64,000 bases of DNA. Source: Pannonibacter carbonis (GTDB lineage: Bacteria; Pseudomonadota; Alphaproteobacteria; Rhizobiales; Stappiaceae). This document shows, in pieces, positions 1-64,000 of this stretch (the first letter of the stretch is position 1; every line of letters starts with the position of its first letter). The notes under the pieces were generated by a model, which searched no databases, was not told the origin of the DNA, and saw only the letters and a program-made list of their open reading frames with translations. The translations under genes were made by a program, and so were the position numbers. The stretch spans positions 124,001 to 188,000 of the forward strand of contig NZ_PUDR01000010.1 in NCBI RefSeq assembly GCF_003012935.1, written 5' to 3'.

Positions 1-581
<581 letters not shown>

Positions 582-631
582 GGTCTGGATCCCCGGACTG
601 TCCCTGGCGGACTTGTTGTCTTGTCTGGAAG

Positions 632-655
632 GGCCCGCGCGTATCCGCGCGGGCC
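632..655. promoter_or_regulatory. Intercistronic GC hairpin between the aminotransferase gene and mmsA
   Basis: A perfect inverted repeat has 9-bp arms GGCCCGCGC and GCGCGGGCC around a 6-nt loop, between the stop of the aminotransferase gene and the start of mmsA. No T-run follows on the minus strand, so it is more likely an mRNA-stabilising or partial-attenuation structure than a full intrinsic terminator. Confidence 0.5.
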
Positions 656-667
656 AGGAGTGCCTTG

Positions 668-2002
668 TCAGATATTGCTCTGAAGCACGGTGCGCAGCTT
701 GCCGAACAGCTCGTCGATCTGCGCCTTGGAGATGATCAGCGGCGGCGACAGGGCAATGATGTCGCCGGTGGTGCGGATCAGGAGGCCGTCGTCATAGGCC
801 TTGAGGAAGGCCGAGAACGCCCGCTTGGTCGGCTCACCGGGGATCGATTCCAGCTCGATGGCACCGATCAGGCCGAGGTTGCGCACGTCGATGACCTTCG
901 GGCAGTCCTTGAGCGAATGCACCGCATCTTCCCAGTAGGAGGCAAGCTCTGCCGCGCGGGTCAGGAGGCCTTCTTCCTCGTAAGTGTCGAGCGTGCCGAG
1001 GGCGGCAGCGCAGGCAACCGGATGCGCCGAGTATGTATAGCCGTGGAACAGCTCGATCATGTGTTCCGGACCCGTCATGAAGGTCTCGTAGATCTTGCTG
1101 CTGCAGAACACCGCGCCCATCGGGATCACGCCGGAGGTGATGCCCTTGGCGGTGGTGATCAGGTCCGGAACCACGCCGAAATAGTCCGTCGCAAAGCCGG
1201 TGCCGAGACGCCCGAAGCCGGTGATAACCTCGTCGAAGATCAGGAGGATGCCGTGCTGGTCGCAGATTTCGCGCAGGCGCTTCAGGTAGCCCTTCGGCGG
1301 GATCAGCACGCCGGTGGAGCCAGCCACCGGCTCGACGATGACAGCGGCAATGGTCGAGGGATCATGCAGCTGGATGACCTTGATCAGGTCATCAGCAAAC
1401 TCGGCGCCGTGCTCCGGTTCGCCGCGGGTGAAAGCGTTGCGGGCCGGATCATGGGTGTGGCGAATGTGGTCGACACCGCCCAGCATGGTGCCGAAATGCT
1501 TGCGGTTGTTGACGATGCCGCCAACCGAGATGCCGCCAAAGCCGACGCCATGATAGCCGCGCTCGCGGCCGATGAGACGCGTGCGCGACCCCTGGCCGAT
1601 GGCGCGCTGATAGGCGAGCGCAATCTTCAGCGCCGTGTCGACGCTTTCCGAGCCGGAGCCGGTGAAGAACACATGGTCAAGCGGGGAGGGCAGCAGGGCA
1701 GCCAGGCGAGCGGCCAGCTCGAAGGCGCGCGGATGGCCCATCTGGAAGGCCGGCGCATAGTCCATCTCGGCCACTTGGCGTTGCACGGCCTCAACGATGC
1801 GCGGGCGGCCATGGCCGGCGTTGCAGCACCACAGACCCGCAGTGCCGTCCAGCACCTGGCGGCCGTCAGCGGTGGTGTAGTGCATGTCCTTGGCGCCCAC
1901 GAACATGCGTGGGGCCTTCTTGAACTGCCGGTTGGCAGTGAACGGCATCCAGAAAGCTTCAAGATTGTTCGGAATGGCAGCGGTTGCAGCCGTATCAGAC
2001 AT
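668..2002 (-). CDS. Omega-amino acid (beta-alanine):pyruvate aminotransferase
   Basis: This 444-residue class III PLP aminotransferase closely resembles the Pseudomonas omega-amino acid:pyruvate aminotransferase (BauA/AptA type). Shared segments include FWMPFTANRQFK near the N-terminus, FFTGSGSESVDTALK, IIVEP-like VIVEPVAGSTGVL, IFDEVITGFGRLG (PLP-binding Asp) and the catalytic lysine in TTAKGITSG. It is expected to transfer the amino group of beta-alanine to pyruvate, giving malonate semialdehyde and alanine in the cytoplasm. I chose the ATG at 2002 because AAGGAGGAA lies just upstream; the frame is open to 2092 but without such support. mmsA follows. Putrescine or other omega-amines are alternative substrates. 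Confidence 0.88.
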   Translation of the reverse strand: MSDTAATAAIPNNLEAFWMPFTANRQFKKAPRMFVGAKDMHYTTADGRQVLDGTAGLWCCNAGHGRPRIVEAVQRQVAEMDYAPAFQMGHPRAFELAARLAALLPSPLDHVFFTGSGSESVDTALKIALAYQRAIGQGSRTRLIGRERGYHGVGFGGISVGGIVNNRKHFGTMLGGVDHIRHTHDPARNAFTRGEPEHGAEFADDLIKVIQLHDPSTIAAVIVEPVAGSTGVLIPPKGYLKRLREICDQHGILLIFDEVITGFGRLGTGFATDYFGVVPDLITTAKGITSGVIPMGAVFCSSKIYETFMTGPEHMIELFHGYTYSAHPVACAAALGTLDTYEEEGLLTRAAELASYWEDAVHSLKDCPKVIDVRNLGLIGAIELESIPGEPTKRAFSAFLKAYDDGLLIRTTGDIIALSPPLIISKAQIDELFGKLRTVLQSNI

Positions 2003-2319
2003 GGTTCCTCCTTGCCGGTCCATCGCTTGCGGACCGGTCTTGGCAGCAGCATTCAGCGCACGCGGACGGATCGAGCCGAACGCGGAAAGCACCCGAGCCT
2101 AGCAGCGGCGGGCGGACTTGTCCGGGATCGTCTTCAGTTTTTCCAATCGTGCTGTTCCCACTGGTCCTGCCGCTCTCTTGACGGCGCTGGCAGGTCCGGT
2201 TGTCTCTCTGGATCGCGCCGTCCATTATGTTCGGATCTTGACGCTTGTCGTTGGACCATGGCTGGCTTTCAATGACATCCTGTCCAGGCTATGCAGCCGG
2301 GACGAGGCGTCCATGAAAC

Positions 2320-2335
2320 CTGACCAAACGGTCAA
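2320..2335. promoter_or_regulatory. RutR-type operator, site 1
   Basis: TGACCAAACGGTCA (2321-2334) is a palindrome except for its central two bases and matches the E. coli RutR consensus TTGACCA-nn-TGGTCA with one changed inner position. Its centre is 33 bp, about three helical turns, from that of site 2, so two repressor dimers could bind on the same face of the DNA. It lies about 120 bp upstream of the first RutR-like gene. Confidence 0.65.
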
Positions 2336-2352
2336 ATTGAGCCTATGAATAC

Positions 2353-2368
2353 TTGACCAAACGGTCAA
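2353..2368. promoter_or_regulatory. RutR-type operator, site 2
   Basis: TTGACCAAACGGTCAA is a 16-bp near-perfect palindrome that retains both outer TTGACC/GGTCAA arms of the known RutR operator. The first six bases could also act as a -35 element, followed by the AT-rich GATAATTT at 2372-2379. Binding here would then occlude the promoter of the regulator gene at 2453. Confidence 0.7.
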
Positions 2369-2452
2369 GATGATAATTTCATCGGCCAGATGATTTTCCC
2401 GGCACCCGCTTGCCGGAATACGACCTGCCGAACGCAGGGGAAACGGGAGCGC

Positions 2453-3118
2453 ATGGATCGCAAGGTGTCCACCAGAAGTGCAGCAAGGGCGGAAACGGAA
2501 CGGGCGATCCTGTCGGCGGCAGAGGCCGTGTTTGCCGAGCATGGCTATCGGGGCGCAACGACCGGCATGATCGCCGAGCGGGCAGGGATCCCGAAAGCCA
2601 ACCTGCATTACTACTTCGCCACCAAGGAAGCGCTCTACCGCCAGGTCGTGGAGAACATCTTCATGATCTGGCTTGATGCCGCCAACTCCTTCGACGACTG
2701 CGAGGACCCGGAGGAGGCGCTGACCCATTACATCACCACCAAGATGGACATCTCGCGCCAGCACCCGATGGGATCCAAAGTCTGGGCCAACGAGATCCTG
2801 CACCGGGCGCCGGTCATCCAGGACTATCTCGAGACGACACTGCGCGAATGGACGGCCACCCGCATCGCCATCATCGAGCGCTGGGTGAGCGAAGGGCGCA
2901 TGGATCCGGTCGATCCGCGCACGCTGCTCTACATGATCTGGTCGACGACGCAGCATTACGCCGACTTCATCCACCAGATCGAGACCCTGAACGACGGCAA
3001 GCCGCTGAGCGATGACCAGTTCGCCGTCGCGAGGGACAACGTGGTGCGCATCATCCTGTCCGGTGTCGGCATCCGGGCGAGGGCCGCAAGCAGCGTCAAG
3101 GCGGGGGCAGCCCGATGA
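2453..3118 (+). CDS. RutR-like TetR-family regulator, first of a tandem pair
   Basis: This 221-residue TetR-family protein has an N-terminal helix-turn-helix (about residues 15-62, with AILSAAEAVFAEHGYRGATTGMIA broken by the turn and IPKANLHYYFATKEALYRQV) and a YcdC/RutR-type ligand domain, recognisable from MIWSTTQHYADF near residue 165. E. coli RutR senses uracil/thymine and controls pyrimidine breakdown. Uracil breakdown can yield beta-alanine, which fits the divergent aminotransferase/mmsA genes. The ATG at 2453 is preferred (GGGAG upstream) over an upstream in-frame start at 2390. Its stop overlaps the start of the next regulator (ATGA). The ligand may be beta-alanine or a pyrimidine; this is inference. 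Confidence 0.85.
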   Translation: MDRKVSTRSAARAETERAILSAAEAVFAEHGYRGATTGMIAERAGIPKANLHYYFATKEALYRQVVENIFMIWLDAANSFDDCEDPEEALTHYITTKMDISRQHPMGSKVWANEILHRAPVIQDYLETTLREWTATRIAIIERWVSEGRMDPVDPRTLLYMIWSTTQHYADFIHQIETLNDGKPLSDDQFAVARDNVVRIILSGVGIRARAASSVKAGAAR

Positions 3119-3825
3119 GCCCGACGCGCAGCACGCCGAAGTCATCCCCCTTGAAGCGCAAGCCCGGCCTGCGCAGTGCGCCAGTGGCCCGGCAGGCACT
3201 GGGCGAGACCGACGGGAAGCCGACCCGCATCCAGGAACGCAACCGCGCCCGCATTCTCGAAGCCGGTCTCTCGGAATTCTCTCGTTTCGGCTTTGGCGGG
3301 GCGACGATCGAGAAGATCGCCGCCGGGGCAGGGATGTCGAAATCGAACCTGCTCTACTACTACCCGACCAAGACGGCGATCTACGAGGCCGTGCTGGAAC
3401 ACATCCTCGACACCTGGCTGGCACCGCTGCGCATGCTGGATATCACCGGCGATCCGGCGGCAGAGCTGGCGGATTACATCCGGCAGAAGTTGAAGATTTC
3501 AGCCGAGTGGCCTGAGGCATCACGTCTTTTTGCCTCCGAGATCCTGCAAGGAGCGCCGCAGGTGAAACCCGTGCTGCAGGGCTCGCTGCGCCAGCTGGTG
3601 AGCGAAAAGGCAGCCGTCATCCGCGCCTGGATCGCGGCAGGCAAACTCAAGCCGCATGTGGAGCCGGTGCATCTGATTTTCCTCATCTGGTCCGCGACGC
3701 AGCACTATGCCGACTTCGAAACGCAGGTTCTTGCGCTCACCGGCAAGACGCTGAAGGACGAGGCTTTCCGCGGCGAGGCAGAAGCAGCGCTGGTCGCCAC
3801 CATTCTCGGAGGCGTGCTGGCATGA
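3115..3825 (+). CDS. rutR: RutR-like TetR-family regulator, second of the pair
   Basis: This 236-residue protein is the closer of the two to E. coli RutR. Matching stretches include ILEAGLSEFSRFGFGGATIE, MSKSNLLYYYPTKTAIYEAVL, ILDTWLAPL, PEASRLFASEILQGAP and LIFLIWSATQHYADF. RutR is a dimeric repressor that releases DNA when it binds uracil or thymine. An N-terminal tail of about 35 residues, basic and proline-containing, precedes the helix-turn-helix. The gene overlaps its upstream paralogue and the downstream arfB gene by ATGA, so all three are probably co-translated. The two paralogues differ in the ligand half, so they may sense different metabolites or form heterodimers. Confidence 0.88.
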   Translation: MSPTRSTPKSSPLKRKPGLRSAPVARQALGETDGKPTRIQERNRARILEAGLSEFSRFGFGGATIEKIAAGAGMSKSNLLYYYPTKTAIYEAVLEHILDTWLAPLRMLDITGDPAAELADYIRQKLKISAEWPEASRLFASEILQGAPQVKPVLQGSLRQLVSEKAAVIRAWIAAGKLKPHVEPVHLIFLIWSATQHYADFETQVLALTGKTLKDEAFRGEAEAALVATILGGVLA

Positions 3826-4328
3826 GCGACCGGGTGCCTCCAGTGCCGCCCGCGCCGCCGGGTCCACCGTCGCCAAGGCCGCTCGAGATCGCGCCGGAAA
3901 GCCGCCGCATCACGATCAAGGGACGGCTGCATATTGACGAGCGCGACCTCAGCGAGGAGTTCATCCGCGCCTCCGGTCCGGGCGGCCAGAACGTCAACAA
4001 GGTCTCGACGGCGGTTCAGTTGCGTTTTCAACTTGACAACAACCGTACGTTGCCGGACGATGTGAAGCAACGGGCAGGGGAACTGGCCGGAAGTCGCCTG
4101 ACACAGGCCGGCGAAATCCTCATTCAGGCCGACCGGTTCCGCACGCGCGAACAAAACCGCGAGGATGCGCTGGCCCGGCTGATCGAGCTTCTGGTCAAGG
4201 CCGCACACCGCGACAAGCCGCGCAAGGCAACCCGTCCGACGCTCGCCTCCAAGAAGCGCCGTGTCGACACGAAGAAACAACGCGGCGGCATCAAGAAGCT
4301 GCGCAGCGGACGGCCGGACAGCGACTGA
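3822..4328 (+). CDS. arfB: Alternative ribosome-rescue factor ArfB (YaeJ-type peptidyl-tRNA hydrolase)
   Basis: This 168-residue class I release-factor-like protein carries the catalytic GGQ at residues 54-56 inside FIRASGPGGQNVNKVSTAVQ, without the codon-recognition domains of RF1/RF2. A strongly basic C-terminal tail (KATRPTLASKKRR, then KKQRGGIKKLR) is the part that in E. coli ArfB enters the empty mRNA channel of stalled ribosomes. The protein hydrolyses peptidyl-tRNA on ribosomes lacking a stop codon. The first 20 residues form a proline-rich extension not present in E. coli ArfB. The start overlaps the stop of the RutR-like gene, so it is translationally coupled to a regulator with no obvious functional link. 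Confidence 0.93.
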   Translation: MSDRVPPVPPAPPGPPSPRPLEIAPESRRITIKGRLHIDERDLSEEFIRASGPGGQNVNKVSTAVQLRFQLDNNRTLPDDVKQRAGELAGSRLTQAGEILIQADRFRTREQNREDALARLIELLVKAAHRDKPRKATRPTLASKKRRVDTKKQRGGIKKLRSGRPDSD

Positions 4329-4374
4329 GCGGGACTTGAGCTGGCGCGACAGCCGGCCCTGTCCCAACCTCGGC

Positions 4375-4411
4375 GTCATCCCGGGCGAGTGTAACGAGAC
4401 CCGGGACCGGA
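4375..4411. repeat. Possible dispersed palindromic repeat or terminator hairpin downstream of arfB
   Basis: GTCATCCCGGG is followed 13 nt later by CCCGGGAC, giving 7-bp arms TCCCGGG/CCCGGGA. Short palindromes of this GTCATCCCGGG...CCCGGGA form are, from memory, dispersed in many Hyphomicrobiales genomes. There is only this one copy in the window, so the dispersed-repeat status is inferred. Confidence 0.35.
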
Positions 4412-4555
4412 AAGCCGAGGCAGCTGAATGGCAACCGGAACTGTCTCGCTCGTCCCGGCGCAAGAAGGGCTGTTCTGGCCTGTAGCAGCACTCGTGAGCG
4501 TCGTTCCGGGGGGCTGTCGACGGCAACATGCACACACGGCTCTGACCTGATCCGT

Positions 4556-4583
4556 AATTCGCATAAGATATATTATGGAACAT
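4556..4583. other. dif: dif-like XerC/XerD recombination site
   Basis: The 28-bp site has the architecture of a chromosome dimer-resolution site: left arm AATTCGCATAA, 6-bp centre GATATA, right arm TTATGGAACAT. Compared with E. coli dif, each 11-bp arm matches at 8 positions and the centre at 4, including the invariant GCATAA and TTATG next to the centre. It is intergenic, AT-rich in a GC-rich region, and sits between convergent genes. It probably marks the replication terminus. A Xer-exploiting mobile-element attachment site is an alternative, but no integrated element is visible beside it. Confidence 0.78.
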
Positions 4584-4724
4584 ACTCGGATAGTTTGATT
4601 TGTACACCTTGGTCGGCTCGTATCCCTGTGCCAGCCACCTGTTCATTTCATGCCGGGATTTCCGCCACGATCGCCCACCAAGACCGCCGCAACCAAGGCT
4701 CTCGAAGCGTCTGGATGGCGACGC

Positions 4725-5285
4725 TTACCCCAACTCGTCCTCGGCACCCTGCAGTGCCTTGCGTGCCGCGTCCAGCCCATGGCCGGCACGGCACAGCGCC
4801 GCAAGGTCCTTGCGGTCGCGGTCGCGGCGGGCGGCATCGTCTTCCTCAGACCATCCCTTGCGCCAGGGACCAAGGCGGCGGCGCTGTGCATAGCGGCGGG
4901 CGGCTGCGGCCGCATCGGTGTCATCGCGGGCGAGCGTTTCCTCGATGACGTTGCGGCTGACCCCACGGGCACTTAGTTTCGCGGTGATCTGGCGGCTGGA
5001 CGCGCCCTTGCGGCGCAGGCTGGCCGCCTTTGTCTCGGCATAGACCTCGTCATTGACGAGGCCAGACCGAGCGGCTTTCTCCAGTACGATCTCGACGAGC
5101 GGAAGAAACTCGGCCACATCGCGCTCATGTGCCCTGGCTGCCTTCTCGACACGCCGTGTCAGCACCCGGCGCAGGTTGGCGAGTGACGTGGCGTAGCGCT
5201 CCAGATAGGCCAGCGTGATCCGCGTCAGCCGCTCTTCAGTTGGCACGCGTGGCTTCTTGCGCACAGGTTTTGCGAGGTCGGACAT
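4725..5285 (-). CDS. recX: RecX-family regulator of RecA
   Basis: This 186-residue protein is helix-rich and very basic. It has the RecX pattern: YLERYATSLANLRRVLTRRVEKAAR, then LVNDEVYAETKAASLRRKGASSRQI and LSARGVSRNVIEETLA, which correspond to the repeated three-helix RecX modules. RecX binds RecA filaments and limits their extension and coprotease activity. The gene stands alone, 56 bp from the end of emrB, and is not next to recA here. The identification rests on motif pattern and length, which is within the usual 150-200 residues with a C-terminal charged extension. Confidence 0.82.
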   Translation of the reverse strand: MSDLAKPVRKKPRVPTEERLTRITLAYLERYATSLANLRRVLTRRVEKAARAHERDVAEFLPLVEIVLEKAARSGLVNDEVYAETKAASLRRKGASSRQITAKLSARGVSRNVIEETLARDDTDAAAAARRYAQRRRLGPWRKGWSEEDDAARRDRDRKDLAALCRAGHGLDAARKALQGAEDELG

Positions 5286-5341
5286 GGGCGCGAGCCTACC
5301 GGATTCGCCCCGTGTCTGCCGGTGCGAATGCGGATGCCCGC

Positions 5342-6916
5342 TCAGTGGCCCCCGCCCCCGCCGCCCATGGGTTTGGGCCGTTCAACGAAGAAGATCGTCG
5401 CCAGCAGCGACAGGAACAGCAGCGTCAGGATCAGGAACACGTCGATGAAGGACATCAGGAACGCCTGTTTCGTCACCATGCCGCTCAGTGCCTTCAGCGC
5501 CGCAGTGGCCGCATCATCGCCGAGGCTCTGATAGGTCTGGGTCAGGCCGGCGAGCGTTTCGGTCACCGGGGCCCGCGCGCCGTTGACGCTTTCCTGCAGC
5601 CGCGCGTAGTGGAAATCCTGCCGCTGGCTCAGCACCGTGTTGATGATGGCAAGGCCAACCGCACCGCCCAGGTTGCGCGTCAGGTTGAACAGACCGGAAG
5701 CATTCTTGATCATCTGGGGCGGCAGCATGCCGAGCGCGATGTTGTTGATCGGCACCATGCACAGCATCAGCGACGAGCCGCGCAGGATCTGCGGCAGCAG
5801 CAGCTCGTAGAAATCCCAGTCCTGCGTGATGCCGGTCATCAGCCAGGTGCCGGCGGCAAACCCTGCAAAGCCGATGCCCATCATCACGCGCGGATCCAGC
5901 ACCGACATCAACCGGCCGGCCAGAGGCGCGGTCAGGAACATGGCGAGGCCGCTGACGAACATCGTCTCGCCGATCTGCAGTGACGTGTATCCGCGCACGC
6001 CCGCCAGATAGACGGGATAAAGGTAGGTGAGCCCGTAGAGCCCAATGCCAAGCACGAAGCTGAACAGGCTGCCCATGGCGAAGTTCTTGTTGGAAAAGGC
6101 CGTCAGATCCACCACCGGCTCGCGGGCGGTGAACGCGCGCCAGAAGAACACGGCGGCGCCCATCAGCATGACGGCCGTGAACAGAACGATTTCCTCGCTC
6201 TGGAACCAGTCCTCGCCGTTGCCTTCCTCCAGCACGAATTCCAGCGAGCCGAGGAACACCGCCATGGCGGCAAAGCCCACCCAGTCGAAATGGTCGAACA
6301 GGCTGAGGTCCGGCTTGTCGAAGTCGATGAGCGTCACGGCGGCGAGCGTCACGAAGATGCCGGGCACCACGTTGATCAGGAACAGCCAGTGCCACGAGCC
6401 GTAGTCGGTGATGTAGCCGCCAAGCGTCGGACCGATGGTGGGCGCAAGCGTCGCCACGAGGCCGATGATCGGCGAGATGACGTTGAACTTCTCGCGCGGG
6501 AAGATGAGATAGGCCGTGGCAAACACCGTCGGGATCATGCCGCCGCCGAGAAAGCCCTGCAGCGCGCGCCAGACGATCATTTCCTCGATGGAGGTGGCGG
6601 TCGCGCACATCAGGCTCATCAAGGTGAAGCCGGCGGCCGAGATCGTGAACATCCAGCGCGTCGACAGCATCCGCGACAGGTAGCCGGACAGCGGGATCAT
6701 GATCACTTCGGCGATCAGGTAACTGGTCTGGATCCAGGGAATGTCGTCGGAGGATGCCGCCAGTCCTGCCTGGATTTCGGCAAGCGACGCCGAGACAATC
6801 TGGATGTCCAGGATCGCCATGAACATGCCGAAGACCATGCAGAGGAAGGTGAAAAGCTTGCGCCCTTCCCCGCCCCGGCTTGGCGCGTCACTGCTGGTTG
6901 CCGCCGCGCTGGTCAT
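5342..6916 (-). CDS. emrB: EmrB-type multidrug efflux permease (MFS, DHA2 family)
   Basis: This 524-residue inner-membrane transporter has the 14-helix DHA2 layout. It begins near residue 20 with FLCMVFGMFMAILDIQIVSASL, whose MAILDxxIV motif marks helix 1 of this family, followed by WIQTSYLIAEVIMIPLSGYL and the motif-C-like segment APTIGPTLGGYITDYGSWHW. It exports drugs or toxins using the proton gradient, working with the HlyD-type adaptor encoded just upstream (7-bp gap). I chose ATG 6916; the frame is open to 7012 only inside emrA. The C-terminus ends in a glycine/histidine-rich tail. A TetR regulator is divergently encoded. The substrate is unknown. Confidence 0.9.
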   Translation of the reverse strand: MTSAAATSSDAPSRGGEGRKLFTFLCMVFGMFMAILDIQIVSASLAEIQAGLAASSDDIPWIQTSYLIAEVIMIPLSGYLSRMLSTRWMFTISAAGFTLMSLMCATATSIEEMIVWRALQGFLGGGMIPTVFATAYLIFPREKFNVISPIIGLVATLAPTIGPTLGGYITDYGSWHWLFLINVVPGIFVTLAAVTLIDFDKPDLSLFDHFDWVGFAAMAVFLGSLEFVLEEGNGEDWFQSEEIVLFTAVMLMGAAVFFWRAFTAREPVVDLTAFSNKNFAMGSLFSFVLGIGLYGLTYLYPVYLAGVRGYTSLQIGETMFVSGLAMFLTAPLAGRLMSVLDPRVMMGIGFAGFAAGTWLMTGITQDWDFYELLLPQILRGSSLMLCMVPINNIALGMLPPQMIKNASGLFNLTRNLGGAVGLAIINTVLSQRQDFHYARLQESVNGARAPVTETLAGLTQTYQSLGDDAATAALKALSGMVTKQAFLMSFIDVFLILTLLFLSLLATIFFVERPKPMGGGGGGH

Positions 6917-6923
6917 GGCCGGC

Positions 6924-8180
6924 CTAGTGCAGGCTGGCCGTGGCGGCGGGATCGGCTGCGCCCGTGCGGGTGTCCACGTCCACCACCACCGACATGCCGG
7001 CACGCAGGGCATCGGCGCCCTTCTGGCTCATCGGCACGGTGATGCGAACGGGCACGCGTTGCACCACCTTGGTGAAGTTGCCCGTGGCATTCTCCGACGG
7101 CAGCAGCGAGAACACCGAGCCTGTCGCCGGCGATATGCTGTCGACGGTCGCCTCCAGCACCAGTCCCGGATAGGCATCCACCTTCACCGCCACCTGGGCA
7201 CCAGGGCGGATGTGGCCGAGCTGGGTTTCCTTGAAATTGGCGTCAATGCGGGTGTCGGTCAGCGGCACGATGGCCGCAACCCGGTTGCCCGGCTGCAGCA
7301 ACGTGCCAACCTGCGCCGCCCGATTGCTGACGATGCCCGCGACGGGCGCGCGGATGACGGTGAAGCTGAGGTCATACTCGGCCTTTTCCAGCTTGGTGCG
7401 GGCCGCGGCGATGGCCTGCTCGGCCTCCCGCTTCTGGCCTTCCAGCACGAGGATGTTGGCGCGCGCCACGGCAACAGCGGCCTCCGCGCTCCTCAGGTTG
7501 GCTTCACTGCTGTGGAGATTGGCGACGGCTCCATCCAGTGACGCCTGGCTCGTCACCTTGCCTTCGGTCAGCCGGATCTGACGGTCGTGGTTGGCGCGCG
7601 CCTCGTCCGCCCGGGCCTGCATGGCTGCGACGGTCGCGGTGGCCTGGTCGACCGAGGCGTGGGCAGCGCCGATCTGGCTCGAAATGCGGTCAACCGTCGC
7701 CTCGGCGCTGGCAATCTGGTCCCGCGCCCCCTGCACGGCCAGCCGATAGTCACCGTCATCGATGCGGGCCAGTATGTCGCCGGCCGCAACGCGCTGGTTG
7801 TCGCTCACCTCGATGGCCGCGACATAGCCCGAAACCTTGGACAGAACGCCGGTGATATCCACCGCGACATAAGCGTCATCGGTGGTCTCCATGAAACGGC
7901 CCTCGGTCCACCAGCCGTAACCGGCCCAGGACACACCGCCGAACGCGGCAAGCGCCAGCACGCTGACAATCGTCTTCGCCTTCGCCTTGCGGCGGCTGCG
8001 GTCGGAGGGGATCGGCGACGGATCTCCGGGGTTGTTCCGGGCACGGGTGGGGGAATGTGCTTCCGGTTGACCTGTCGGAGATCCGCCGCCCGTCGCCGTC
8101 GCGTGGGGCGAGCGGCGATCCGGTTCTGCTGCTGAAGGTGCAGCGGAAGTGTCAATCGAGGCGGGAACGCTGTCGGACAC
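6924..8180 (-). CDS. emrA: EmrA-type HlyD-family periplasmic adaptor of the efflux pump
   Basis: This 418-residue membrane-fusion protein has a Pro/Ser/Arg-rich cytoplasmic N-terminus, one membrane span (about residues 72-92), a biotinyl-lipoyl half-motif (TTDDAYVAVDITGVLSKVSGY split by a turn), a long alpha-helical hairpin of A/Q-rich repeats (about 150-260) and the closing half VIRAPVAGIVSNRAAQVG. It links the EmrB permease to an outer-membrane channel. I prefer GTG 8180 because AAGGAAA lies 8 nt upstream; an upstream in-frame GTG at 8207 has no clear ribosome binding site. A palindromic operator lies at 8233-8253, so expression is probably repressed by the divergent TetR protein. Confidence 0.88.
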   Translation of the reverse strand: MSDSVPASIDTSAAPSAAEPDRRSPHATATGGGSPTGQPEAHSPTRARNNPGDPSPIPSDRSRRKAKAKTIVSVLALAAFGGVSWAGYGWWTEGRFMETTDDAYVAVDITGVLSKVSGYVAAIEVSDNQRVAAGDILARIDDGDYRLAVQGARDQIASAEATVDRISSQIGAAHASVDQATATVAAMQARADEARANHDRQIRLTEGKVTSQASLDGAVANLHSSEANLRSAEAAVAVARANILVLEGQKREAEQAIAAARTKLEKAEYDLSFTVIRAPVAGIVSNRAAQVGTLLQPGNRVAAIVPLTDTRIDANFKETQLGHIRPGAQVAVKVDAYPGLVLEATVDSISPATGSVFSLLPSENATGNFTKVVQRVPVRITVPMSQKGADALRAGMSVVVDVDTRTGAADPAATASLH

Positions 8181-8487
8181 AGGCGTAAACTTTCCTTGGA
8201 ACCGCACTGCGCGCCAGAAGGAGCATTGCGTATTGACTGAACGGTTCGGTCAATGGCTTATAGCGCTGTGCCCGCTCCCTTGCAAGAGGCCGGACATCGG
8301 CAAAAAGCGCCCCCTCCCCGTGCACGCTCGTCGGGGCAACTGGAAAAATCGGGGCAGTCTGGCAGGAAGAGACCGCGAATCTGGCACTCTTCCGCCAGAT
8401 CGGGTCTCGGGGTTTGACAGGATCGGGCCAGATACGTACGAACCGGGACAAACGGCAGCACCCCAGCCCTTTAACCATGGACACGAC
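8181..8487. promoter_or_regulatory. Divergent control region of emrAB and its TetR regulator
   Basis: These 307 bp hold the operator at 8233-8253, an inverted repeat ATCTGGC-N8-GCCAGAT at 8379-8400 of unknown role, and a possible promoter for the regulator: TTGACA at 8414-8419, 17 bp, then the weak -10 TACGAA at 8437-8442. No gene is evident. Confidence 0.4.
8233..8253. promoter_or_regulatory. Palindromic TetR-type operator upstream of emrA
   Basis: This 21-bp near-palindrome has arms TTGAC-GAAC and GTTC-GTCAA around a central G; only one position per arm breaks symmetry (T on the left, G on the right). It lies about 52 bp upstream of the chosen emrA start. Size and symmetry fit a TetR-family dimer site, and the left arm TTGACT could double as a -35 element. 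Confidence 0.6.
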
Positions 8488-9159
8488 ATGACACGCGGAG
8501 CCACCAGGCCGGATGCAGCGCCGGCAGCCACGCAAGATGCCACGCCGGCAGATGACCGGCAGGACAATGCCAAACGGTATCAGATCCTCGACGGCGCGCG
8601 CCGCGTGTTCCGGGCCAACGGCTTCGACGGCACCAGCATGGATGCGGTCGCCCGGGAGGCCGGCGTGTCAAAGGGCACGCTCTACGTCTATTTCGACAGC
8701 AAGGAAGCCCTGTTCAAGGCGCTGATCCTGAAGGACCGTTTAGACCAGCCGGAAAGCTGCCTGCAGATCCCGGCGACCATCGGCGACCTGGAACATGACC
8801 TCAAGACCATCGCCGACCTGTATCTGGCCAGAATGATGCAGCCGGACATGATCTCGATGCTGCGCATGGTCATCGGCGCCACCGAGAAGTTCCCCGACTT
8901 CGGCCGCCTGCTCTATGAGGAAGGCCCGCTGCGCGGCCGCGAAAACCTCAAGGATTTCCTGCGTCCGCATATCGCCGCCGGCGCCCTGGACATCGAAGAC
9001 GAGGACGTTGCCGCCTGGCATTTCCTAGACCTGTGCATCGCCGGCACCCTGCGCCGCATGCTGCTGAACGTCGGTGACGCACCGACCGACACGGAGCGAA
9101 CCGCAACGGTCAACGCCGCCGTCCGCGTCTTCTTGCGCGCCTATGCTCGTGCGGGCTGA
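8488..9159 (+). CDS. TetR/AcrR-family regulator, probable repressor of the EmrAB pump
   Basis: This 223-residue protein has a TetR helix-turn-helix (about residues 30-75: ILDGARRVFRANGFDGTSMD, AREAGVSKGTLYVYFDSKEALF) followed by an all-helical ligand domain. The C-terminal half (LMLRM-like ISMLRMVIGATEKFPDFGRLLYEEG) resembles AcrR-type TetR_C domains. It is transcribed away from emrA across the palindromic operator, the usual layout for local control of an efflux pump. I chose ATG 8488; the open frame extends upstream to 8149 through the control region, but that extension lacks a ribosome binding site and would cover the operator. The inducing compound is unknown. Confidence 0.85.
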   Translation: MTRGATRPDAAPAATQDATPADDRQDNAKRYQILDGARRVFRANGFDGTSMDAVAREAGVSKGTLYVYFDSKEALFKALILKDRLDQPESCLQIPATIGDLEHDLKTIADLYLARMMQPDMISMLRMVIGATEKFPDFGRLLYEEGPLRGRENLKDFLRPHIAAGALDIEDEDVAAWHFLDLCIAGTLRRMLLNVGDAPTDTERTATVNAAVRVFLRAYARAG

Positions 9160-9410
9160 AACGGCCCCGCCATTCCCCCTGCCCTGCGCCTTCTTTTGCG
9201 CCCTGATTGTCTCTTGGCTCCGATCGGGACATGCGCCTGCACGCGAGAGATTTTTCGCGACTTCCTCATCGGCTTCTACGAGAGCGCCGAAAACAAGGCC
9301 CTCGTCGCTCCTGCTATCGAGAACGGCATCTGGTTGCTCTGACGAGACTGCCAAAAAAGCCCGCGAACGGCAATCCGGCGCCGGTCTGGGACGTATCCTG
9401 CCCTGTCCGC

Positions 9411-10115
9411 TCAGCTTTCGCCGCCCAGTTCCCCATGCAGGTCTCCGACCATGCCTTCGATGAATTGGCCGATGGCGGCGGAGCGGGCGCGTTTGTGGCG
9501 TTCGGCCTTCAGGATCGCCCGGACTGCCTCATAGGCGCGGGCAAGATCCTCGTTGACGACGACATAGTCGTATTCGCTCCAGTGCCGCATCTCGCCGACA
9601 GCCGTTTTCAGGCGGCGCAGGATGACATCCTCGGTGTCCTCTGCCCGGCGATGCAGCCTGGACTTCATCTCGGCGATGGACGGCGGCAGGATGAAGACCG
9701 AGACCACGTCCTCGCGCATGCGCTCATAGAGCTGGAACGTGCCCTGGATGTCGATGTCGAACAGGACGTCCCTGCCCTCACCGAGCGCTTTCTCGACCGG
9801 ATCGCGCGGCGTGGCGTAGTAATTGCCATGCACTTCGGCCCATTCCAGTAATTCGCCGCGGTCGCGCATCTGCTCGAAGCGCTCGCGGGTGATGAAATGA
9901 TAGTGCACGCCGTCGATCTCGCTGCTGCGACGGGGCCGGGTCGTCACCGAGATCGACAGTTCGAGATTGTCTTCCCGCTCCAGTAGCAGCCGGGCGATGG
10001 TCGACTTGCCCGCGCCGGACGGCGACGACAATACCAGCATGAGGCCGCGCCGGCTGGCCTCGGCAGCGTCCGCAGTCACGACTGTACCGGCTTGCGACTT
10101 TTGCGCATCTGCCAT
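9411..10115 (-). CDS. gmk: Guanylate kinase
   Basis: This 234-residue enzyme phosphorylates GMP to GDP with ATP. The P-loop [10 protein letters not shown] lies near residue 30, followed by the GMP-binding region [20 protein letters not shown] and [12 protein letters not shown], then [10 protein letters not shown] and the lid arginines in LRRLKTA. The C-terminus is about 20 residues longer than E. coli Gmk. ATG 10115 is preferred (GGAG eight bases upstream); an in-frame GTG at 10124 overlapping the yicC stop is an alternative. It follows yicC directly in the conserved yicC-gmk order. Confidence 0.96.
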
Positions 10116-10120
10116 CGGGG

Positions 10121-11011
10121 TCACTCCAAGTTCTGAACCTGTTCGCGAAGCTGGTCGATCACCGCTTTCAGCTCCAGTCCGATGGCGGTGAGCGCCACAT
10201 CATTCGACTTGGAACACAGTGTGTTGGCTTCGCGGTTGAATTCCTGCGCCAGGAAATCGAGCTTGCGGCCGATCGGGCCGCCGGTCGCCAGCAGCTTGCG
10301 CGCGGCGTCTACATGGGCCCTGAGGCGATCCAGTTCCTCGCGCACGTCGGCCTTGGTGGCCAGCAAGGCTGCCTCCTGTGCCAGGCGCTGGGGATCGAGC
10401 GCAGGAACTGCGGCGACCAGTTCTTCCAGCTGGGACTTCAGCCGCGCCTTGATCGCCTCAAGCTGCCGCGCCGGGAGCGCTTCGGCTGCCTGTGTTGCGG
10501 CGGCAATGGTGTTGAGATGAGTGTCCAGCACCTGCGCGATGGTCGCCCCTTCACTGAGACGCATGTCGACCAGTCCCGCCAGCGCGATATCGAAGCTTTC
10601 GGAAACGGCCGCCTGAAGGGCAAGACGGGCCACCTCGTCCTCTTCCGGTTCTATGAGTTCCAACACACCCTTATGCGCGAGGATCCCGTCCAGCGTCGGC
10701 GGGGCAGCATCCGGAAGCCGGCGGTGCAACACCTGGATCGCACGCAGGACAGCTTCAAGCGCGGCCTCGTTTACTGCAAGCACTGCCCCGCCCTGCTCGC
10801 GCTGCAGCGACAGGTTGGCGGACACGTTGCCACGCGCCAGAACCTGCCCGGCCCGTGCCTTCAGGCTGGCCTCAAGCTCCTCCATCCCGGCGGGCAACCG
10901 CAGGCGCAGGTCGAGGTTCTTGCCATTGACCGATCGCAGTTCCCACGTCCACCGGGCGCCGCCATGGGAGCCCTCGACCCGGGCAAACCCGGTCATGCTG
11001 GCCAGTGCCAT
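10121..11011 (-). CDS. yicC: YicC/YloC-family endoribonuclease
   Basis: This 296-residue protein begins [18 protein letters not shown], the conserved YicC start, with the core [17 protein letters not shown] and the C-terminal module [20 protein letters not shown]. YicC-family proteins are metal-dependent endoribonucleases, implicated in small-RNA turnover in E. coli. The gene is between mltG and gmk on the same strand, the usual alphaproteobacterial order, and its stop lies 5 bp before the gmk start, so coupling is likely. Confidence 0.93.
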
Positions 11012-11077
11012 GATGTCCTGTCCTTCGCGCTTTCGGATGCCGCCACCGGCCCTGCCAGTGGCCCTGCCGGTGGCGGC

Positions 11078-12208
11078 CTAGTTCTGCGTCGCGGGTGCGG
11101 CCGGAGCTGTGGGGGCCTGCTGGCCCTGCTGGCTGCGCAGGTTGCGCTCGATCTCGCGCCACTTGCGTACATTGGCCTGGTGCTGCTCGTAGGTCTCGGC
11201 AAAGACATGCCCGCCCGTGCCATCAGCGACGAAATACAGCTCCTTGGTCCGCGACGGATTGGCCACGGCCTCCATGGCCGCCCGGCCGGGGTTGCCGATG
11301 GGACCGGGGGGCAGTGCCGGGATCTGGTAGGTGTTGTAAGGGGTCTTGCGATCCAGATCGGCCCGCGTGATCGCCGAGCGGTCACGAGTCCAGGCCTCGC
11401 CGCCATGAATGCCGTAAACGATGGTCGGGTCGGACTGCAGCGGCATCGACTTGTTCAGCCGGTTGACGAACACGCCAGCGACGCGTGGCCGTTCATCCGC
11501 CCGGGCAGTTTCCTTTTCCACGATGGAGGCAAGAATCACCAGTTCTTCAGGCGTCTTGATCGGCAGGCCCTCTGTCCGGCGTCCCCAGACTTCCTTGAGA
11601 AGCTTCGTCTGTGCAGCCGCCATCTGGTCGAGGATTTGCTGGCGTGAGGCGCCGCGGGTAAAGGTATAGGTTTCCGGCAACAGGGCGCCCTCGTCCGGGA
11701 TGGCCGTGATTTCGCCCGTAAGGATCGCGTTTTCGCGCAGTCGTGCCACGATCTGGGCCGTCGACCAGCCTTCCGGGATGGTCACTGCATGCGTGACGGC
11801 ATTGCCCTCGACCAGATCCTTCATGACGTCCTGCATGGAGACGCCGGCCTTGAAAGCATACTCCCCGGCTTTCAGCCGTCCGGCGTTCTTGTAGGCGCGA
11901 ACCCCGACATCGAACACCCAGGCATTGGAAATGACGTTGTTCGCCTCAAGGGTCTCGGCAATCGTGCTGAGGCCTTGTCCGGAGGAAATGATGACGGTTT
12001 GGTCTGCCGCGAGGGGGCCGGTGGCATCGAACTGGGTCTTGCCCCAATAGAGCGCGGCCCCTGCAGCCAGCATCATCAGGACGACGCTGCTGAGAATCAG
12101 GTTCACGAGAATGACGAACGGATTACGCACATGGCGCGAACGGGTTGGCGGCTCGGGGGCCTTGTCCGGCTGAATCGCTTCGCGCGGGCTTTTCGGCTTC
12201 AGTCGCAT
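11078..12208 (-). CDS. mltG: Endolytic murein transglycosylase MltG
   Basis: This 376-residue inner-membrane protein has a basic Pro-rich cytoplasmic tail, one membrane helix (about residues 30-52), a LysM-like segment (VIISSGQGLSTIAETLEANN) and the YceG/MltG catalytic domain. The catalytic glutamate is in ILASIVEKETARADERPRVAGVF, followed by the substrate segment MPLQSDPTIVYG and YNTYQIPALPPGPIGNPG. It cleaves nascent glycan strands and so sets their length during cell-wall growth. A Gln/Ala/Pro-rich C-terminal tail follows. It stands between fabF and yicC on the same strand. Confidence 0.95.
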   Translation of the reverse strand: MRLKPKSPREAIQPDKAPEPPTRSRHVRNPFVILVNLILSSVVLMMLAAGAALYWGKTQFDATGPLAADQTVIISSGQGLSTIAETLEANNVISNAWVFDVGVRAYKNAGRLKAGEYAFKAGVSMQDVMKDLVEGNAVTHAVTIPEGWSTAQIVARLRENAILTGEITAIPDEGALLPETYTFTRGASRQQILDQMAAAQTKLLKEVWGRRTEGLPIKTPEELVILASIVEKETARADERPRVAGVFVNRLNKSMPLQSDPTIVYGIHGGEAWTRDRSAITRADLDRKTPYNTYQIPALPPGPIGNPGRAAMEAVANPSRTKELYFVADGTGGHVFAETYEQHQANVRKWREIERNLRSQQGQQAPTAPAAPATQN

Positions 12209-12436
12209 AGGCTCGCTCGTTCCTCAGGATCAGTCCGCGCCTCCCCGTCCTGCGCCCAGATGGAAGCGCCGGACGTCCAGAGGCCTGCGTGTTGTCGAGG
12301 GGGCGCTGGACAACCCAGGACCCGGGCCAATCGCCCTATCGACCTTAAACCTGCCGATTGGGGCGAAACAGCGATTGGTAGGTCAGTCCCGGATGGCAAG
12401 AACTGCCCAGCCCGGGACCAGACGCCGGATCTTGCC

Positions 12437-13699
12437 TCAGGCCGCGACCTTGCGGAACACCAGCGAGGCATTCGTGCCGCCGAAGCCGAACGAGTTCGAC
12501 AGCGCAATGTCGACATTCATCGGCTTGGCCTTGTGCGCAACCAGGTCGATCTCGGTCTCGACAGACGGATTGTCGAGGTTGAGCGTCGGCGGAACGATGC
12601 TGTCACGGATGGCCAGGATCGAGAAGATCGCCTCGACGGCACCGGCAGCGCCAAGCAGATGTCCGATCGACGACTTCGTGGACGACATGGTCAGGCGGTT
12701 GGCGGCATTGCCGACCAGTCGCTCGACAGCGCCCAGTTCAATCGTATCGGCCATTGTCGACGTACCATGGGCATTGACGTAGTCGATATCGCTGGCCATG
12801 ACGCCGGCCCGCTTCAGGGCGGCGCTCATGCAGCGGAAGGCGCCATCGCCATCTTCGGACGGGGCCGTGATATGGAACGCATCGCCGGACAGGCCGTAGC
12901 CGATGACCTCGGCATAAATCCGAGCGCCACGGGCAACTGCATGGTCGTACTCTTCAAGCACGACAACACCGGCTCCCTCGCCCATGACGAAGCCATCACG
13001 GTCCTTGTCATACGGGCGTGATGCCTTGGCCGGCTGATCGTTGTAACTTGTGGAAAGCGCGCGGCAGGCGGCAAAGCCGGCCAGTGACAGACGGCAGATC
13101 GGTGATTCCGTTCCACCGGCCACCATCACGTCGGCATCGCCAAAGGCAATCAACCGGGCCGCATCGCCAATGGCATGCGCACCTGTAGAGCAGGCTGTGA
13201 CGACCGCGTGGTTCGGTCCCTTGAGCCCGTGCCGGATCGACACCTGGCCGCCGGCCAGGTTGATCAAACGACCGGGAATGAAAAACGGGCTGATGCGGCG
13301 CGGGCCCTTGTCCCGCAGGATATTGGCCGCTTCCTCGATGCCCTGGAGGCCGCCGATGCCGGAGCCGATCAACACGCCCGAGCGGGTCTGCTCGTCGTAA
13401 GTCGATGGCTTCCAGTTGGCATCGGCAAGGGCCTGGTCCGCGGCAGCCATGGCATAGACGATGAAATCGTCGACCTTGCGCTGCTCTTTCGGATCCATCC
13501 AGTCATCCGGGTTGTAGGCCCCCTCGACCGAAGGATCGCGCGGGATCTGACACGCAATCTGACAGGCAAGATCGTCGCTCTCAAAGCCGGTGACGCGACG
13601 CGCCCCGCTCTGACCTTCGAGGATCTTCTTCCAGGTCACGTCAACTCCGCATCCAAGCGGAGTGACCATGCCCATACCGGTAACGACGACTCGTCTCAT
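12437..13699 (-). CDS. fabF: Beta-ketoacyl-ACP synthase II
   Basis: This 420-residue thiolase-fold enzyme elongates acyl chains by condensing malonyl-ACP with acyl-ACP. The catalytic cysteine is C170 in VVTACSTGAHAIGDA, with the two histidines in NAHGTSTMADTIE and SSIGHLLGAAGAVEA, and the closing loop SNSFGFGGTNASLVF. The start MRRVVVTGMG at 13699 is the family start; the frame extends four codons further to an ATG at 13711, and neither has a strong ribosome binding site. It follows acpP by 65 bp in the fabD-fabG-acpP-fabF cluster. Confidence 0.96.
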   Translation of the reverse strand: MRRVVVTGMGMVTPLGCGVDVTWKKILEGQSGARRVTGFESDDLACQIACQIPRDPSVEGAYNPDDWMDPKEQRKVDDFIVYAMAAADQALADANWKPSTYDEQTRSGVLIGSGIGGLQGIEEAANILRDKGPRRISPFFIPGRLINLAGGQVSIRHGLKGPNHAVVTACSTGAHAIGDAARLIAFGDADVMVAGGTESPICRLSLAGFAACRALSTSYNDQPAKASRPYDKDRDGFVMGEGAGVVVLEEYDHAVARGARIYAEVIGYGLSGDAFHITAPSEDGDGAFRCMSAALKRAGVMASDIDYVNAHGTSTMADTIELGAVERLVGNAANRLTMSSTKSSIGHLLGAAGAVEAIFSILAIRDSIVPPTLNLDNPSVETEIDLVAHKAKPMNVDIALSNSFGFGGTNASLVFRKVAA

Positions 13700-13764
13700 A
13701 AGCCCGCACATGGTTCGGGCGCAGCGCGAACGCTGCTGCCCGTAAGGTCAGGGGGAGAACCGGA

Positions 13765-14001
13765 TTAACCGGCGTTCTTTTCCAGGAAGCTGACAGCGTC
13801 ACCGACGGTCAGGATCGTCTCGGCTGCATCATCCGGGATTTCAACGCCGAATTCTTCTTCGAACGCCATGACGAGTTCAACAGTGTCAAGGCTGTCTGCG
13901 CCGAGGTCGTCGATGAAGCTCGCGCCCAGGACTACCTTCTCGGAATCGACGCCCAGGTGCTCGATAACGATCTTCTTCACACGTTCCGCGATATCGCTCA
14001 T
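13765..14001 (-). CDS. acpP: Acyl carrier protein
   Basis: This 78-residue acidic protein carries growing fatty acids. The phosphopantetheine attachment serine is S37 in [20 protein letters not shown] chose ATG 14001 because GAGG lies about 10 nt upstream and the length is canonical; the frame stays open to 14331, but that extension is not conserved ACP sequence. It lies between fabG and fabF. Confidence 0.98.
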
Positions 14002-14358
14002 TTTACTTACCTCGGTGGTTTTTACGAACCGGTCACCCGTGCCAGCGCATCTTGGGCATATTTCAGAAATCCACAAGTGCTCGCTCGGGAGATATCCGGG
14101 CCAATCGCCGGGCATGACCAAAGAAAATAGGCCAGTCCGTTGATCTGTCCAGAATAATCGGCGGCTAGGTAACACACTTTGTAGGGCATTACCAGCCGCC
14201 GACCCAGGGCTTGAAACGCCAGGGAACAACGTGTTCCACCGGCAATCGAAAACTCTTGTACAGATGCAATGATGCTGGTGCATCAGCACCTTATAGTGGC
14301 TGAACAACCGTGCTGTGGACCAGCCCGGCAAAGGGCCGGATCGCCGGCAGCTCGGATA
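14002..14358. other. Leader and promoter region of acpP
   Basis: These 357 bp between fabG and acpP contain no supported gene, although one frame is open through them in phase with acpP. The length suggests that acpP has its own promoter, as is common. I could not assign -35/-10 elements. A small inverted repeat TGCTG-N6-CAGCA lies at 14273-14288. Confidence 0.45.
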
Positions 14359-15096
14359 TCAGATCATCGCCATGCCGCCGTTCACATGCAGGGTCTGACC
14401 TGTCATGTAGCCGGCCTCGTCGCTGGCCAGATAGACGGCTGCGGCGGCGATTTCATGCGCCGTCCCCAGCCGTCCGGCCGGGACGCTGCCCAGAATCGAT
14501 TCTTTCTGCTTGTCGTTCAGCACATCGGTCATCGCCGTCTCGATAAAGCCGGGCGCGATGGTGTTGACCGTGACGGCGCGGCTGGCAATCTCGCGGGCAA
14601 CCGACTTGTACATGCCGATCATGCCGGCCTTGGCCGCGGCATAGTTCGCCTGGCCCGGATTGCCGGTGATGCCGACGACCGAGGCAATGCCGATGATGCG
14701 GCCGTGGCGGCGCTTCATCATGCCCTTGATCGCGGCACGGCAGAGATGGAACCCGGAGGTCAGGTTCACTTCCAGCACCTGGTCCCACTCCTCGTCCTTC
14801 ATCCGCATGAAGATGTTGTCGCGGGTGATCCCGGCGTTGTTGACGAGAATGTCGACCCGGCCCATTGCAGCTTCAGCCGCAGGGATGAGCCCCTCGACTG
14901 CAGCGCGATCAGACAGGTTGGCCGGAGCCACGTGCACCCGTTCGCCAAGATCGGCAGCCAGGGCTTCCAGCTTTTCGGCGCGCGTGCCAGACAGGGTCAC
15001 GGTCGCGCCCTGGGCGTGCAGGGCACGGGCGATGGCTTCGCCGATCCCGCCGGTCGCGCCGGTGACGAGGGCCATCCTGTCGGTCAGGTTGAACAT
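14359..15096 (-). CDS. fabG: 3-oxoacyl-ACP reductase
   Basis: This 245-residue short-chain dehydrogenase reduces 3-ketoacyl-ACP with NADPH in fatty acid synthesis. The cofactor motif TGATGGIG is at residues 12-19, NNAG at 86-89, and the catalytic residues are S139, Y152 and K156 (SVVGITGNPGQANYAAAK). The segment IAPGFIETAMTD and the C-terminal GQTLHVNGGMAM are FabG-typical. It lies 38 bp from fabD and upstream of acpP. Confidence 0.96.
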   Translation of the reverse strand: MFNLTDRMALVTGATGGIGEAIARALHAQGATVTLSGTRAEKLEALAADLGERVHVAPANLSDRAAVEGLIPAAEAAMGRVDILVNNAGITRDNIFMRMKDEEWDQVLEVNLTSGFHLCRAAIKGMMKRRHGRIIGIASVVGITGNPGQANYAAAKAGMIGMYKSVAREIASRAVTVNTIAPGFIETAMTDVLNDKQKESILGSVPAGRLGTAHEIAAAAVYLASDEAGYMTGQTLHVNGGMAMI

Positions 15097-15134
15097 TGCT
15101 TCTTCCTTCCTCGTTCGACTTCGGCAAGGGCCAC

Positions 15135-16082
15135 TCAGCCGTTCAGTTTTTCAAGCAGGGCATCGATATCGGCCGGCGCATTCACGGCCAGGCCGCCCGC
15201 GTCCTTGGCAATACGCTTGACCATGCCGGTCAGCACCTTGCCTGCCCCGATTTCCACAAAAGTATCCACACCCTGGCCGGCCATCCACTCGATGGATTCG
15301 CGCCAGCGCACGGTGCCGGTCACCTGCTCGACGAGGCGCGCCCGGATCTCGTCCGGATCGCTGATCGGTGCGGCCAGGACATTGGCCACAAGCGGCACCT
15401 TCGGCGCGTGAATGGTGACATCCGCAAGCGCTGCAGCCATCGCGTCGGCCGCCGGCTGCATCAGGGAACAATGGAACGGGGCAGACACGGGAAGCAGAAC
15501 GGCACGGCGCCCTCCCCGGCCCTTGGCAATTTCCAGGGCCCGTTCGACAGCGGCCTTGTGGCCGGAGACGACCACCTGCCCCGGCGCGTTGTCATTCGCC
15601 GCCTCGCACACCTCGCCGGGTGCGCTTGCCTCTGCCGCCACTTCTCGGGCAACGTCGAAATCGAGGCCCAGCAGGGCCGCCATGGCGCCGACCCCGACCG
15701 GAACCGCCGCCTGCATGGCAGTTCCGCGCAAGCGCAGCAGCCGCGCCGCATCGCCAATGCTCAGGCTTCCGGCGGCAGCCAGGGCCGAATATTCACCCAG
15801 GGAATGCCCGGCGACATAGGCAGCGCTTGCCTTCAGCTCGATGCCACGCGATTCCATGGCTTTCATGGCGGCCAGACTAACGGCCATCAGCGCCGGCTGG
15901 GCGTTCGCGGTCAGCGTCAGTTCATCCTTCTCGCCCGACCACATCAACTCGGACAGCTTCTGGCCAAGCGCGGCGTCGACTTCTTCAAACACGGCCCGGG
16001 CTTGCGGAAAGGCGTCAGCCAGTTCCTTGCCCATGCCGATGTCCTGGCTGCCCTGCCCGGGGAAGATGAAAGCAACGCTCAT
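15135..16082 (-). CDS. fabD: Malonyl-CoA:ACP transacylase
   Basis: This 315-residue enzyme loads malonyl groups onto ACP. It starts MSVAFIFPGQGSQ, has the nucleophile S94 in AGHSLGEYSA and the catalytic histidine in SAPFHCSLM. It is the first gene of the minus-strand fabD-fabG-acpP-fabF-mltG-yicC-gmk block. Its promoter would lie in the 533-bp gap shared with the divergent rpsF gene. Confidence 0.97.
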   Translation of the reverse strand: MSVAFIFPGQGSQDIGMGKELADAFPQARAVFEEVDAALGQKLSELMWSGEKDELTLTANAQPALMAVSLAAMKAMESRGIELKASAAYVAGHSLGEYSALAAAGSLSIGDAARLLRLRGTAMQAAVPVGVGAMAALLGLDFDVAREVAAEASAPGEVCEAANDNAPGQVVVSGHKAAVERALEIAKGRGGRRAVLLPVSAPFHCSLMQPAADAMAAALADVTIHAPKVPLVANVLAAPISDPDEIRARLVEQVTGTVRWRESIEWMAGQGVDTFVEIGAGKVLTGMVKRIAKDAGGLAVNAPADIDALLEKLNG

Positions 16083-16401
16083 GCCTGTGCCTCCGCAGCG
16101 GCGAGGCGTGATCCGCCCGGCCCTTGTTATCCTGTTCAGGTTGCACTCACCCCTGACGCAGCAGCGCCATTTGGGCCAGAATACAACCGTTCTTTGCGCC
16201 GCTATGGTCCGGGCACTGGCCCGCTGTCAAGTCTTGCAGGGCGACTGCCCCCCAATGCACCCCTAGATTTCCGTGGCTTTCCCTTGGTCAGGGTCCAGGA
16301 ATGCAGGACCCGATCCCTCGTTTCCCCGCACAGAGCCTTTCTAGCTCCATGGCCAAACCCGCCCTTGTCACACCTTGACCGGCTTTGGAGCGCCATTCGT
16401 C

Positions 16402-16429
16402 TTGCAATCCGGCAAAGTTCCTGTATAGA
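16402..16429 (+). promoter_or_regulatory. Sigma-70-type promoter candidate for rpsF-rpsR
   Basis: TTGCAA (16402-16407) is separated by 16 bp from TATAGA (16424-16429), a good housekeeping promoter in GC-rich sequence, about 185 bp upstream of rpsF. Confidence 0.5.
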
Positions 16430-16540
16430 GCGGGCTCGTCCGGAACCTTGGCTGGTGGCTGAACGGAAGGATGTGCCTTGTCGGTGCATCAGGATCGTAA
16501 GGGATCCGCCTTCCCGTGTCTCCGCTCTCGTAGGACTTAT

Positions 16541-16562
16541 ACGTACCTTTCCGTAGGCACGT
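16541..16562 (+). promoter_or_regulatory. Possible S6:S18 autoregulatory hairpin in the rpsF leader
   Basis: ACGTaCCT and AGGcACGT form a stem with one internal mismatch around the loop TTCCGT, so CCG is presented in the loop. Ribosomal S6:S18 autoregulatory leaders in other bacteria present a conserved CCG in a structured element upstream of rpsF. Assignment here is by position and this CCG only. Confidence 0.35.
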
Positions 16563-16615
16563 TGAGGCTTTGCGCCAGGTTCTGTCCGATTGACACTTAG
16601 AAAGGCAATCAACAC

Positions 16616-17065
16616 ATGCCGCTTTATGAACACGTGTTCCTGGCCCGCCAGGACGTGTCGACCCAGCAGGTCGAGCAGCTCGTCGAGCAGTACAAGGGTC
16701 TCCTTGAGACCAACGGTGGCAAGGTCGGCAAGATCGAGACCTGGGGCCTGCGCTCCCTCGCCTACCGCGTCAAGAAGAACCGCAAGGCTCACTACACCCT
16801 GATGAACATCGACGCACCGCATGCCGCGATTGCCGAGATGGAACGCCAGATGGGCCTCAACGAAGACGTCCTGCGCTTCATGACCATCAAGGTCGAAGCA
16901 CATGACGAAGAACAGTCTGCCATGATGCAGAAGCGCGACCGTGACGACCGTCGCCGCCGCGACGACCGCTTTGGCGGTGAGCGCAGTGACCGCCCGGATC
17001 GTGGCGACCGTCCGGCTCGTGGTGACCGCGGTGACCGTGGTCCCCGCCGTGCAGATGCGGAGTAA
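16616..17065 (+). CDS. rpsF: 30S ribosomal protein S6
   Basis: This 149-residue protein binds S18 and the central domain of 16S rRNA. The first 95 residues are the S6 fold ([39 protein letters not shown]). The last 50 residues are an Arg/Asp/Gly-rich extension with repeats such as [18 protein letters not shown], longer than the E. coli tail but common in alphaproteobacteria. AAAGG lies upstream of ATG 16616. rpsR follows 6 bp later. Confidence 0.97.
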
Positions 17066-17071
17066 TTGACA

Positions 17072-17326
17072 ATGTCCGAAATCGCCCAGACCCAGTCCCA
17101 GACCCGTCGTCCGTTCTTCCGTCGTCGCAAGACCTGCCCGTTCACCGGCAACGGTGCCCCGGTCATCGACTACAAGGACATCCGTCTGCTGCAGCGCTAC
17201 ATTTCCGAGCGCGGCAAGATCGTTCCGAGCCGCATCACTGCGGTTTCCGCGAAGAAGCAGCGTGAGCTGGCCCGCGCCATCAAGCGCGCCCGCATCCTGT
17301 CGCTGCTGCCCTTCGTCATCAAGTAA
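17072..17326 (+). CDS. rpsR: 30S ribosomal protein S18
   Basis: This 84-residue basic protein contains the S18 core [34 protein letters not shown] and [28 protein letters not shown]. It pairs with S6 in the small subunit. ATG 17072 is preferred over an in-frame TTG two codons upstream. It lies 6 bp after rpsF and is surely co-transcribed with it. Confidence 0.97.
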
Positions 17327-17346
17327 TCCCGGGCCTGTCCCGGTTC

Positions 17347-17378
17347 AGGTCGCGGCGGGGTTTTCCTTGCCGCGACCT
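17347..17378 (+). terminator. Strong hairpin in the rpsR-rplI gap
   Basis: A perfect 10-bp stem AGGTCGCGGC/GCCGCGACCT encloses a 12-nt loop just after rpsR. No U-run follows, so it may be a leaky or Rho-assisted terminator, or a processing or stability element separating rpsF-rpsR from rplI. Confidence 0.4.
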
Positions 17379-17504
17379 TGTCAGTTTAAGACCTGACGCT
17401 GTCGGCGTAAAACCTGGCAATCCCGGATTGGGGCCGACGGGCTGGTGCTCGGCCTCTAACCGCGGACCGTGTTGTCCGTGGGACAGACCGACTGGAGAAG
17501 TCCA

Positions 17505-18074
17505 ATGGAAGTCATTCTGCTTGAACGCGTGGCCAAGCTTGGCCAGATGGGCGACAAGGTTCGCGTCCGCGACGGTTACGCCCGTAACTTCCTGCTGCCG
17601 CAGGGCAAGGCGCTGCGCGCCAACAAGGCAAACCTCGCCAAGTTCGAAGCTGACCGCGTTCAGCTCGAAGCCCGCAACCTGGAGCGCCGCAAGGACGCCG
17701 AGGCTGTTGGCGAGACCCTGAAGGGCCAGACCTTCGTAGTCATCCGCTCGGCCTCTGAAACCGGCCAGCTGTACGGCTCGGTCTCGACCCGCGACATCGC
17801 CGAAGTTGCAACCGCCGGCGGCTTCACGGTTGCCCGTACCCAGGTGGTTCTGTCCGCGCCGATCAAGAACATCGGCCTGCACAGCGTCATCGTTGCGCTG
17901 CACCCGGAAGTCGAAGTCACGATCAACATCAACGTTGCCCGTTCGGCCGACGAAGCCGCGCGCCAGGCAACCGGTGAAGACCTGACCGGCCGCGAACAGG
18001 ACATCTTCGAGTTTGAAGAAGATGAAGCCGAGGACGGTGACGACGAGATCGAAGGCGAAGGCGACAACGCCTGA
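17505..18074 (+). CDS. rplI: 50S ribosomal protein L9
   Basis: This 189-residue protein starts [36 protein letters not shown], the L9 N-terminal domain with its rRNA-contacting motif, followed by the long connecting helix and the C-terminal domain. The final 30 residues are an acidic tail ([20 protein letters not shown]) not present in E. coli L9. ATG 17505 has GGAG upstream; in-frame starts further up lack support. A strong terminator follows at 18109. Confidence 0.97.
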
Positions 18075-18108
18075 TCTTCTGGTCTGCGCATCAGCGAAGA
18101 CCTGAACG

Positions 18109-18135
18109 ACGGCGCCCCTTGCGGGCGCCGTTTTT
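18109..18135 (+). terminator. Intrinsic terminator after rplI
   Basis: ACGGCGCCC and GGGCGCCGT form a perfect 9-bp stem with a 5-nt loop followed by TTTTT, a classic Rho-independent terminator ending the ribosomal transcript before dnaB. Confidence 0.9.
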
Positions 18136-18222
18136 CGTTTGCCGGATAGGTCAGGGCGCGGCCCCTCGGGCAAGGACGTCAAGGCGGAAAACGACAGTTG
18201 TCCCCGCTGATCTGAGGTGCGG

Positions 18223-18244
18223 GAAGGATATTAACAGATCCTTC
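18223..18244. promoter_or_regulatory. Inverted repeat upstream of dnaB
   Basis: GAAGGAT and ATCCTTC flank an 8-nt AT-rich spacer, 65 bp before the dnaB start. It could be an operator or a leader hairpin; I do not recognise the binding protein. Confidence 0.3.
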
Positions 18245-18308
18245 ACTCCCGCCTTTTCCTGTCTCGCCATCCCCGCTAAACGAAGGGGTGCGACAGGCGG
18301 GGGACCCC

Positions 18309-19793
18309 ATGAAAGGCAACATTCAGAAGATCGAGGCTGCCAGCGACAGTCTGCGCGTCGCGCCGCATAATGCGGAGGCCGAACGCCAGCTGCTTGGCGC
18401 GATCCTGGTGAACAACGAGACCTACTATCGCGTCTCGGACTTTCTCGAAGCGCACCATTTCTTCCTGCCCCCGCACAAGGACATTTACGAGAAGATCGGC
18501 CAGCTGATCCGCGCCGGCAAGACCGCGTCGCCGATCACGCTGAAGACCTTCTATCCCGCAGATACCAAGATCGCCGACCTGAGCGCGACGCAGTATTTCC
18601 TGCGCCTTGCCGCCGACGCGGCCTCGATCATCAATGCGGAGGATTACGGCCGCACCATCTACGACCTTGCCGTGCGCCGCAACCTGATCCGCATCGGCGA
18701 GGACATGGTCAACATCGCCTTTGACGCGCCGATTGACATGCCGCCGAACCAGCAGATCGACGATGCCGAGCGCCGTCTGTTCGAACTGGCGGAAACGGGC
18801 CGCAGCGAAGGTGGCTTCGTCTCCTTCAGCGACGCGCTCACCGAAACCATCCAGATGGCGCATGCTGCCTATAACCGCGAAGGCGCGTTGTCGGGCATCT
18901 CCTCGGGGCTGACCGATCTCGACCGGCTCATGGGCGGCTTGCAGCATTCCGACTTGATCGTGCTGGCTGGACGTCCCGCCATGGGCAAAACGTCGCTGGC
19001 CACCAACATCGCCTTCAACGTGGCTCAGGCCTTCATGGCCGAAGAGCAGCCAGACGGGACGATGAAGACGATGAACGGCGGTGTCGTCGGCTTCTTCTCG
19101 CTGGAAATGTCGGCCGAGCAGCTCGCAACCCGTATCATTTCCGAACAGGCCGAGATTTCCTCGTCCAAGATCCGCCGCGGTGACATCACCGAGGCCGAGT
19201 TCGAGAAGCTTGCGGCTTGCGCCCAGCACATGCAGACCGTGCCGCTCTATGTCGACCAAACCGGTGGCATTTCCATTGCCTCGCTGGTAGCCCGTGCCCG
19301 CCGCCTCAAGCGCCAGCGCGGCCTCGACCTGCTCATCGTCGACTATATCCAGCTCCTCTCCGGCTCGCAGAAGAACAGCGGAAACCGCGTCCAGGAAATC
19401 ACCGAGATCACCACCGGCCTGAAGGCACTGGCGAAGGAACTGAACGTTCCGATCATCGCCCTGTCCCAGCTCTCGCGTCAGGTGGAATCGCGCGAAGACA
19501 AGCGGCCGCAGCTGTCGGACCTGCGCGAATCAGGCTCGATCGAGCAGGACGCCGACGTGGTCATGTTCGTGTTCCGGGAGGAATATTACATGAGCAAGAC
19601 CGAGCCGGAGGAAGGCACCCCGGAATACGAAGTCTGGAAGGACAAGATGGACCGCCTGAAAGGCAAGGCTGAAATCATCATCGCCAAGCAGCGTCACGGC
19701 CCGACCGGCACGGCACAGCTGCACTTCCAGGGCGAGTTCACCCGCTTCTCGGATCTGGCCGAAGACCAGTATCTGCCCGAACGGATGGAGTAA
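18309..19793 (+). CDS. dnaB: Replicative DNA helicase
   Basis: This 494-residue hexameric helicase unwinds DNA at the fork. The N-terminal domain spans about residues 15-120 (APHNAEAERQLLGAILVNNE), and the RecA-like domain has Walker A AGRPAMGKTSLA, Walker B LDLLIVDYIQLL, SQLSRQVESREDKRPQLSDLRESGSIEQDAD and the C-terminal IIAKQRHGPTG arginine-finger region. No intein is present. ATG 18309 fits the family start. A terminator and an inverted repeat separate it from rplI, so it probably has its own promoter. Confidence 0.97.
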   Translation: MKGNIQKIEAASDSLRVAPHNAEAERQLLGAILVNNETYYRVSDFLEAHHFFLPPHKDIYEKIGQLIRAGKTASPITLKTFYPADTKIADLSATQYFLRLAADAASIINAEDYGRTIYDLAVRRNLIRIGEDMVNIAFDAPIDMPPNQQIDDAERRLFELAETGRSEGGFVSFSDALTETIQMAHAAYNREGALSGISSGLTDLDRLMGGLQHSDLIVLAGRPAMGKTSLATNIAFNVAQAFMAEEQPDGTMKTMNGGVVGFFSLEMSAEQLATRIISEQAEISSSKIRRGDITEAEFEKLAACAQHMQTVPLYVDQTGGISIASLVARARRLKRQRGLDLLIVDYIQLLSGSQKNSGNRVQEITEITTGLKALAKELNVPIIALSQLSRQVESREDKRPQLSDLRESGSIEQDADVVMFVFREEYYMSKTEPEEGTPEYEVWKDKMDRLKGKAEIIIAKQRHGPTGTAQLHFQGEFTRFSDLAEDQYLPERME

Positions 19794-19976
19794 ATCCCCC
19801 GACAACTGCGGCCTTGTCAGGCCTTGGACAATCCCGGGTGGCGGCGTTGTCCGGGTATCTTTGTTCTGGGCAAAGGCAAATGGCGAAATTCCGCCTTAAG
19901 GTCTTTATGATGGCCTCAACCGCCTGGGCCACGATTCGCCTTCCTGTCGACGCATCGCCGGACAAGACCGCCAAGC

Positions 19977-21218
19977 ATGACGCCAGTCACCAAACAAACC
20001 AGATCGCCATCTGCATCGCCTGGCCTGCGGCCAGAAGCCGGGGCTGACGGTGATGCGGACAGCATGGTGCATGGCAGCCGCCTGACCATCGACACTGATG
20101 CGATTGCCGCAAATTGGCAGGTGCTGCGAGAGCGGGTCGGGGCGTCAGTGAACTGCGCTGCCGCGGTCAAGTCCGATGCCTATGGCTGCGGCCTGGCGCC
20201 GGTTGCGCGGGCCTTGGCAGGCGCGGGCTGCAGCACCTTTTTTGTCGCCCTGCCGCAAGAAGGCGTCGTGCTGCGCCGCGAAGTGCCCGGCGCCGTCATC
20301 TATGTGCTGAACGGACTCCTGCCGGGCGCAGCTCCCATTTACGCTGAAGCGCGGCTGCGGCCCGTGCTTGGCTCGCTGGCGGAAGCGGAGGAATGGGCCC
20401 TGTTCTGCCGCAGCCGCAAGGTGGTGCTGGACGCGGCGCTGCATATCGACACCGGCATGAACCGCCTTGGACTGAGCGAGGCCGATACGCGGCGGATCGC
20501 CGCCGACAGCGCGATGCTGCAGGCCTTCGACCTGACGCTGGTGATGAGCCACCTGGCCTGCGGCTCGACGGCCGGTTCGCCCTTCAACGCACAACAGCTC
20601 GCGCGGTTCAAGGCGCTGCAGGAACTGTTTCCAGGCACGCCCTGTTCGCTTGCCAATTCCGCCGGTATTCATCTCGGCCCCGACTATCATTTCGACATGG
20701 TCCGTCCCGGGATTGCCCTCTACGGCGGCGAAATCATCGAGGGCGCGCCGGAACGGCTTCAGACGGTGGTCAAACTGGAGGCGCGGATCCTGCAGATCCG
20801 GCAAGTCCCGGCTGATGTGCCCGTTGGCTATGGCCAGGGCCAGACCACCCGCCGCCCGACACGGCTTGCGATCCTGTCGACAGGATACGGCGATGGTTAT
20901 CATCGCCGCGCTGGCGGGGCGGACACCCGACCGGATGACGCACCACCCGCCCATGGCGTTCTGGCCGGGCACAAGGTGCCACTCTTCGGCCGGGTCTCGA
21001 TGGATCTGATGGCCGTGGATGTCACAGACGTGCCGTCGGAACTTGCCCGGCGCGGTGCCTTTGTCGAGCTGTATGGGCCCGATGTCGACATGTCCCATAT
21101 CGCGGGCACTGCAGAGACCATCGACTACGAGCTCCTGACCAGCCTCGGCCACCGGCATCAGCGGGTGTACGCCCCCTTGCAAGCGCCGGCAGCCGCCACA
21201 TTAAAAGAGGACCGCTGA
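19977..21218 (+). CDS. alr: Alanine racemase
   Basis: This fold-type III PLP enzyme makes D-alanine for peptidoglycan. The PLP lysine is in CAAAVKSDAYGCGLAP; DAALHIDTGMNRLGL and ANSAGIHLGPDYHFDMVRPGIALYGG are family signatures, and the second active-site tyrosine lies within STGYGDGYHRR or the preceding VPVGYGQGQTT. From 19977 it has 413 residues, longer than the usual 360-380. ATG 20064 would give 384 residues and may be the true start, since residues 1-29 look unstructured. The stop is 1 bp before radA. Confidence 0.94.
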   Translation: MTPVTKQTRSPSASPGLRPEAGADGDADSMVHGSRLTIDTDAIAANWQVLRERVGASVNCAAAVKSDAYGCGLAPVARALAGAGCSTFFVALPQEGVVLRREVPGAVIYVLNGLLPGAAPIYAEARLRPVLGSLAEAEEWALFCRSRKVVLDAALHIDTGMNRLGLSEADTRRIAADSAMLQAFDLTLVMSHLACGSTAGSPFNAQQLARFKALQELFPGTPCSLANSAGIHLGPDYHFDMVRPGIALYGGEIIEGAPERLQTVVKLEARILQIRQVPADVPVGYGQGQTTRRPTRLAILSTGYGDGYHRRAGGADTRPDDAPPAHGVLAGHKVPLFGRVSMDLMAVDVTDVPSELARRGAFVELYGPDVDMSHIAGTAETIDYELLTSLGHRHQRVYAPLQAPAAATLKEDR

Positions 21219-21219
21219 G

Positions 21220-22656
21220 ATGGCGCGCCGCTCAACCACATTCCTGTGCCAGTCCTGTGGCGCGGTCAGCACCCGCTGGGCCGGCCGCTGTGATGCTTGC
21301 GGCGAATGGAACTCGATTGTCGAGGAACAGACTGGCAGCGGCATTGGCGGCGGGCCGGCCAAGGGCAAGCCCGCCAAGGGCCGTGTCGTGCCGCTCGTCG
21401 GCCTGTCGGGCGAGGCCAAGGAAGCCCCGCGCTTCCAGAGCGGCATCAAGGAACTCGACCGGGTCACCGGTGGCGGGTTCGTACGCGGCTCGGCCCTGCT
21501 GGTGGGCGGTGATCCGGGCATCGGCAAGTCGACCCTGCTGATCCAGGCCTCCGCAGCGCTGGCCAACAAGGGCCTGCGCTCGGTCTATATTTCGGGCGAA
21601 GAGGCCGTCGACCAGGTGCGCCTGCGCGCCGAACGGCTGGGCCTGTCTGAGGCCCCTGTTGCGCTTGCCGCCGAAACCAGCGTCGAGGATATTCTCGCAA
21701 CGCTTGAAGCTGGTCCGCCCCCTGCCCTGCTGATCCTCGATTCGGTGCAGACGCTCTGGACCGAACAGGCCGATTCGCCCCCGGGCACGGTCACACAAGT
21801 GCGAGCCTCGGCGCAGGCCATGGTGCGCTATGCGAAAAAATCCGGCACGGCGATGGTCCTCGTCGGTCATGTCACCAAGGACGGCCAGATCGCCGGCCCC
21901 CGCGTCGTTGAACACATGGTCGACGCCGTGCTCTATTTCGAGGGAGACGGCGCGCACCAGTACCGCATCCTGCGCTCGGTGAAGAACCGCTTCGGTGCCA
22001 CGGATGAGATCGGCGTCTTCGAGATGACCGGGGCCGGCCTGCAGGAAGTCGCCAACCCGTCGGCGCTATTCCTCGGCGACCGCGCCACCAACTCGCCCGG
22101 GTCCGTCGTATTCGCCGGTCTGGAAGGCTCGCGTCCGCTGCTGATCGAGATCCAAGCGCTGGTGGCTCCCTCCTCCCTCGGTACGCCGCGCCGGGCGGTG
22201 ATTGGCTGGGACAGCGCCCGCCTGTCGATGATCCTGGCCGTGCTGGAAGCGCGCTGCGGCGTCCGCTTTTCCCAGCATGACGTTTATCTCAACGTCGCCG
22301 GCGGCCTGCGCATCAACGAACCCGGCGCCGACCTTGCCGTGGCCGCAGCGCTTGTCTCCTCCCTCAGCGGCCTTGCCCTGCCGGCCAATTGCGTCTATTT
22401 CGGCGAGGTCAGCCTGTCCGGGGCGATCCGACCGGTCGCGCAGGGACAGGCCCGGCTGAAAGAGGCGCAGAAACTCGGCTTTGACCGCGCGATCTGTCCG
22501 CAAGGCACCGTCAAGGACGGCGGCAAGGCGGAGATTGCAGCGGACGGTGTCCAGGATCTTGCAGCCTTCATAGCAAGGATCACCGCCGGTGCGGCCCGCA
22601 AGGGCGATGCGCCGACCAGGGAAGCGGCCCGGACACCGGGCCGGAGTGCCGGCTGA
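21220..22656 (+). CDS. radA: DNA repair protein RadA
   Basis: This 478-residue protein helps process recombination intermediates. A zinc finger is formed by C10, C13, C24 and C27, followed by Walker A GGDPGIGKSTLL, Walker B LLILDSV, the RadA-specific KNRFG motif in SVKNRFGATDEIGVF, and a C-terminal Lon-protease-like domain (VYLNVAGGLRINEPGADLAVAAAL). The proteolytic serine of Lon is not expected in RadA. It starts 1 bp after alr, so translation is probably coupled. Confidence 0.96.
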   Translation: MARRSTTFLCQSCGAVSTRWAGRCDACGEWNSIVEEQTGSGIGGGPAKGKPAKGRVVPLVGLSGEAKEAPRFQSGIKELDRVTGGGFVRGSALLVGGDPGIGKSTLLIQASAALANKGLRSVYISGEEAVDQVRLRAERLGLSEAPVALAAETSVEDILATLEAGPPPALLILDSVQTLWTEQADSPPGTVTQVRASAQAMVRYAKKSGTAMVLVGHVTKDGQIAGPRVVEHMVDAVLYFEGDGAHQYRILRSVKNRFGATDEIGVFEMTGAGLQEVANPSALFLGDRATNSPGSVVFAGLEGSRPLLIEIQALVAPSSLGTPRRAVIGWDSARLSMILAVLEARCGVRFSQHDVYLNVAGGLRINEPGADLAVAAALVSSLSGLALPANCVYFGEVSLSGAIRPVAQGQARLKEAQKLGFDRAICPQGTVKDGGKAEIAADGVQDLAAFIARITAGAARKGDAPTREAARTPGRSAG

Positions 22657-22766
22657 GCTGCGGAAAAAGCACTTAGCCGGAACGGAATTTGACCTGCACC
22701 TTGCGCGCAGGGCACAACCGGCTTATGTCCGGTGCGCCGCGCGGGACATGAGGACAAGACCGAGCA

Positions 22767-23402
22767 ATGCCGATCACGCTTCTGGACGGAATCCTTATCG
22801 TCATCATGCTTATCTCGGCTGTGCTGGCGATGGTGCGCGGCTTTGTCCGCGAGGTGCTGTCGATCGCCTCCTGGGTGGCGGCAGCTGCCAGCGCCTACAT
22901 GCTTTACGGACATGTGCTGCCCTTCGCGCGCCAGTATATCAGCAACGAATATGTCGCCCTTGGCGCGTCTGTCGCCGGCGTGTTCCTGCTGACCTTGATC
23001 ATCGTCAGCTACATCACCATGCGGATTTCGGATTTCGTGCTGGACAGCCGCATCGGGGCACTCGACCGCACGCTCGGCTTCGTCTTTGGCGCGGCCCGTG
23101 GCCTGCTGCTGGTGGTAGTGGCGATGCTGTTCTTCAACTGGTTCGTCGCCCCAGAGCGTCAGCCGACCTGGGTTGCCCAGGCCAAGTCACGTGATCTCCT
23201 CGTCCATATCGGCGACCGCCTCGTTGCGGCGCTGCCGGAAGACCCGGAAGCTGCTATTCTCAACCGGATACGCTCGGGCCAGGGCGCCTCGCCTGCGTCT
23301 GCCTCCGGGACAGTCCCGGCGACGGGCAATGAGAACACAGGCTACTCCCCGGCTGAACGCCAGGGCATCGAGCAACTGACCACCGGTGGCACCGGAAACT
23401 AA
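22767..23402 (+). CDS. cvpA: CvpA-family membrane protein
   Basis: This 211-residue protein has four predicted membrane helices in the first 130 residues: LLDGILIVIMLISAVLAMVRG, IASWVAAAASAYMLYG, YVALGASVAGVFLLTLIIVSY and GFVFGAARGLLLVVVAMLFF. The motif GFVREVLSIASW and the glycine pattern LDRTLGFVFGAARG are typical of CvpA. The family is needed for colicin V production in E. coli and affects envelope stress; its mechanism is unknown. The C-terminal 60 residues are soluble. It precedes purF, the order also seen in E. coli. Confidence 0.9.
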   Translation: MPITLLDGILIVIMLISAVLAMVRGFVREVLSIASWVAAAASAYMLYGHVLPFARQYISNEYVALGASVAGVFLLTLIIVSYITMRISDFVLDSRIGALDRTLGFVFGAARGLLLVVVAMLFFNWFVAPERQPTWVAQAKSRDLLVHIGDRLVAALPEDPEAAILNRIRSGQGASPASASGTVPATGNENTGYSPAERQGIEQLTTGGTGN

Positions 23403-23452
23403 GCCAGGTTGGGCCGGGTCCGCCCGGCCTGTAAAGAGCTGAGGACATCGCC

Positions 23453-24955
23453 ATGACCGGAACATCCCATCACCCGGACCAGGTGTCGAAAGACGCTATT
23501 GACCAGACCGACGACCTCTACGGCGACACGCTGCGCGAAGAATGCGGCGTGTTCGGCGTTCTAGGGCATGAAGATGCCGCCGCCCTGACGGCGCTTGGCC
23601 TGCACGCCCTGCAGCACCGCGGCCAGGAAGCGGCCGGCATCGTCACCTATGACGAGAACGACCAGTTCCGCGCCGAGCGGCATCTCGGCCTCGTCGGCGA
23701 CCATTTCTCCAGCGCCAACACGATCTCGCGCCTGCCTGGTTCGGCCGCAGTCGGCCATGTGCGCTATTCCACCACGGGCGAACCGATCCTGCGCAACGTG
23801 CAGCCGCTGTTTGCCGAACTGGATGGCGGCGGCTTTGCCATCTGCCACAACGGCAACTTCACCAATGCGCTGACCCTGCGCCGCCAGCTGATCCGCGACG
23901 GAGCCATCTGCCAGTCGACGTCGGATTCGGAAGTGGTGCTGCAGCTCGTCGCCCGCAGCCGTCAGCCGAAGATCGTCGACCGCTTCATCGAAGCCATCCA
24001 GCAGATGGAAGGCGCCTACTCGCTGGTGGCCCTGACGCGCAAGAAGCTGATCGGTGCCCGCGACCCGCTCGGCATCCGTCCGCTTGTGCTGGGCGACCTG
24101 AACGGCGCGCCGATCCTCGCCTCCGAGACCTGCGCCCTCGACATCATCGGCGCGCGCTTCATCCGCGAAGTGGAGAACGGCGAAGTCATCGTCTGCACCA
24201 CCTCCGGCATTGAGAGCTACTTCCCGTTCGGCCGCCGTCCGGCGCGGCCCTGCATCTTTGAATACGTCTATTTCGCAAGGCCCGATTCCGTCGTTGGCGG
24301 CCGCTCGGTCTATGACGTACGCCGCGAGATGGGCCGTCAGCTGGCGCGCGAGTCGCATGTCGAAAGCGATGTCGTCGTTCCTGTTCCCGACAGTGGCGTA
24401 CCCGCTGCCATCGGCTACAGCCAGGAATCCGGCGTTCCCTTCGAACTCGGCATCATCCGCAATCACTACGTTGGCCGCACCTTCATCGAGCCGACCCAGT
24501 CGATCCGCACGCTCGGCGTCAAGCTGAAGCACTCGGCCAACCGCGCCCAGATCGAGGGCAAGCGCGTGACCCTGATCGATGACAGCCTCGTGCGTGGCAC
24601 GACATCGGTGAAGATCGTGCAGATGATCCGCGATGCCGGCGCCCGGGAAGTGCATTTCCGCCTCGCCAGCCCGCCGATCCGGTATTCTGACTACTACGGC
24701 ATCGATACGCCGGTACGCGAGAAGCTTCTCGCCGCGCGCTATAATCTCGACGAGATGTGCGCCTTCATCGGTGCCGACAGTCTGGCCTTCCTGTCTGTCG
24801 AGGGTATCTATAAAGCGATGGGCTATGAGGGACGCGACAGCGCCAACCCGCAGTTCACCGACCATTGCTTCACCGGCGACTATCCGACCCCGCTGACCGA
24901 TCTTGCGGATGACGTCGAGTTCCGCAAGCCGCCGCGGCTTGTTGAAATCCGGTAG
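23453..24955 (+). CDS. purF: Amidophosphoribosyltransferase
   Basis: This 500-residue enzyme catalyses the first committed step of purine synthesis, PRPP plus glutamine to phosphoribosylamine. A 30-residue propeptide precedes the nucleophile C31 (LREECGVFGVLG), followed by the glutaminase core HALQHRGQEAAGI and the PRPP-binding loop VTLIDDSLVRGTTS. It is of the Bacillus type by its propeptide, but the C-terminal cysteine pair that binds the 4Fe-4S cluster there is replaced by NPQFTDHC, so the cluster is probably absent. An SDR gene follows 22 bp downstream. Confidence 0.97.
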   Translation: MTGTSHHPDQVSKDAIDQTDDLYGDTLREECGVFGVLGHEDAAALTALGLHALQHRGQEAAGIVTYDENDQFRAERHLGLVGDHFSSANTISRLPGSAAVGHVRYSTTGEPILRNVQPLFAELDGGGFAICHNGNFTNALTLRRQLIRDGAICQSTSDSEVVLQLVARSRQPKIVDRFIEAIQQMEGAYSLVALTRKKLIGARDPLGIRPLVLGDLNGAPILASETCALDIIGARFIREVENGEVIVCTTSGIESYFPFGRRPARPCIFEYVYFARPDSVVGGRSVYDVRREMGRQLARESHVESDVVVPVPDSGVPAAIGYSQESGVPFELGIIRNHYVGRTFIEPTQSIRTLGVKLKHSANRAQIEGKRVTLIDDSLVRGTTSVKIVQMIRDAGAREVHFRLASPPIRYSDYYGIDTPVREKLLAARYNLDEMCAFIGADSLAFLSVEGIYKAMGYEGRDSANPQFTDHCFTGDYPTPLTDLADDVEFRKPPRLVEIR

Positions 24956-24977
24956 TCCGTAACGGGATCCAGTACGA

Positions 24978-25724
24978 ATGACAGATACTCAACTTCAAGG
25001 CCGCGTCGCCGTCGTAACCGGCGCCTCGCGTGGCATCGGCTATCATCTTGCCAAGGCGCTTGCCGCCGAAGGCGTGCATGTGATCGCCCTGGCGCGCACT
25101 GTCGGTGGCCTGGAAGATCTCGATGATGAGATCAAGGGGCTCGGCGGCAGCGCCACTCTCGTGCCGCTGGACCTGATGGACTACGACGGCATCGACCGTC
25201 TCGGCGCTGCGATCTTTGAGCGCTGGGGCAAGCTGGACATGCTGGTTGGGAATGCCGGCATGCTCGGCGGTCTGTCGCCGCTCGGCCATATCGACATCAA
25301 GACCTTCGACAAGGTGATGGCGCTGAATGTCACCGCCAACTGGCGCCTGATCCGCTCGCTGGACCCTCTGCTGCGCCAATCGGATGCGGGCCGCGCCGTG
25401 TTCCTGACTTCCAGCGCCGCCCACAAGTGCAAGCCGTTCTGGGGCGTCTATTCAGCCTCCAAGGCAGCGCTTGAAGCGCTGGTCCGGACTTACGCCGCCG
25501 AAACCCAGTCGGGCACCGTCCGTGTCAATCTGCTCAACCCCGGCGCCATGCGCACCGCCATGCGGGCCAAGGCGATGCCGGGCGAGGATCCGGACACCCT
25601 GCCGCATCCGTCCGAAGTGGCACCTCAGATCATCGCCATGCTGCGTCCGGACTTTATCGACACCGGCCGCCTGTTTGATCGCCCGTCCGGCATGTTCAAG
25701 GACTTCGTCCCGCTCGTCGTCTGA
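24978..25724 (+). CDS. Short-chain dehydrogenase/reductase following purF
   Basis: This 248-residue classical SDR has the cofactor motif TGASRGIGYH near residue 14, VGNAG in place of the usual NNAG, the catalytic serines in FLTSSAAHK, and YSASK (Tyr and Lys of the active site). The C-terminal region MRAKAMPGEDPDTLPHPSEVAPQII resembles an SDR subgroup that travels with purF in rhizobial genomes (from memory). The substrate is unknown. It is 22 bp from purF and ends at a strong terminator, so it is very probably co-transcribed with purF. Confidence 0.88.
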   Translation: MTDTQLQGRVAVVTGASRGIGYHLAKALAAEGVHVIALARTVGGLEDLDDEIKGLGGSATLVPLDLMDYDGIDRLGAAIFERWGKLDMLVGNAGMLGGLSPLGHIDIKTFDKVMALNVTANWRLIRSLDPLLRQSDAGRAVFLTSSAAHKCKPFWGVYSASKAALEALVRTYAAETQSGTVRVNLLNPGAMRTAMRAKAMPGEDPDTLPHPSEVAPQIIAMLRPDFIDTGRLFDRPSGMFKDFVPLVV

Positions 25725-25745
25725 CGCGACACTGGTGTTTGAAAG

Positions 25746-25777
25746 CAAGAAAGCCAGGGCATGCCCCGGCTTTCTTG
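25746..25777. terminator. Bidirectional intrinsic terminator
   Basis: CAAGAAAGCC and GGCTTTCTTG form a 10-bp stem, extended by GGG/CCC after one mismatch, with loop CATG. The T-rich right arm serves the plus strand and the A-rich left arm serves the minus strand, fitting its place between the convergent SDR and inositol-monophosphatase genes. Confidence 0.88.
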
Positions 25778-25796
25778 TCTGGATTCCGATCTGGCC

Positions 25797-26588
25797 TCAG
25801 GCAACCTTGGGGAACGACGCGTCGCAGATCGCGATAAGGTCGGCCTCGATGCCCTTGCCGCCGGCGATGACGCGCACGCCATCGGTCAAGGCGGCTTCGG
25901 CATCATAGGCCACGGCAAAGCCGCCGGCTTCCTCGATCATCAGGAGACCTGCCAGGCAATCCCAGGCGTTCATATGCGCCTCGCAATAGCCGATCAGCCG
26001 TCCCGAGGCGACATAGGCCAGCATCAAGCCGCCGGACGCATTGCGGAAGAACACGCCGCCCTTGGCCACCAGCGCGTCGATCACCTGGACGGCACCGCAG
26101 GCGTGGCTCCGCCCGCTGAAACCGACACCGACCGAGCCGCGACCGAGACTGTCGCTGGACGACACTTTCACCGGCCGCCCATTGACGAAGGTGCCGGAGC
26201 CACGCTCGGCATGGAACATCTCGCGTGCAACCGGATCATAGGTGATGCCAATCACCGTCTGACCCTCCTTGACGCAGGCGATGACCACGCACCACTGCGG
26301 AATGCCGGCGACAAAATTCGCCGTACCATCAATCGGATCGATCACCCAGGTGTAGCCGGAGGTGCCGGCCAGCCGGCCATGTTCCTCGCCGACGATGCCG
26401 TCCTCGGGATAGGCTTCGGCCAAGGCCGCGCGGACCAGCGTTTCGACGTCGCGGTCAGCCTCGGACACCAGATCCTGATGTCCCTTGGCCGTGACGGTCA
26501 GGGTTTCGAGGCGGCGGAAATACTCAAGACCAAGCGCACCGGCGCGCTCGGCCAGCGCAAGGGCAAATTCCAGGCGCGAACCAGCCAT
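25797..26588 (-). CDS. Inositol-monophosphatase-family phosphatase
   Basis: This 263-residue metal-dependent phosphatase has the family motifs GEEHG (metal-binding Glu), WVIDPIDGTANF (motif A) and MNAWDCLAGLLMIEEAGG (motif B). Members hydrolyse inositol phosphates, 3'-phosphoadenosine phosphates (CysQ) or histidinol phosphate (HisN). The DPIDGTANFVAGIP form fits inositol-1-phosphatase or HisN types; I cannot separate them. ATG 26588 has AGGAGG seven bases upstream; the longer frame to 26639 is unsupported. der lies downstream of its start on the same strand. Confidence 0.87.
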   Translation of the reverse strand: MAGSRLEFALALAERAGALGLEYFRRLETLTVTAKGHQDLVSEADRDVETLVRAALAEAYPEDGIVGEEHGRLAGTSGYTWVIDPIDGTANFVAGIPQWCVVIACVKEGQTVIGITYDPVAREMFHAERGSGTFVNGRPVKVSSSDSLGRGSVGVGFSGRSHACGAVQVIDALVAKGGVFFRNASGGLMLAYVASGRLIGYCEAHMNAWDCLAGLLMIEEAGGFAVAYDAEAALTDGVRVIAGGKGIEADLIAICDASFPKVA

Positions 26589-26675
26589 GACAGACCTCCT
26601 GGCACTAGAATACGGGAAAACGGAAATATCGGCGGGCATACAAAACCCGGGGCATCACTGCCCCGGGCTGAAACA

Positions 26676-28100
26676 TCAGCGGTGTTGTTTTGCCCGGGCC
26701 GCATAGGGATTGTCCCCCTTGCGGTAGGACAGCCGGATCGGCGTGCCGGGCATCTCGAACTTCTTGCGCAGGTTGTTGGTCAGGTAGCGCGTGTAGCTCT
26801 CCGGCAGTTCCTCAGGACGGGAACTGAACACGATGAAATGCGGCGGACGGGTCTTGGCCTGCGTCATGTAGCGCAGCTTGACCCGGCGCCCCTGCACGGC
26901 CGGAGGCGGATGGTGCGCCAGGATCCCGGTGAGCCAGCGGTTGAGCCGCGCTGTCGAGATACGGCTGTTCCAGATATCATAGGCGCCGAGCACAGCTTCC
27001 ATCAGCCGGTCAATGCCCTGGCCCTGCAGGCCCGACAGGGTGCAGATCATGACGCCGCGGATCTGGTTCAGGTAGCGTTCCTGCGCATCGCGGATCGCCT
27101 GCCAGGCCGCTTCCCGGTCCTCGATCAGATCCCACTTGTTGATGGCGATCACCACCGCACGGCCCTCGCGGGCACACAGTTCGATGATCTGCAGATCCTG
27201 CTTTTCGAAAGAGTTCGTGGCGTCCAGCGCCACGACCACGACTTCGGCAAACTTGATCGCGCGCAGCGCATCGGCGACGGAGAGCTTTTCCAGCTTCTCC
27301 TGCACGCGCGCCTTGCGGCGGATGCCGGCCGTATCGAAAAGTTTGATATGATGATCGCGCCACATCCAGTCGACGGAGATGGAATCGCGCGTGATCCCGG
27401 CTTCCGGACCGGTCAACATCCGCTCCTCGCCAAGCATGCGGTTGATCAGTGTCGACTTGCCGGCATTCGGGCGCCCCACGATGGCCACCCGCAGTGGGCG
27501 TTCCTTGGTGCCGACCGGCTCTTCGGGAACCAGATCCTGGCCTTCCTCGTCGAGTTCAATGGCGATGCGCGCCTCATCGGCTGCCGCCTGCTCTTCTTCC
27601 TCGACTCGCTCGACAAAGGGCAACAGGGCTTCGTAGAGATCGGCAAGACCTTCGCCATGCTCGGCCGACACCGGGATCGGCTGGCCAAGGCCAAGCGAGA
27701 AGGCCTCATAGAGGCCACCCTCGCCGGCGCGGCCTTCTGCCTTGTTGGCAAGCAGGATCACCGGCGTGTCGGTCTTGCGCGCGACGGCAGCGAAATGCGC
27801 GTCAAGTGGCGTCACGCCGGCGCGTGCGTCGATGACGAACAACACCACATCGGCTTCTGCAATCGCTTCCTCGGTCTGCGCGCGCATGCGGCCCTCGAGG
27901 CTCGCCGCATCCGCGTCTTCAAGCCCAGCCGTGTCGATGACGGTAAACCGAAGATCACCGAGGCGGGCATCACCGGGCCGCCGGTCACGCGTCACCCCGG
28001 GAGTGTCATCAACGAGCGCCAGGCGCTTGCCGACGAGCCGGTTGAACAGCGTTGACTTGCCCACGTTCGGCCGGCCGATAATGGCGACGGTCGCACCCAA
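26676..28100 (-). CDS. der: GTPase Der (EngA), 50S ribosome assembly
   Basis: This 474-residue protein has two tandem GTPase domains. The first carries [24 protein letters not shown] and NKAEG; the second carries [20 protein letters not shown] and NKWDLIE, followed by the KH-like domain [28 protein letters not shown] cut by a turn. It assists 50S subunit maturation. The start is almost certainly the TTG at 28100: AGGAG lies six bases upstream and the next residues [11 protein letters not shown] are the family start. An ATG in the same leader is out of frame. bamB follows its start by 48 bp. Confidence 0.96.
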
Positions 28101-28148
28101 ATTGCATCTCCTGCCGGCAGCCGCCATCGCGGTGCCGTTTCTTTTTTA

Positions 28149-29501
28149 TCAGTTGAAGGCCGCCAGACCGCTATCGCCTTCAAGCACGATGACGCGGCCA
28201 CCGGCCACGATCGGCGTCACGAACACATTGGTCTGGACATCCCTCACGCTCTGCACGTTTCCGGACGCCGCGTCAACCAGTGCGATGCGTCCATCGTTCG
28301 AGAAAGCGACCAAAGTGCCGTTTGCGAGCACGGGACCGGCCCAGTTGCGTCGCTTCTTCTTGTTTTCAAGCTGCGGCAGGTCAGCGCGCCACAGGATCTG
28401 GCCGGTCTTGCGATCCAGCGCGACGACCCGGTCATCGAGCGTGACCATGAACATCGCCGAACCCGAGACAACGGGCGTATGCACGCTGCCGATGTCCTGT
28501 TCCCATTCTACCTGACCGGTCTTCAGAGAGGCCGCAATGGTGCGTCCGGCAACGCCGGTCGCATAGACCGTACCGCCGGCAACCACCGGGCTGGCCGAGA
28601 CATCGGCGATGGTCGACAGGGTCAGGGTGCGGAAGGCGCGGGCAACGCCCTCGGCCCAGATCGGCTCACCCTTCTTGATATCGATCGCCATGATCTCGCC
28701 GGAGGAGAAGGGCACCACCACCGTGCCGCCGACAACAGCCGGCGATGAGGCCGAGAGCAAACCGGCGGATTCATCGATGCCGGAGTAGGTCCAGGCCACC
28801 GTGCCGTCGTCCTGCTTGATGGCATAGACTTCATTGCGCTGGGTCACGACGAAGACATAGCCTCCGCCGACACCCGGTGCGCCGCGCGCCGGGGCGCTGA
28901 GGTCGATCGACCACAATACCTGGCCGGAGCCCGCATCAAGGGCGGCAAACTTGCGGTAACCGGTCGCCGCGAACACACGGCCATTGGCAACCGCCACGCC
29001 GCCGCCAGCGGCTACATCGCCTTCCGTTTCGGGACGAAGGTCGCGGGTCCAGGCACGCGCGCCACCGGTCGAGAAGGCAATCACCTCGCCGCTTGGTTTG
29101 TAGACGAAGAGCCGGCTGCCATCGGAGACGGGACGGGCGGCTGCGCGCAGGCCCGAGGATGTCAGACCGCCACCGGCGCTACCGATCGAGGCGCGCCAGG
29201 CGCGCTGCCCGCTGACAGACACCGAGACATTGCCCGGGTCATTGCTTTCCGGGCCACCGGCCTGCGGCCAGCTCTGGCCACCGGTGGCTGAGCCGATGCT
29301 GGCCGACTTGCCGGACGGCGAGGCCAGCGGATCGGCTTCGGCGAACACCGGCTTGCGGTCGCCGGGCAGGATCTTCTCCCTTTCCGAGAAAGGGTTGATC
29401 GCGTCGGTATACTCCGACACCGAGCTGCAGCCCTGCAAGGCCGCCAGGAGGACGGTGAGGCTGGCAATGGCGGTAAGACGCGGGGAACGCGGGCGCTGCA
29501 T
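28149..29501 (-). CDS. bamB: Outer-membrane assembly lipoprotein BamB
   Basis: This 450-residue lipoprotein begins with a signal ending LLAALQGCSS, whose cysteine is the lipidation site. A WD40/PQQ-like beta-propeller follows, with repeated blades such as VWSIDLSAPARG-like segments, LDAGSGQVLWS, DDGTVAWTY, KKGEPIWAE, KTGQVEWEQ and KTGQILWRA. BamB binds BamA and promotes beta-barrel insertion in the outer membrane. It shares one base with the stop of the upstream TPR gene (TGATG), so the two are coupled; der follows. This TPR-bamB-der order is also found in E. coli (yfgM-bamB-der). Confidence 0.95.
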   Translation of the reverse strand: MQRPRSPRLTAIASLTVLLAALQGCSSVSEYTDAINPFSEREKILPGDRKPVFAEADPLASPSGKSASIGSATGGQSWPQAGGPESNDPGNVSVSVSGQRAWRASIGSAGGGLTSSGLRAAARPVSDGSRLFVYKPSGEVIAFSTGGARAWTRDLRPETEGDVAAGGGVAVANGRVFAATGYRKFAALDAGSGQVLWSIDLSAPARGAPGVGGGYVFVVTQRNEVYAIKQDDGTVAWTYSGIDESAGLLSASSPAVVGGTVVVPFSSGEIMAIDIKKGEPIWAEGVARAFRTLTLSTIADVSASPVVAGGTVYATGVAGRTIAASLKTGQVEWEQDIGSVHTPVVSGSAMFMVTLDDRVVALDRKTGQILWRADLPQLENKKKRRNWAGPVLANGTLVAFSNDGRIALVDAASGNVQSVRDVQTNVFVTPIVAGGRVIVLEGDSGLAAFN

Positions 29502-30184
29502 CAGTTGCTTACTCCCTCGCCGGCGGAGGTTTTGCCCGTCGCCGCGCGGATCAGATCATTGAGAAGGCCGATGCGCCCGGTGATGTCACGCGGGGCAAGC
29601 GGATCACCGGAGATCCTGTCGACCCATGTCTGGGCCGCGGTCAGGTCGCCGGACTTCCAGGCGCTGAAAGCCAGGATTTCCCGTGCGGCAAACCGCCAGG
29701 CATTGCCATCTGCCGCCGCAACCGGCTCCAGCCTTGCGCTGAGTGCGGTGTAGTCGGCGCTGTCCATGGCCAGATAACCGGCCCGAACCGCAGCCAGATC
29801 GCGCATCAGCCTGTCGACAGAGGTGTCAGCTGCAATGGCGTCGAAGCGCTCGATTGCCTCGGCCTCCTTGCCCTGGCTGGCCAGATCCGTTGCCGCGCGC
29901 AGGCGCGCCAGCACGGGATAGCCGCCGGTCGCCCCGGTCAGGCTTTCGAACAGGGCCTGCGCCTCTTCGCTCTTGCCGTCATTGGCAAGACTGACGGCCT
30001 GCAGGAATGTGTCGCCGGAGAGTTGCGCCTGCTGTTCCTGCCAATAGAGCCAGCCGCGATAGCCGCCGGTGCCTAGCACCACCAGCAGGGCAAGGCCGAT
30101 GACATAGATGCCGAACCTGTCCCAAAGGCGACGGTATTTTTCGTGACGGATATCCTCGTCGACTTCGCGGAAAATGTCGGACAT
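29501..30184 (-). CDS. YfgM-like membrane-anchored TPR protein
   Basis: This 227-residue protein starts MSDIFREVDEDIRHEKYRRLWDRFG, then has one membrane helix (IYVIGLALLVVLGTGGYRGW) and an alpha-helical periplasmic part with tetratricopeptide-like helices (YPVLARLRAATDLASQGKEAEAIERFDAIA split by turns). This matches the YfgM family, a periplasmic chaperone partner of SecYEG and PpiD. Its position directly before bamB and der supports that. I chose ATG 30184; the frame is open to 30256 without support. Confidence 0.85.
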   Translation of the reverse strand: MSDIFREVDEDIRHEKYRRLWDRFGIYVIGLALLVVLGTGGYRGWLYWQEQQAQLSGDTFLQAVSLANDGKSEEAQALFESLTGATGGYPVLARLRAATDLASQGKEAEAIERFDAIAADTSVDRLMRDLAAVRAGYLAMDSADYTALSARLEPVAAADGNAWRFAAREILAFSAWKSGDLTAAQTWVDRISGDPLAPRDITGRIGLLNDLIRAATGKTSAGEGVSN

Positions 30185-30356
30185 ACGAGCCAGGTTCCTG
30201 AAAACTGTCTGAGCGTGAGCGGCGCGAAACGAAGCCCGCACGGCGCGGCGCCACATTACAGTGTCACCTGCGCTGTGGCAAACGTCCGTCTTCAGCTGTT
30301 TTCAAGGACTTGATGGCTGAAGTGAGGCGGCCATCTGCAGGGGCGACGAGAATCGC

Positions 30357-30935
30357 TCACATTGGCGACACGCCAAACAGCCACAGATGCAGCTTCCAGA
30401 CGAACAGGCCATAAAGCGCAAGACCACCCACCACGGCAATGATGTCACCGGCAGCACCGAGCTGGATAGAAGGGGCACCGCTCCCACCACCGACTGCCCG
30501 CCGCTTCACCGAAATCCGGTCGATCACCGCATAGGCGAGGAAACTGCCGAACAGCAGCACGGAGGCGAGGTCTCCGTTTGCCAGAAGATGGGCGAATGCC
30601 CAGAGCTTTACGGCCACCAGCATCGGGTGTTTCAAGGTTGTCTTGATCCGGCCCGGAACATAGGCGGCAATCAGGAACACGAAAACAGGAACCAGCAGCA
30701 GAAGGGCCACATGCCGCAGCCAGGTCGGGGCCTCATAGACAAGCGGCGCGCCCTCGAAGCGGGCTTCGCCATAGCCGTAAATCATCAGGGCAAGGCCGGC
30801 TGCCGACACGAGGCTGTACAGCCCCTTGTAGCCACCCTCCCCCAGTCGCCCGATCAGACGGGCGCGCAGATCGCGTTTCATGGTCACACCATGACAGCCG
30901 AAAAACAGGACAAGCCCTGCGATCAGGTACAACAT
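30357..30935 (-). CDS. NnrU-family integral membrane protein
   Basis: This 192-residue protein has five or six membrane helices (LYLIAGLVLFFGCHG, LYSLVSAAGLALMIYGYG, VALLLLVPVFVFLIAAYVP, LWAFAHLLANGDLASVLLFGSFLAYAV, IIAVVGGLALYGLFVW). HPMLVAVKLWAFAHLLANGD is the family signature, also seen in isoprenoid methyltransferase-like membrane proteins. NnrU is named for its link to nitric oxide and nitrite reductase genes, but no denitrification genes lie in this window. GGGAG precedes ATG 30935. Function is unknown. Confidence 0.85.
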   Translation of the reverse strand: MLYLIAGLVLFFGCHGVTMKRDLRARLIGRLGEGGYKGLYSLVSAAGLALMIYGYGEARFEGAPLVYEAPTWLRHVALLLLVPVFVFLIAAYVPGRIKTTLKHPMLVAVKLWAFAHLLANGDLASVLLFGSFLAYAVIDRISVKRRAVGGGSGAPSIQLGAAGDIIAVVGGLALYGLFVWKLHLWLFGVSPM

Positions 30936-31074
30936 TCCGGATCTCCCTCATCAGGCCGCGCGTCCGGCCTGATTTCCTGCCTCATGTGGCTGCTTTTACA
31001 GGATCAGTGCAAGGTTTGTTTCACACCGCAGCGCTATCCTTGGGTAGCCCTGTCCTGACAGGCTGGAGGTTGCC

Positions 31075-31365
31075 GTGGATGAACGCCGCAGCGCCCCGCG
31101 ACGGCGCACCCTGAAGTCTGCCCGCATTGTCTTCCACAATGGAACACGGGTTTATGACTGCGTGATCCGCAACACGTCGGATGGCGGGGTCCTGCTCAAC
31201 GTTCCCAGCACCCACGACGTGCCGGAGACGTTCCTGCTCTACATCGATTCGGAGCACAGCCGCCGTCCGGCCAAGGTCGTCTGGCGCACGGCGAACCAGA
31301 TCGGCGTGGCCTTTGCCGGCCCTGCGGAGCCGATCCCCGCACCGGGGCACCACGCCGGTCACTAG
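31075..31365 (+). CDS. Small PilZ-domain protein
   Basis: This 96-residue protein is a single PilZ domain. DERRSAPRRRT supplies the arginine motif that binds cyclic di-GMP, and CVIRNTSDGGVLLNV corresponds to the second motif (D/N-x-S-x-x-G), followed by beta-strands AKVVWRTANQIGVAF. It starts at GTG 31075, with GGAGG five bases upstream. It is transcribed away from the NnrU gene and ends convergently with arsJ. It probably works as a small c-di-GMP effector; its target is unknown. Confidence 0.85.
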   Translation: MDERRSAPRRRTLKSARIVFHNGTRVYDCVIRNTSDGGVLLNVPSTHDVPETFLLYIDSEHSRRPAKVVWRTANQIGVAFAGPAEPIPAPGHHAGH

Positions 31366-31372
31366 TCCCGGA

Positions 31373-32632
31373 TTACGCCGCGGCCAGACGCCGCGCCGCA
31401 ATCCAGCTTGCCAAAGCCATCAAACCAGCGGTGGCGAGGCACAGCGGCAGGCCGCCGAACTGGAAACTGAGGCCGGACAACAACGTCCCGGTCAGCCGGC
31501 CGGCAGCATTGGCCATGTAGTAGAACCCGACATCGCGGGTGATCCGGCCTGCATCGCCAAAAGCGAGGATCAGGTAGGAGTGGACCGACGAGTTGATGGC
31601 AAAGACAAAGCCGAACAGCAGAAGGCCAGCCACCAGCATGACGGTCAGCCACAGTGCCGGCGCACCTGCCACCCAGGCAGCAGCGGCCAGGACAAAGGGG
31701 ATCGGCACTAGGGCTCCGGCCCAGAAGATCGCCTTGCGCACCGTGGCCTCTTCCGGCTGGCCCTTGCCGCCAAGGATGCGCGGGGCAAAGCCCTGCACAA
31801 CGCCATAGGCGATGATCCACAGCGCCAGGAAACCACCGATGAGGAAGAACGCCTCGCGCCGGCCGTCAGGGGTGCCATCGGACAGGATCATCTGGAAATA
31901 GACCGGGATCCCGACCACGAACCAGACGTCGCGCGCGCCGAACAGGAACAGGCGTGCCAGCGACAGCCGGTTTACCCGGCTGTCCTTCGAGCGCCAGCCG
32001 CCCCAGGCCTCGTCCGACTTCATCCGGCCCGGCAGGCCGGCCGGCAGGAACAGGACGACAGCGGTGAGGATGACAGTGAGCACCGCTGCCATGCCCCACA
32101 CGGCGCTCTGGAACCCGGCGAGCGCCAGCAGCGCGGCTCCAAGGAAGAAGCCGAGGCCCTTGACCGCGTTCTTTGATCCGGTCAGAGCCGCGACCCAGCG
32201 GAACAGGCCCCCGTCCTCTTTCGGCGCCAGCAGCTTGACTGCCGACTTGGAGGACATCTTGGCCAGATCCTTGGCCACACCGGACACGCCCTGGACCGCC
32301 ATGACGAAGGCGACGGAGGCGGCTATTCCCCAGGCAGGGTCAAGCTGCGACAACGCCACCAGCGCCGCGATCTGCAGCGCCAAACCACCATAGAGCGTCG
32401 CTGCCAACCCGAAGCGCGCGGCCAGCCAGCCGGCCGCAAGGTTTGTGACGATCCCGGCGATTTCATAGAGCAGGAACAGCCAGGCAAGCTGGATTGGAGA
32501 GAAACCCAGGGTATTGAAATGCAGCAGCACCAGCATGCGCAGGGCGCCGTCGGACAGCATGAAGGCCCAGTAGGCCGCCGTCACGGCGGCATAGGCGCGC
32601 AGCGGATTGGCAGGGGTTACAGCGTCCGTCAT
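31373..32632 (-). CDS. arsJ: ArsJ organoarsenical (1-arseno-3-phosphoglycerate) efflux permease
   Basis: This 419-residue major facilitator has about 12 helices. Its start ([21 protein letters not shown]) and the loop [20 protein letters not shown] with [24 protein letters not shown] are hallmarks of ArsJ. ArsJ exports 1-arseno-3-phosphoglycerate, made when GAPDH uses arsenate in place of phosphate; the exported product falls apart to arsenate outside. The start overlaps the stop of the neighbouring GAPDH gene by ATGA, the expected partner. It is the last gene of the minus-strand arsenic operon. Confidence 0.93.
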
Positions 32633-33639
32633 AGCGCACCTGCGACCATGCGGGTGATGTCGGCCAGGCGGCAGGCATAGCCCCACTCGTTGTCATACCA
32701 GGCGTAGATCTTCACCTGCGTCCCGTTGATCACCATGGTCGACTGGGCATCGACAATGGACGAGCGTGGGTCATTGACGAAGTCCGTCGAGACCAGTGCG
32801 CGTGTCTCATAGCCGAGGATGCCCTTGAGCGGACCATCCGCAGCGGCCTTGAACAGGGCGTTCACTTCCTCTGCCGTTGTTTCCCGCTCCACTTCAAACA
32901 CGCAGTCGGTGATCGAGGCATTGAGCAGTGGCACACGCACCGCGTGGCCATTGAGCCGGCCCTTGAGCTCCGGATAGATCAGGGTGATGGCCGTGGCCGA
33001 ACCCGTGGTCGTCGGGATCAGGTTCATCAGCGCAGACCGGGCGCGACGCATGTCCTTGGCCGGACGATCGACGATGGTCTGCGTGTTGGTGACATCATGG
33101 ATCGTCGTGATCGAGCCATGCCGGATGCCGATGGCCTCATGGATCACTTTCACCACCGGCGCCAGACAATTGGTGGTGCAGGACGCTGCCGTGATCAGGC
33201 TGTGCTCGGCCGGCTGATACAGATGGTGATTGACGCCATAAACAAGGTTCAGGGCCCCGCCATCCTTCACAGGCGCGCTGACCACCACCTTCTTAACCCC
33301 GGCCTCGTAGTAAGGCGCGACCTTGGCGCCCGTCTTGAAGACACCGGTGCAGTCGATGACGATGTCCACGCCGAGTTCCGCCAGCGGCAGCGCCTCGATG
33401 GTCTTTTCATGGCTCAGGCGGATCGTCTTGCCGTCCAGCATCAGCGCCCCGTCCTGATGGCTCACCGGGGTGCGCCAACGTCCGTGCACGCTGTCGAATT
33501 CCATCAGCAGCGCGTGCTGCTCCGCATCCCCGACCGGATCATTCAGGAGGACAATATCGCCCCCTGCCCCGCTGTCGATGAGGTCCCGCAGGACAAGCTT
33601 GCCAATGCGGCCAAGGCCGTTCAGGGCGATACGCGGCAT
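32629..33639 (-). CDS. ArsJ-associated glyceraldehyde-3-phosphate dehydrogenase
   Basis: This 336-residue GAPDH has [13 protein letters not shown] (NAD-binding), the catalytic cysteine in [10 protein letters not shown], and the phosphate site around TTTGSATA and HGRW. It differs from the glycolytic enzyme in details such as [24 protein letters not shown]. In the presence of arsenate it would make 1-arseno-3-phosphoglycerate from glyceraldehyde 3-phosphate. It is coupled to arsJ by a 4-bp overlap and follows the arsR-arsC fusion gene by 121 bp. ATG 33639 (AAAGG upstream) is preferred over TTG 33648. Confidence 0.93.
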
Positions 33640-33760
33640 GTCAGTCAACCTTTCAGGAAATCAGGCCCGACCCCGATGAGGAACTTCACCGGAGATCGGG
33701 TGGCGCAGACCAGCGCCGTTGCACTCAGGTCGCGGGGCGATCCATCGTAAGAGCCGTGCG

Positions 33761-34627
33761 TCAGGAACCGCTCTCGGCAGCGGCTGCATCCCCGGCAAGT
33801 CCATCGCCAGCGATGTCATCTATCCGGGCCTGCAGGGCGAGGCGATTGAGCGAGGCAAAGGGCAGTTCGACGAAGATCGCGATGCGCCGGCGCAGGGCGC
33901 CATAGGTCTGGGAAAACACAACCGCCTTTTCGGCATCGCTGCCTGTCGCCTTGACCGGATCCGGCAGGCCCCAGTGACCGGTGATCGGCTGGCCCATCCA
34001 TGGCGGGCATTCCTCGGCAGCGGCGGTGTCACAGACGGTGAACACGAAATCCATCACCGGGGCACCCGGCTGCTGGAATTCGGTGATCTGCTTGGATCGC
34101 AATCCGCTCGTGTCATGGCCGTTGCGCTGCAGCACTTCGATCGCGAAGGGATTGAGTTCGGAGCCTGCGCGGGTCCCGCCCGAATAGGCATTGAACCGGC
34201 CCTTGCCCAGATCGCGCAGCAGCGCTTCGGCAAAGATCGAGCGGGCAGAGTTGCCCGAGCAGATGAACAGCACGTTGAAACCGGTGTCACGCATAGGCGG
34301 AGTATCCTTTTGTGCGAGGAGAAGCGGCACCACAAGATCCGGCCGGGCCCTGCCGACATCGAGCGCGAGATAGCCGATCAGGGCCTCGGTCGCCTCGAGA
34401 TTCACCGAATAGAGCAGCGAGCGGCCTTGCCGCTCGACCTGAATGATTCCGGACGCCAAAAGGTCCGAAAGATAGTGAGACAGCGTGTTCTGCTTCAGAC
34501 CGAGCGCGTCCGCGATCTCGGTCGGCCTCACCCCGCGCGGCGCAAACCGCATCAGCAGGCGAAAGACACCGAGGCGGCCGGCATGGCCAAGTGCAGCAAA
34601 GGCAAGAGCAGCGCGTTCTGTTTCCAT
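33761..34627 (-). CDS. ArsR-ArsC fusion: arsenic repressor joined to arsenate reductase
   Basis: This 288-residue protein has two domains. Residues 1-90 are an ArsR winged helix (LGHAGRLGVFRLLM, GLKQNTLSHYLSDLLASGII, GRSLLYSV). Residues 115-265 are a low-molecular-weight phosphatase-type arsenate reductase: catalytic loop C123-SGNSA-R129, GHDTSGLRSKQ, and redox cysteines C199 and C207 in FTVCDTAAAEECPPWMG. Such ArsC enzymes reduce arsenate to arsenite with thioredoxin. One polypeptide would thus sense arsenic and make the arsenite that relieves repression. A perfect inverted repeat overlapping the ribosome binding site lies 1 bp before ATG 34627. The ArsR half has no cysteine, so the classical arsenite-binding site is not visible. 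Confidence 0.9.
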   Translation of the reverse strand: METERAALAFAALGHAGRLGVFRLLMRFAPRGVRPTEIADALGLKQNTLSHYLSDLLASGIIQVERQGRSLLYSVNLEATEALIGYLALDVGRARPDLVVPLLLAQKDTPPMRDTGFNVLFICSGNSARSIFAEALLRDLGKGRFNAYSGGTRAGSELNPFAIEVLQRNGHDTSGLRSKQITEFQQPGAPVMDFVFTVCDTAAAEECPPWMGQPITGHWGLPDPVKATGSDAEKAVVFSQTYGALRRRIAIFVELPFASLNRLALQARIDDIAGDGLAGDAAAAESGS

Positions 34628-34647
34628 ATTTCCTGAATGCAGGAAAT
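34628..34647. promoter_or_regulatory. Operator-like perfect inverted repeat at the arsR-arsC ribosome binding site
   Basis: ATTTCCTGaatgCAGGAAAT has perfect 8-bp arms. It begins 1 bp upstream of the start codon, and its arm nearest the gene (AGGAAAT on the minus strand) is the Shine-Dalgarno sequence. It is a good candidate for ArsR-type autorepression, and could also form an mRNA hairpin that hides the ribosome site. Confidence 0.6.
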
Positions 34648-34734
34648 GTTTGTCACAGTCCAGTGAAGTTTTGATGACAGGGACACCCCCGACCCAGGAA
34701 CAGGCACAGGAACAGGCAAAAGAACGCGAACGGG

Positions 34735-35757
34735 TCAGGCTGCCGGAAACCGCTCCCGCGTGCGGTTGGCGATGGCGACAAGGCTCAGCATCACCGGCAC
34801 TTCGACCAGGACCCCGACCACCGTTGCAAGGGCAGCGCCGGAATTGAGCCCGAACAGACCGATGGCAACTGCGACCGCCAGTTCAAAGAAGTTGGACGTG
34901 CCGATCAGCGCACAGGGCGCGGCCACCTTGTGCGGCAGACGCCAGGCAAAGGCCCAGGCATAGCCGACTGCGAAAATGGCATAGGACTGGATCAGGATCG
35001 GCACGGCAATCAGCCCGATCAGCAGCGGCTGTGCGAGGATTACCTGACCCTGGAACCCGAACAGCAGCACAACGGTCAGGAGCAGCCCGACGATGGAGGC
35101 CGGCTTGATGCGGGACGTAAAGTCGCTGACAGCACCCTCGCCGCCTCGGGCAAGCAAGGCCTGCCGCGTCAGCCAGCCTGCGATCAGCGGAATGACGATG
35201 TAGAGCACCACCGACAGCACCAGCGTTTCCCACGGCACGGAAATCTCCGTCACCCCGAGCAGGAAGGCCACAATCGGCGCGAAGGCGATAACCATCACCA
35301 GGTCATTCACCGAGACCTGCACCAGCGTGTAGTTCGGGTCACCCTTGGTCATCTGCGACCAGACAAACACCATCGCGGTGCAGGGCGCAGCACCCAGCAG
35401 GATCAGGCCGGCGATGTACTCCGGGGCCCGTGCCGGATCGATCAGGCCGGCAAAGGCATAATCGAAGAACAGCACCGCCAGCGCTGCCATGGTGAAGGGC
35501 TTGATCAGCCAGTTCACCACCAAGGTAATGACCAGCCCCTTGGGCCGCTTGCCGACGGCTTTGAGGGAGGTGAAGTCGATGGCGATCATCATCGGGTAGA
35601 CCATCGCCCAGATCAGCACCGCAACGACAAGATTGACCGAAGCATATTCCAGCTTTGCCAGCACCGCGAACAGGTCCGGCAGCAACCAGCCGAGCGCAAT
35701 GCCGGCGACAATGCACAAAGCCACCCAAAGGGTCAGCCAACGCTCGAACAGGCTCAT
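34735..35757 (-). CDS. acr3: Acr3-family arsenite efflux permease
   Basis: This 340-residue inner-membrane protein has about ten helices. It begins [22 protein letters not shown] and has the family's essential cysteine in [19 protein letters not shown] and the conserved end [21 protein letters not shown]. Acr3 exports arsenite using the proton gradient. ATG 35757 has GAGGAG upstream and overlaps the arsR stop (ATGA). It would remove arsenite made by the ArsC half of the downstream fusion protein. Confidence 0.95.
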
Positions 35758-36077
35758 GATCTCTCCTCTGCAACGGGCAGGCAGCAGCCGGTCCCGGTCG
35801 GCGGTGTCAGGGCAGCAATAAAGGCGGCGAGCGGCGCCAGGGCATCCGGCGTCAAGGCGTAGCAGACCTTCGGGCCGCTGATCTCGCCGCTGATAATGCC
35901 GGCCGCCTTGAGGATGCGCAGGTGTTCGGACACGGTCGATTGCGCCAGTCCAACGGCATTGACGATGTCCCCGCCGATGCATCCCGGCGTTGCCATCAGC
36001 AGCCGGACAATGCGGATACGCGCCGGATGGCCAAGGGCCTTGGCCAGATCCGCGATCTGTTCGTTGCTACCGGGCAT
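35754..36077 (-). CDS. arsR: ArsR-family arsenic-responsive repressor
   Basis: This 107-residue winged-helix protein has [14 protein letters not shown], the recognition helix [20 protein letters not shown] and the wing SGPKVCYAL. Cysteines at 33, 72, 98 and 99 offer a possible arsenite site; a vicinal C-terminal pair with more distant cysteines resembles atypical ArsR proteins that bind arsenic with C-terminal thiols. An inverted repeat lies 18 bp upstream. GAGG precedes ATG 36077. It is the first gene of the island and is coupled to acr3. Confidence 0.92.
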
Positions 36078-36094
36078 TGTCACCTCGCTTCGTT

Positions 36095-36112
36095 TATCGT
36101 CGATAGACGATA
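36095..36112. promoter_or_regulatory. ArsR operator upstream of arsR-acr3
   Basis: TATCGTC-GATA-GACGATA is a perfect inverted repeat with 7-bp arms, 18 bp upstream of the arsR start. Size, AT/GC mix and place fit an ArsR operator. It differs from the repeat before the arsR-arsC fusion, so the two ArsR domains probably recognise different sites. Confidence 0.68.
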
Positions 36113-36158
36113 GAACAAGCGGAAGCAAGTCCCGGCGGGGCCTGCGCGTGATCAGGGA

Positions 36159-36980
36159 TTACAGGACCTGCGCCAGAAAACCGATGATGGCCTTCAGCGT
36201 CTGTGTCTCATGGCTGCGGTGGGGAAAATGCCCGGCATCGGGCAGAAGCAGCGCGCTTACCGGCACCCTGGCTGTCCGGGCGATGCGTTGCGGCTGTGCG
36301 GGCGAGCCATATTCATCCAGGGCGCCGTGAATGGTCAGCACCGGCGAGGTGATCCGCCCGATCTCCGCATCAAGACACCAGTCGTCAAAGGCCGGCGACA
36401 GCCAGGATCCGATCCAGGCATCCAGCACCCAGTCCGTGCGGGGGCCGTGATACTTCTCCAGCCGCGCTTTCAGCTGGGGATCGGCGAAGTCCTCGGCGGC
36501 CTTGCGGATCCCGGCCCGGGTCAGGTCTTCCAGAAAGCTCTGCGCCGAGATGGTGATCACGGCGCGGCACCGCGCGCCGAACACGGCCCCCGCCGCCAGC
36601 GCCATCCCGCCACCGACGCTATGCCCGACAACCACAAACTCCGCGATTCCCAGGGCATCAAGAACGGTGGCAAGTTCCCCGGTCGCATCAAGGGTGACGA
36701 AATTCGCAGGCGGACGCTCATTCAATCGGCTGGAGCGGCCAAACCCGATACGGTCATAGGCGATCACCTTTCGGCCGATCGCAAGGGCAATCCGTTCAGG
36801 AAGATCACGCCACAGGTCAATGCATCCAAGGGAATCATGCAACAGGATGATCGGCACCCCTGCTGCTCGAGAATGGTTCTGCGGCTGCCACTGGCGTACA
36901 GACACGAAACCTTGATCGGTCGGAACAAGGTGGTCCACCACGCTGCAGCGCAAATCTGCGAGGGTCTGCACTCCATCCAC
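36159..36980 (-). CDS. Alpha/beta hydrolase of unknown substrate
   Basis: This 273-residue protein has the alpha/beta hydrolase fold. HDSLGCIDLWRDLP is in the oxyanion region, the nucleophile elbow is GHSVGGGMAL, the acid is in HGALDEYGSP and the histidine in DAGHFPHR. It lacks a signal peptide, so is cytoplasmic. The start is GTG 36980 with GGAGGAG eight bases upstream; a nearby ATG is out of frame. It may be a carboxylesterase or haloperoxidase-like enzyme. It is adjacent to the arsenic operon but has its own upstream region, so no functional link is implied. Confidence 0.82.
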   Translation of the reverse strand: MDGVQTLADLRCSVVDHLVPTDQGFVSVRQWQPQNHSRAAGVPIILLHDSLGCIDLWRDLPERIALAIGRKVIAYDRIGFGRSSRLNERPPANFVTLDATGELATVLDALGIAEFVVVGHSVGGGMALAAGAVFGARCRAVITISAQSFLEDLTRAGIRKAAEDFADPQLKARLEKYHGPRTDWVLDAWIGSWLSPAFDDWCLDAEIGRITSPVLTIHGALDEYGSPAQPQRIARTARVPVSALLLPDAGHFPHRSHETQTLKAIIGFLAQVL

Positions 36981-37247
36981 CCGGCATTCTCCTCCGGCAA
37001 TTGACCAGCGGACCCCTTTTCACGTTCCTGTGGCAATGGCGAGCCGTCCAAAAGGAGGAAGCGGCCGGGGGGCGACCTGCGCGCGCGACGCATGGCAGTC
37101 ACGTAAAACTTTCATGCTTAGAATAACCCTACGTAAATTATGCAATGCCATTCTACTTCGGTTCTTGCCGCCATGAGAAAGCGGTTAAGCTTCGCTTAGG
37201 CGTTGCCAGTGAATTTGAATTGCATCGAAGGTCGGGAGAAATGCGCT

Positions 37248-38351
37248 GTGTTTAGGTTGGTCCTGCTGGTAACGGATCTCGAAAAGTGTCCGGCCCTGCT
37301 GCACACCATCGGCCAGATGCATCCTGCCGAGATTTTCGAGCACCGTGACGTTGGCGAGGCTGACCTCAAGTCTGCGGATATGGTGATCGTCGACATCGCT
37401 GATGGCACGGATGAAGAAATGTCCGCTGTCCGTGAGGCCCTCGCCAAATCCGGCTCGACGGTGAGCGTCGGACTCACCCGGGGAGACAGCCGTCGTGACA
37501 AGATCCAGGCCGACGCCCTGGGTTTGACCCGGGTTTGGTCGCGCACCCGGCTGGCGAAGGAAGCGCTGCGCGAAATCGACCAGTTGTTTGGGTCCTACGC
37601 CCTTGCAGACCTGCCGAAATCCACCCCGGAACAGACAGCCCGCTCGGTCCAGGCCATGAGCGCGGCCCTGGGGGAATGCGCCACAGCCGTCGTGACCGAA
37701 ACCTTGCTGCCGCTGACCCAGGTGGCACGCGCCGTCGACGACACGCTCGACGCCTTCCGGCTGGATGGCATGGATGCCTGGATCTCTGCGGTGCAGATGC
37801 ACCACAGCCACACCTATTGCCACTCGATGCTGGTGACCGGCTATGCCCTCGCCTTCTCGTCAGCTCTCGGACTGTCCAGCGAGGAACAGGCGTTCCTGGG
37901 CGCTGCGGCGCTGCTGCATGATGTCGGCAAGGTCTATATCCCGCTGTCGATCCTCGACAAGCCGGCGAAACTGACCGACGAAGAATTTGCGATCATCAGG
38001 CAGCATCCGGTCCGCTCCCGCGAGATCCTCGAAGCCCAGCCGCATGTGTCGCAGGCCGTCATCGATATTGCCGTGCATCACCATGAGTATCTCGATGGCA
38101 GCGGCTACCCGGACGGGCTCAAGGGCGATGAGATCAGCCGTGCCGTGCGGATGCTGACCATCTGCGACATCTACGCCGCACTGATCGAGAAGCGCGCCTA
38201 CAAGCCTGCCTACAGCCCGCGCCAGGCCTATGGCGTGCTGGTTGACCTTGGCAAGAAGATTGACCAGCCGCTGCTCAAGGCCTTCCGGTCTGTTGCCTTT
38301 GAGGTCGACAAGGCAGCCTCGGTCAAGCGCAAGGCCAGCGCGTTCGGCTGA
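37248..38351 (+). CDS. HD-GYP cyclic-di-GMP phosphodiesterase with receiver-like N-terminus
   Basis: This 367-residue protein has a receiver-like N-terminal domain (about 1-115; VLLVTD, MVIVDIADG) and a C-terminal HD-GYP domain. The HD pair is H224-D225 in ALLHDVGKVYIPLSIL, followed by HHHEYLDGSGYPDGLKGDE, which contains HHE and GSGYP, then RAVRMLTICDIYAALIEKRAYKPA. Such proteins break down cyclic di-GMP to GMP and affect motility and biofilm. I prefer GTG 37248 (GGGAG upstream); TTG 37203 and GTG 37209 are alternatives. The PilZ protein at 31075 is another c-di-GMP candidate nearby. Confidence 0.88.
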   Translation: MFRLVLLVTDLEKCPALLHTIGQMHPAEIFEHRDVGEADLKSADMVIVDIADGTDEEMSAVREALAKSGSTVSVGLTRGDSRRDKIQADALGLTRVWSRTRLAKEALREIDQLFGSYALADLPKSTPEQTARSVQAMSAALGECATAVVTETLLPLTQVARAVDDTLDAFRLDGMDAWISAVQMHHSHTYCHSMLVTGYALAFSSALGLSSEEQAFLGAAALLHDVGKVYIPLSILDKPAKLTDEEFAIIRQHPVRSREILEAQPHVSQAVIDIAVHHHEYLDGSGYPDGLKGDEISRAVRMLTICDIYAALIEKRAYKPAYSPRQAYGVLVDLGKKIDQPLLKAFRSVAFEVDKAASVKRKASAFG

Positions 38352-38507
38352 CAGTCACGTCAAGACGCTGTGCCGGTTGAGCTGACCGACCTGCAGATCA
38401 CGACGATGTGAGCCTTCGCCGGCAAAGCCTTGCGCACCCGCCGCAGCGCCCCATATCGGTTGCAAGTGTCCACGCCAGCGTGGACTGTCAGCCGCAAAGG
38501 GCCCGCC

Positions 38508-39734
38508 ATGCGTCTCACGCCCCAACCTGTGTTTTCCACGGATCCCAGCATTGCCACGCGTCAGAAAAAGCGGCTGGCGAAAGAGGCCAGGGCCTCGCAG
38601 CGGCAAACGCTGCGGCTTGGTCTGCTGACCGGCGCCGGACTGGTCCTGGCTGCGCTTCTGGCCCTCACGGGCATGGCAAAGGCGGAGACCATTGTCTCGC
38701 AGCAGGCGCGCTTCACCTTGAGCGATGTGGCAACCGGGCTCGAGAACCCTTGGTCCCTGGCTTTCCTTCCCGACGGCCGCATGCTCGTCACCGAGCGCGC
38801 TGGACGTTTGCGGCTTGTCACGCCCGAGGGCGATATCAGCGCGCCGCTGAATGGCGTTCCGGTTGTCTATGACACCGGCCAGGGCGGCTTGCTGGATGTG
38901 ATTCTGGACCCTGACTTTTCCAGCAACAGCACGATCTATCTGTCCTACGCCGCTCCCTCGGGCCGCCTTGGCACGACAGCGATTGCCCGTGCCACGCTGG
39001 TGGACGGCGGCCTGCGCGATGTCACGGTGCTGTTCACCGCAAAGACCAAGGGCTCGAGTGGCCGCCACTTCGGCTCGCGTCTCGCCTTTGGACCGGACGG
39101 CTTCCTCTATGCCAGCATTGGCGACCATGGCAGCGATGAGACGGCGCAGGACCTGTCGCTGCACTCAGGCAAGGTCATCCGCATCACCCGCGACGGTCAG
39201 CCGGCTCCCGGCAACCCGTTCCTGGGCCAGCCGAACGCCCTGCCGGAGATTTACACCTACGGCAACCGTAACCCGCAAGGCCTGACCGTAACACCGGAGG
39301 GCGCACTCTGGGCCCATGAACACGGGCCGCGCGGCGGCGACGAAATCAACGTGCTGAAAGCTGGTGCCAATTACGGTTGGCCGGTCATCACCCATGGCCG
39401 CGCCTATTCCGGCTTCAGCATCGGAGAAGGCACGGAAAAACCGGGCATGGAACAGGGCATCCACATCTACGTGCCCTCCATCGCCCCGTCCGGCATGGCT
39501 TTCTATTCCGGCAAACGGTTTCCCGAGTGGCAGGGCGATCTTTTCCTCGGCGCGCTGGCCGGCACCCATCTCAACCGCCTTGAGGTGAAGGACGGCAAGG
39601 TTGTGGCCGAGGAACGGCTGCTGGAGGATCTGGGCGAACGCATCCGCGATGTCCGCAGTGGCCCGGACGGCAACCTTTATCTGCTCACCGATGCCGAGGA
39701 TGGCCGCCTGATCCGGATGGCACCCGCAAACTGA
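38508..39734 (+). CDS. PQQ-dependent aldose/sorbosone-type sugar dehydrogenase
   Basis: This 408-residue protein has a basic N-terminus and a membrane helix or long signal (about residues 34-55: LGLLTGAGLVLAALLALTGMAKA). A six-bladed propeller follows, with LENPWSLAFLPDGRMLVTERAGRL, the catalytic-region segment HFGSRLAFGPDGFLYASIGDHG and GNRNPQGLTV, EHGPRGGDEINVLKAGANYGWPV. These fit the soluble aldose sugar dehydrogenase (YliI/Asd) family, which oxidises sugars with PQQ. ATG 38508 is preferred; the frame is open upstream to 38430. No PQQ synthesis genes are in the window. Confidence 0.87.
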   Translation: MRLTPQPVFSTDPSIATRQKKRLAKEARASQRQTLRLGLLTGAGLVLAALLALTGMAKAETIVSQQARFTLSDVATGLENPWSLAFLPDGRMLVTERAGRLRLVTPEGDISAPLNGVPVVYDTGQGGLLDVILDPDFSSNSTIYLSYAAPSGRLGTTAIARATLVDGGLRDVTVLFTAKTKGSSGRHFGSRLAFGPDGFLYASIGDHGSDETAQDLSLHSGKVIRITRDGQPAPGNPFLGQPNALPEIYTYGNRNPQGLTVTPEGALWAHEHGPRGGDEINVLKAGANYGWPVITHGRAYSGFSIGEGTEKPGMEQGIHIYVPSIAPSGMAFYSGKRFPEWQGDLFLGALAGTHLNRLEVKDGKVVAEERLLEDLGERIRDVRSGPDGNLYLLTDAEDGRLIRMAPAN

Positions 39735-39747
39735 CCAGCGCACGGTC

Positions 39748-39963
39748 TCAAGGACGCGGAGGTTCCTTGGATCCCGGGGTCACCACGTCCACAGCAACAC
39801 CGGCGGCGCTTGTGGTCACACCGACTGCCGTGCTGGCAACAGTCGTCACGCCGCTTGCCGCCGTTGAAACCACCGCACCGCCAACCGCGATGGCGGCACA
39901 GCCCGGCAGCACCCCGGTCATCGCGACAAGCGCCACTGCGGCAACTGCTCTGTACATGCGCAT
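39748..39963 (-). CDS. Small lipoprotein of low complexity
   Basis: This 71-residue protein starts MRMYRAVAAVALVAMTGVLPGCAA, a clear lipoprotein signal with the lipidation cysteine in LPGC. The mature part is Ala/Val/Gly/Thr repeats (GGAVVSTAASGVTTVASTAVG) ending in a proline-rich tail, without other recognisable features. The start at 39963 has GGGG six bases upstream. It is convergent with the sugar dehydrogenase gene. Similar small envelope lipoproteins are frequent in alphaproteobacteria; function is unknown. Confidence 0.72.
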   Translation of the reverse strand: MRMYRAVAAVALVAMTGVLPGCAAIAVGGAVVSTAASGVTTVASTAVGVTTSAAGVAVDVVTPGSKEPPRP

Positions 39964-40056
39964 CCTGATCCCCCGCCCTGGCCCATTTGGCCGTAGACCC
40001 CGTCCTGCAATGGACGAGGCCGCCGGAAAGTGCAAGGTCCCTGTCGGGTCGAGTGC

Positions 40057-40848
40057 TCAGGCGCCAGAGCTGCGCGCCAGATGCGGCAGGATGAAGGGCG
40101 TGTCATCGCGAGGGGCTTCGTTGACCGCCAGCGGACAGCCATAGACCGCCGACAGGATCGGCCCCGTCAAGGTCTCCCGCGTCGGACCAGCGGCAAGGCA
40201 CCGTCCGCCGCGCAGGGCAACCACCTGGTTGGCATACATCGCGGTCAGGTTGAGATCATGCATCACCGCCAGAACGCCGCCGCCGGCGCGGGCATAGGCA
40301 TGGGCCAGATCCATGATCTGGATCTGGTGGTGGATGTCGAGGCTCGACACCGGTTCATCGAGAAACAGCCAGCACGGCTTTCCGCCCCGCACCGGCTCCC
40401 AGATCTGCACCAGCACGCGGGCAAGCTGCGTGCGCTGTTGTTCGCCGCCAGACAAGGTTTCAAAGAACCGGCCGCCGAACCCGTCCAGCCCGACCCGCGC
40501 CAGCGCCTCGCCAATCAACGCCGGTTCGCGCCGCCTTGCGTGAAAGCCGAGGCTGACCACTTCGCTCACCGTCATGGGAAAGGTGATCGTGCCATGCTGC
40601 GGCAGCACCGCGCGGTAGCCGGCCATTTCGACGGCTGGGGTCTCGTTGATCTCGCGCCCGTTCAGCCTTGCGCGCCCCTGATAGCGGGTCTCACCGGACA
40701 GCCCCTTCATCGTCGTGCTCTTGCCCGAGCCATTCGGCCCGATGATTGCGGTCACCTCGCCTGCCCGGGCGGTAAAGCTCAGATCGTCGACGATCACGCG
40801 TCCGCCGAGGCGCACGCTGACCTGTTCCAGCACCAGTTCGCTCATCAT
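40057..40848 (-). CDS. hmuV: Heme ABC importer ATP-binding protein
   Basis: This 263-residue ATPase has Walker A GPNGSGKSTTMKGL, Q-loop LPQHGTITF, signature LSGGEQQRTQLARVL, Walker B WLFLDEPVSSLD and switch histidine VMHDLN. LVQIWEPVRGGKPCWLFLDEP is typical of heme (HmuV) ATPases. It powers the HmuU permease. Two adjacent ATG codons (40848, 40845) are possible starts. It is the last gene of hmuSTUV. Confidence 0.94.
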   Translation of the reverse strand: MMSELVLEQVSVRLGGRVIVDDLSFTARAGEVTAIIGPNGSGKSTTMKGLSGETRYQGRARLNGREINETPAVEMAGYRAVLPQHGTITFPMTVSEVVSLGFHARRREPALIGEALARVGLDGFGGRFFETLSGGEQQRTQLARVLVQIWEPVRGGKPCWLFLDEPVSSLDIHHQIQIMDLAHAYARAGGGVLAVMHDLNLTAMYANQVVALRGGRCLAAGPTRETLTGPILSAVYGCPLAVNEAPRDDTPFILPHLARSSGA

Positions 40849-40849
40849 C

Positions 40850-41956
40850 TCATCCGAGGGAAAAGCCCCTGCGTGTCAGCAGGATCCAGAGGAAGAAAGG
40901 GGCTCCGGCCAGGGCCGTCAGGATGCCGATCGGCAGCTCCGCCGGTGCCACGATGATGCGCGCCACCGTGTCGGCCGCAATCAGCATGATCGCACCCAGC
41001 AGCGCACAGCCCGGCAACAGATACCGGTGATCCGGCCCGATGGTGAGGCGCAGCAGATGCGGCACGACAATGCCGACAAAGCCAATGCCGCCACTCACCG
41101 CGACGCTCGCGCCCGTCGCGGCTGCTACGGTCACGATGGCAAGGCGTTTCTGGCGCTGCACGTTGACGCCGAGATGCCCCGCCGCCGCCTCGCCCAGAAC
41201 CAGCGCGTTCAGCGCGCGGGCCAAAAGCGGACTGAGCAGCAGCACCAGCGCAATGACCGGACCGGCGGTCAGGATCTTGTCCCAGGTGGCACCCGCCACC
41301 GAGCCAAGCCCCCAGAAGCTGAGATCGCGCAGCGCGCGGTCATCGGCCACGAAGACCAGCAGCCCGAGCGCGGCCCCCGCCAGGGCCCCGAGCGCGATTC
41401 CGGCCAGCAGCATCGTGGCAATGTTGGTTGATCCGCCGCGCGTGCCGATGCGGTAGAGCAGCATCGTCGACGCCAGCCCGCCGAGGAAGGCGGCGACCGA
41501 CACGGCGTGATTGCCGAAGAGCCCGATAACCGGCGCCAGCACGCCGCCGCCCAGCACGATCATCAGCGCCGCGCCAAGTCCTGCACCTGCAGACACGCCG
41601 ACAATGCCGGGATCGGCCAGCGGATTGCGGAACAGCCCCTGCATCACCGCACCGGAGACGGCCAGCGAGGCACCAATCAGCGCGGCCATGATGACACGCG
41701 GCATCCTGATGTCCGCCAGCACGATGATGTCCCGCAGCAGCAAGGGATTGTCCGTCGGCCGCTCGCCCGACAGGATCAGCCGCAGCGCCTCGCCATTGGC
41801 CCAGCCTGTCGAACCAATCGAGACCGCCCCGAGCATGACAAGCGCCAGGCAGGCCGCCAGCAGGACGAGGGCAACGCGGGCGCGGGGAGCACGGTCACCC
41901 TCGATCCTGCGCCGGCGGACCGGCGAAACGTCAACTGCGCTGGAGGTAAGCGTCAT
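40850..41956 (-). CDS. hmuU: Heme ABC importer permease
   Basis: This 368-residue FecCD-type permease has about ten membrane helices, beginning near residue 28 (VALVLLAACLALVMLGAVSIG), with RMPRVIMAALIGASLAVSGAVMQGLFRNPLADPGIVGVSAGA as the family region and GGIGFVGIVVPHLLRLTIGPDHRYLLPGCAL as the ATPase-coupling region, both split here by turns. It moves heme across the inner membrane. The start overlaps the hmuT stop by ATGA. Confidence 0.95.
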   Translation of the reverse strand: MTLTSSAVDVSPVRRRRIEGDRAPRARVALVLLAACLALVMLGAVSIGSTGWANGEALRLILSGERPTDNPLLLRDIIVLADIRMPRVIMAALIGASLAVSGAVMQGLFRNPLADPGIVGVSAGAGLGAALMIVLGGGVLAPVIGLFGNHAVSVAAFLGGLASTMLLYRIGTRGGSTNIATMLLAGIALGALAGAALGLLVFVADDRALRDLSFWGLGSVAGATWDKILTAGPVIALVLLLSPLLARALNALVLGEAAAGHLGVNVQRQKRLAIVTVAAATGASVAVSGGIGFVGIVVPHLLRLTIGPDHRYLLPGCALLGAIMLIAADTVARIIVAPAELPIGILTALAGAPFFLWILLTRRGFSLG

Positions 41957-42867
41957 TGCGCCGCTGTCCCGGGACGGCGCAGGGCCACGGCAAGCTCGCG
42001 CACCGCACCGGCCGTGCGCGGTCCGAAGCCAAGCAAGTACAGCCCGTCCATCCGCACCACCCGGCGCGTCTTGGCGGCCGGGGTCAGGGCAAGGGCCGGA
42101 TGGGCGAAAAGCTCGTCAGCCTTGGCATCATGCTGTCCGCCCCGGTCCATCATCAGCACCACATCGGGCCTGAGGTCGGCAATCGCCTCATCGGTCAGCT
42201 GCTTGTAGCCGGCAAAGGCCTCGACGGCGTTGACGGCGCCGGCCATGCGGATGATGCCATCGGCCGCCGTGTCCTTGCCCGAAGCCAGCACGCGGCCGCC
42301 ATTCATCGACAGGACGAACAGCACCCGCGGCTTCTCCGGCATGCCCTCTGCCTCGGCCGTCGCAGCGGCCAGATCCGCCCGGACGGCTGCCGCCAGAGTG
42401 GCCGCTTCATCCTGAAGCCCGAGGGCCGCGCCAACCCGGTCGATCTTTGCCAGGATCCCGTCTGCGGTGAAGCTTTCAGGCACCATGGCCAACGGGATCC
42501 CGGCCGTCTTCAGCACATCCAGCGCCTCAGGCGGACCGCTGCCTTCCAGCGCCAGGATCGCATCCGGCGACACGCCGAGCACGCCTTCGGCATTCAACGC
42601 GCGGATATAGCCCGCATCCGGCAGGCTCGTTGCTTCTGGCGGATAGGTACTGGTGCTGTCCCGCGCCACCAGCCGGCCCTCCGCCTTCAGCGCATAGACG
42701 ATCTCGGTGACCGAACCACCGATCGACACGATCCGCTTCGCACCGGTCAGATCCGCGGTCTCTGCCGCCCAGGCGGACGACAGGCTCAGGGTCAGGCCGA
42801 CATTCAGCACGGCCGCGGCGATCAGGGCCGCTGCCTTGGGGCGAGCGAAAGAGACGACTGCACGCAT
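41953..42867 (-). CDS. hmuT: Periplasmic heme-binding protein of the ABC importer
   Basis: This 304-residue protein has a signal peptide (ALIAAAVLNVGLTLSLSSAWA) and a class III solute-binding fold: KRIVSIGGSVTEIVYAL at the start of the N-lobe, YIRALNAEGVLGVSPDAILALEG, and RRVVRMDGLYLLGFGPRT near the end. Y-containing loops such as DSTSTYPPEA may supply the heme ligand. ATG 42867 is preferred because GAGGGGAA lies upstream. It passes heme from the outer-membrane receptor to HmuUV. Confidence 0.93.
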   Translation of the reverse strand: MRAVVSFARPKAAALIAAAVLNVGLTLSLSSAWAAETADLTGAKRIVSIGGSVTEIVYALKAEGRLVARDSTSTYPPEATSLPDAGYIRALNAEGVLGVSPDAILALEGSGPPEALDVLKTAGIPLAMVPESFTADGILAKIDRVGAALGLQDEAATLAAAVRADLAAATAEAEGMPEKPRVLFVLSMNGGRVLASGKDTAADGIIRMAGAVNAVEAFAGYKQLTDEAIADLRPDVVLMMDRGGQHDAKADELFAHPALALTPAAKTRRVVRMDGLYLLGFGPRTAGAVRELAVALRRPGTAAQ

Positions 42868-42880
42868 CGTTCCCCTCCCC

Positions 42881-43972
42881 TTAGGCGACCGCAAGCTGGC
42901 CGACGCGCGGCAAGTGCTCGACCAGATCGCGCCAGTCGGAGCGTTCCTCGCGGCCTTCCTTGCGCAGGCCAAAGAACTGGATGATCTGCTGGCCATCGGC
43001 ATCAAAGGCCTCGAGCGACGTGACATGCCCGTTGTCGGCGTTCTTGCGCACAGCCCACACCTCGGCAATGTGATCCAGCCGCAGATGCAGGTGGAAGGTC
43101 GGATCGAGGACATTGATCCACGGCCCCATTTCCTTGATCTGGCGCACCGGCCCCGAATGGATCTGGATGCAGCCCCGGCTGCCGACAAAGCACATGATCG
43201 GGATGTCGTTGTCTGCGGCCAGCCGCATCATCGCACGCACCGAATCGCCATCGACCTTCCAGGCCCATTCCTCGCCAACGAGTTCAAATGCGTTCAGCCG
43301 GTGCAGGTCCATATCGCGCAGCAGGCCGAAGAACTGATGCGTATCCGTCATCGCGCTCCAGCGCCGGTTGAGTTCGGCAGCCTTGGACGTGTCCCGCGCC
43401 GGCCGCTCCGGACGCAGCGCTGCAACCGGCACCACGCCAAGCCCCGCGCTCTGGTCCGCATGGGTCAGGTCTTTGACCAGCGCCTCAAAGGCCGCCACAT
43501 CGGAGGTCGCCCGCAGATGGATCTTGTGCACGGCATCGCCATGGGCGTCGAACACCTGGATGCTGCGGCGCGGACCGGATTCCCCCGGCTTTTCCACGGC
43601 AAAGGCATGCACCCAGTGAGACGGGAACATGCGCGTATCGATCGCGCTGCCCAGCATCATGGCCGCCCGGCTGCCATCGACAAACTTTTCGAACGGCCCG
43701 ATCTTCTCGTGCACGGCGCTTTCGTTGCGCGTCAGGGCCATTACCTCGCCCACGGCCTTCATGCCGTTGCAGATCCCGGACAAGGACGGTGTAAGACGGA
43801 TCACGCCCTCGCCGCAGAAGGCCGCAACCAGCTCGGCTTCGCTGACGCCCAGGTCCCGGGCAAGGTCCCGCTCGCGGCGCTCCGGATGGGCTGCAACAGC
43901 CGCGCGGATGGCCTCCGGTCCCGGACGCTGGGCCGGAACGTGGTCCGCAGCTTGGCTCTGGTTTGTGGTCAT
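42881..43972 (-). CDS. hmuS: Cytoplasmic heme-handling/degrading protein HmuS (HemS/ChuS family)
   Basis: This 363-residue protein has the duplicated HemS/ChuS fold. The first half contains VMALTRNESAVHEKIGPFEKF, whose histidine is the likely heme ligand; the second repeats the pattern with FVGSRGCIQIHSGPVRQIKEMGPWINVLDP. Members store, transfer or oxidatively open heme in the cytoplasm to release iron. ATG 43972 is preferred (GAGGGGAAA upstream). It is the first gene of hmuSTUV, transcribed from the iron-box region shared with the receptor gene. Confidence 0.94.
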   Translation of the reverse strand: MTTNQSQAADHVPAQRPGPEAIRAAVAAHPERRERDLARDLGVSEAELVAAFCGEGVIRLTPSLSGICNGMKAVGEVMALTRNESAVHEKIGPFEKFVDGSRAAMMLGSAIDTRMFPSHWVHAFAVEKPGESGPRRSIQVFDAHGDAVHKIHLRATSDVAAFEALVKDLTHADQSAGLGVVPVAALRPERPARDTSKAAELNRRWSAMTDTHQFFGLLRDMDLHRLNAFELVGEEWAWKVDGDSVRAMMRLAADNDIPIMCFVGSRGCIQIHSGPVRQIKEMGPWINVLDPTFHLHLRLDHIAEVWAVRKNADNGHVTSLEAFDADGQQIIQFFGLRKEGREERSDWRDLVEHLPRVGQLAVA

Positions 43973-44184
43973 GGCTTTCCCCTCATGTTCGTGCGGCAAC
44001 CGGTCAAGGCGGTGCGGCACGGGCCGTGATTTCCTGTCCCTCCGGGACATCCTGTGTACGGGGACCGGCCGGATCGTCCTTGGAGCTGGGGATGACCTGG
44101 CGGGGTTCGGCTCTTGCCGGTCCTCATTGTGACGCTGCAGCCACGCCGGATCGCAAAGGCAGGCCGCAGGGTTCGTTCAATAGT

Positions 44185-44199
44185 TGACTTGAATATTCA
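44185..44199. promoter_or_regulatory. Iron-responsive operator (TGA-N9-TCA), box 1
   Basis: TGACTTGAATATTCA fits TGA-N9-TCA, the RirA iron-responsive operator of rhizobia. It overlaps the -35 element and spacer of the putative receptor promoter, as expected for a repressor acting when iron is plentiful. Confidence 0.68.
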
Positions 44200-44222
44200 T
44201 CTTTTGTATCGACCGCAATACC

Positions 44223-44237
44223 TGAATGCGATATTCA
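44223..44237. promoter_or_regulatory. Iron-responsive operator (TGA-N9-TCA), box 2
   Basis: TGAATGCGATATTCA fits TGA-N9-TCA and lies inside the perfect repeat CCTGAAT-GCGAT-ATTCAGG (44221-44239). It is just downstream of the likely +1 of the receptor gene and could control both directions. Confidence 0.68.
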
Positions 44238-44304
44238 GGAAACACAATCCGTTTCAGGGACAAGCAAGCTCGCGCCAGCCAGTCCAAAGACAGGGGCTTT
44301 TTCG

Positions 44305-46431
44305 ATGGCAACGGCGCGCAAGCATGTGACATATCTGATGGGGGGTGTTGCCCTTCTGGCTCTGGCGGGCACCTCGTCCGCCCTCGCGCAACAGGCCGCG
44401 CCTTCCTCCGCACCGGCCGCAAAGACCGAGGCTCAGGCAACGGCGCTGCAGCGCCTCGTCGTGGGGGCCGGCCGCGAAAAGGTCGCCATCGACACGCCCC
44501 AGGCGGTCACGGTCATCGATCAGGAACAGATCGACGACGAACAGGCCATCACCATCGGCGACATCTTCCGCCAGACGCCCGGCGTGACGATCATCGGCAC
44601 CGACCGTGTCGGCGGTCAGGGCTTCAACATTCGCGGCGTCGGCGCGGCCAATGCCTCGGACGAATCGACCATCATCATCACCGTGGATGGCGCGACCAAG
44701 TTCTACGAACAGTACAACATGGGCTCGTTCTTCTCCGATCCGGAGCTCTACAAGCAGGTCGAGGTGCTGCGTGGACCGGCGTCCTCCACCCTGTACGGGT
44801 CGGGCGCCCTCGGCGGCGTGATCAACTTCGTCACCAAGGATGCATCTGACTTCCTGTCGCCGAACGAAAAGGTCGCGCTGCGGCTGAAGTCCATGCTCGA
44901 TTCCAACAAGGAAGGCCTCAGCACGTCGGCCATCCTTGCGGCGCGCCTTGGCGAGCAGACGGACGTTCTGGTCAACGGCAATTTCCGCCGCGCCAATGAC
45001 TATCTCACCGGCTACGGCACCAAGGTTCCCGGCTCGGGCTTCGAGGCGTTCTCGGGCCTTGCCAAGGTCACCCATCATTTCGGTGACAACAACGAACAGA
45101 GCGTCCGCCTGTCCTATCAGCGCTGGCAGAGCGATGCGGACGACACGTCCTACGCTCAGAACCGTACCGTCAATGACTTCGGCAACATCGACCGTCAGAT
45201 TACCGACCAGACGCTGGTGTTTGCCTATGAAAACCCGGCGCAGGGCAATCCGTTCCTGGACCTCAAGCTGAACCTGTCTGTCTCGGACACCAAGGTCGTT
45301 CAGGACAATGCGACCGCCCGCATCTCGTCACCGCTGTTCCTCGATAGCGAATATGGCTACCGCACCTGGCAGGCCAAGCTGGAGAACACGTTCGAGACGA
45401 CCGGCGACAACTTCGCCAACTTCCTGACGCTCGGCACCCAGCTGTCCTATCAGCAGCGGACCGGCAAGACCAAAGGCGGCACCGGCTGGGTCGACTTCCA
45501 TCCGGAAGGCACCGACCGCAAGATCGGGGTGTTCCTTCAGAACGAGTTCATCTGGAACGAAAAGCTGACGATCATTCCCGGCGTCCGTCTCGATTACGTC
45601 TCGCTGGAACCCGACAGCCGCATCCCCGGCGCCCGGTCGCAGTCGTATCTCGCCTTCTCGCCAAAGATCGCGGCCATGTACAAGTTCACCGAAAGCTTCT
45701 CGGTTTTCGGATCGCTCGCCCGAACCGAACGCTTGCCGACGCTCGATGAACTGTTCTCGACATCGGCACGGCCAACCCGACCCGGAGCCACCTATCCCGG
45801 CGGACGGACAGCCAGCCTCGGGCTGAAGAAGGAAGAGTCGCTCAACTACGAGGCCGGCTTTGCCGTGTCTGGCAAGGATCTGATCCAGGATGGTGACGCG
45901 CTGCAGTTCAAGACGACCGGCTTCTACAACAACCTGACCAATCTGATCGCCACCAACCCGCAGAACAATCTGAGCGTGCCTGTCCCCTATTACGTCAACA
46001 TCAACCAGGCCCGCATTTACGGCGTCGAGTTCGAGGCCGACTATCAGTCGCGCTATGCCTTTGCGAACTTCGCCTACAGCATCATTCGCGGCAAGGACGA
46101 GAAGACGAAAAAGACCCTCGCCTCGATTCCGGCCGACACGGTCGCCGTGACGCTCGGCGCGCGGGTGCCGGACTACAACCTCACCTTCGGCTGGCGCGGC
46201 CAATTCGCGACCTCGATCTCGACCGGGCAGACCACCGGGCCTTTCGCGGGCTACGCCGTCCATGACGCCTTCATCGGCTGGAAGGGCGACGAGGCGACCC
46301 AGTTCAAGGGCTGGGAAGTCCGTGCCTCCGTCGACAACATTTTCGACAAGCGCTACCGCAACAACCTCGCCGGCGATGACGGCCGGGGGCGGACGTTCAA
46401 GCTCACCGTCAACAAGCAGTTCGGGTGGTAA
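44305..46431 (+). CDS. hmuR: TonB-dependent heme/hemoprotein receptor
   Basis: This 708-residue outer-membrane receptor has a signal peptide ending near SSALAQ, a plug domain (TPQAVTVIDQEQIDDEQAITIGDIFRQTPGV in parts, then GFNIRGVG and VLRGPASSTLYGSGALGGVINFVTK) and a 22-strand barrel closing with DNIFDKRYRNNL and the terminal VNKQFGW aromatic. The plug and the barrel segment FGSLARTERLPTLDELFS, with a nearby NPNL-like stretch, fit the heme/hemoglobin receptor family. It takes up heme with energy from TonB-ExbBD encoded downstream. Two iron boxes lie upstream. Confidence 0.93.
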   Translation: MATARKHVTYLMGGVALLALAGTSSALAQQAAPSSAPAAKTEAQATALQRLVVGAGREKVAIDTPQAVTVIDQEQIDDEQAITIGDIFRQTPGVTIIGTDRVGGQGFNIRGVGAANASDESTIIITVDGATKFYEQYNMGSFFSDPELYKQVEVLRGPASSTLYGSGALGGVINFVTKDASDFLSPNEKVALRLKSMLDSNKEGLSTSAILAARLGEQTDVLVNGNFRRANDYLTGYGTKVPGSGFEAFSGLAKVTHHFGDNNEQSVRLSYQRWQSDADDTSYAQNRTVNDFGNIDRQITDQTLVFAYENPAQGNPFLDLKLNLSVSDTKVVQDNATARISSPLFLDSEYGYRTWQAKLENTFETTGDNFANFLTLGTQLSYQQRTGKTKGGTGWVDFHPEGTDRKIGVFLQNEFIWNEKLTIIPGVRLDYVSLEPDSRIPGARSQSYLAFSPKIAAMYKFTESFSVFGSLARTERLPTLDELFSTSARPTRPGATYPGGRTASLGLKKEESLNYEAGFAVSGKDLIQDGDALQFKTTGFYNNLTNLIATNPQNNLSVPVPYYVNINQARIYGVEFEADYQSRYAFANFAYSIIRGKDEKTKKTLASIPADTVAVTLGARVPDYNLTFGWRGQFATSISTGQTTGPFAGYAVHDAFIGWKGDEATQFKGWEVRASVDNIFDKRYRNNLAGDDGRGRTFKLTVNKQFGW

Positions 46432-46433
46432 GA

Positions 46434-46871
46434 ATGCGATTTGCACGTCAACTGGAAGTCTTTGCCGCCGTCTCGCTTACCGTTGCGGCCTTCTTTGCCA
46501 ATCCGGCCCATGCGGCGGATGGCAAGGGCGTGACGCTGGAGCTGAACAAGGCCGCCGCCGCGAGCAACGGATGCCTGCTGACCTTCGTGGCCAGCAACGC
46601 CACCGGCGCGGCGCTGCCCTCGGCCGGCTTCGAGTTCGTGCTCTTCGACAAGGATGGGCTGGTGGACCGCATGACGGTGTTCGACTTCGGCGCGCTGCCG
46701 GAGGGCAAGACCGTGGTTCGCCAGTTCCAGATCCCGGGTGGGACTTGCGAGAGCATCGGTTCGATCCTGGTCAACGGCGCGTCAGGCTGCGGCGGTGCCA
46801 CGGCCGCCTCGCCGCTCTGCGCCGCCCCGCTGTCCACCGCCTCCCGCACGCCCATCAGCTTCAACAAGTAG
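46434..46871 (+). CDS. Unrecognised secreted protein in the heme-uptake operon
   Basis: This 145-residue protein has a signal peptide (VFAAVSLTVAAFFANPAHAA) and a mature part of about 115 residues, mainly beta by pattern, with four cysteines (C47, C105, C119, C129) that could form two disulfides in the periplasm. I recognise no family. It starts 2 bp after the receptor stop and ends 10 bp before exbB, so it is firmly part of the heme-uptake transcript. It may be a periplasmic heme carrier or a receptor partner, but the sequence alone does not show this. Confidence 0.78.
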   Translation: MRFARQLEVFAAVSLTVAAFFANPAHAADGKGVTLELNKAAAASNGCLLTFVASNATGAALPSAGFEFVLFDKDGLVDRMTVFDFGALPEGKTVVRQFQIPGGTCESIGSILVNGASGCGGATAASPLCAAPLSTASRTPISFNK

Positions 46872-46881
46872 GATACCTGCC

Positions 46882-47610
46882 ATGCTGAGCGCCGCCCTGC
46901 TGCAACCTGTTACGGATCTTCTGGACCTCGGCGGTCCGGTCGTGGTCCTGATCGCGCTGATGTCGGTCGTGGCGCTCGCCATCATCCTGCTGAAGCTTGT
47001 CCAGTTTGGCACCTGCCGCACGGCGCGTCCCGGACGGGCCCGCCTTGCGGCCCGCCTGTGGCGGCAGGGCCGCAAGCGCGAGGCGGCAAGCCTCCTTGAC
47101 CAGCCGGCGGGCGCTGCCGAGGAAGCCATTGCCAATGCCATGCACCTGTCGCTGGCCGGTGGCATGGACCGTTCCGACATCGAGACCGAGATTGCCCGCA
47201 TCGCCACCGCGCGTCTGCATGGCCTGCAGGGCGGCTTCAAGGCGCTCGATACCATTGCCCAGCTTGCCCCGCTGCTCGGTCTGTTCGGCACCGTCATCGG
47301 CATGATCGAGGCTTTCCAGTCGCTGCAATCCGCCGGCAGTTCCGTCGATCCGTCGCTTCTGGCCGGTGGTATCTGGGTCGCGCTCCTGACCACCGCCGCC
47401 GGTCTTGCGGTCGCCATGCCGGTCTCGGCCATCCTGTCGATGTTCGAGAGCTGGGTCGAGAGCGAGCGCGTGGCGATCGAAACCATCTGCGCCGAAATCC
47501 TGGTCGCCTTGCCCGGCACACCCGGCCTGAGCCACCAGACCGCCTCTGTTGCCCCTGTAGCTGTCGGACAGGCGCCTGCCGTCGCGATCCGGGCCTCGCA
47601 TGCACATTGA
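46882..47610 (+). CDS. exbB: ExbB/TolQ/MotA-family proton channel subunit
   Basis: This 242-residue protein has three membrane helices: VVVLIALMSVVALAIILLKLVQFG near residue 20, LLGLFGTVIGMIEAFQSLQ and LLAGGIWVALLTTAAGLAVAMPVSAILSM. The two last segments are the ExbB family signature. It forms the ring around ExbD and powers TonB. ATG 46882 is preferred; the frame is open upstream but that part overlaps the secreted-protein gene. Its end overlaps the first exbD-like gene by 11 bp. Confidence 0.93.
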   Translation: MLSAALLQPVTDLLDLGGPVVVLIALMSVVALAIILLKLVQFGTCRTARPGRARLAARLWRQGRKREAASLLDQPAGAAEEAIANAMHLSLAGGMDRSDIETEIARIATARLHGLQGGFKALDTIAQLAPLLGLFGTVIGMIEAFQSLQSAGSSVDPSLLAGGIWVALLTTAAGLAVAMPVSAILSMFESWVESERVAIETICAEILVALPGTPGLSHQTASVAPVAVGQAPAVAIRASHAH

Positions 47611-48001
47611 CAAGCCGGCGCCCCGCCGCAGACCCCTGTCGATGACGTCGCTGATCGACGTCATCTTCCTGCTGTTGCTGTTTTTCATGCTGTCCTCGAC
47701 CTTCACCCGGTTTGGGTCTGTCGACTTTGGCGGGACCGGCAAGGCTGGCGGAAGCGGCGTTGCCACGACGCCCGACATTCTTGTCATGGTTTCCGGCGAG
47801 GGGCTGCGCATCAACGGAACGGTCGTCAGCCCGGATGCGGTCGAGGCAGATCTCGCCGGGTACCTCGCGAAGGGCGCAAAATCCGCGATGATCCTGCCGC
47901 GCGAGGGAGCCAATGCCCAGGCCTTGGTCGATGCCGTCGAGGCGCTGCGCCGGGCCGCAAGGCTGTCAGGAACCGACCTGACCCTCACCGTCGCCCGCTG
48001 A
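47600..48001 (+). CDS. exbD: ExbD/TolR-family protein with the channel aspartate
   Basis: This 133-residue protein has a short cytoplasmic tail, one membrane helix and a periplasmic domain. D20 in SMTSLIDVIFLLLLFFML is the conserved protonatable aspartate (D25 of E. coli ExbD). The periplasmic part (DILVMVSGEGLRINGTVVS, ALVDAVEALRRA) is the TolR/ExbD fold. It starts within the end of exbB and is followed 22 bp later by a second exbD-like gene. Confidence 0.92.
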   Translation: MHIDKPAPRRRPLSMTSLIDVIFLLLLFFMLSSTFTRFGSVDFGGTGKAGGSGVATTPDILVMVSGEGLRINGTVVSPDAVEADLAGYLAKGAKSAMILPREGANAQALVDAVEALRRAARLSGTDLTLTVAR

Positions 48002-48023
48002 TCTGCCACAAGGACCTTATCCC

Positions 48024-48425
48024 GTGATCCGCCTCGAACGCGACAAGCCGGTGCGCAAGATGGAAACCACCATCTCGCTGATCAACATCGTCTTCCTGAT
48101 GCTGATCTTCTTCCTTGTCGCCGGCCAGCTTGCCCCGCCGCTCGACAGCGCGGTCACCCTGACCGATGCCCGCGACGCTGAATCCCTGCCGCCGCCCGAT
48201 GCGCTGTTCGTCCATGCCGACGGCCGCCTGACCTTCCGCGGCGCAGACATTTCCGCCGACGCCTTCGTCGCCGACCGGCGCATGCGCCTGACCACGGACG
48301 CACCTGAAATCCTTCTCGCCGCCGACCGGGAGCTGGACGCGCGCAAGCTCGTCGAGGTCGTCGATGCCCTCAAGCAGGCCGGCGCAGCAAGGGTCAAGGT
48401 CGTCACCCGACGGATCACGCCATGA
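48024..48425 (+). CDS. ExbD-like protein with Asn in place of the channel aspartate
   Basis: This 133-residue protein has the ExbD layout, but its membrane helix reads METTISLINIVFLMLIFFLVAG: N21 stands where ExbD/TolR has the proton-carrying aspartate. The periplasmic part (DALFVHADGRLTFRGADISADAFV, EILLAADRELDARKLVEVVDALKQAG in parts) is otherwise intact. It starts at GTG 48024 (AAGGA upstream) and overlaps tonB by ATGA. ExbD works as a dimer in the ExbB pore, so it may pair with the neighbouring ExbD to make an asymmetric channel. Confidence 0.88.
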   Translation: MIRLERDKPVRKMETTISLINIVFLMLIFFLVAGQLAPPLDSAVTLTDARDAESLPPPDALFVHADGRLTFRGADISADAFVADRRMRLTTDAPEILLAADRELDARKLVEVVDALKQAGAARVKVVTRRITP

Positions 48426-49519
48426 GACTGCGGCCGTGGCACATTGGCCTGGCTCTCGGCCTGTCGCTGACCTTCCATCTCGGTGCCGGGGTGATCGCCC
48501 TGACGCGCGAGGAAACACCTCAGCTTGCCGGCGGCGGCGTCCAGATCGGCGCGGATATCGGCACGGCCTTTGACACCGTCATCCAGTCCGGTGATCCCAG
48601 CGATACCATTGTCGCCGCGACCCAACCCGACACGCTCACCCCTGAGACCCCGGACCCCGACCCGCAGTCGCAACCGGCCGAGACGCTGCCCGTCGCCCCG
48701 CCCGTAACAGAGCCGGTCACTGAGCCGGTCAGGCCCGCCGAGGCCCCGCGTCCCCCCGTCGCCGCCATCGAGCCGGCACCTCTGCAGCCTGCGGCCGAGC
48801 CCACTCCGCTGGCCGCAGCGCCAGTCGTCCTGCCCGAGCCCCTTGCTGCGGACCCAACCGCAACGCTGGCACTTGCTGCCACAGCCCCGAGCGCCCCGCC
48901 CGCACAGAAACCCGCCGAGCCGGTCTCCGCCGTCGCCCCTGCGTCGCTCGCGCCCGTTGTTCCCGTCGAGGCGGTGAAGCCCCTTCCAGAACCGGCAAAG
49001 TCAGAACCGGCAAAGCCCGAGCCTGCCAAACCCGAGCCGAAAAAAACGGACACGCCCAAACCGAAAAAGCCAGCCAAACCAGCTGCGGCCAAGGCCCCGG
49101 GTGCCGCCGCCCAATCCAACGCCAAGACCAGTGCGCCCGCCGCGCCGGCCCAAGGGGGAGCCGGTGGCCAGTCGAACGTCACCGCCCTCGCCGGTGGCGC
49201 CGGACGGATCGGCACGGACAATGCGGAAGGCAATTCCGACGTCACCAATTATCCCGGCCAGATCAGCCGCGCCTTGCGCCGTGCGCTTTACTATCCGCCC
49301 TCGGCCAAGCGCCGCCGCCTGACCGGCGAAACGCTGGTGTCCTTCGTCGTCGCGAAGGGCGGCAGCGCCTCCTTGATCCGCGTCGCCCGCAGTTCCGGCG
49401 TGCCTGAACTGGACGAGGCCGCGCTTGAAACCGTGCGCCGGGCCGCGCCCTTCCCGGCCATTCCCGCTGCCGCACGCCGCGACAGCTGGACCTTCACCAT
49501 TCCGATTGCATTTCGATAG
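48422..49519 (+). CDS. tonB: TonB energy-transducing protein
   Basis: This 365-residue protein has an N-terminal membrane anchor (WHIGLALGLSLTFHLGAGVIAL) with the conserved membrane serine/histidine of TonB, a very long Pro/Ala/Glu then Pro/Lys-rich spacer (about residues 75-235), and a C-terminal TonB domain: NYPGQISRALRRALYYPPSAKRR, VSFVVAKGGSASLIRVARSSGVPELDEAALETVRRAAPFP in parts. It spans the periplasm and energises the heme receptor. It overlaps the second exbD-like gene. Confidence 0.93.
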   Translation: MRLRPWHIGLALGLSLTFHLGAGVIALTREETPQLAGGGVQIGADIGTAFDTVIQSGDPSDTIVAATQPDTLTPETPDPDPQSQPAETLPVAPPVTEPVTEPVRPAEAPRPPVAAIEPAPLQPAAEPTPLAAAPVVLPEPLAADPTATLALAATAPSAPPAQKPAEPVSAVAPASLAPVVPVEAVKPLPEPAKSEPAKPEPAKPEPKKTDTPKPKKPAKPAAAKAPGAAAQSNAKTSAPAAPAQGGAGGQSNVTALAGGAGRIGTDNAEGNSDVTNYPGQISRALRRALYYPPSAKRRRLTGETLVSFVVAKGGSASLIRVARSSGVPELDEAALETVRRAAPFPAIPAAARRDSWTFTIPIAFR

Positions 49520-49608
49520 ATTGATAACACACCTGAGCCTTGTGAAACCTCTGCTGACTGCCGTATGACTTGTGAAATGCCCGCAGTGCCGGGCCACAAG
49601 GAGCATCC

Positions 49609-49926
49609 ATGTCCGGCGTTTCTTTGCCAGGTTCTTTGCCAGCCTCCGGCTTGACTGCCACTGCGGCCGAACAGCCGAGCCCATCTCTTGCGCAAGACGC
49701 TCAGCTGATGGTGGCCCGCGACGGGCTTGACCCGGCGCTGCGCGGCACCCTCTGGCGCCACCGCAAGACGCAAGGCACCTACCGGATCCTCGGCAAGTGC
49801 CGCATCGAGGCGACGGGCGCGGAGGCCTTCCTGTACCAGGGCCACGATGGCACGATCTGGGCCCGGCCCATGGATGAATTTCTCGATGGTCGTTTCGAAC
49901 AGCTTGAACAGGAGCCAAGGCCATGA
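49609..49926 (+). CDS. DUF1653-like small protein
   Basis: This 105-residue protein has a disordered N-terminus of about 40 residues and a C-terminal DUF1653-like domain: LWRHRKTQGTYRILGKCRIE and FLYQGHDGTIWARPMDEFLDGRF. This compact beta domain occurs in many bacteria with no established function. AAGGAG lies 6 bp before ATG 49609. It starts 89 bp after tonB, so it may have its own promoter, and overlaps the next gene by ATGA. Confidence 0.75.
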   Translation: MSGVSLPGSLPASGLTATAAEQPSPSLAQDAQLMVARDGLDPALRGTLWRHRKTQGTYRILGKCRIEATGAEAFLYQGHDGTIWARPMDEFLDGRFEQLEQEPRP

Positions 49927-51065
49927 GCCGGTGGATGATGCGCCAGCGCTGCATGCTGGCCGGAGCAGCTCTCCTTGGTCTGGCGGCTCAGCCTGCCCTT
50001 GCCAGTGAACTGGTGCTGCAGGATGGCAACTGGACCCTGTCCTGCGACACGGACGGTCTTTGCATCGCCGACAGCTTCGTCTCGGTCGGCCAGGATCATT
50101 ACCTGCGCCTGGCACTGGAACGCCCGGCTGATCCATCGGCGGAGATGGTGCTGGAATTCCAATCCTCGCTGACCCCGCCGGTCGGTGGCAAGCTCCGCCT
50201 CTGGGTGCCGAGCGAGGACTACCGCATGGTCGGTGATATCACCAAGGAGCCCTCGGACGGCAAGGTCCGCTTCGGCGGCATCACGCCGAACGAGCCGATG
50301 ATGATGGCGCTGAAGGCCGCGGCCACCGCCACCGCCGTGGTCGAACTGCCTGACGGCAAGCAGACCGAGATCGCCGTTTCGCTCGATGGCTTCACGCCCG
50401 TTTTCGCGTTGATGGATGACGCCCAGGGCCGCATTGGCCGCACAGATGCGGTCGTCGTGCAGGGCCCGCGTGACCCGGCCGCCGGCCGCTATTTCCTCTC
50501 GTTCCGCCCGGGCGAGACCCAGGTCGTCCAGTCGACCGTGACGGATGACCGCCGCGTGCCGATCATCGAGACGCGCAAGCTGGCCACCCTTGCCGACATC
50601 CCGGACCGGGTGCGCGAGGCGGTCGCCGGCGGGCCCGCCTGCCCCCTGCCCGACACCATCGAGAGCATCGGCGGCACCTTCTACGGCATCGACGAGCGCA
50701 GCGGCATCTGGGAGCTGCCCTGCTTCCTCGGCGCCTATCAGGGCACCTTCGTCTATGTCTATTCCATCCTGCTCGACGGCGACCTCAACGCCGCCCTGCT
50801 GCATTTCCAGGGCCCGCCGACCGGCGAGCCGACCGAGGATCCGGAGATCATCAGCCCGATCTTCGATCCGAAGACCTCGCTGCTGACCTCCTTTGCCCGC
50901 GCCCGCGGCGTCGGCGACTGCGGCCGCTTCGAGACCTACGAGCTGGTGTTCCTGGAAGGCGAGAGCATCGGCTGGGAGGCGCTGGAACTGCGCGAAAAGA
51001 AGGACTGCAACGGCGTCGACGACGCGCCGGAATCCTATCCGCTGATCTGGAAACGCGAAGGCTGA
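49923..51065 (+). CDS. DUF1176-family secreted protein
   Basis: This 380-residue protein has a signal peptide (CMLAGAALLGLAAQPALA) and a periplasmic domain that fits DUF1176. Features are DGNWTLSCDTDGLCIADSF near the N-terminus, a second domain with CPLPDTIESIGGTFYGIDERSGIWELPC split by a turn, and the closing GVGDCGRFETYELVF. Six or more cysteines in pairs suggest disulfides. Function is unknown. It is coupled to the DUF1653-like gene and converges with uraD, 9 bp away. Confidence 0.8.
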   Translation: MSRWMMRQRCMLAGAALLGLAAQPALASELVLQDGNWTLSCDTDGLCIADSFVSVGQDHYLRLALERPADPSAEMVLEFQSSLTPPVGGKLRLWVPSEDYRMVGDITKEPSDGKVRFGGITPNEPMMMALKAAATATAVVELPDGKQTEIAVSLDGFTPVFALMDDAQGRIGRTDAVVVQGPRDPAAGRYFLSFRPGETQVVQSTVTDDRRVPIIETRKLATLADIPDRVREAVAGGPACPLPDTIESIGGTFYGIDERSGIWELPCFLGAYQGTFVYVYSILLDGDLNAALLHFQGPPTGEPTEDPEIISPIFDPKTSLLTSFARARGVGDCGRFETYELVFLEGESIGWEALELREKKDCNGVDDAPESYPLIWKREG

Positions 51066-51074
51066 GCGCGCCGC

Positions 51075-51593
51075 TCAATCTTCCACGCGGTCTTCCAGGC
51101 GGAAGCGGAAGATCCGCGCGATCTGTGCCAGTGCGGTTGCAAACTCGGTCGCCGGGTCATTGCCGATCCGGCTCTCGAAGGCGGCCAGGATCATGTCCTT
51201 GGTCGCGCCTTTCACTGCGAAGATAAACGGAAAGCCGAACTTGTCCTTGTAGGCGTCATTGAGCGCCGTGAAACGGGCAAACTCGTCCGCGCTGAGCCGG
51301 TCAAGACCAGCCCCGGCCTGTTCCTTTTTGGAATCCTCGGCCATTTCCCCGGCAATCGCCGCCTTGCCGGCCAGATCCGGATGCGCCCGGATCAGCGCCA
51401 TCTGCCGCTCCCGCGGGGCCGCCTGCATCGCCGCATCAAACGCCGCGACCAGCGCCTCGCGGCTGGCGAAGGGCCGGCGCGTGGCCGCCAGCTCGGCAAC
51501 CCAGGGCGAATGTTCGGCCACATCGCCGTAGTGCCCGAGAAACGCTTCGGCGCTCAGGCCGTTGACGGCGTCGATACTCAGCTTTGCGCTCAT
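51075..51593 (-). CDS. uraD: OHCU decarboxylase
   Basis: This 172-residue enzyme converts 2-oxo-4-hydroxy-4-carboxy-5-ureidoimidazoline to S-allantoin, the last step of urate breakdown in this locus. Family signatures are LIRAHPDLAGKAA (with the active-site histidine), FTALNDAYKDKFGFPFIFAVKG and RIGNDPATEFATALAQIARIFRFRL. ATG 51593 gives the usual length; GTG 51611, overlapping puuD, is possible. It is the last gene of the minus-strand purine block. Confidence 0.94.
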   Translation of the reverse strand: MSAKLSIDAVNGLSAEAFLGHYGDVAEHSPWVAELAATRRPFASREALVAAFDAAMQAAPRERQMALIRAHPDLAGKAAIAGEMAEDSKKEQAGAGLDRLSADEFARFTALNDAYKDKFGFPFIFAVKGATKDMILAAFESRIGNDPATEFATALAQIARIFRFRLEDRVED

Positions 51594-51607
51594 CGGATAT
51601 GCCTGCT

Positions 51608-52789
51608 TCACTTCTGCTGCGCGATCCAGGCACCGAGCGTCTGCCGCTCGGCATCGGTCATGCCGGTCTCGTTGCCAAGCGGCATGGCATCGGACTGCAC
51701 CGCCTGCGCCATGATCAGATCCGCGTAGCGCCTGAGATCGGCAACCGTTTCCAGCCGCACCTCCTTCGGAGCCTCGCCGAAGCCCTCATGGGTTGGCGTC
51801 GCCGCATGGCACATGACGCAATGGGCCTGGCTGATCTTCAGCGCCTCCGCATCGGCCACCGTGGCCGCGCCTGAATAGTCGGTCGGCGCGGTCATCACCA
51901 GCGCGGCCACAAGTCCAACGGCTGCCACCGGCAGCGACCACCAGTAACGGGCGAACGGGTCGCCGGCCTCATGCCGGTTGAGGAAGTGGCGCACCATGCC
52001 GCCGATGACGAGGACCAGCGCCACCAGAATCCAGGCATGCGGATGCCCCGTCAGCATCGGGTAATGGTTCGAGACCATCATCAAAAGCACCGGCAGCGTC
52101 AGGTAGTTGTTGTGCACCGACCGCTGCTTGCCCATCTGGCCGAGCGCTGGATCCGGCGCTTCCCCGCGCAGCAGGCTGCCGACGATCTTCTTCTGGTTCG
52201 GAATGATCACGCCGAACACGTTGACGGCCATGATCGTGCCAATGAAGGCCCCGACGTGGATCAACGCGCCACGGCCGGAGAAGACCTGTGTGAACAAGTA
52301 GGACGCGCCCAGGATCAGGATGATGAGACAGCCCGCCAGCAGCGGCGTGTTGCGCCCGATCGCCGAGCGGCACAGCCCGTCATAGATGAACCAGCCGGCA
52401 GCAAGGCTTGCGACCGAAATCAAAACCGCCTCACCGGGCGTCAGAACAAGTCGATTTGGATCAATAAGATAGGTCGAAGCATTGAAGTAGTACTGCACCA
52501 CCAGAAGGGCAAAGCCCGTGACCCAGGTGAGATAGGCCTCCCACTTGTACCAGATCAGGTCCTGCGGCAGGTACGACGGAGCCACGGTGAATTTTTCCAC
52601 GTGGTAGAAGCCGCCGCCATGCACTTCCCAGGCCGTGCCATAGACGCCCTCGCGCATGCCCTCTCGCTTGCGCAGGGCGAGGTCCAGCGCGATGAAGTAA
52701 AACGACGCGCCGATCCAGCCAATGCCGACAACCAGATGCGCCCAGCGAAGCAGCAGGTTGAGCCAGTCAGCAGCGAAGGTCATCAGCAT
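51608..52789 (-). CDS. puuD: Membrane urate hydroxylase PuuD with cytochrome c domain
   Basis: This 393-residue protein has about eight membrane helices, with WAHLVVGIGWIGASFYFIALD near the N-terminus and KQRSVHNNYLTLPVLLMMVSNHYP as the family core. A C-terminal cytochrome c domain follows, with heme motif CVMCH in KISQAHCVMCHAATPTHEG and a distal methionine in SDAMPLGN. PuuD oxidises urate to 5-hydroxyisourate and passes electrons to the respiratory chain instead of making peroxide. ATG 52789 and 52783 are both possible. The uraD gene follows. Confidence 0.95.
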   Translation of the reverse strand: MLMTFAADWLNLLLRWAHLVVGIGWIGASFYFIALDLALRKREGMREGVYGTAWEVHGGGFYHVEKFTVAPSYLPQDLIWYKWEAYLTWVTGFALLVVQYYFNASTYLIDPNRLVLTPGEAVLISVASLAAGWFIYDGLCRSAIGRNTPLLAGCLIILILGASYLFTQVFSGRGALIHVGAFIGTIMAVNVFGVIIPNQKKIVGSLLRGEAPDPALGQMGKQRSVHNNYLTLPVLLMMVSNHYPMLTGHPHAWILVALVLVIGGMVRHFLNRHEAGDPFARYWWSLPVAAVGLVAALVMTAPTDYSGAATVADAEALKISQAHCVMCHAATPTHEGFGEAPKEVRLETVADLRRYADLIMAQAVQSDAMPLGNETGMTDAERQTLGAWIAQQK

Positions 52790-52913
52790 GGCACTCTCTC
52801 TGGAAATTTCGTCTTTTTGTGCAGCGAACGGAACCTGCGACCCCGTCATTCTTGGCCAGTGACACCATCACCGGCGTCCCGGCTTCAGCAGTTCTCCCCA
52901 CTCACCCGCAGCC

Positions 52914-53018
52914 GTCATCCCCGCCTTGTGCGGGGATCCACCCCCACGGCCAGAGCGAACAACAACCATCAGAGCCTGGTGAGACGCCAGATGGATCCCC
53001 GCACAAGGCGGGGATGAC
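52914..53018. repeat. 105-bp inverted-repeat element with 27-bp arms
   Basis: Positions 52914-52940 and 52992-53018 are perfect reverse complements, 51 bp apart. Each arm is itself a hairpin (ATCCCCGC-cttgt-GCGGGGAT). The outer ends read GTCATCCCCGC. It lies in the 307-bp gap between the end of the BMP gene and the start of puuD. It could be a MITE-like or REP-like element now serving as a terminator for the importer genes. No transposase is nearby. The rest of the gap (52790-52913, 53019-53096) shows nothing. Confidence 0.75.
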
Positions 53019-53096
53019 CCGGGAGGAATGGTCCCGCCAAGGGCACATCCCGGAACGAAGGCAGGGGCGCGAAGACCGCCCCCGCCCGCTTGCCGG

Positions 53097-54161
53097 TTAC
53101 TGCGGCAGCTTGTCGTCAATGCCCTTGATGTACCAGTTCATGCCAAGGATCGCGCCGTCGTCGAGACGCACGCCGTCCGCAGCCGCTTCCGTGCCATCCT
53201 GCTTGGTGATCGGACCGGTGAAGGGCTCCCAGCCAGCGATGATCTTGGCTTCGGTTTCCTTGGCCAGTGCGGCAACGTCATCCGGCATGTTGGTGTAAGG
53301 AGCCATGACCACATGGCCTTCCTTCAGGCCGTGCCAGGTCTGCTTGCTTTCCCAGGTGCCATCCAGAGCCGCCTGGACGCGCTCGATGTAATACGGGCCC
53401 CACTCGTCGATGATCGAGGTCAGCTGCGACTTCGGCGCAAAGGCGATCATGTCGGAGGCCTGACCAAAGCCCAGCACGCCGCGCTCGGCCGCCACCTGCA
53501 GCGGCGCGGTGGAATCGGTGTGCTGCGAGATGATGTCCGCGCCCTGGTCGATCAGAGCCTTGGCCGCATCGGCTTCCTTGGCCGGGTCGAACCAGGAGTT
53601 GACCCAGACGATCTTGACCTTGAAGTCGGGATTGACGGACTGGGCACCGAGCAGGAACGAGTTGATGCCGGAGACAACTTCCGGGATCGGGAACGAGCCG
53701 ATGTAACCGGCGGTGCCCTTCGTCGACATCTTGGCAGCAATCTGGCCGAGGATGTAACGGCCTTCGTGGAACTTCGAGTTATAGGTCGCTACGTTTGCGG
53801 CGGTCTTGTAACCGGTCGCATGTTCGAACTTCACGTCCGGATACTTGGCCGCCACTTTCAGGGTCGGGTTCATGTAGCCGAAGGAGGTGGTGAAGATGAT
53901 GCCACAGCCTTCACGAGCGAAGCGCTCGATGGCGCGCTCGGCGTCAGCGCCTTCCGGCACGCTTTCCAGATAGGCAGTTTCCACTTTGCCGGCGAAGTGC
54001 TTTTCCATGGCAAGGCGGCCCTGGTCATGCTGGTAGGACCAGCCGAAGTCGCCGACCGGGCCGACATAGATGAAGCAGGCCTTCAGGTCAGCGGCCTGAG
54101 CGGCAGAGCCGGCAGCGGCAAGAGCAATAGCCGCGACAGCAGCTTTCAGGATGTTCTTCAT
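53097..54161 (-). CDS. BMP-family nucleoside-binding protein of an ABC importer
   Basis: This 354-residue periplasmic protein has a signal peptide (AAVAAIALAAAGSAAQA) and the BMP/PnrA fold: ACFIYVGPVGDFGWSYQHDQGR, IIFTTSFGYMNPTLKVAAKYPDVKFEHATG in parts, GRYILGQIAAKMS and ADIISQHTDSTAPLQVAAERGV. BMP proteins bind purine nucleosides or related compounds. AAAGGGGAA precedes ATG 54161. It lies 105 bp after the permease genes. The surrounding urate-pathway genes suggest a purine ligand such as xanthine, urate or guanosine. Confidence 0.92.
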   Translation of the reverse strand: MKNILKAAVAAIALAAAGSAAQAADLKACFIYVGPVGDFGWSYQHDQGRLAMEKHFAGKVETAYLESVPEGADAERAIERFAREGCGIIFTTSFGYMNPTLKVAAKYPDVKFEHATGYKTAANVATYNSKFHEGRYILGQIAAKMSTKGTAGYIGSFPIPEVVSGINSFLLGAQSVNPDFKVKIVWVNSWFDPAKEADAAKALIDQGADIISQHTDSTAPLQVAAERGVLGFGQASDMIAFAPKSQLTSIIDEWGPYYIERVQAALDGTWESKQTWHGLKEGHVVMAPYTNMPDDVAALAKETEAKIIAGWEPFTGPITKQDGTEAAADGVRLDDGAILGMNWYIKGIDDKLPQ

Positions 54162-54266
54162 TGTGACACTTCCCCTTTTGGTTGGGACTTCGGATCGAAG
54201 CACAGGCGGATCATGGTGATGGCATCCGGGACCGGACCGCGACGGCCCCGGCGGCTGACGCGGTGA

Positions 54267-55181
54267 TCAGCGATCAGGGACGAACGGCTTGCCGAGGCAC
54301 GCAGGCGTGTTGACCAGCGTCAGGCGGCGGTTCGAGGAGATGAACACCAGCACGAGGATGGTGGCAATATAGGGCAGGCTCGACAAGAGCTGTGAGGGCA
54401 CACCGACGCCAACAGCCTGGGCATGGAAGGTCAGCACCGTGACCGCGCCGAAAAGATAGGCTCCGATCACCACCCGCCAGGGCAGCCAGGAGGCGAAAAC
54501 AACGAGCGCCAGCGCGATCCAGCCGCGCCCTGCGGTCATATTCTCTACCCATTGCGGCGTGTAGGCGAGCGACATGTAGCCGCCGGCAAGACCGGCACAG
54601 GCCCCGCCGAAGAGAACCGCAAGGAAACGCACTTTCAGCACCGAAAGGCCAAGCGCATGCGCCGAGGCATGGTTGTCACCCACCGCCCGCAGCACAAGGC
54701 CTGCCCGGGTCCGGGCCAGCGCATAGGCAACCGCAATGACAATCGCGACGGACATGTAGACAATCGGATCCTGACCGAAGATCACTGGCCCGATGAAGGG
54801 CAAGTCGGTCAGGAACGGCAGATCCAGCTTTTCCAGCTTGAGGCCGGGAACACCGATGAAGGCTTCACCGATGAGGCCCGACAGGCCAAGACCCAGCAGC
54901 GTCAGGGCAAGGCCGGTGGCCACCTGATTGGTGACCAGCACCAGCACCAGGAACCCGAACAGCGCCGACAGCGCCATCCCGGCGCCGATGGCCCCCAGGA
55001 TGCCGAGCGTGCCCGAACCGGTAAGATTGGCGACGGCAAAGCCGGTCACCGCGCCCATGATCATCATGCCCTCGACGCCGAGGTTCAGGACGCCGGAGCG
55101 TTCCACCACCAGTTCGCCGATGGCCGCCAGCAGCAGCGGCGTTGCCGCGGTGATGACAGTCAGGAGGATGGCTTCAAACAT
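54267..55181 (-). CDS. Nucleoside ABC importer permease (NupQ-like)
   Basis: This 304-residue permease has eight to nine membrane helices. It starts EAILLTVITAATPLLLAAIGELVVERSGVLNLGVEGMMIMGA in parts, the signature of the NupQ/BMP-permease group, and contains RAVGDNHASAHALGLSVLKVRF, the coupling loop. ATG 55181 has GGGAGG upstream; the frame stays open to 55523 only inside the partner permease gene. The two permease genes overlap by 8 bp and should form a heterodimer. Confidence 0.92.
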   Translation of the reverse strand: MFEAILLTVITAATPLLLAAIGELVVERSGVLNLGVEGMMIMGAVTGFAVANLTGSGTLGILGAIGAGMALSALFGFLVLVLVTNQVATGLALTLLGLGLSGLIGEAFIGVPGLKLEKLDLPFLTDLPFIGPVIFGQDPIVYMSVAIVIAVAYALARTRAGLVLRAVGDNHASAHALGLSVLKVRFLAVLFGGACAGLAGGYMSLAYTPQWVENMTAGRGWIALALVVFASWLPWRVVIGAYLFGAVTVLTFHAQAVGVGVPSQLLSSLPYIATILVLVFISSNRRLTLVNTPACLGKPFVPDR

Positions 55182-56265
55182 GGGCGTGGCCTCCCTTGGC
55201 CGTCTGGCCGAATTGCAGCTTGATCCGGTAGAGGATGAGCGTGTCGCAGGCGAGCACGAAGAACAGCAGCATGCCCTGCACAACGCTTGCAATCTTGTCC
55301 GAAATGCCCATCGAGGCCTGCACGCTCTCCCCGCCGATGTAGCTGAGCGCCAGCACGAAACCGGCAACGACGATGGCGAGCGGATTGAGCCGGCCGAGGA
55401 AGGCAACGATGATCGCGGTAAAGCCATAGCCCGGCGAAATCGTCGGCTGCAGCTGGCCGAGCGAACCGGCCACTTCCATGATCCCGGCAAGACCGGCAAG
55501 GCCGCCCGAAACCATGAAGGCAAAGACGGTCATCCGCTTTTGCGAGAAACCGGCAAAGCTACCCGCACGCGGGCTCTCGCCCAGCACCCGGATCTCGAAG
55601 CCCTTGAGCGTGCGCGCCAGCAGCAGCGACAACAGGATGGCAATGGCGATGGCAATGTAGAGCGAGATCGACAACCGCCCGTCACCGACAGTCGGCAGCA
55701 TGGCCGAGGCGGAAAACAGCGCAGTTTCGGGGAAGTTGAAGCCGGCCGGATCGCGCCAGGGGCCGCGCACCAGATAATCCAGCGTCAGGTTGGCGACATA
55801 AACCAGCATCAGGCTGACGAGGATCTCATTGGTGTTGAAGCGGTTTTTCAACAGCGCCGGAACCAGCGCATAGAGCGCGCCGCCCGCCGCACCGAACAGC
55901 AGCATCAACGGCAAGGTCAGGCCGTTGTCGAAGGCGGGAAACAGCACCGGCAGGACGGACCCTGCAAGGGCACCGATCACGAACTGCCCTTCGGCGCCGA
56001 TGTTCCAGTTGTTGGACAGGTAGCAGACCGACAGGCCGCAGGCGATCAGCACCAGCGGCACCGCCTTGACCAGCAGTTCCTGCAAGGACCAGAGGTCGGT
56101 CATCGGCTCGATGAAGAACTTGTACAGCGCAAGTCCTGCGTCATGCCCGGCAACGGCAAACAGCAGCGCAGCGGACAGCATTGTCAGCATGACCGCAATC
56201 ACAGGCGACAGCCCGGTCATCAGCCGGCTGTGTTCTGACCGTTTGATGAGAACAATCCGCATCAT
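55174..56265 (-). CDS. Nucleoside ABC importer permease (NupP-like)
   Basis: This 363-residue permease has about ten membrane helices, with ACGLSVCYLSNNWNIGAEGQFVIGA and NRFNTNEILVSLMLVYVANLTLDYLVRGPWRDP, typical of the NupP subgroup, and IRVLGESPRAGSFAGFSQKRM as coupling loop. It overlaps the ATPase gene upstream by ATGA and the second permease gene downstream by 8 bp, so all are translated together. Confidence 0.92.
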   Translation of the reverse strand: MMRIVLIKRSEHSRLMTGLSPVIAVMLTMLSAALLFAVAGHDAGLALYKFFIEPMTDLWSLQELLVKAVPLVLIACGLSVCYLSNNWNIGAEGQFVIGALAGSVLPVLFPAFDNGLTLPLMLLFGAAGGALYALVPALLKNRFNTNEILVSLMLVYVANLTLDYLVRGPWRDPAGFNFPETALFSASAMLPTVGDGRLSISLYIAIAIAILLSLLLARTLKGFEIRVLGESPRAGSFAGFSQKRMTVFAFMVSGGLAGLAGIMEVAGSLGQLQPTISPGYGFTAIIVAFLGRLNPLAIVVAGFVLALSYIGGESVQASMGISDKIASVVQGMLLFFVLACDTLILYRIKLQFGQTAKGGHAHV

Positions 56266-57896
56266 GCCCCTCCCGCTGCCGCTGCCGCCGTCACCGGCAC
56301 AGGTGCTGCCGTGCCAGCCTCGGCTCCGCCGGCCATCAGCAGGCCGATGCGCTCGCGCGTCATCGCTGCAGCCGGTTCCGCTGGCGACAGGTGGCCGCGT
56401 GAAATGACGGCGATCCGGTCGGCGATTTCGTAAATTTCATCGAGGTCCTGGCTGATCACCAGCACCGCCGATCCCTTGCGCGACAGATCCACCAGCGCCT
56501 GACGGATGAGCGCGGCAGCGCCCGCGTCGACGCCCCAGGTCGGCTGGTTAACGATCAGGACACCCGGATTGCGGCTCATTTCGCGGCCGACGACGAATTT
56601 CTGCAGATTGCCACCCGACAGCGAGCGGGCCTCCGGGTCGTCATGCGACATGCGCACGTCATAGACCTGCTTGATCCGCTTCTCCATCTCGCCGATCCGC
56701 CCGAAGGCAACGAGACCACCCTTCACCAGGCCATCATCGGTGGCATGCCGCGTCAGAAGGATGTTCGAGGACAGACGGAATCCCGGAACGGCGCCATGAC
56801 CGAGGCGCTCTTCAGGAACGAAGGCCGCGCCCCGCTGGCGGCGGCGGGTGATGCCCTCCTGGCCGCAAGGCGCGCCATCGATCGTGACCATCCCGGCCGC
56901 CGTCCTGCGCTCGCCGGTCAGGGCATCAAACAGCTCGCCCTGCCCGTTTCCGGCAACACCGGCAATCGCGACCACCTCGCCCGCCTTCACCTCGACCGTT
57001 ACGCCGCTCAACGGAACGGCAAAGGGTGTCGCCGGTGCAAGACTGAGCGAACGGGCAGACAGGCGGACCGGGGACGTGACATCCGGCCGGCTCGCCGCCG
57101 CCACATGGCCAATCTCGGCGCCCACCATCATCCGGGCCAGCGAGCCTGGCGTCTCCAGTGTCGGATCACATTCTGCCACCACCTTGCCATGGCGCAGGAT
57201 CGTGGCGTGGTGACAGATGCGCTGCACCTCTTCCAGCCGGTGGCTGATGTAGAGAACCGCGCAACCTTCGGACGCCAGGCGCTTGAGGGTGAGGAACAGC
57301 TCGTCGGCCTCCTGCGGGGTCAGGACCGAGGTAGGCTCGTCCATGATGATCAGGCGCGGCGCTTGCAACAGGCAGCGGACGATCTCGATCCGCTGGCGAA
57401 TACCAACGGGAAGATCGGCAACAAGCGCGTCCGGATCGAGCGGCAGGCCATACTCGCGCGAGACGGCGCGAATTCTCTCGCCAAGGCTGCGCATTGTCCC
57501 GGGTTTCTCCAACGCAAGCGCGATATTCTCCGACACGCTCAAGGCTTCGAACAGGGAGAAATGCTGGAACACCATGCCGATGCCGAGCGACCGGGCCGCT
57601 GCCGGAGAGGCCACCCGCACCGGCTTGCCCTGCCACTCGACGCTGCCCGCATCCGGTTCCAGTGCACCATAGAGGATCTTCACCAGCGTCGACTTGCCGG
57701 CGCCGTTCTCCCCCAGCAGCGCATGGATCTCGCCCTTGTTGATGACGAGATCCACATCCGCGTTGGCAGCGATACTGCCAAAACGCTTGGTGATGCCGCG
57801 CGCGGCGAGGAGAATTTCAGCGCCCGCGCGCCGCCCTCCGCCACCGGGCGGGGCGTTGTCTGTGCCCTCTTCTGCCGCTGCAGTGCTGCTGTCCAC
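56262..57896 (-). CDS. Nucleoside ABC importer ATPase with two nucleotide-binding domains (NupO-like)
   Basis: This 544-residue protein has two fused ATPase domains. The first has Walker A GENGAGKSTLVKIL, signature PVGIRQRIEIVRCL and Walker B LIIMDEPTSVL; the second has the degenerate Walker A GVAGNGQGELFDAL, signature SLSGGNLQKFVVGREM and VLIVNQPTWGVD. This asymmetry is normal for sugar- and nucleoside-type (CUT2/BMP) ATPases. It starts at GTG 57896 with GGGGGGA upstream, 34 bp after xdhC. Confidence 0.93.
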   Translation of the reverse strand: MDSSTAAAEEGTDNAPPGGGGRRAGAEILLAARGITKRFGSIAANADVDLVINKGEIHALLGENGAGKSTLVKILYGALEPDAGSVEWQGKPVRVASPAAARSLGIGMVFQHFSLFEALSVSENIALALEKPGTMRSLGERIRAVSREYGLPLDPDALVADLPVGIRQRIEIVRCLLQAPRLIIMDEPTSVLTPQEADELFLTLKRLASEGCAVLYISHRLEEVQRICHHATILRHGKVVAECDPTLETPGSLARMMVGAEIGHVAAASRPDVTSPVRLSARSLSLAPATPFAVPLSGVTVEVKAGEVVAIAGVAGNGQGELFDALTGERRTAAGMVTIDGAPCGQEGITRRRQRGAAFVPEERLGHGAVPGFRLSSNILLTRHATDDGLVKGGLVAFGRIGEMEKRIKQVYDVRMSHDDPEARSLSGGNLQKFVVGREMSRNPGVLIVNQPTWGVDAGAAALIRQALVDLSRKGSAVLVISQDLDEIYEIADRIAVISRGHLSPAEPAAAMTRERIGLLMAGGAEAGTAAPVPVTAAAAAGGA

Positions 57897-57930
57897 GCCG
57901 TCCCCCCGGAAGTTCCTACGCTTGGCGGTG

Positions 57931-58926
57931 TTATTGTCTTAGCCCTGAGCCTAGCGCAAGAGTTTGATTGGATAAGGTTTCCCCGTTTGCTGCCTCATTT
58001 TTGACCAGCAGTTCCACGGCAATCGAAGCCGCAATCGCCGCCGGCAGCTTGGACGAGACGCCCCCTGCCCCGACCGGGCAGACCATGGCCGCGACTGCCG
58101 CAGGGGCGACGCCACGTTTGCCAAGCCGGCTGACAAACCGCGCCCGTTTGGTCGCGCTGCCGATCACGCCGACATAGGGAAATCTGCCAATCCCCAGTGC
58201 CGCCGCAGCGATGTCCTCATCAAGCGCATGCGAATGCGTCATGATCAAAATAAAGGCATCATCAGGGGCCTTGTCCACCAGTTCTGCCGGCCGGTCATGG
58301 GCAATGCAGGTTAGCTGCCCCGGCATCGCCCCCGGAAACATGTCCGCCCTGCTGTCGATCCAGGTGACCGCAAACGGAAGCGGTGCCAGAGCCAGAACCA
58401 CCGCCCGGCCAACATGCCCCGCCCCGAACAGCCAGACGGGCCGCTCGGAGGCCCCGAACCACTCCAGCACACTGCCGTCTTCGGCTTGAACAAAGGCGGC
58501 GGCGGGAAGGTCGGCGTTCACCGCGGCGACCTTGCGCTGCCCCGTGAGGGGATCGCGCCGGGTCAGAAACCGTCCCCCCATCGCCTCGCGCTCAGCCAGG
58601 GCCGAAACCTCGGCCAAGTCCTTGACCGAAAAGGCTTCAATCGCAACCTCAACCCGCCCGCCACAGCATTGGCCGAGGTCAGGCCCGAGCGAAACCCGCC
58701 GCAGGGCAAGGTCACTCCGGCCATCTGCCATCGCTGCCCTGGCCCAGCGGATTGCCTCATACTCCAGCGTTCCGCCCCCGATCGTACCCGACAAGCCGCC
58801 ATCGGCCCGTACGATCATGCGGGCCCCCACTTCCCGCGGCGCCGAGCCGGCCACCTCCGCCACCGTGACAAGGGCGCAGGCCCCGTCTCGGGCGAGGCCG
58901 TCGGCTATCCGGCGCCACAGGCTCAT
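57931..58926 (-). CDS. xdhC: Xanthine dehydrogenase accessory protein XdhC
   Basis: This 331-residue protein inserts sulfurated molybdenum cofactor into xanthine dehydrogenase. The N-terminal part has GSAPREVGARMIV and GTIGGGTLEYEAI with the conserved cysteines in LGQCCGGRVEV; the C-terminal Rossmann part has VWLFGAGHVGRAVV and IMTHSHALDEDI, then VGVIGSATKRARF and CPVG. It overlaps the xdhB stop by ATGA. Confidence 0.95.
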   Translation of the reverse strand: MSLWRRIADGLARDGACALVTVAEVAGSAPREVGARMIVRADGGLSGTIGGGTLEYEAIRWARAAMADGRSDLALRRVSLGPDLGQCCGGRVEVAIEAFSVKDLAEVSALAEREAMGGRFLTRRDPLTGQRKVAAVNADLPAAAFVQAEDGSVLEWFGASERPVWLFGAGHVGRAVVLALAPLPFAVTWIDSRADMFPGAMPGQLTCIAHDRPAELVDKAPDDAFILIMTHSHALDEDIAAAALGIGRFPYVGVIGSATKRARFVSRLGKRGVAPAAVAAMVCPVGAGGVSSKLPAAIAASIAVELLVKNEAANGETLSNQTLALGSGLRQ

Positions 58927-61259
58927 ATGGCCACTCCCGATTTCATCGCCCGAACGGCCTTCAGGATGGCTTCGGGCGTTGCCGGCGTATCGAGCGCGGG
59001 AACATGGCCGGGGCGCAAGGAGGCGATTGCGTCCGTGATTGCGCAGAACACGGAATTGGCCAGCATCACCGGCGGTTCGCCGACCGCCTTGGAGCGGTAG
59101 ATCGTTTCCTCAGGGTTGCCGGGACCGTCGAACAATTTCACATTGAAATGCGCCGGAATGTCGGATGCGGTCGGGATCTTGTAGGTCGATGGCGCATGGG
59201 TACGCAGCCGGCCTTGCGCATCCCAGACCAGTTCCTCAGTCGTCAGCCAACCCATGCCTTGCACAAAACCGCCCTCGATCTGGCCGATATCGATGGCGGG
59301 ATTGAGCGAATGGCCGACATCATGCAGCACGTCGATCCGGTCAACGACCATTTCGCCGGTCATGGTGTCGATGGTCACCTCGCTCATCGCCGCACCATAG
59401 GCGAAGTAGAGGAACGGGCGGCCACTGGCGGTCTCGCGGTCCCAGGTGATTTTCGGGCTGGCGTAAAAACCGGCATCGGACATGTGGATACGGGCCTGGT
59501 GCGCTGCCCGGGCAAGCTCTGCCAACGGGATTTCGATGTCCCCGGCAATCACCCGGTTGCGGCGGAAGACGACGGCCTCAGGCGGACAGGTGTAGCGCTC
59601 GGCTGCAAAGGCCGTCAGCCGGTCACGGATCGTGCGGGCCGCATTGCGCGCAGCCATGGCGTTAAGATCAGTGCCGGATGACGCGGCGGTCGGCCCCGTG
59701 TTGGGCACCTTGGCCGTGGTCGTGGCGGTGATCGCGACCTTGTCGAGCGTCACCCCGAGCTCGTCGGCCACCACCTGTGCCACCTTCTGGTAGAGCCCCT
59801 GCCCCATCTCGGTGCCGCCATGGTTCAGGTGCACCGAGCCGTCGGTATAGAGATGCACCAGCGCACCGGCCTGGTTGAGATGTTTCAGCGTGAAGGAAAT
59901 GCCGAACTTGACCGGCGTCAGGGCCAGGCCCTTTTTGAGCACATGATTGCGAGCGTTGAAGGCGCGAACCTCATGCCGACGCTGCCAATAGCCGGCGCCG
60001 TCCTCGAGTTGCTCCACGATCGTGTGCAAGGTCTGCCATTCCTCGACCGGCATGCCGTAGGGCGTCAGATTGCGAGTGCCATCGTAGAAATTGCGCTTGC
60101 GCACTTCGAGTGGATCAAGTCCCAGCGTGATGGCAATGGCGTCGACCATTCGCTCGGCTGCCAGCATGCCCTGCGGCCCACCAAAGCCACGAAAGGCTGT
60201 GTTGGAACAGGTATCCGTGCGCAGCCGCCGCGACCGGATCACCGCATCGGGATAGAAATAGCTGCTGTCGGAATGGAACATCGAACGGTCGACAACCCCG
60301 AGCGACAGGTCGGCAGAATAGCCGCAACGTGCCAGAAGCGTCATGTCGACGGCGCGGATGCGGCCGCTGTCATCATGGCCAACGGCCCAGTCGACCCGGA
60401 AATCATGCCGCTTGCCGGTCATGATCATATCGTCATCGCGGTCAAGCCGGATCTTGCACGGCCTGCCGGTGACCCTTGCTGCCAGCGCGGCGAGGCAGGC
60501 CCACTGGTTCGCCTGGCTCTCCTTGCCGCCGAAGCCACCGCCCATGCGGCGGATTTCCGCCGTTACAAGAGCATCCGGCACCGCCAGAACCTTGGCAACG
60601 ACATGCTGCACTTCTGTCGGATGCTGCGTCGAGGTATGGACCAGCATGCTGCGGTCCTCGCCGGGCAGTGCCAGAGCGACCTGACCCTCCAGATAGAAAT
60701 GTTCCTGTCCACCGATGTGGAACGATCCGGACAGACGGCGTTCAGCGCCTGCAAGGGCGCCCTCGGGATCGCCGCGGCGGAACTGGTAATCCGGCAGCAC
60801 GGTAACGTCTGCGGCGACAGCATCTTCGACGGTGACGATCGGTGCCAGTGGCTCCACCTCGATCCGGGCAAGCCGGGCTGCCCGACGGGCGGCATCGCGA
60901 GACGTCGCGACCACGGCAAAAAGCACCTGCCCGTGAAACAGAATCTCATCCGCCGCCAGGACGGGATCACCGCCAATGGAGGGGGAAAAGTCATTATGGC
61001 CGGGGACATCCCGAGCGGTCAGGACCGTGACGACCCCTTCGGCCTTGCGCACCGCTTCAAGGTCCATGGCGAGAATGCGTCCACGCGCTGCATGCCGCGT
61101 CCAGCCTGGCACCACATGCAGGAGACCCTGCGGCTCGACCATGTCATCGATGTAGGTCGCCGTCCCCGTGACATGCTTCTCGGCGCTGTCATGCGGTAGC
61201 GACTTGTGAACATGCGCGAGACCGGCAGTCATCTGGCGGGTGTCATGCGGCGCGTTCAT
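58923..61259 (-). CDS. xdhB: Xanthine dehydrogenase, molybdenum-cofactor subunit
   Basis: This 778-residue subunit oxidises hypoxanthine to xanthine and xanthine to urate. Molybdopterin-contacting motifs are GQEHFYLEGQVALA, RMGGGFGGKESQ, NTAFRGFGGPQGM and GGTEMGQGLYQKV, and the catalytic glutamate is in KAVGEPPVMLANSVF near the C-terminus. It overlaps xdhA by 17 bp. It needs the FAD/iron-sulfur subunit XdhA and the maturation factor XdhC, both adjacent. Confidence 0.97.
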   Translation of the reverse strand: MNAPHDTRQMTAGLAHVHKSLPHDSAEKHVTGTATYIDDMVEPQGLLHVVPGWTRHAARGRILAMDLEAVRKAEGVVTVLTARDVPGHNDFSPSIGGDPVLAADEILFHGQVLFAVVATSRDAARRAARLARIEVEPLAPIVTVEDAVAADVTVLPDYQFRRGDPEGALAGAERRLSGSFHIGGQEHFYLEGQVALALPGEDRSMLVHTSTQHPTEVQHVVAKVLAVPDALVTAEIRRMGGGFGGKESQANQWACLAALAARVTGRPCKIRLDRDDDMIMTGKRHDFRVDWAVGHDDSGRIRAVDMTLLARCGYSADLSLGVVDRSMFHSDSSYFYPDAVIRSRRLRTDTCSNTAFRGFGGPQGMLAAERMVDAIAITLGLDPLEVRKRNFYDGTRNLTPYGMPVEEWQTLHTIVEQLEDGAGYWQRRHEVRAFNARNHVLKKGLALTPVKFGISFTLKHLNQAGALVHLYTDGSVHLNHGGTEMGQGLYQKVAQVVADELGVTLDKVAITATTTAKVPNTGPTAASSGTDLNAMAARNAARTIRDRLTAFAAERYTCPPEAVVFRRNRVIAGDIEIPLAELARAAHQARIHMSDAGFYASPKITWDRETASGRPFLYFAYGAAMSEVTIDTMTGEMVVDRIDVLHDVGHSLNPAIDIGQIEGGFVQGMGWLTTEELVWDAQGRLRTHAPSTYKIPTASDIPAHFNVKLFDGPGNPEETIYRSKAVGEPPVMLANSVFCAITDAIASLRPGHVPALDTPATPEAILKAVRAMKSGVAI

Positions 61260-62730
61260 TGTCGCCCCCTTCCTGATGGGCCGCGCCCTTTAGGCGTAGC
61301 GGTTCCGTCGCACCGCTTGCCTCCATTAGCGCCTTGACGAGCAAGGCCCGCGCCGCCTCGGTGCGGTAGTCTCCGCTGGCCCGCATGTCGGTGATCGGTT
61401 TGTAGTCCATGGTCAGTGCCCGGATCGCGGCTCCCCAGGTCGCCGGGTCATCGAGGCTGGCCCCAACCAGGGCAGCTTCCGCCCCGGATGCCCGCTTCGG
61501 TGTTGCCGCCATGCCGCCAAAGGCGATCCGTGCTTCATGAATCAGGCTGTCGACAATCGTCAGGCGAAAGGCCCCCATTACGGCCGAAATATCCTGGTCG
61601 AAGCGCTTCGATATCTTGTAGCAGCGATAGAAATGCTCCGCCTCAGGCCGGGGAACGAAAAGGCCGGCAACAAACTCTCCCGGCCTGCGATCCTGTTTGC
61701 CGTAGTCGAGGAAGAAATCCTCCAGCGGCAAGACGCGGAGATCGTCGCCCTGCTGCAACTCCACCCTGGCACCAAGCGCGATCAAGGCCGGCGGCGTGTC
61801 ACCTATGGGCGAGCCATTGGCAACATTGCCGCCAATGGTTCCAGAGGCGCGGACCTGCTTTGAGCCAATGCGGCGCAGCAATTCGCCGAGGTCCGGCGCA
61901 ATCCGGGTCAGGGCCGGTTCGGCGGCGGTGTAAGTCACGGCTGCCCCAAGAAACAGGCCGGCAGGTGTCTCCTCAATCCGGGTCATGCCGGAAACACGGC
62001 CGAGGTGGATGATCTTTGGCAGTGTCCGCAGGCCCTTGGTAATCCAGAGGCCGACATCGGTTGCCCCGGCAACAAGCGTCGCATCCGGATGCTGGCCGTA
62101 GATCGCGGCGAGCCCTTCGACCGTCGCCGGGGCAGCAAAGAAACTCTCCGTCGAGCCGAGAAACACATCGCGCGAATCCGCCAGGCGGCGCAGCGCATCG
62201 CGGGTCTCGCTGGCGCGCCAGGCAAAGGCATCGTCGGCGGCGTCAAAACAGGAGGCCAGGGCCGCATCGATGATGGGACGATAGCCGGTGCAGCGGCACA
62301 GGTTCCCGGCAAGCCAGTCGGTCACCGCCTTGCGGCTCCGTTCCATTCCCTGGGCGTGATACAGCGTGAACAGGCTCATGATGAAGCCTGGGGTACAGAA
62401 GCCGCATTGCGAGCCGTGCAGATCCCGCATCGCCTTCTGGACCGGATGCAGCTTGCCATCAGCGCTCAGGTCTTCAACCGTCACCAGTTCCGCGCCATCA
62501 ATCATGCCCAGCAGCTGGATGCAGGAATTGACCGGCTGATACACCAGCCTGCCATTCACCAGTCGGCCAAGGGCCACCGTGCAGGCGCCGCAGTCGCCCT
62601 CGCCACAGCCTTCCTTGGTGCCGGTTGCGCGTTCCGTCAGGCGCAGATAGTCGAGAACGGTGTCCATCGGGCCGACATCGGTCAGTTCGACAACAGCACC
62701 AGCACGCAGGAAGCGGATCGTGTCGCGCAT
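61243..62730 (-). CDS. xdhA: Xanthine dehydrogenase, iron-sulfur and FAD subunit
   Basis: This 495-residue subunit carries electrons from the molybdenum site to NAD+. Two 2Fe-2S centres are bound by C42, C47, C50 and a further cysteine in VNSCIQLLG, then by SQCGFCTPG and NLCRCTGYRP. The FAD domain begins near residue 195 (ATLVAGATDVGLWITKG, GTIGGNVANGSPIGDTPP). It starts 3 bp after uraH. Confidence 0.96.
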   Translation of the reverse strand: MRDTIRFLRAGAVVELTDVGPMDTVLDYLRLTERATGTKEGCGEGDCGACTVALGRLVNGRLVYQPVNSCIQLLGMIDGAELVTVEDLSADGKLHPVQKAMRDLHGSQCGFCTPGFIMSLFTLYHAQGMERSRKAVTDWLAGNLCRCTGYRPIIDAALASCFDAADDAFAWRASETRDALRRLADSRDVFLGSTESFFAAPATVEGLAAIYGQHPDATLVAGATDVGLWITKGLRTLPKIIHLGRVSGMTRIEETPAGLFLGAAVTYTAAEPALTRIAPDLGELLRRIGSKQVRASGTIGGNVANGSPIGDTPPALIALGARVELQQGDDLRVLPLEDFFLDYGKQDRRPGEFVAGLFVPRPEAEHFYRCYKISKRFDQDISAVMGAFRLTIVDSLIHEARIAFGGMAATPKRASGAEAALVGASLDDPATWGAAIRALTMDYKPITDMRASGDYRTEAARALLVKALMEASGATEPLRLKGAAHQEGGDNERAA

Positions 62731-62733
62731 GGC

Positions 62734-63084
62734 TCAACTGCCCCGATAGGTGGAATAGCCATAAGGCGAGAGCAGCAAGGGCACGTGATAGTGGTCCTTT
62801 GCCGAGGAAATGCCAAAGCGGATCGGGATGATGTCGAGAAACAGCGGTTCGGTCAGGGCAGCGCCACTGGCCTTCAGATAGTCACCGGCGAAGAAGCGCA
62901 GCTCATAGATGCCGGGACCAAACTCTGCCCCTTCCAGGATCGCACCATCAACGCGGCCATCCGCGTTGGTCTCGACCCGGCGCAGGCGTGATGGCTTCGG
63001 CTCGACGGCCCACAGCTCGATCACCAGTCCAGCCGCCGGACGACCCAACGCCGTATCCAGCACGTGCGTCGTCAAACGCCCCAT
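62734..63084 (-). CDS. uraH: 5-hydroxyisourate hydrolase
   Basis: This 116-residue transthyretin-like enzyme hydrolyses 5-hydroxyisourate to OHCU. It starts [20 protein letters not shown], with the active-site histidine H7, and ends in the family-defining [23 protein letters not shown] holds the second histidine. ATG 63084 leaves a 140-bp gap to the LysR gene, where the operon promoter should lie. It opens the purine operon. Confidence 0.96.
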
Positions 63085-63195
63085 ACTTCATTCTCCCTCT
63101 GGCGTCGCCCTGCGCTGCGCTTGGTGCGCGCCGTCTGTCGCGGCCGTTTGCCGCAGGTCAACTGAAATCAGGTTGCCGCAAAAGCCACGCGGAAC

Positions 63196-63218
63196 ATAGA
63201 ACCATTTATGAAGTCTAT
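63196..63218. promoter_or_regulatory. Possible LysR-type binding site upstream of uraH
   Basis: ATAGA-N13-TCTAT (63196-63218) is an inverted repeat in the only AT-rich part of the gap. A second overlapping repeat, CCATTTA-N17-TAAATGG (63202-63232), runs into the LysR stop codon. Either could be the site for the adjacent LysR regulator; T-N11-A spacing is not exact. Confidence 0.3.
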
Positions 63219-63224
63219 CGATGC

Positions 63225-64000
63225 CTAAATGGCATCAATCGTCGGCAAATGATCCTTCAACGTGATCACGGCGTGATCGAAGAACATGCCCGGCGCAAGC
63301 GCCAATGCGCGCATGGACGAGGTGACGATGGCAAAGCGATCCTGCTGCAGCGGTGCATCGGCCAAGGGCCGGAACACGAGCGTTCCCGCCTCCAGGTCCT
63401 TTTCAAGTCCGATCCGGGTCTGAAAGGTGATCGCCATGCCCCGGCGGGCCAGGGCCCGCATGAAGCTGAGGGAATTGGCCTCGACATAGGTACGCAGGTT
63501 TCCCGGAATACGGGCAAGCGCTGCGTCGAGGCGGGTGCGCAGCGACAGGCCCGGCGCCGGCAGGGCAATCGGATATTTCAGACAGTCGGCCAGCGTCAGG
63601 TCTTCCGTAGTGGCGGCAGCATGATCCGGTACCATGACGGCCCCGATGGGCAGGTCATGCGCAAAGGCAATCGACAAGGCGGCATTGCGCGGCGGATCGA
63701 AGGTGAAGCCGACATCGGCTTCTGCGCTTTCGACGAGTGCAGCTGCCTGCTGCGCCGATGTCACCGTGATCGCCACATGGATACCGGGATAGGCCTTGCG
63801 GAAAGAACCGATGATCTCCGGCAGGATCGTCTCGGCAAAGCTCTCCACGGTGGCAATGGATACGGTGCCGCGCCGCAGGCCTTTCAGGGCGTCGAGTTCG
63901 GCAATCGTGCCATCGAAGTCGGAATAGGTGCGGCGGACATGGGCGAGCAGAACCTCGCCAGCCGGCGCCAGACGCAGGCCGCGCCCGACCCGTTCGAACA
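63225..64000 (-). CDS. LysR-family regulator, C-terminal part (gene runs off the right edge)
   Basis: About 258 codons are visible; the start and most of the helix-turn-helix lie outside the window. The frame continues past the internal GTG at 63848 to the window edge. The first visible residues, FERVGRGLRLAPAGEVLLAH, are the LysR segment just after the DNA-binding helix. The effector domain follows (GTVSIATVESFAETILPEIIGSFRKAYPGI in parts). It lies upstream of uraH on the same strand with a 140-bp gap. LysR proteins often control adjacent catabolic operons, so control of purine use is likely; the ligand is unknown. Confidence 0.88.
   Translation of the reverse strand, partial: FERVGRGLRLAPAGEVLLAHVRRTYSDFDGTIAELDALKGLRRGTVSIATVESFAETILPEIIGSFRKAYPGIHVAITVTSAQQAAALVESAEADVGFTFDPPRNAALSIAFAHDLPIGAVMVPDHAAATTEDLTLADCLKYPIALPAPGLSLRTRLDAALARIPGNLRTYVEANSLSFMRALARRGMAITFQTRIGLEKDLEAGTLVFRPLADAPLQQDRFAIVTSSMRALALAPGMFFDHAVITLKDHLPTIDAI

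Follow-up and report, generated by a model that had tools for sequence, protein, structure and literature searches.

A cysteine-free ArsR half in a fused ArsR-ArsC protein heading an arsRC-gapdh-arsJ operon with a putative PHO box

Organization of the arsenic locus and of the fused gene

The window, that is, the whole 64,000-nucleotide stretch of Pannonibacter carbonis DNA analysed here, carries arsenic genes on its minus strand in the order arsR, acr3, arsRC, gapdh, arsJ. The genes, the two halves of the fused product and an upstream dyad are located as follows.

36086..36121, no strand assigned: dyad 5′ of the second arsR, with 16-nt arms (81%); may serve as the operator of that gene
35754..36077, minus strand: second, separate arsR, 5′ of acr3 (HTH_metalloreg 69 bits, cut-off 55)
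34735..35760, minus strand: acr3, arsenite exporter (TIGR00832 403 bits, cut-off 283)
33761..34627, minus strand: arsRC, fused ArsR-ArsC of 288 aa, with an ATG start and no internal stop
34328..34627, minus strand: ArsR winged-helix half, residues 1-100, no cysteine (HTH_5 and HTH_metalloreg scores)
33860..34279, minus strand: LMW-phosphatase-type ArsC half, residues 117-256 (LMWPc and PDB matches)
32629..33639, minus strand: gapdh, ArsJ-associated glyceraldehyde-3-phosphate dehydrogenase (NF033735 554 bits, cut-off 450)
31373..32632, minus strand: arsJ, MFS exporter (NF033734 520 bits, cut-off 400)

ArsJ and its GAPDH export arsenate as 1-arseno-3-phosphoglycerate. The listed open reading frames of gapdh and arsJ begin at 33648 and 32686, and their ATG codons were read at 33639 and 32632 respectively. 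Between the 3′ end of acr3 and the arsRC ATG lie 107 bases, and with acr3 directly upstream, arsenite is handled at the locus as well. The second arsR bears cysteines (PGCIGGD, KVCYAL, TGCCLP), and the dyad at 36086-36121 suggests separate control of the arsR-acr3 unit. Rfam searches over 31000-37000 and a tRNA scan gave no matches, and a sigma-70 promoter scan found none.

A single reading frame joins the ArsR winged helix and the LMW-phosphatase ArsC in 33761-34627. HTH_5 matched residues 35-63 at 22.2 bits, barely above the Pfam cut-off of 22, and HTH_metalloreg matched the ArsR half at 47.8 bits, under its cut-off of 55; among solved structures this half matched AfArsR (6j05) at 6e-9. LMWPc matched residues 119-227 at 55 bits (Pfam cut-off 23.2). 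The equivalog TIGR02691 scored 68.7 bits on the ArsC half, below its cut-off of 174.3, and was still the top ArsC model. PDB matches of this half were 8p5n (2e-20) and 1jl3 (2e-13), the solved relatives being arsenate reductases. AlphaFold2 run without an alignment gave a pLDDT of 38.6 and an unusable structure.

The only cysteines of the chain are C123, C199 and C207, with none in residues 1-122. The ArsC half contains the CX5R loop C123-S-G-N-S-A-R129-S, the redox pair C199/C207, and D223, which lies in HWGLPDP and aligns with HWGFDDP of 1jl3; C123, R129, C199, C207 and D223 are presumed to have the catalytic and redox roles of the enzyme. The first-pass annotation had placed the gene at these coordinates, with C123, R129, C199 and C207 and a cysteine-free ArsR half, and this was borne out by the reading frame, Pfam and the alignment. 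Its description of a complete LMW-phosphatase-type reductase half also holds, as the CX5R loop, two redox cysteines and the catalytic Asp were all found. Absent from it were the gapdh-arsJ pair and, as described below, the internal start of arsC and the PHO box.

Loss of the arsenite-binding cysteines among fused proteins

In most relatives the ArsR half carries a CC pair at the end of the dimer helix. The corresponding positions in the window are the following.

34352..34357, minus strand: V91-G92, in the place of the CC pair of relatives (Cys95-Cys96 of AfArsR), lost
34331..34333, minus strand: V99, where most CC relatives have their third cysteine, lost

Arsenite sensing through ArsR thiols had been judged not evident at first pass, and the comparison agrees: V91, G92 and V99 stand where relatives have C, C and C. 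In the first genome search 60 of 61 genomes matched, one being that of the window; in many of them arsR and arsC are adjacent but separate genes. Wider searches covered 397 genomes of the order and 385 of the class, and a contig search for related loci gave two distant ones. Plasmid records gave 783 matches; in 205 of them, possibly with unfused neighbours included, 80% or more of the query was covered at a single locus. Relatives with the same layout and 72-82% identity were found in Paracoccus, Neotabrizicola, Rhodobacter, Pseudosulfitobacter and Tistrella.

The survey for the fusion and its cysteine pattern, which the first-pass annotation had proposed, covered 80 fused proteins, window included, as a non-exhaustive sample; L070, L082, L083 and L244-L252 were checked for the CC pair alone. 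The pair is kept in 65 of the 80, three have one cysteine and 12 have neither. Among the CC proteins of the 64-row tree a third cysteine is close by in 45/51, as in DCCRGRPELC, and the three one-cysteine fusions read DCGRGRP. The 12 cysteine-less proteins comprise a ten-member clade that includes the window (D/H-V/L-G-R-A/G-R-P) and L127 and L129, with unrelated sequence at the site. A sensor-site cysteine is present in none of the ten, and the entire ArsR half is cysteine-free in seven; L086, L089 and L231 bear an unrelated cysteine there. Two laboratory strains carry members of the series: the Rhodobacter capsulatus SB1003 copy has no sensor-site cysteine and that of Cereibacter sphaeroides 2.4.1 has one; both kinds occur in Paracoccus (L088 with CC, L084 and L089 with none). 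Unfused ArsRs just upstream of an LMW-type arsC (loci L007-L083) have CC in 39/39 cases, although the profile that detected them derives largely from CC-type halves and may be biased towards CC.

The tree of 64 rows was a quick LG+G4 tree with the sensor columns left out, and 24 of its 61 inner branches are weak. L104 (on the same plasmid as L131), L127, L129 and L142 (no ArsR half) were left out before the promoter count, and L098 and L128, on short contigs, were also left out of the trees. The window's ten form one clade (SH-aLRT 99), nested in a 14-row clade (SH-aLRT 99) with the three one-cysteine proteins and one CC protein (Haematobacter, L133). L127 (6467-7450) and L129 (6416-7360) are genuine fusions of another lineage; they are 58% identical and form their own branch (SH-aLRT 99). 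With both added, the 66-row tree requires a minimum of three changes between CC and loss. On the evidence of these trees, the lack of cysteines in the window's ArsR half is a derived loss from CC-bearing ancestors, and the site was lost in at least two places in the fused tree.

Members of the window clade come from Rhodobacterales plasmids, from Tistrella and from the window genome. The Rhodobacterales are probably of another order than the window, because the search of the order (397 genomes) gave no match above 56% identity over both halves; Tistrella is of a different order. This spread across orders suggests that the cassette has probably moved between lineages.

Median dN/dS among the ten (NG86, 45 pairs) is 0.16 for the ArsR half and 0.19 for the ArsC half, rough values as some dS exceed 1. 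Invariant columns number 53/100 in the ArsR half and 77/140 in the ArsC half, and the catalytic C, R and D and both redox cysteines are invariant in 10/10. To judge by these substitution patterns, both halves of the window clade are under purifying selection after the cysteine loss. Columns that shifted alongside the loss lie in the DNA-reading part (P35, T36, H51, D55) and in the ArsC loop and redox helix (S124, beside the catalytic cysteine, T201 and A204), which is a pattern and no proof. A quirk or decay of a single genome was considered as the cause of the loss and rejected, since the loss is clade-wide and accompanied by purifying selection.

The genes following arsRC were compared among relatives. 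gapdh and arsJ follow in 10/10 members of the window clade and in 3/3 one-cysteine genes; CC genes of the 64-row tree are followed by gapdh-arsJ in 30/51 and otherwise in 21/51. As 30 linked fusions keep CC, loss of the cysteines is unnecessary for this job. No gapdh-arsJ lies near L127, which has acr3 in range, or L129. Confinement of the loss to gapdh-arsJ operons was thus rejected, and with it a tie between the loss and arsenate export. These two fusions cut both ways: they support a sensor outside the ArsR half, and they weaken the tie to arsenate export. At plasmid loci such as L084, L089 and L131 the gene table, which is incomplete, shows neither a second arsR nor an acr3 within some 4.5 kb, so that ArsRC is the sole visible local regulator there.

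Forty arsJ loci were sampled across the phylum, and gapdh was found in 39. Their regulators were fused in six cases and unfused ArsR in 28, with none found in six. The 28 unfused ArsRs have CVC (18), CC (6) or an altered motif (4; L199, L202, L204, L205). Arsenite sensing is thus the usual control of arsJ operons, and, as far as motifs tell, altered arsenite sites before arsJ occur elsewhere as a minority. The altered CVC motif of the four resembles that reported for V. cholerae ArsR.

Operator, PHO box and internal arsC start

Elements predicted within and upstream of arsRC are listed below.

34663..34679, minus strand: putative PHO box TGTCATCAAAACTTCAC, starting 52 nt before the arsRC ATG, upstream of the operator
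34628..34647, minus strand: predicted operator palindrome ATTTCCTG-AATG-CAGGAAAT, abutting the arsRC ATG (from sequence and conservation)
34305..34309, minus strand: AAGGA, Shine-Dalgarno-like, 10 nt before the internal ATG
34292..34294, minus strand: internal ATG (M112), a relic or working arsC start that would give a 177-aa free ArsC

The palindrome at 34628-34647, noted at first pass as the site for DNA-binding assays, is real, with 8/8 pairs. A dyad of the ATTTC...GAAAT type lies directly 5′ of the ATG in many fused genes. In nine cysteine-less rows it has a mean of 7.1/9 pairs versus 5.1 in shuffled sequence; at least 7/9 pairs occur in 5/9 cysteine-less rows (3% of shuffles), in 15/47 CC rows (7%) and in 0/2 one-cysteine rows. 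The stretch 34628-34647 also includes the arsRC ribosome site AGGA, and the transcript could fold an 8-bp hairpin there. A gene on a Paracoccus aestuarii plasmid (L142, 4440-5060) has no ArsR half; inspected by eye, its operator looks decayed, and a PHO-type element, CTGTCATGGGAATGTCAT, is retained.

The window element fits the E. coli PHO repeat CTGTCAT (PMC4415409, cited from an excerpt). The pattern TGTCAYNNAANCTTCAY has two exact sites in the 4.78-Mb genome and none when read backwards. Three phnC genes of the genome exceed the curated cut-off, and the second site precedes the start of one of them by 94 bases. Ten further genomes gave eight exact sites and none backwards. Four are before phnG, one is before a 107-aa phoX-like ORF and one is beside a TIGR03308 phosphonate gene, so that 6/8 accompany such genes; the remaining two are near a PhnS-like protein below cut-off and near an unrelated binding protein. 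The window genome also encodes a PhoB that scores above cut-off.

Counts within the cassettes are partly circular, since the pattern was drawn up from these promoters, and the sites elsewhere are the real test; at no more than three mismatches, the box starts 51-52 bases before the ATG in 9/10 cysteine-less genes and is present in 19/37 promoters linked to gapdh-arsJ versus 1/23 unlinked ones (Fisher p 1.6e-4), L098 being counted as unlinked with only about 160 bases of downstream sequence. On tree rows the counts are 21/43 linked versus 1/21 unlinked, but independent tree pairs cannot reach significance, and an association of the box with gapdh-arsJ is therefore not claimed. The exception among the ten is Paracoccus MC1862 (L084), where an IS21-type istB (3499-4293) lies between a phoX/GDPD pair and the arsRC cassette. 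As the box is also present in CC-type cassettes, it goes with the operon and not with the cysteine loss. From its promoter sequences, the arsRC-gapdh-arsJ operon seems tuned to phosphate starvation. In another genome (contig C5, positions 190805-194107; L090, L177) some 1.8 kb separate a CC-type arsRC from a phnC gene for phosphonate import.

An ATG just before the ArsC half is present in 51/64 fused genes. A Shine-Dalgarno match of at least four bases at a fit distance precedes 42/51 of these ATGs versus 23/265 other in-frame ATGs of the same genes; in the window clade the ATG is found in 10/10 and the site in 9/10. The ribosome site is spelled by different codons across the proteins, which suggests that it was kept as an RNA signal or inherited from an unfused arsC. 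The P. aestuarii arsC on L142 starts at the position of the window's internal ATG. Retention of the ATG and its ribosome site in fused genes suggests that free ArsC is probably made beside ArsRC.

Possible signals of ArsRC and comparison with known systems

The ArsR half cannot sense by the usual route, because the ancestral arsenite-binding cysteines are gone; as far as the sequence allows, arsenite sensing by ArsR-half thiols is ruled out. The ArsC half would be the only part of the chain with arsenic chemistry, predicted to bind arsenate and to cycle through three thiols. Repeated loss of the ArsR site among fusions, against 0/39 losses in unfused neighbours, fits a sensor in the fused enzyme. 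We therefore tentatively favour the view that ArsRC responds to arsenate, or to arsenate turnover, at its ArsC half; this is quite possible.

ArsRC would act as autorepressor and reductase of an arsRC-gapdh-arsJ arsenate-export operon. Without arsenate, a dimer of the ArsR half would sit on the operator abutting the start codon and block expression, as is expected from the family and from the operator. Under phosphate starvation PhoB may bind the PHO box, which is in the place of a -35 element, and the high-affinity phosphate importer would bring arsenate in too. Arsenate at C123/R129, or its turnover through the C123-C199-C207 relay, could then alter the dimer such that DNA is released. The released operon would supply GAPDH, ArsJ and more ArsRC, and the internal start probably free ArsC. 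It is possible, rather than probable, that this amounts to a double control, in which ArsRC reads arsenate through a live enzyme domain and PhoB is the second input: the operon would open only when phosphate is scarce and arsenate is inside, the internal start would give free enzyme, and the fused enzyme would have made the arsenite site dispensable, allowing its repeated loss.

Arsenite, made at C123 or cellular, could instead be held by C123, C199 and C207 of the ArsC half and release DNA. The three thiols are kept in all ten clade members and in L127 and L129. Sensing of arsenite is also the rule among family members, and the published ArsRC senses it too, according to the review excerpt (PMC9479143). 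This is unlikely, however: in the enzyme family these thiols are established to work in catalysis and in reduction by thioredoxin, and ArsRCs of the CC type, which have the triad too, retained a separate site in the ArsR half.

It is distinctly improbable that a cysteine-free site in the ArsR half senses arsenate, another oxyanion or a metabolite, the ArsC half being an enzyme only. Excerpted reports suggest such sensing for V. cholerae ArsR, in which C is changed to A in the arsenite motif and whose var operon is arsenate-inducible (PMC9601151), and DNA binding by T. thermophilus SmtB (TtSmtB) was lowered more by arsenate than by arsenite (PMC5658604). GRxRP is also conserved where the cysteines were lost in the window clade. 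However, TtSmtB has three cysteines according to the same source, and L127 and L129, where the site was likewise lost, are without GRxRP.

The locus might give no arsenic response, with PhoB overriding a constitutive repressor or arsRC serving as a weak feedback brake. The sensor is lost, the PHO box is present in 9/10 cysteine-less rows (at most three mismatches), and L127 and L129 have no gapdh-arsJ near. The ArsR half and operator dyad are nevertheless conserved beside an intact enzyme, and where the ArsR half is gone, in P. aestuarii, the operator looks decayed while the PHO-type element stays; we consider this reading about as improbable as a cysteine-free site in the ArsR half, or slightly more so. 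The mode described for Paracoccus ArsRC (PMC9479143, in excerpt), in which the ArsC half reduces arsenate and arsenite binds ArsR-half thiols, is very improbable here, being contradicted by a thiol-free ArsR half and by a sensor-site cysteine in 0/10 clade members.

An arsenate-read ArsRC bears on the way in which bacteria detect arsenate as such, as opposed to the arsenite derived from it. The CC-pair, one-cysteine and cysteine-less members of the ArsRC family make up a natural series with similar operon and enzyme half, and the PHO box provides a simple rationale for tying arsenate export to phosphate hunger. As the internal start cautions, a fusion gene may yield two products. An enzyme-gated arsenate repressor, if true, would be useful for biosensors.

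The ArsRC fusion itself is known; new here are the derived cysteine loss, the purifying selection on both halves after it, the arsRC-gapdh-arsJ link, the PHO box and the internal start. The one-protein enzyme-repressor switch put forward at first pass stands in part: the ArsR site is lost and the ArsC catalytic residues are kept, from which a sensor in the enzyme half would follow naturally, with redox state, arsenate and arsenite as candidate signals; a repressor-reductase of the ArsRC type had already been published. Among the listed matches and excerpts of open-licence full texts on ArsRC, on PhoB or the Pho regulon with arsJ, and on arsenate-sensing ArsR, no report was found of the cysteine-less clade, of a PHO box for arsRC-gapdh-arsJ or of the internal start.

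The sources compared below are likewise cited from excerpts. The Paracoccus sp. ArsRC (Chen, Galvan, Nadar, Yoshinaga, Rosen 2022, Environ. Microbiol. 24:1977, via PMC9479143) likewise has ArsR and ArsC in one chain, with arsenate reduction coupled to ArsR, and the review states that reduction in the same protein makes arsenite binding by ArsR more efficient. Its ArsR is said to bind arsenite, in contrast to the prediction for the window, a point taken here from the review account. ArsR-ArsC fusions described in Leptospirillum, Microbacterium and Sinorhizobium (PMC6205960, PMC4443643) and actinobacterial ArsR-ArsC2 fusions (PMC6514093) also combine both in one protein, and are likened by description.

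Arsenite is bound by Cys95, Cys96 and Cys102 in AfArsR of Acidithiobacillus ferrooxidans (PMC9137774). Its structure (PDB 6j05) gives the best match among solved ArsRs; for a CC-type relative of the window's ArsR half the match is at 9e-24 and places the CC pair on NCC. The third cysteine of AfArsR is one residue nearer than that of CC relatives, and the window has DVG and V instead of NCC and Cys.

The same coupling of phosphate starvation to arsenic genes is reported in Halomonas HAL1, where PhoB is linked to aioBA (PMC4563254), and in phosphate-limited Nodularia, with gapdh, arsJ and sphX (PMC9846622); the promoter there is other than that of arsRC. A further parallel is the arsenate-inducible V. 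cholerae var operon (ArsR, VarG, VarH, ArsJ), whose ArsR is suspected of sensing arsenate, a point said to need more research (PMC9601151). There too an ArsR of altered motif heads a gapdh-arsJ operon with a phosphatase-superfamily protein. In V. cholerae, however, ArsR and VarH are two proteins, the latter a phosphatase of the dual-specificity type and no ArsC, and arsenate reduction is described as absent, whereas in the window the repressor and a complete arsenate reductase half share one chain.
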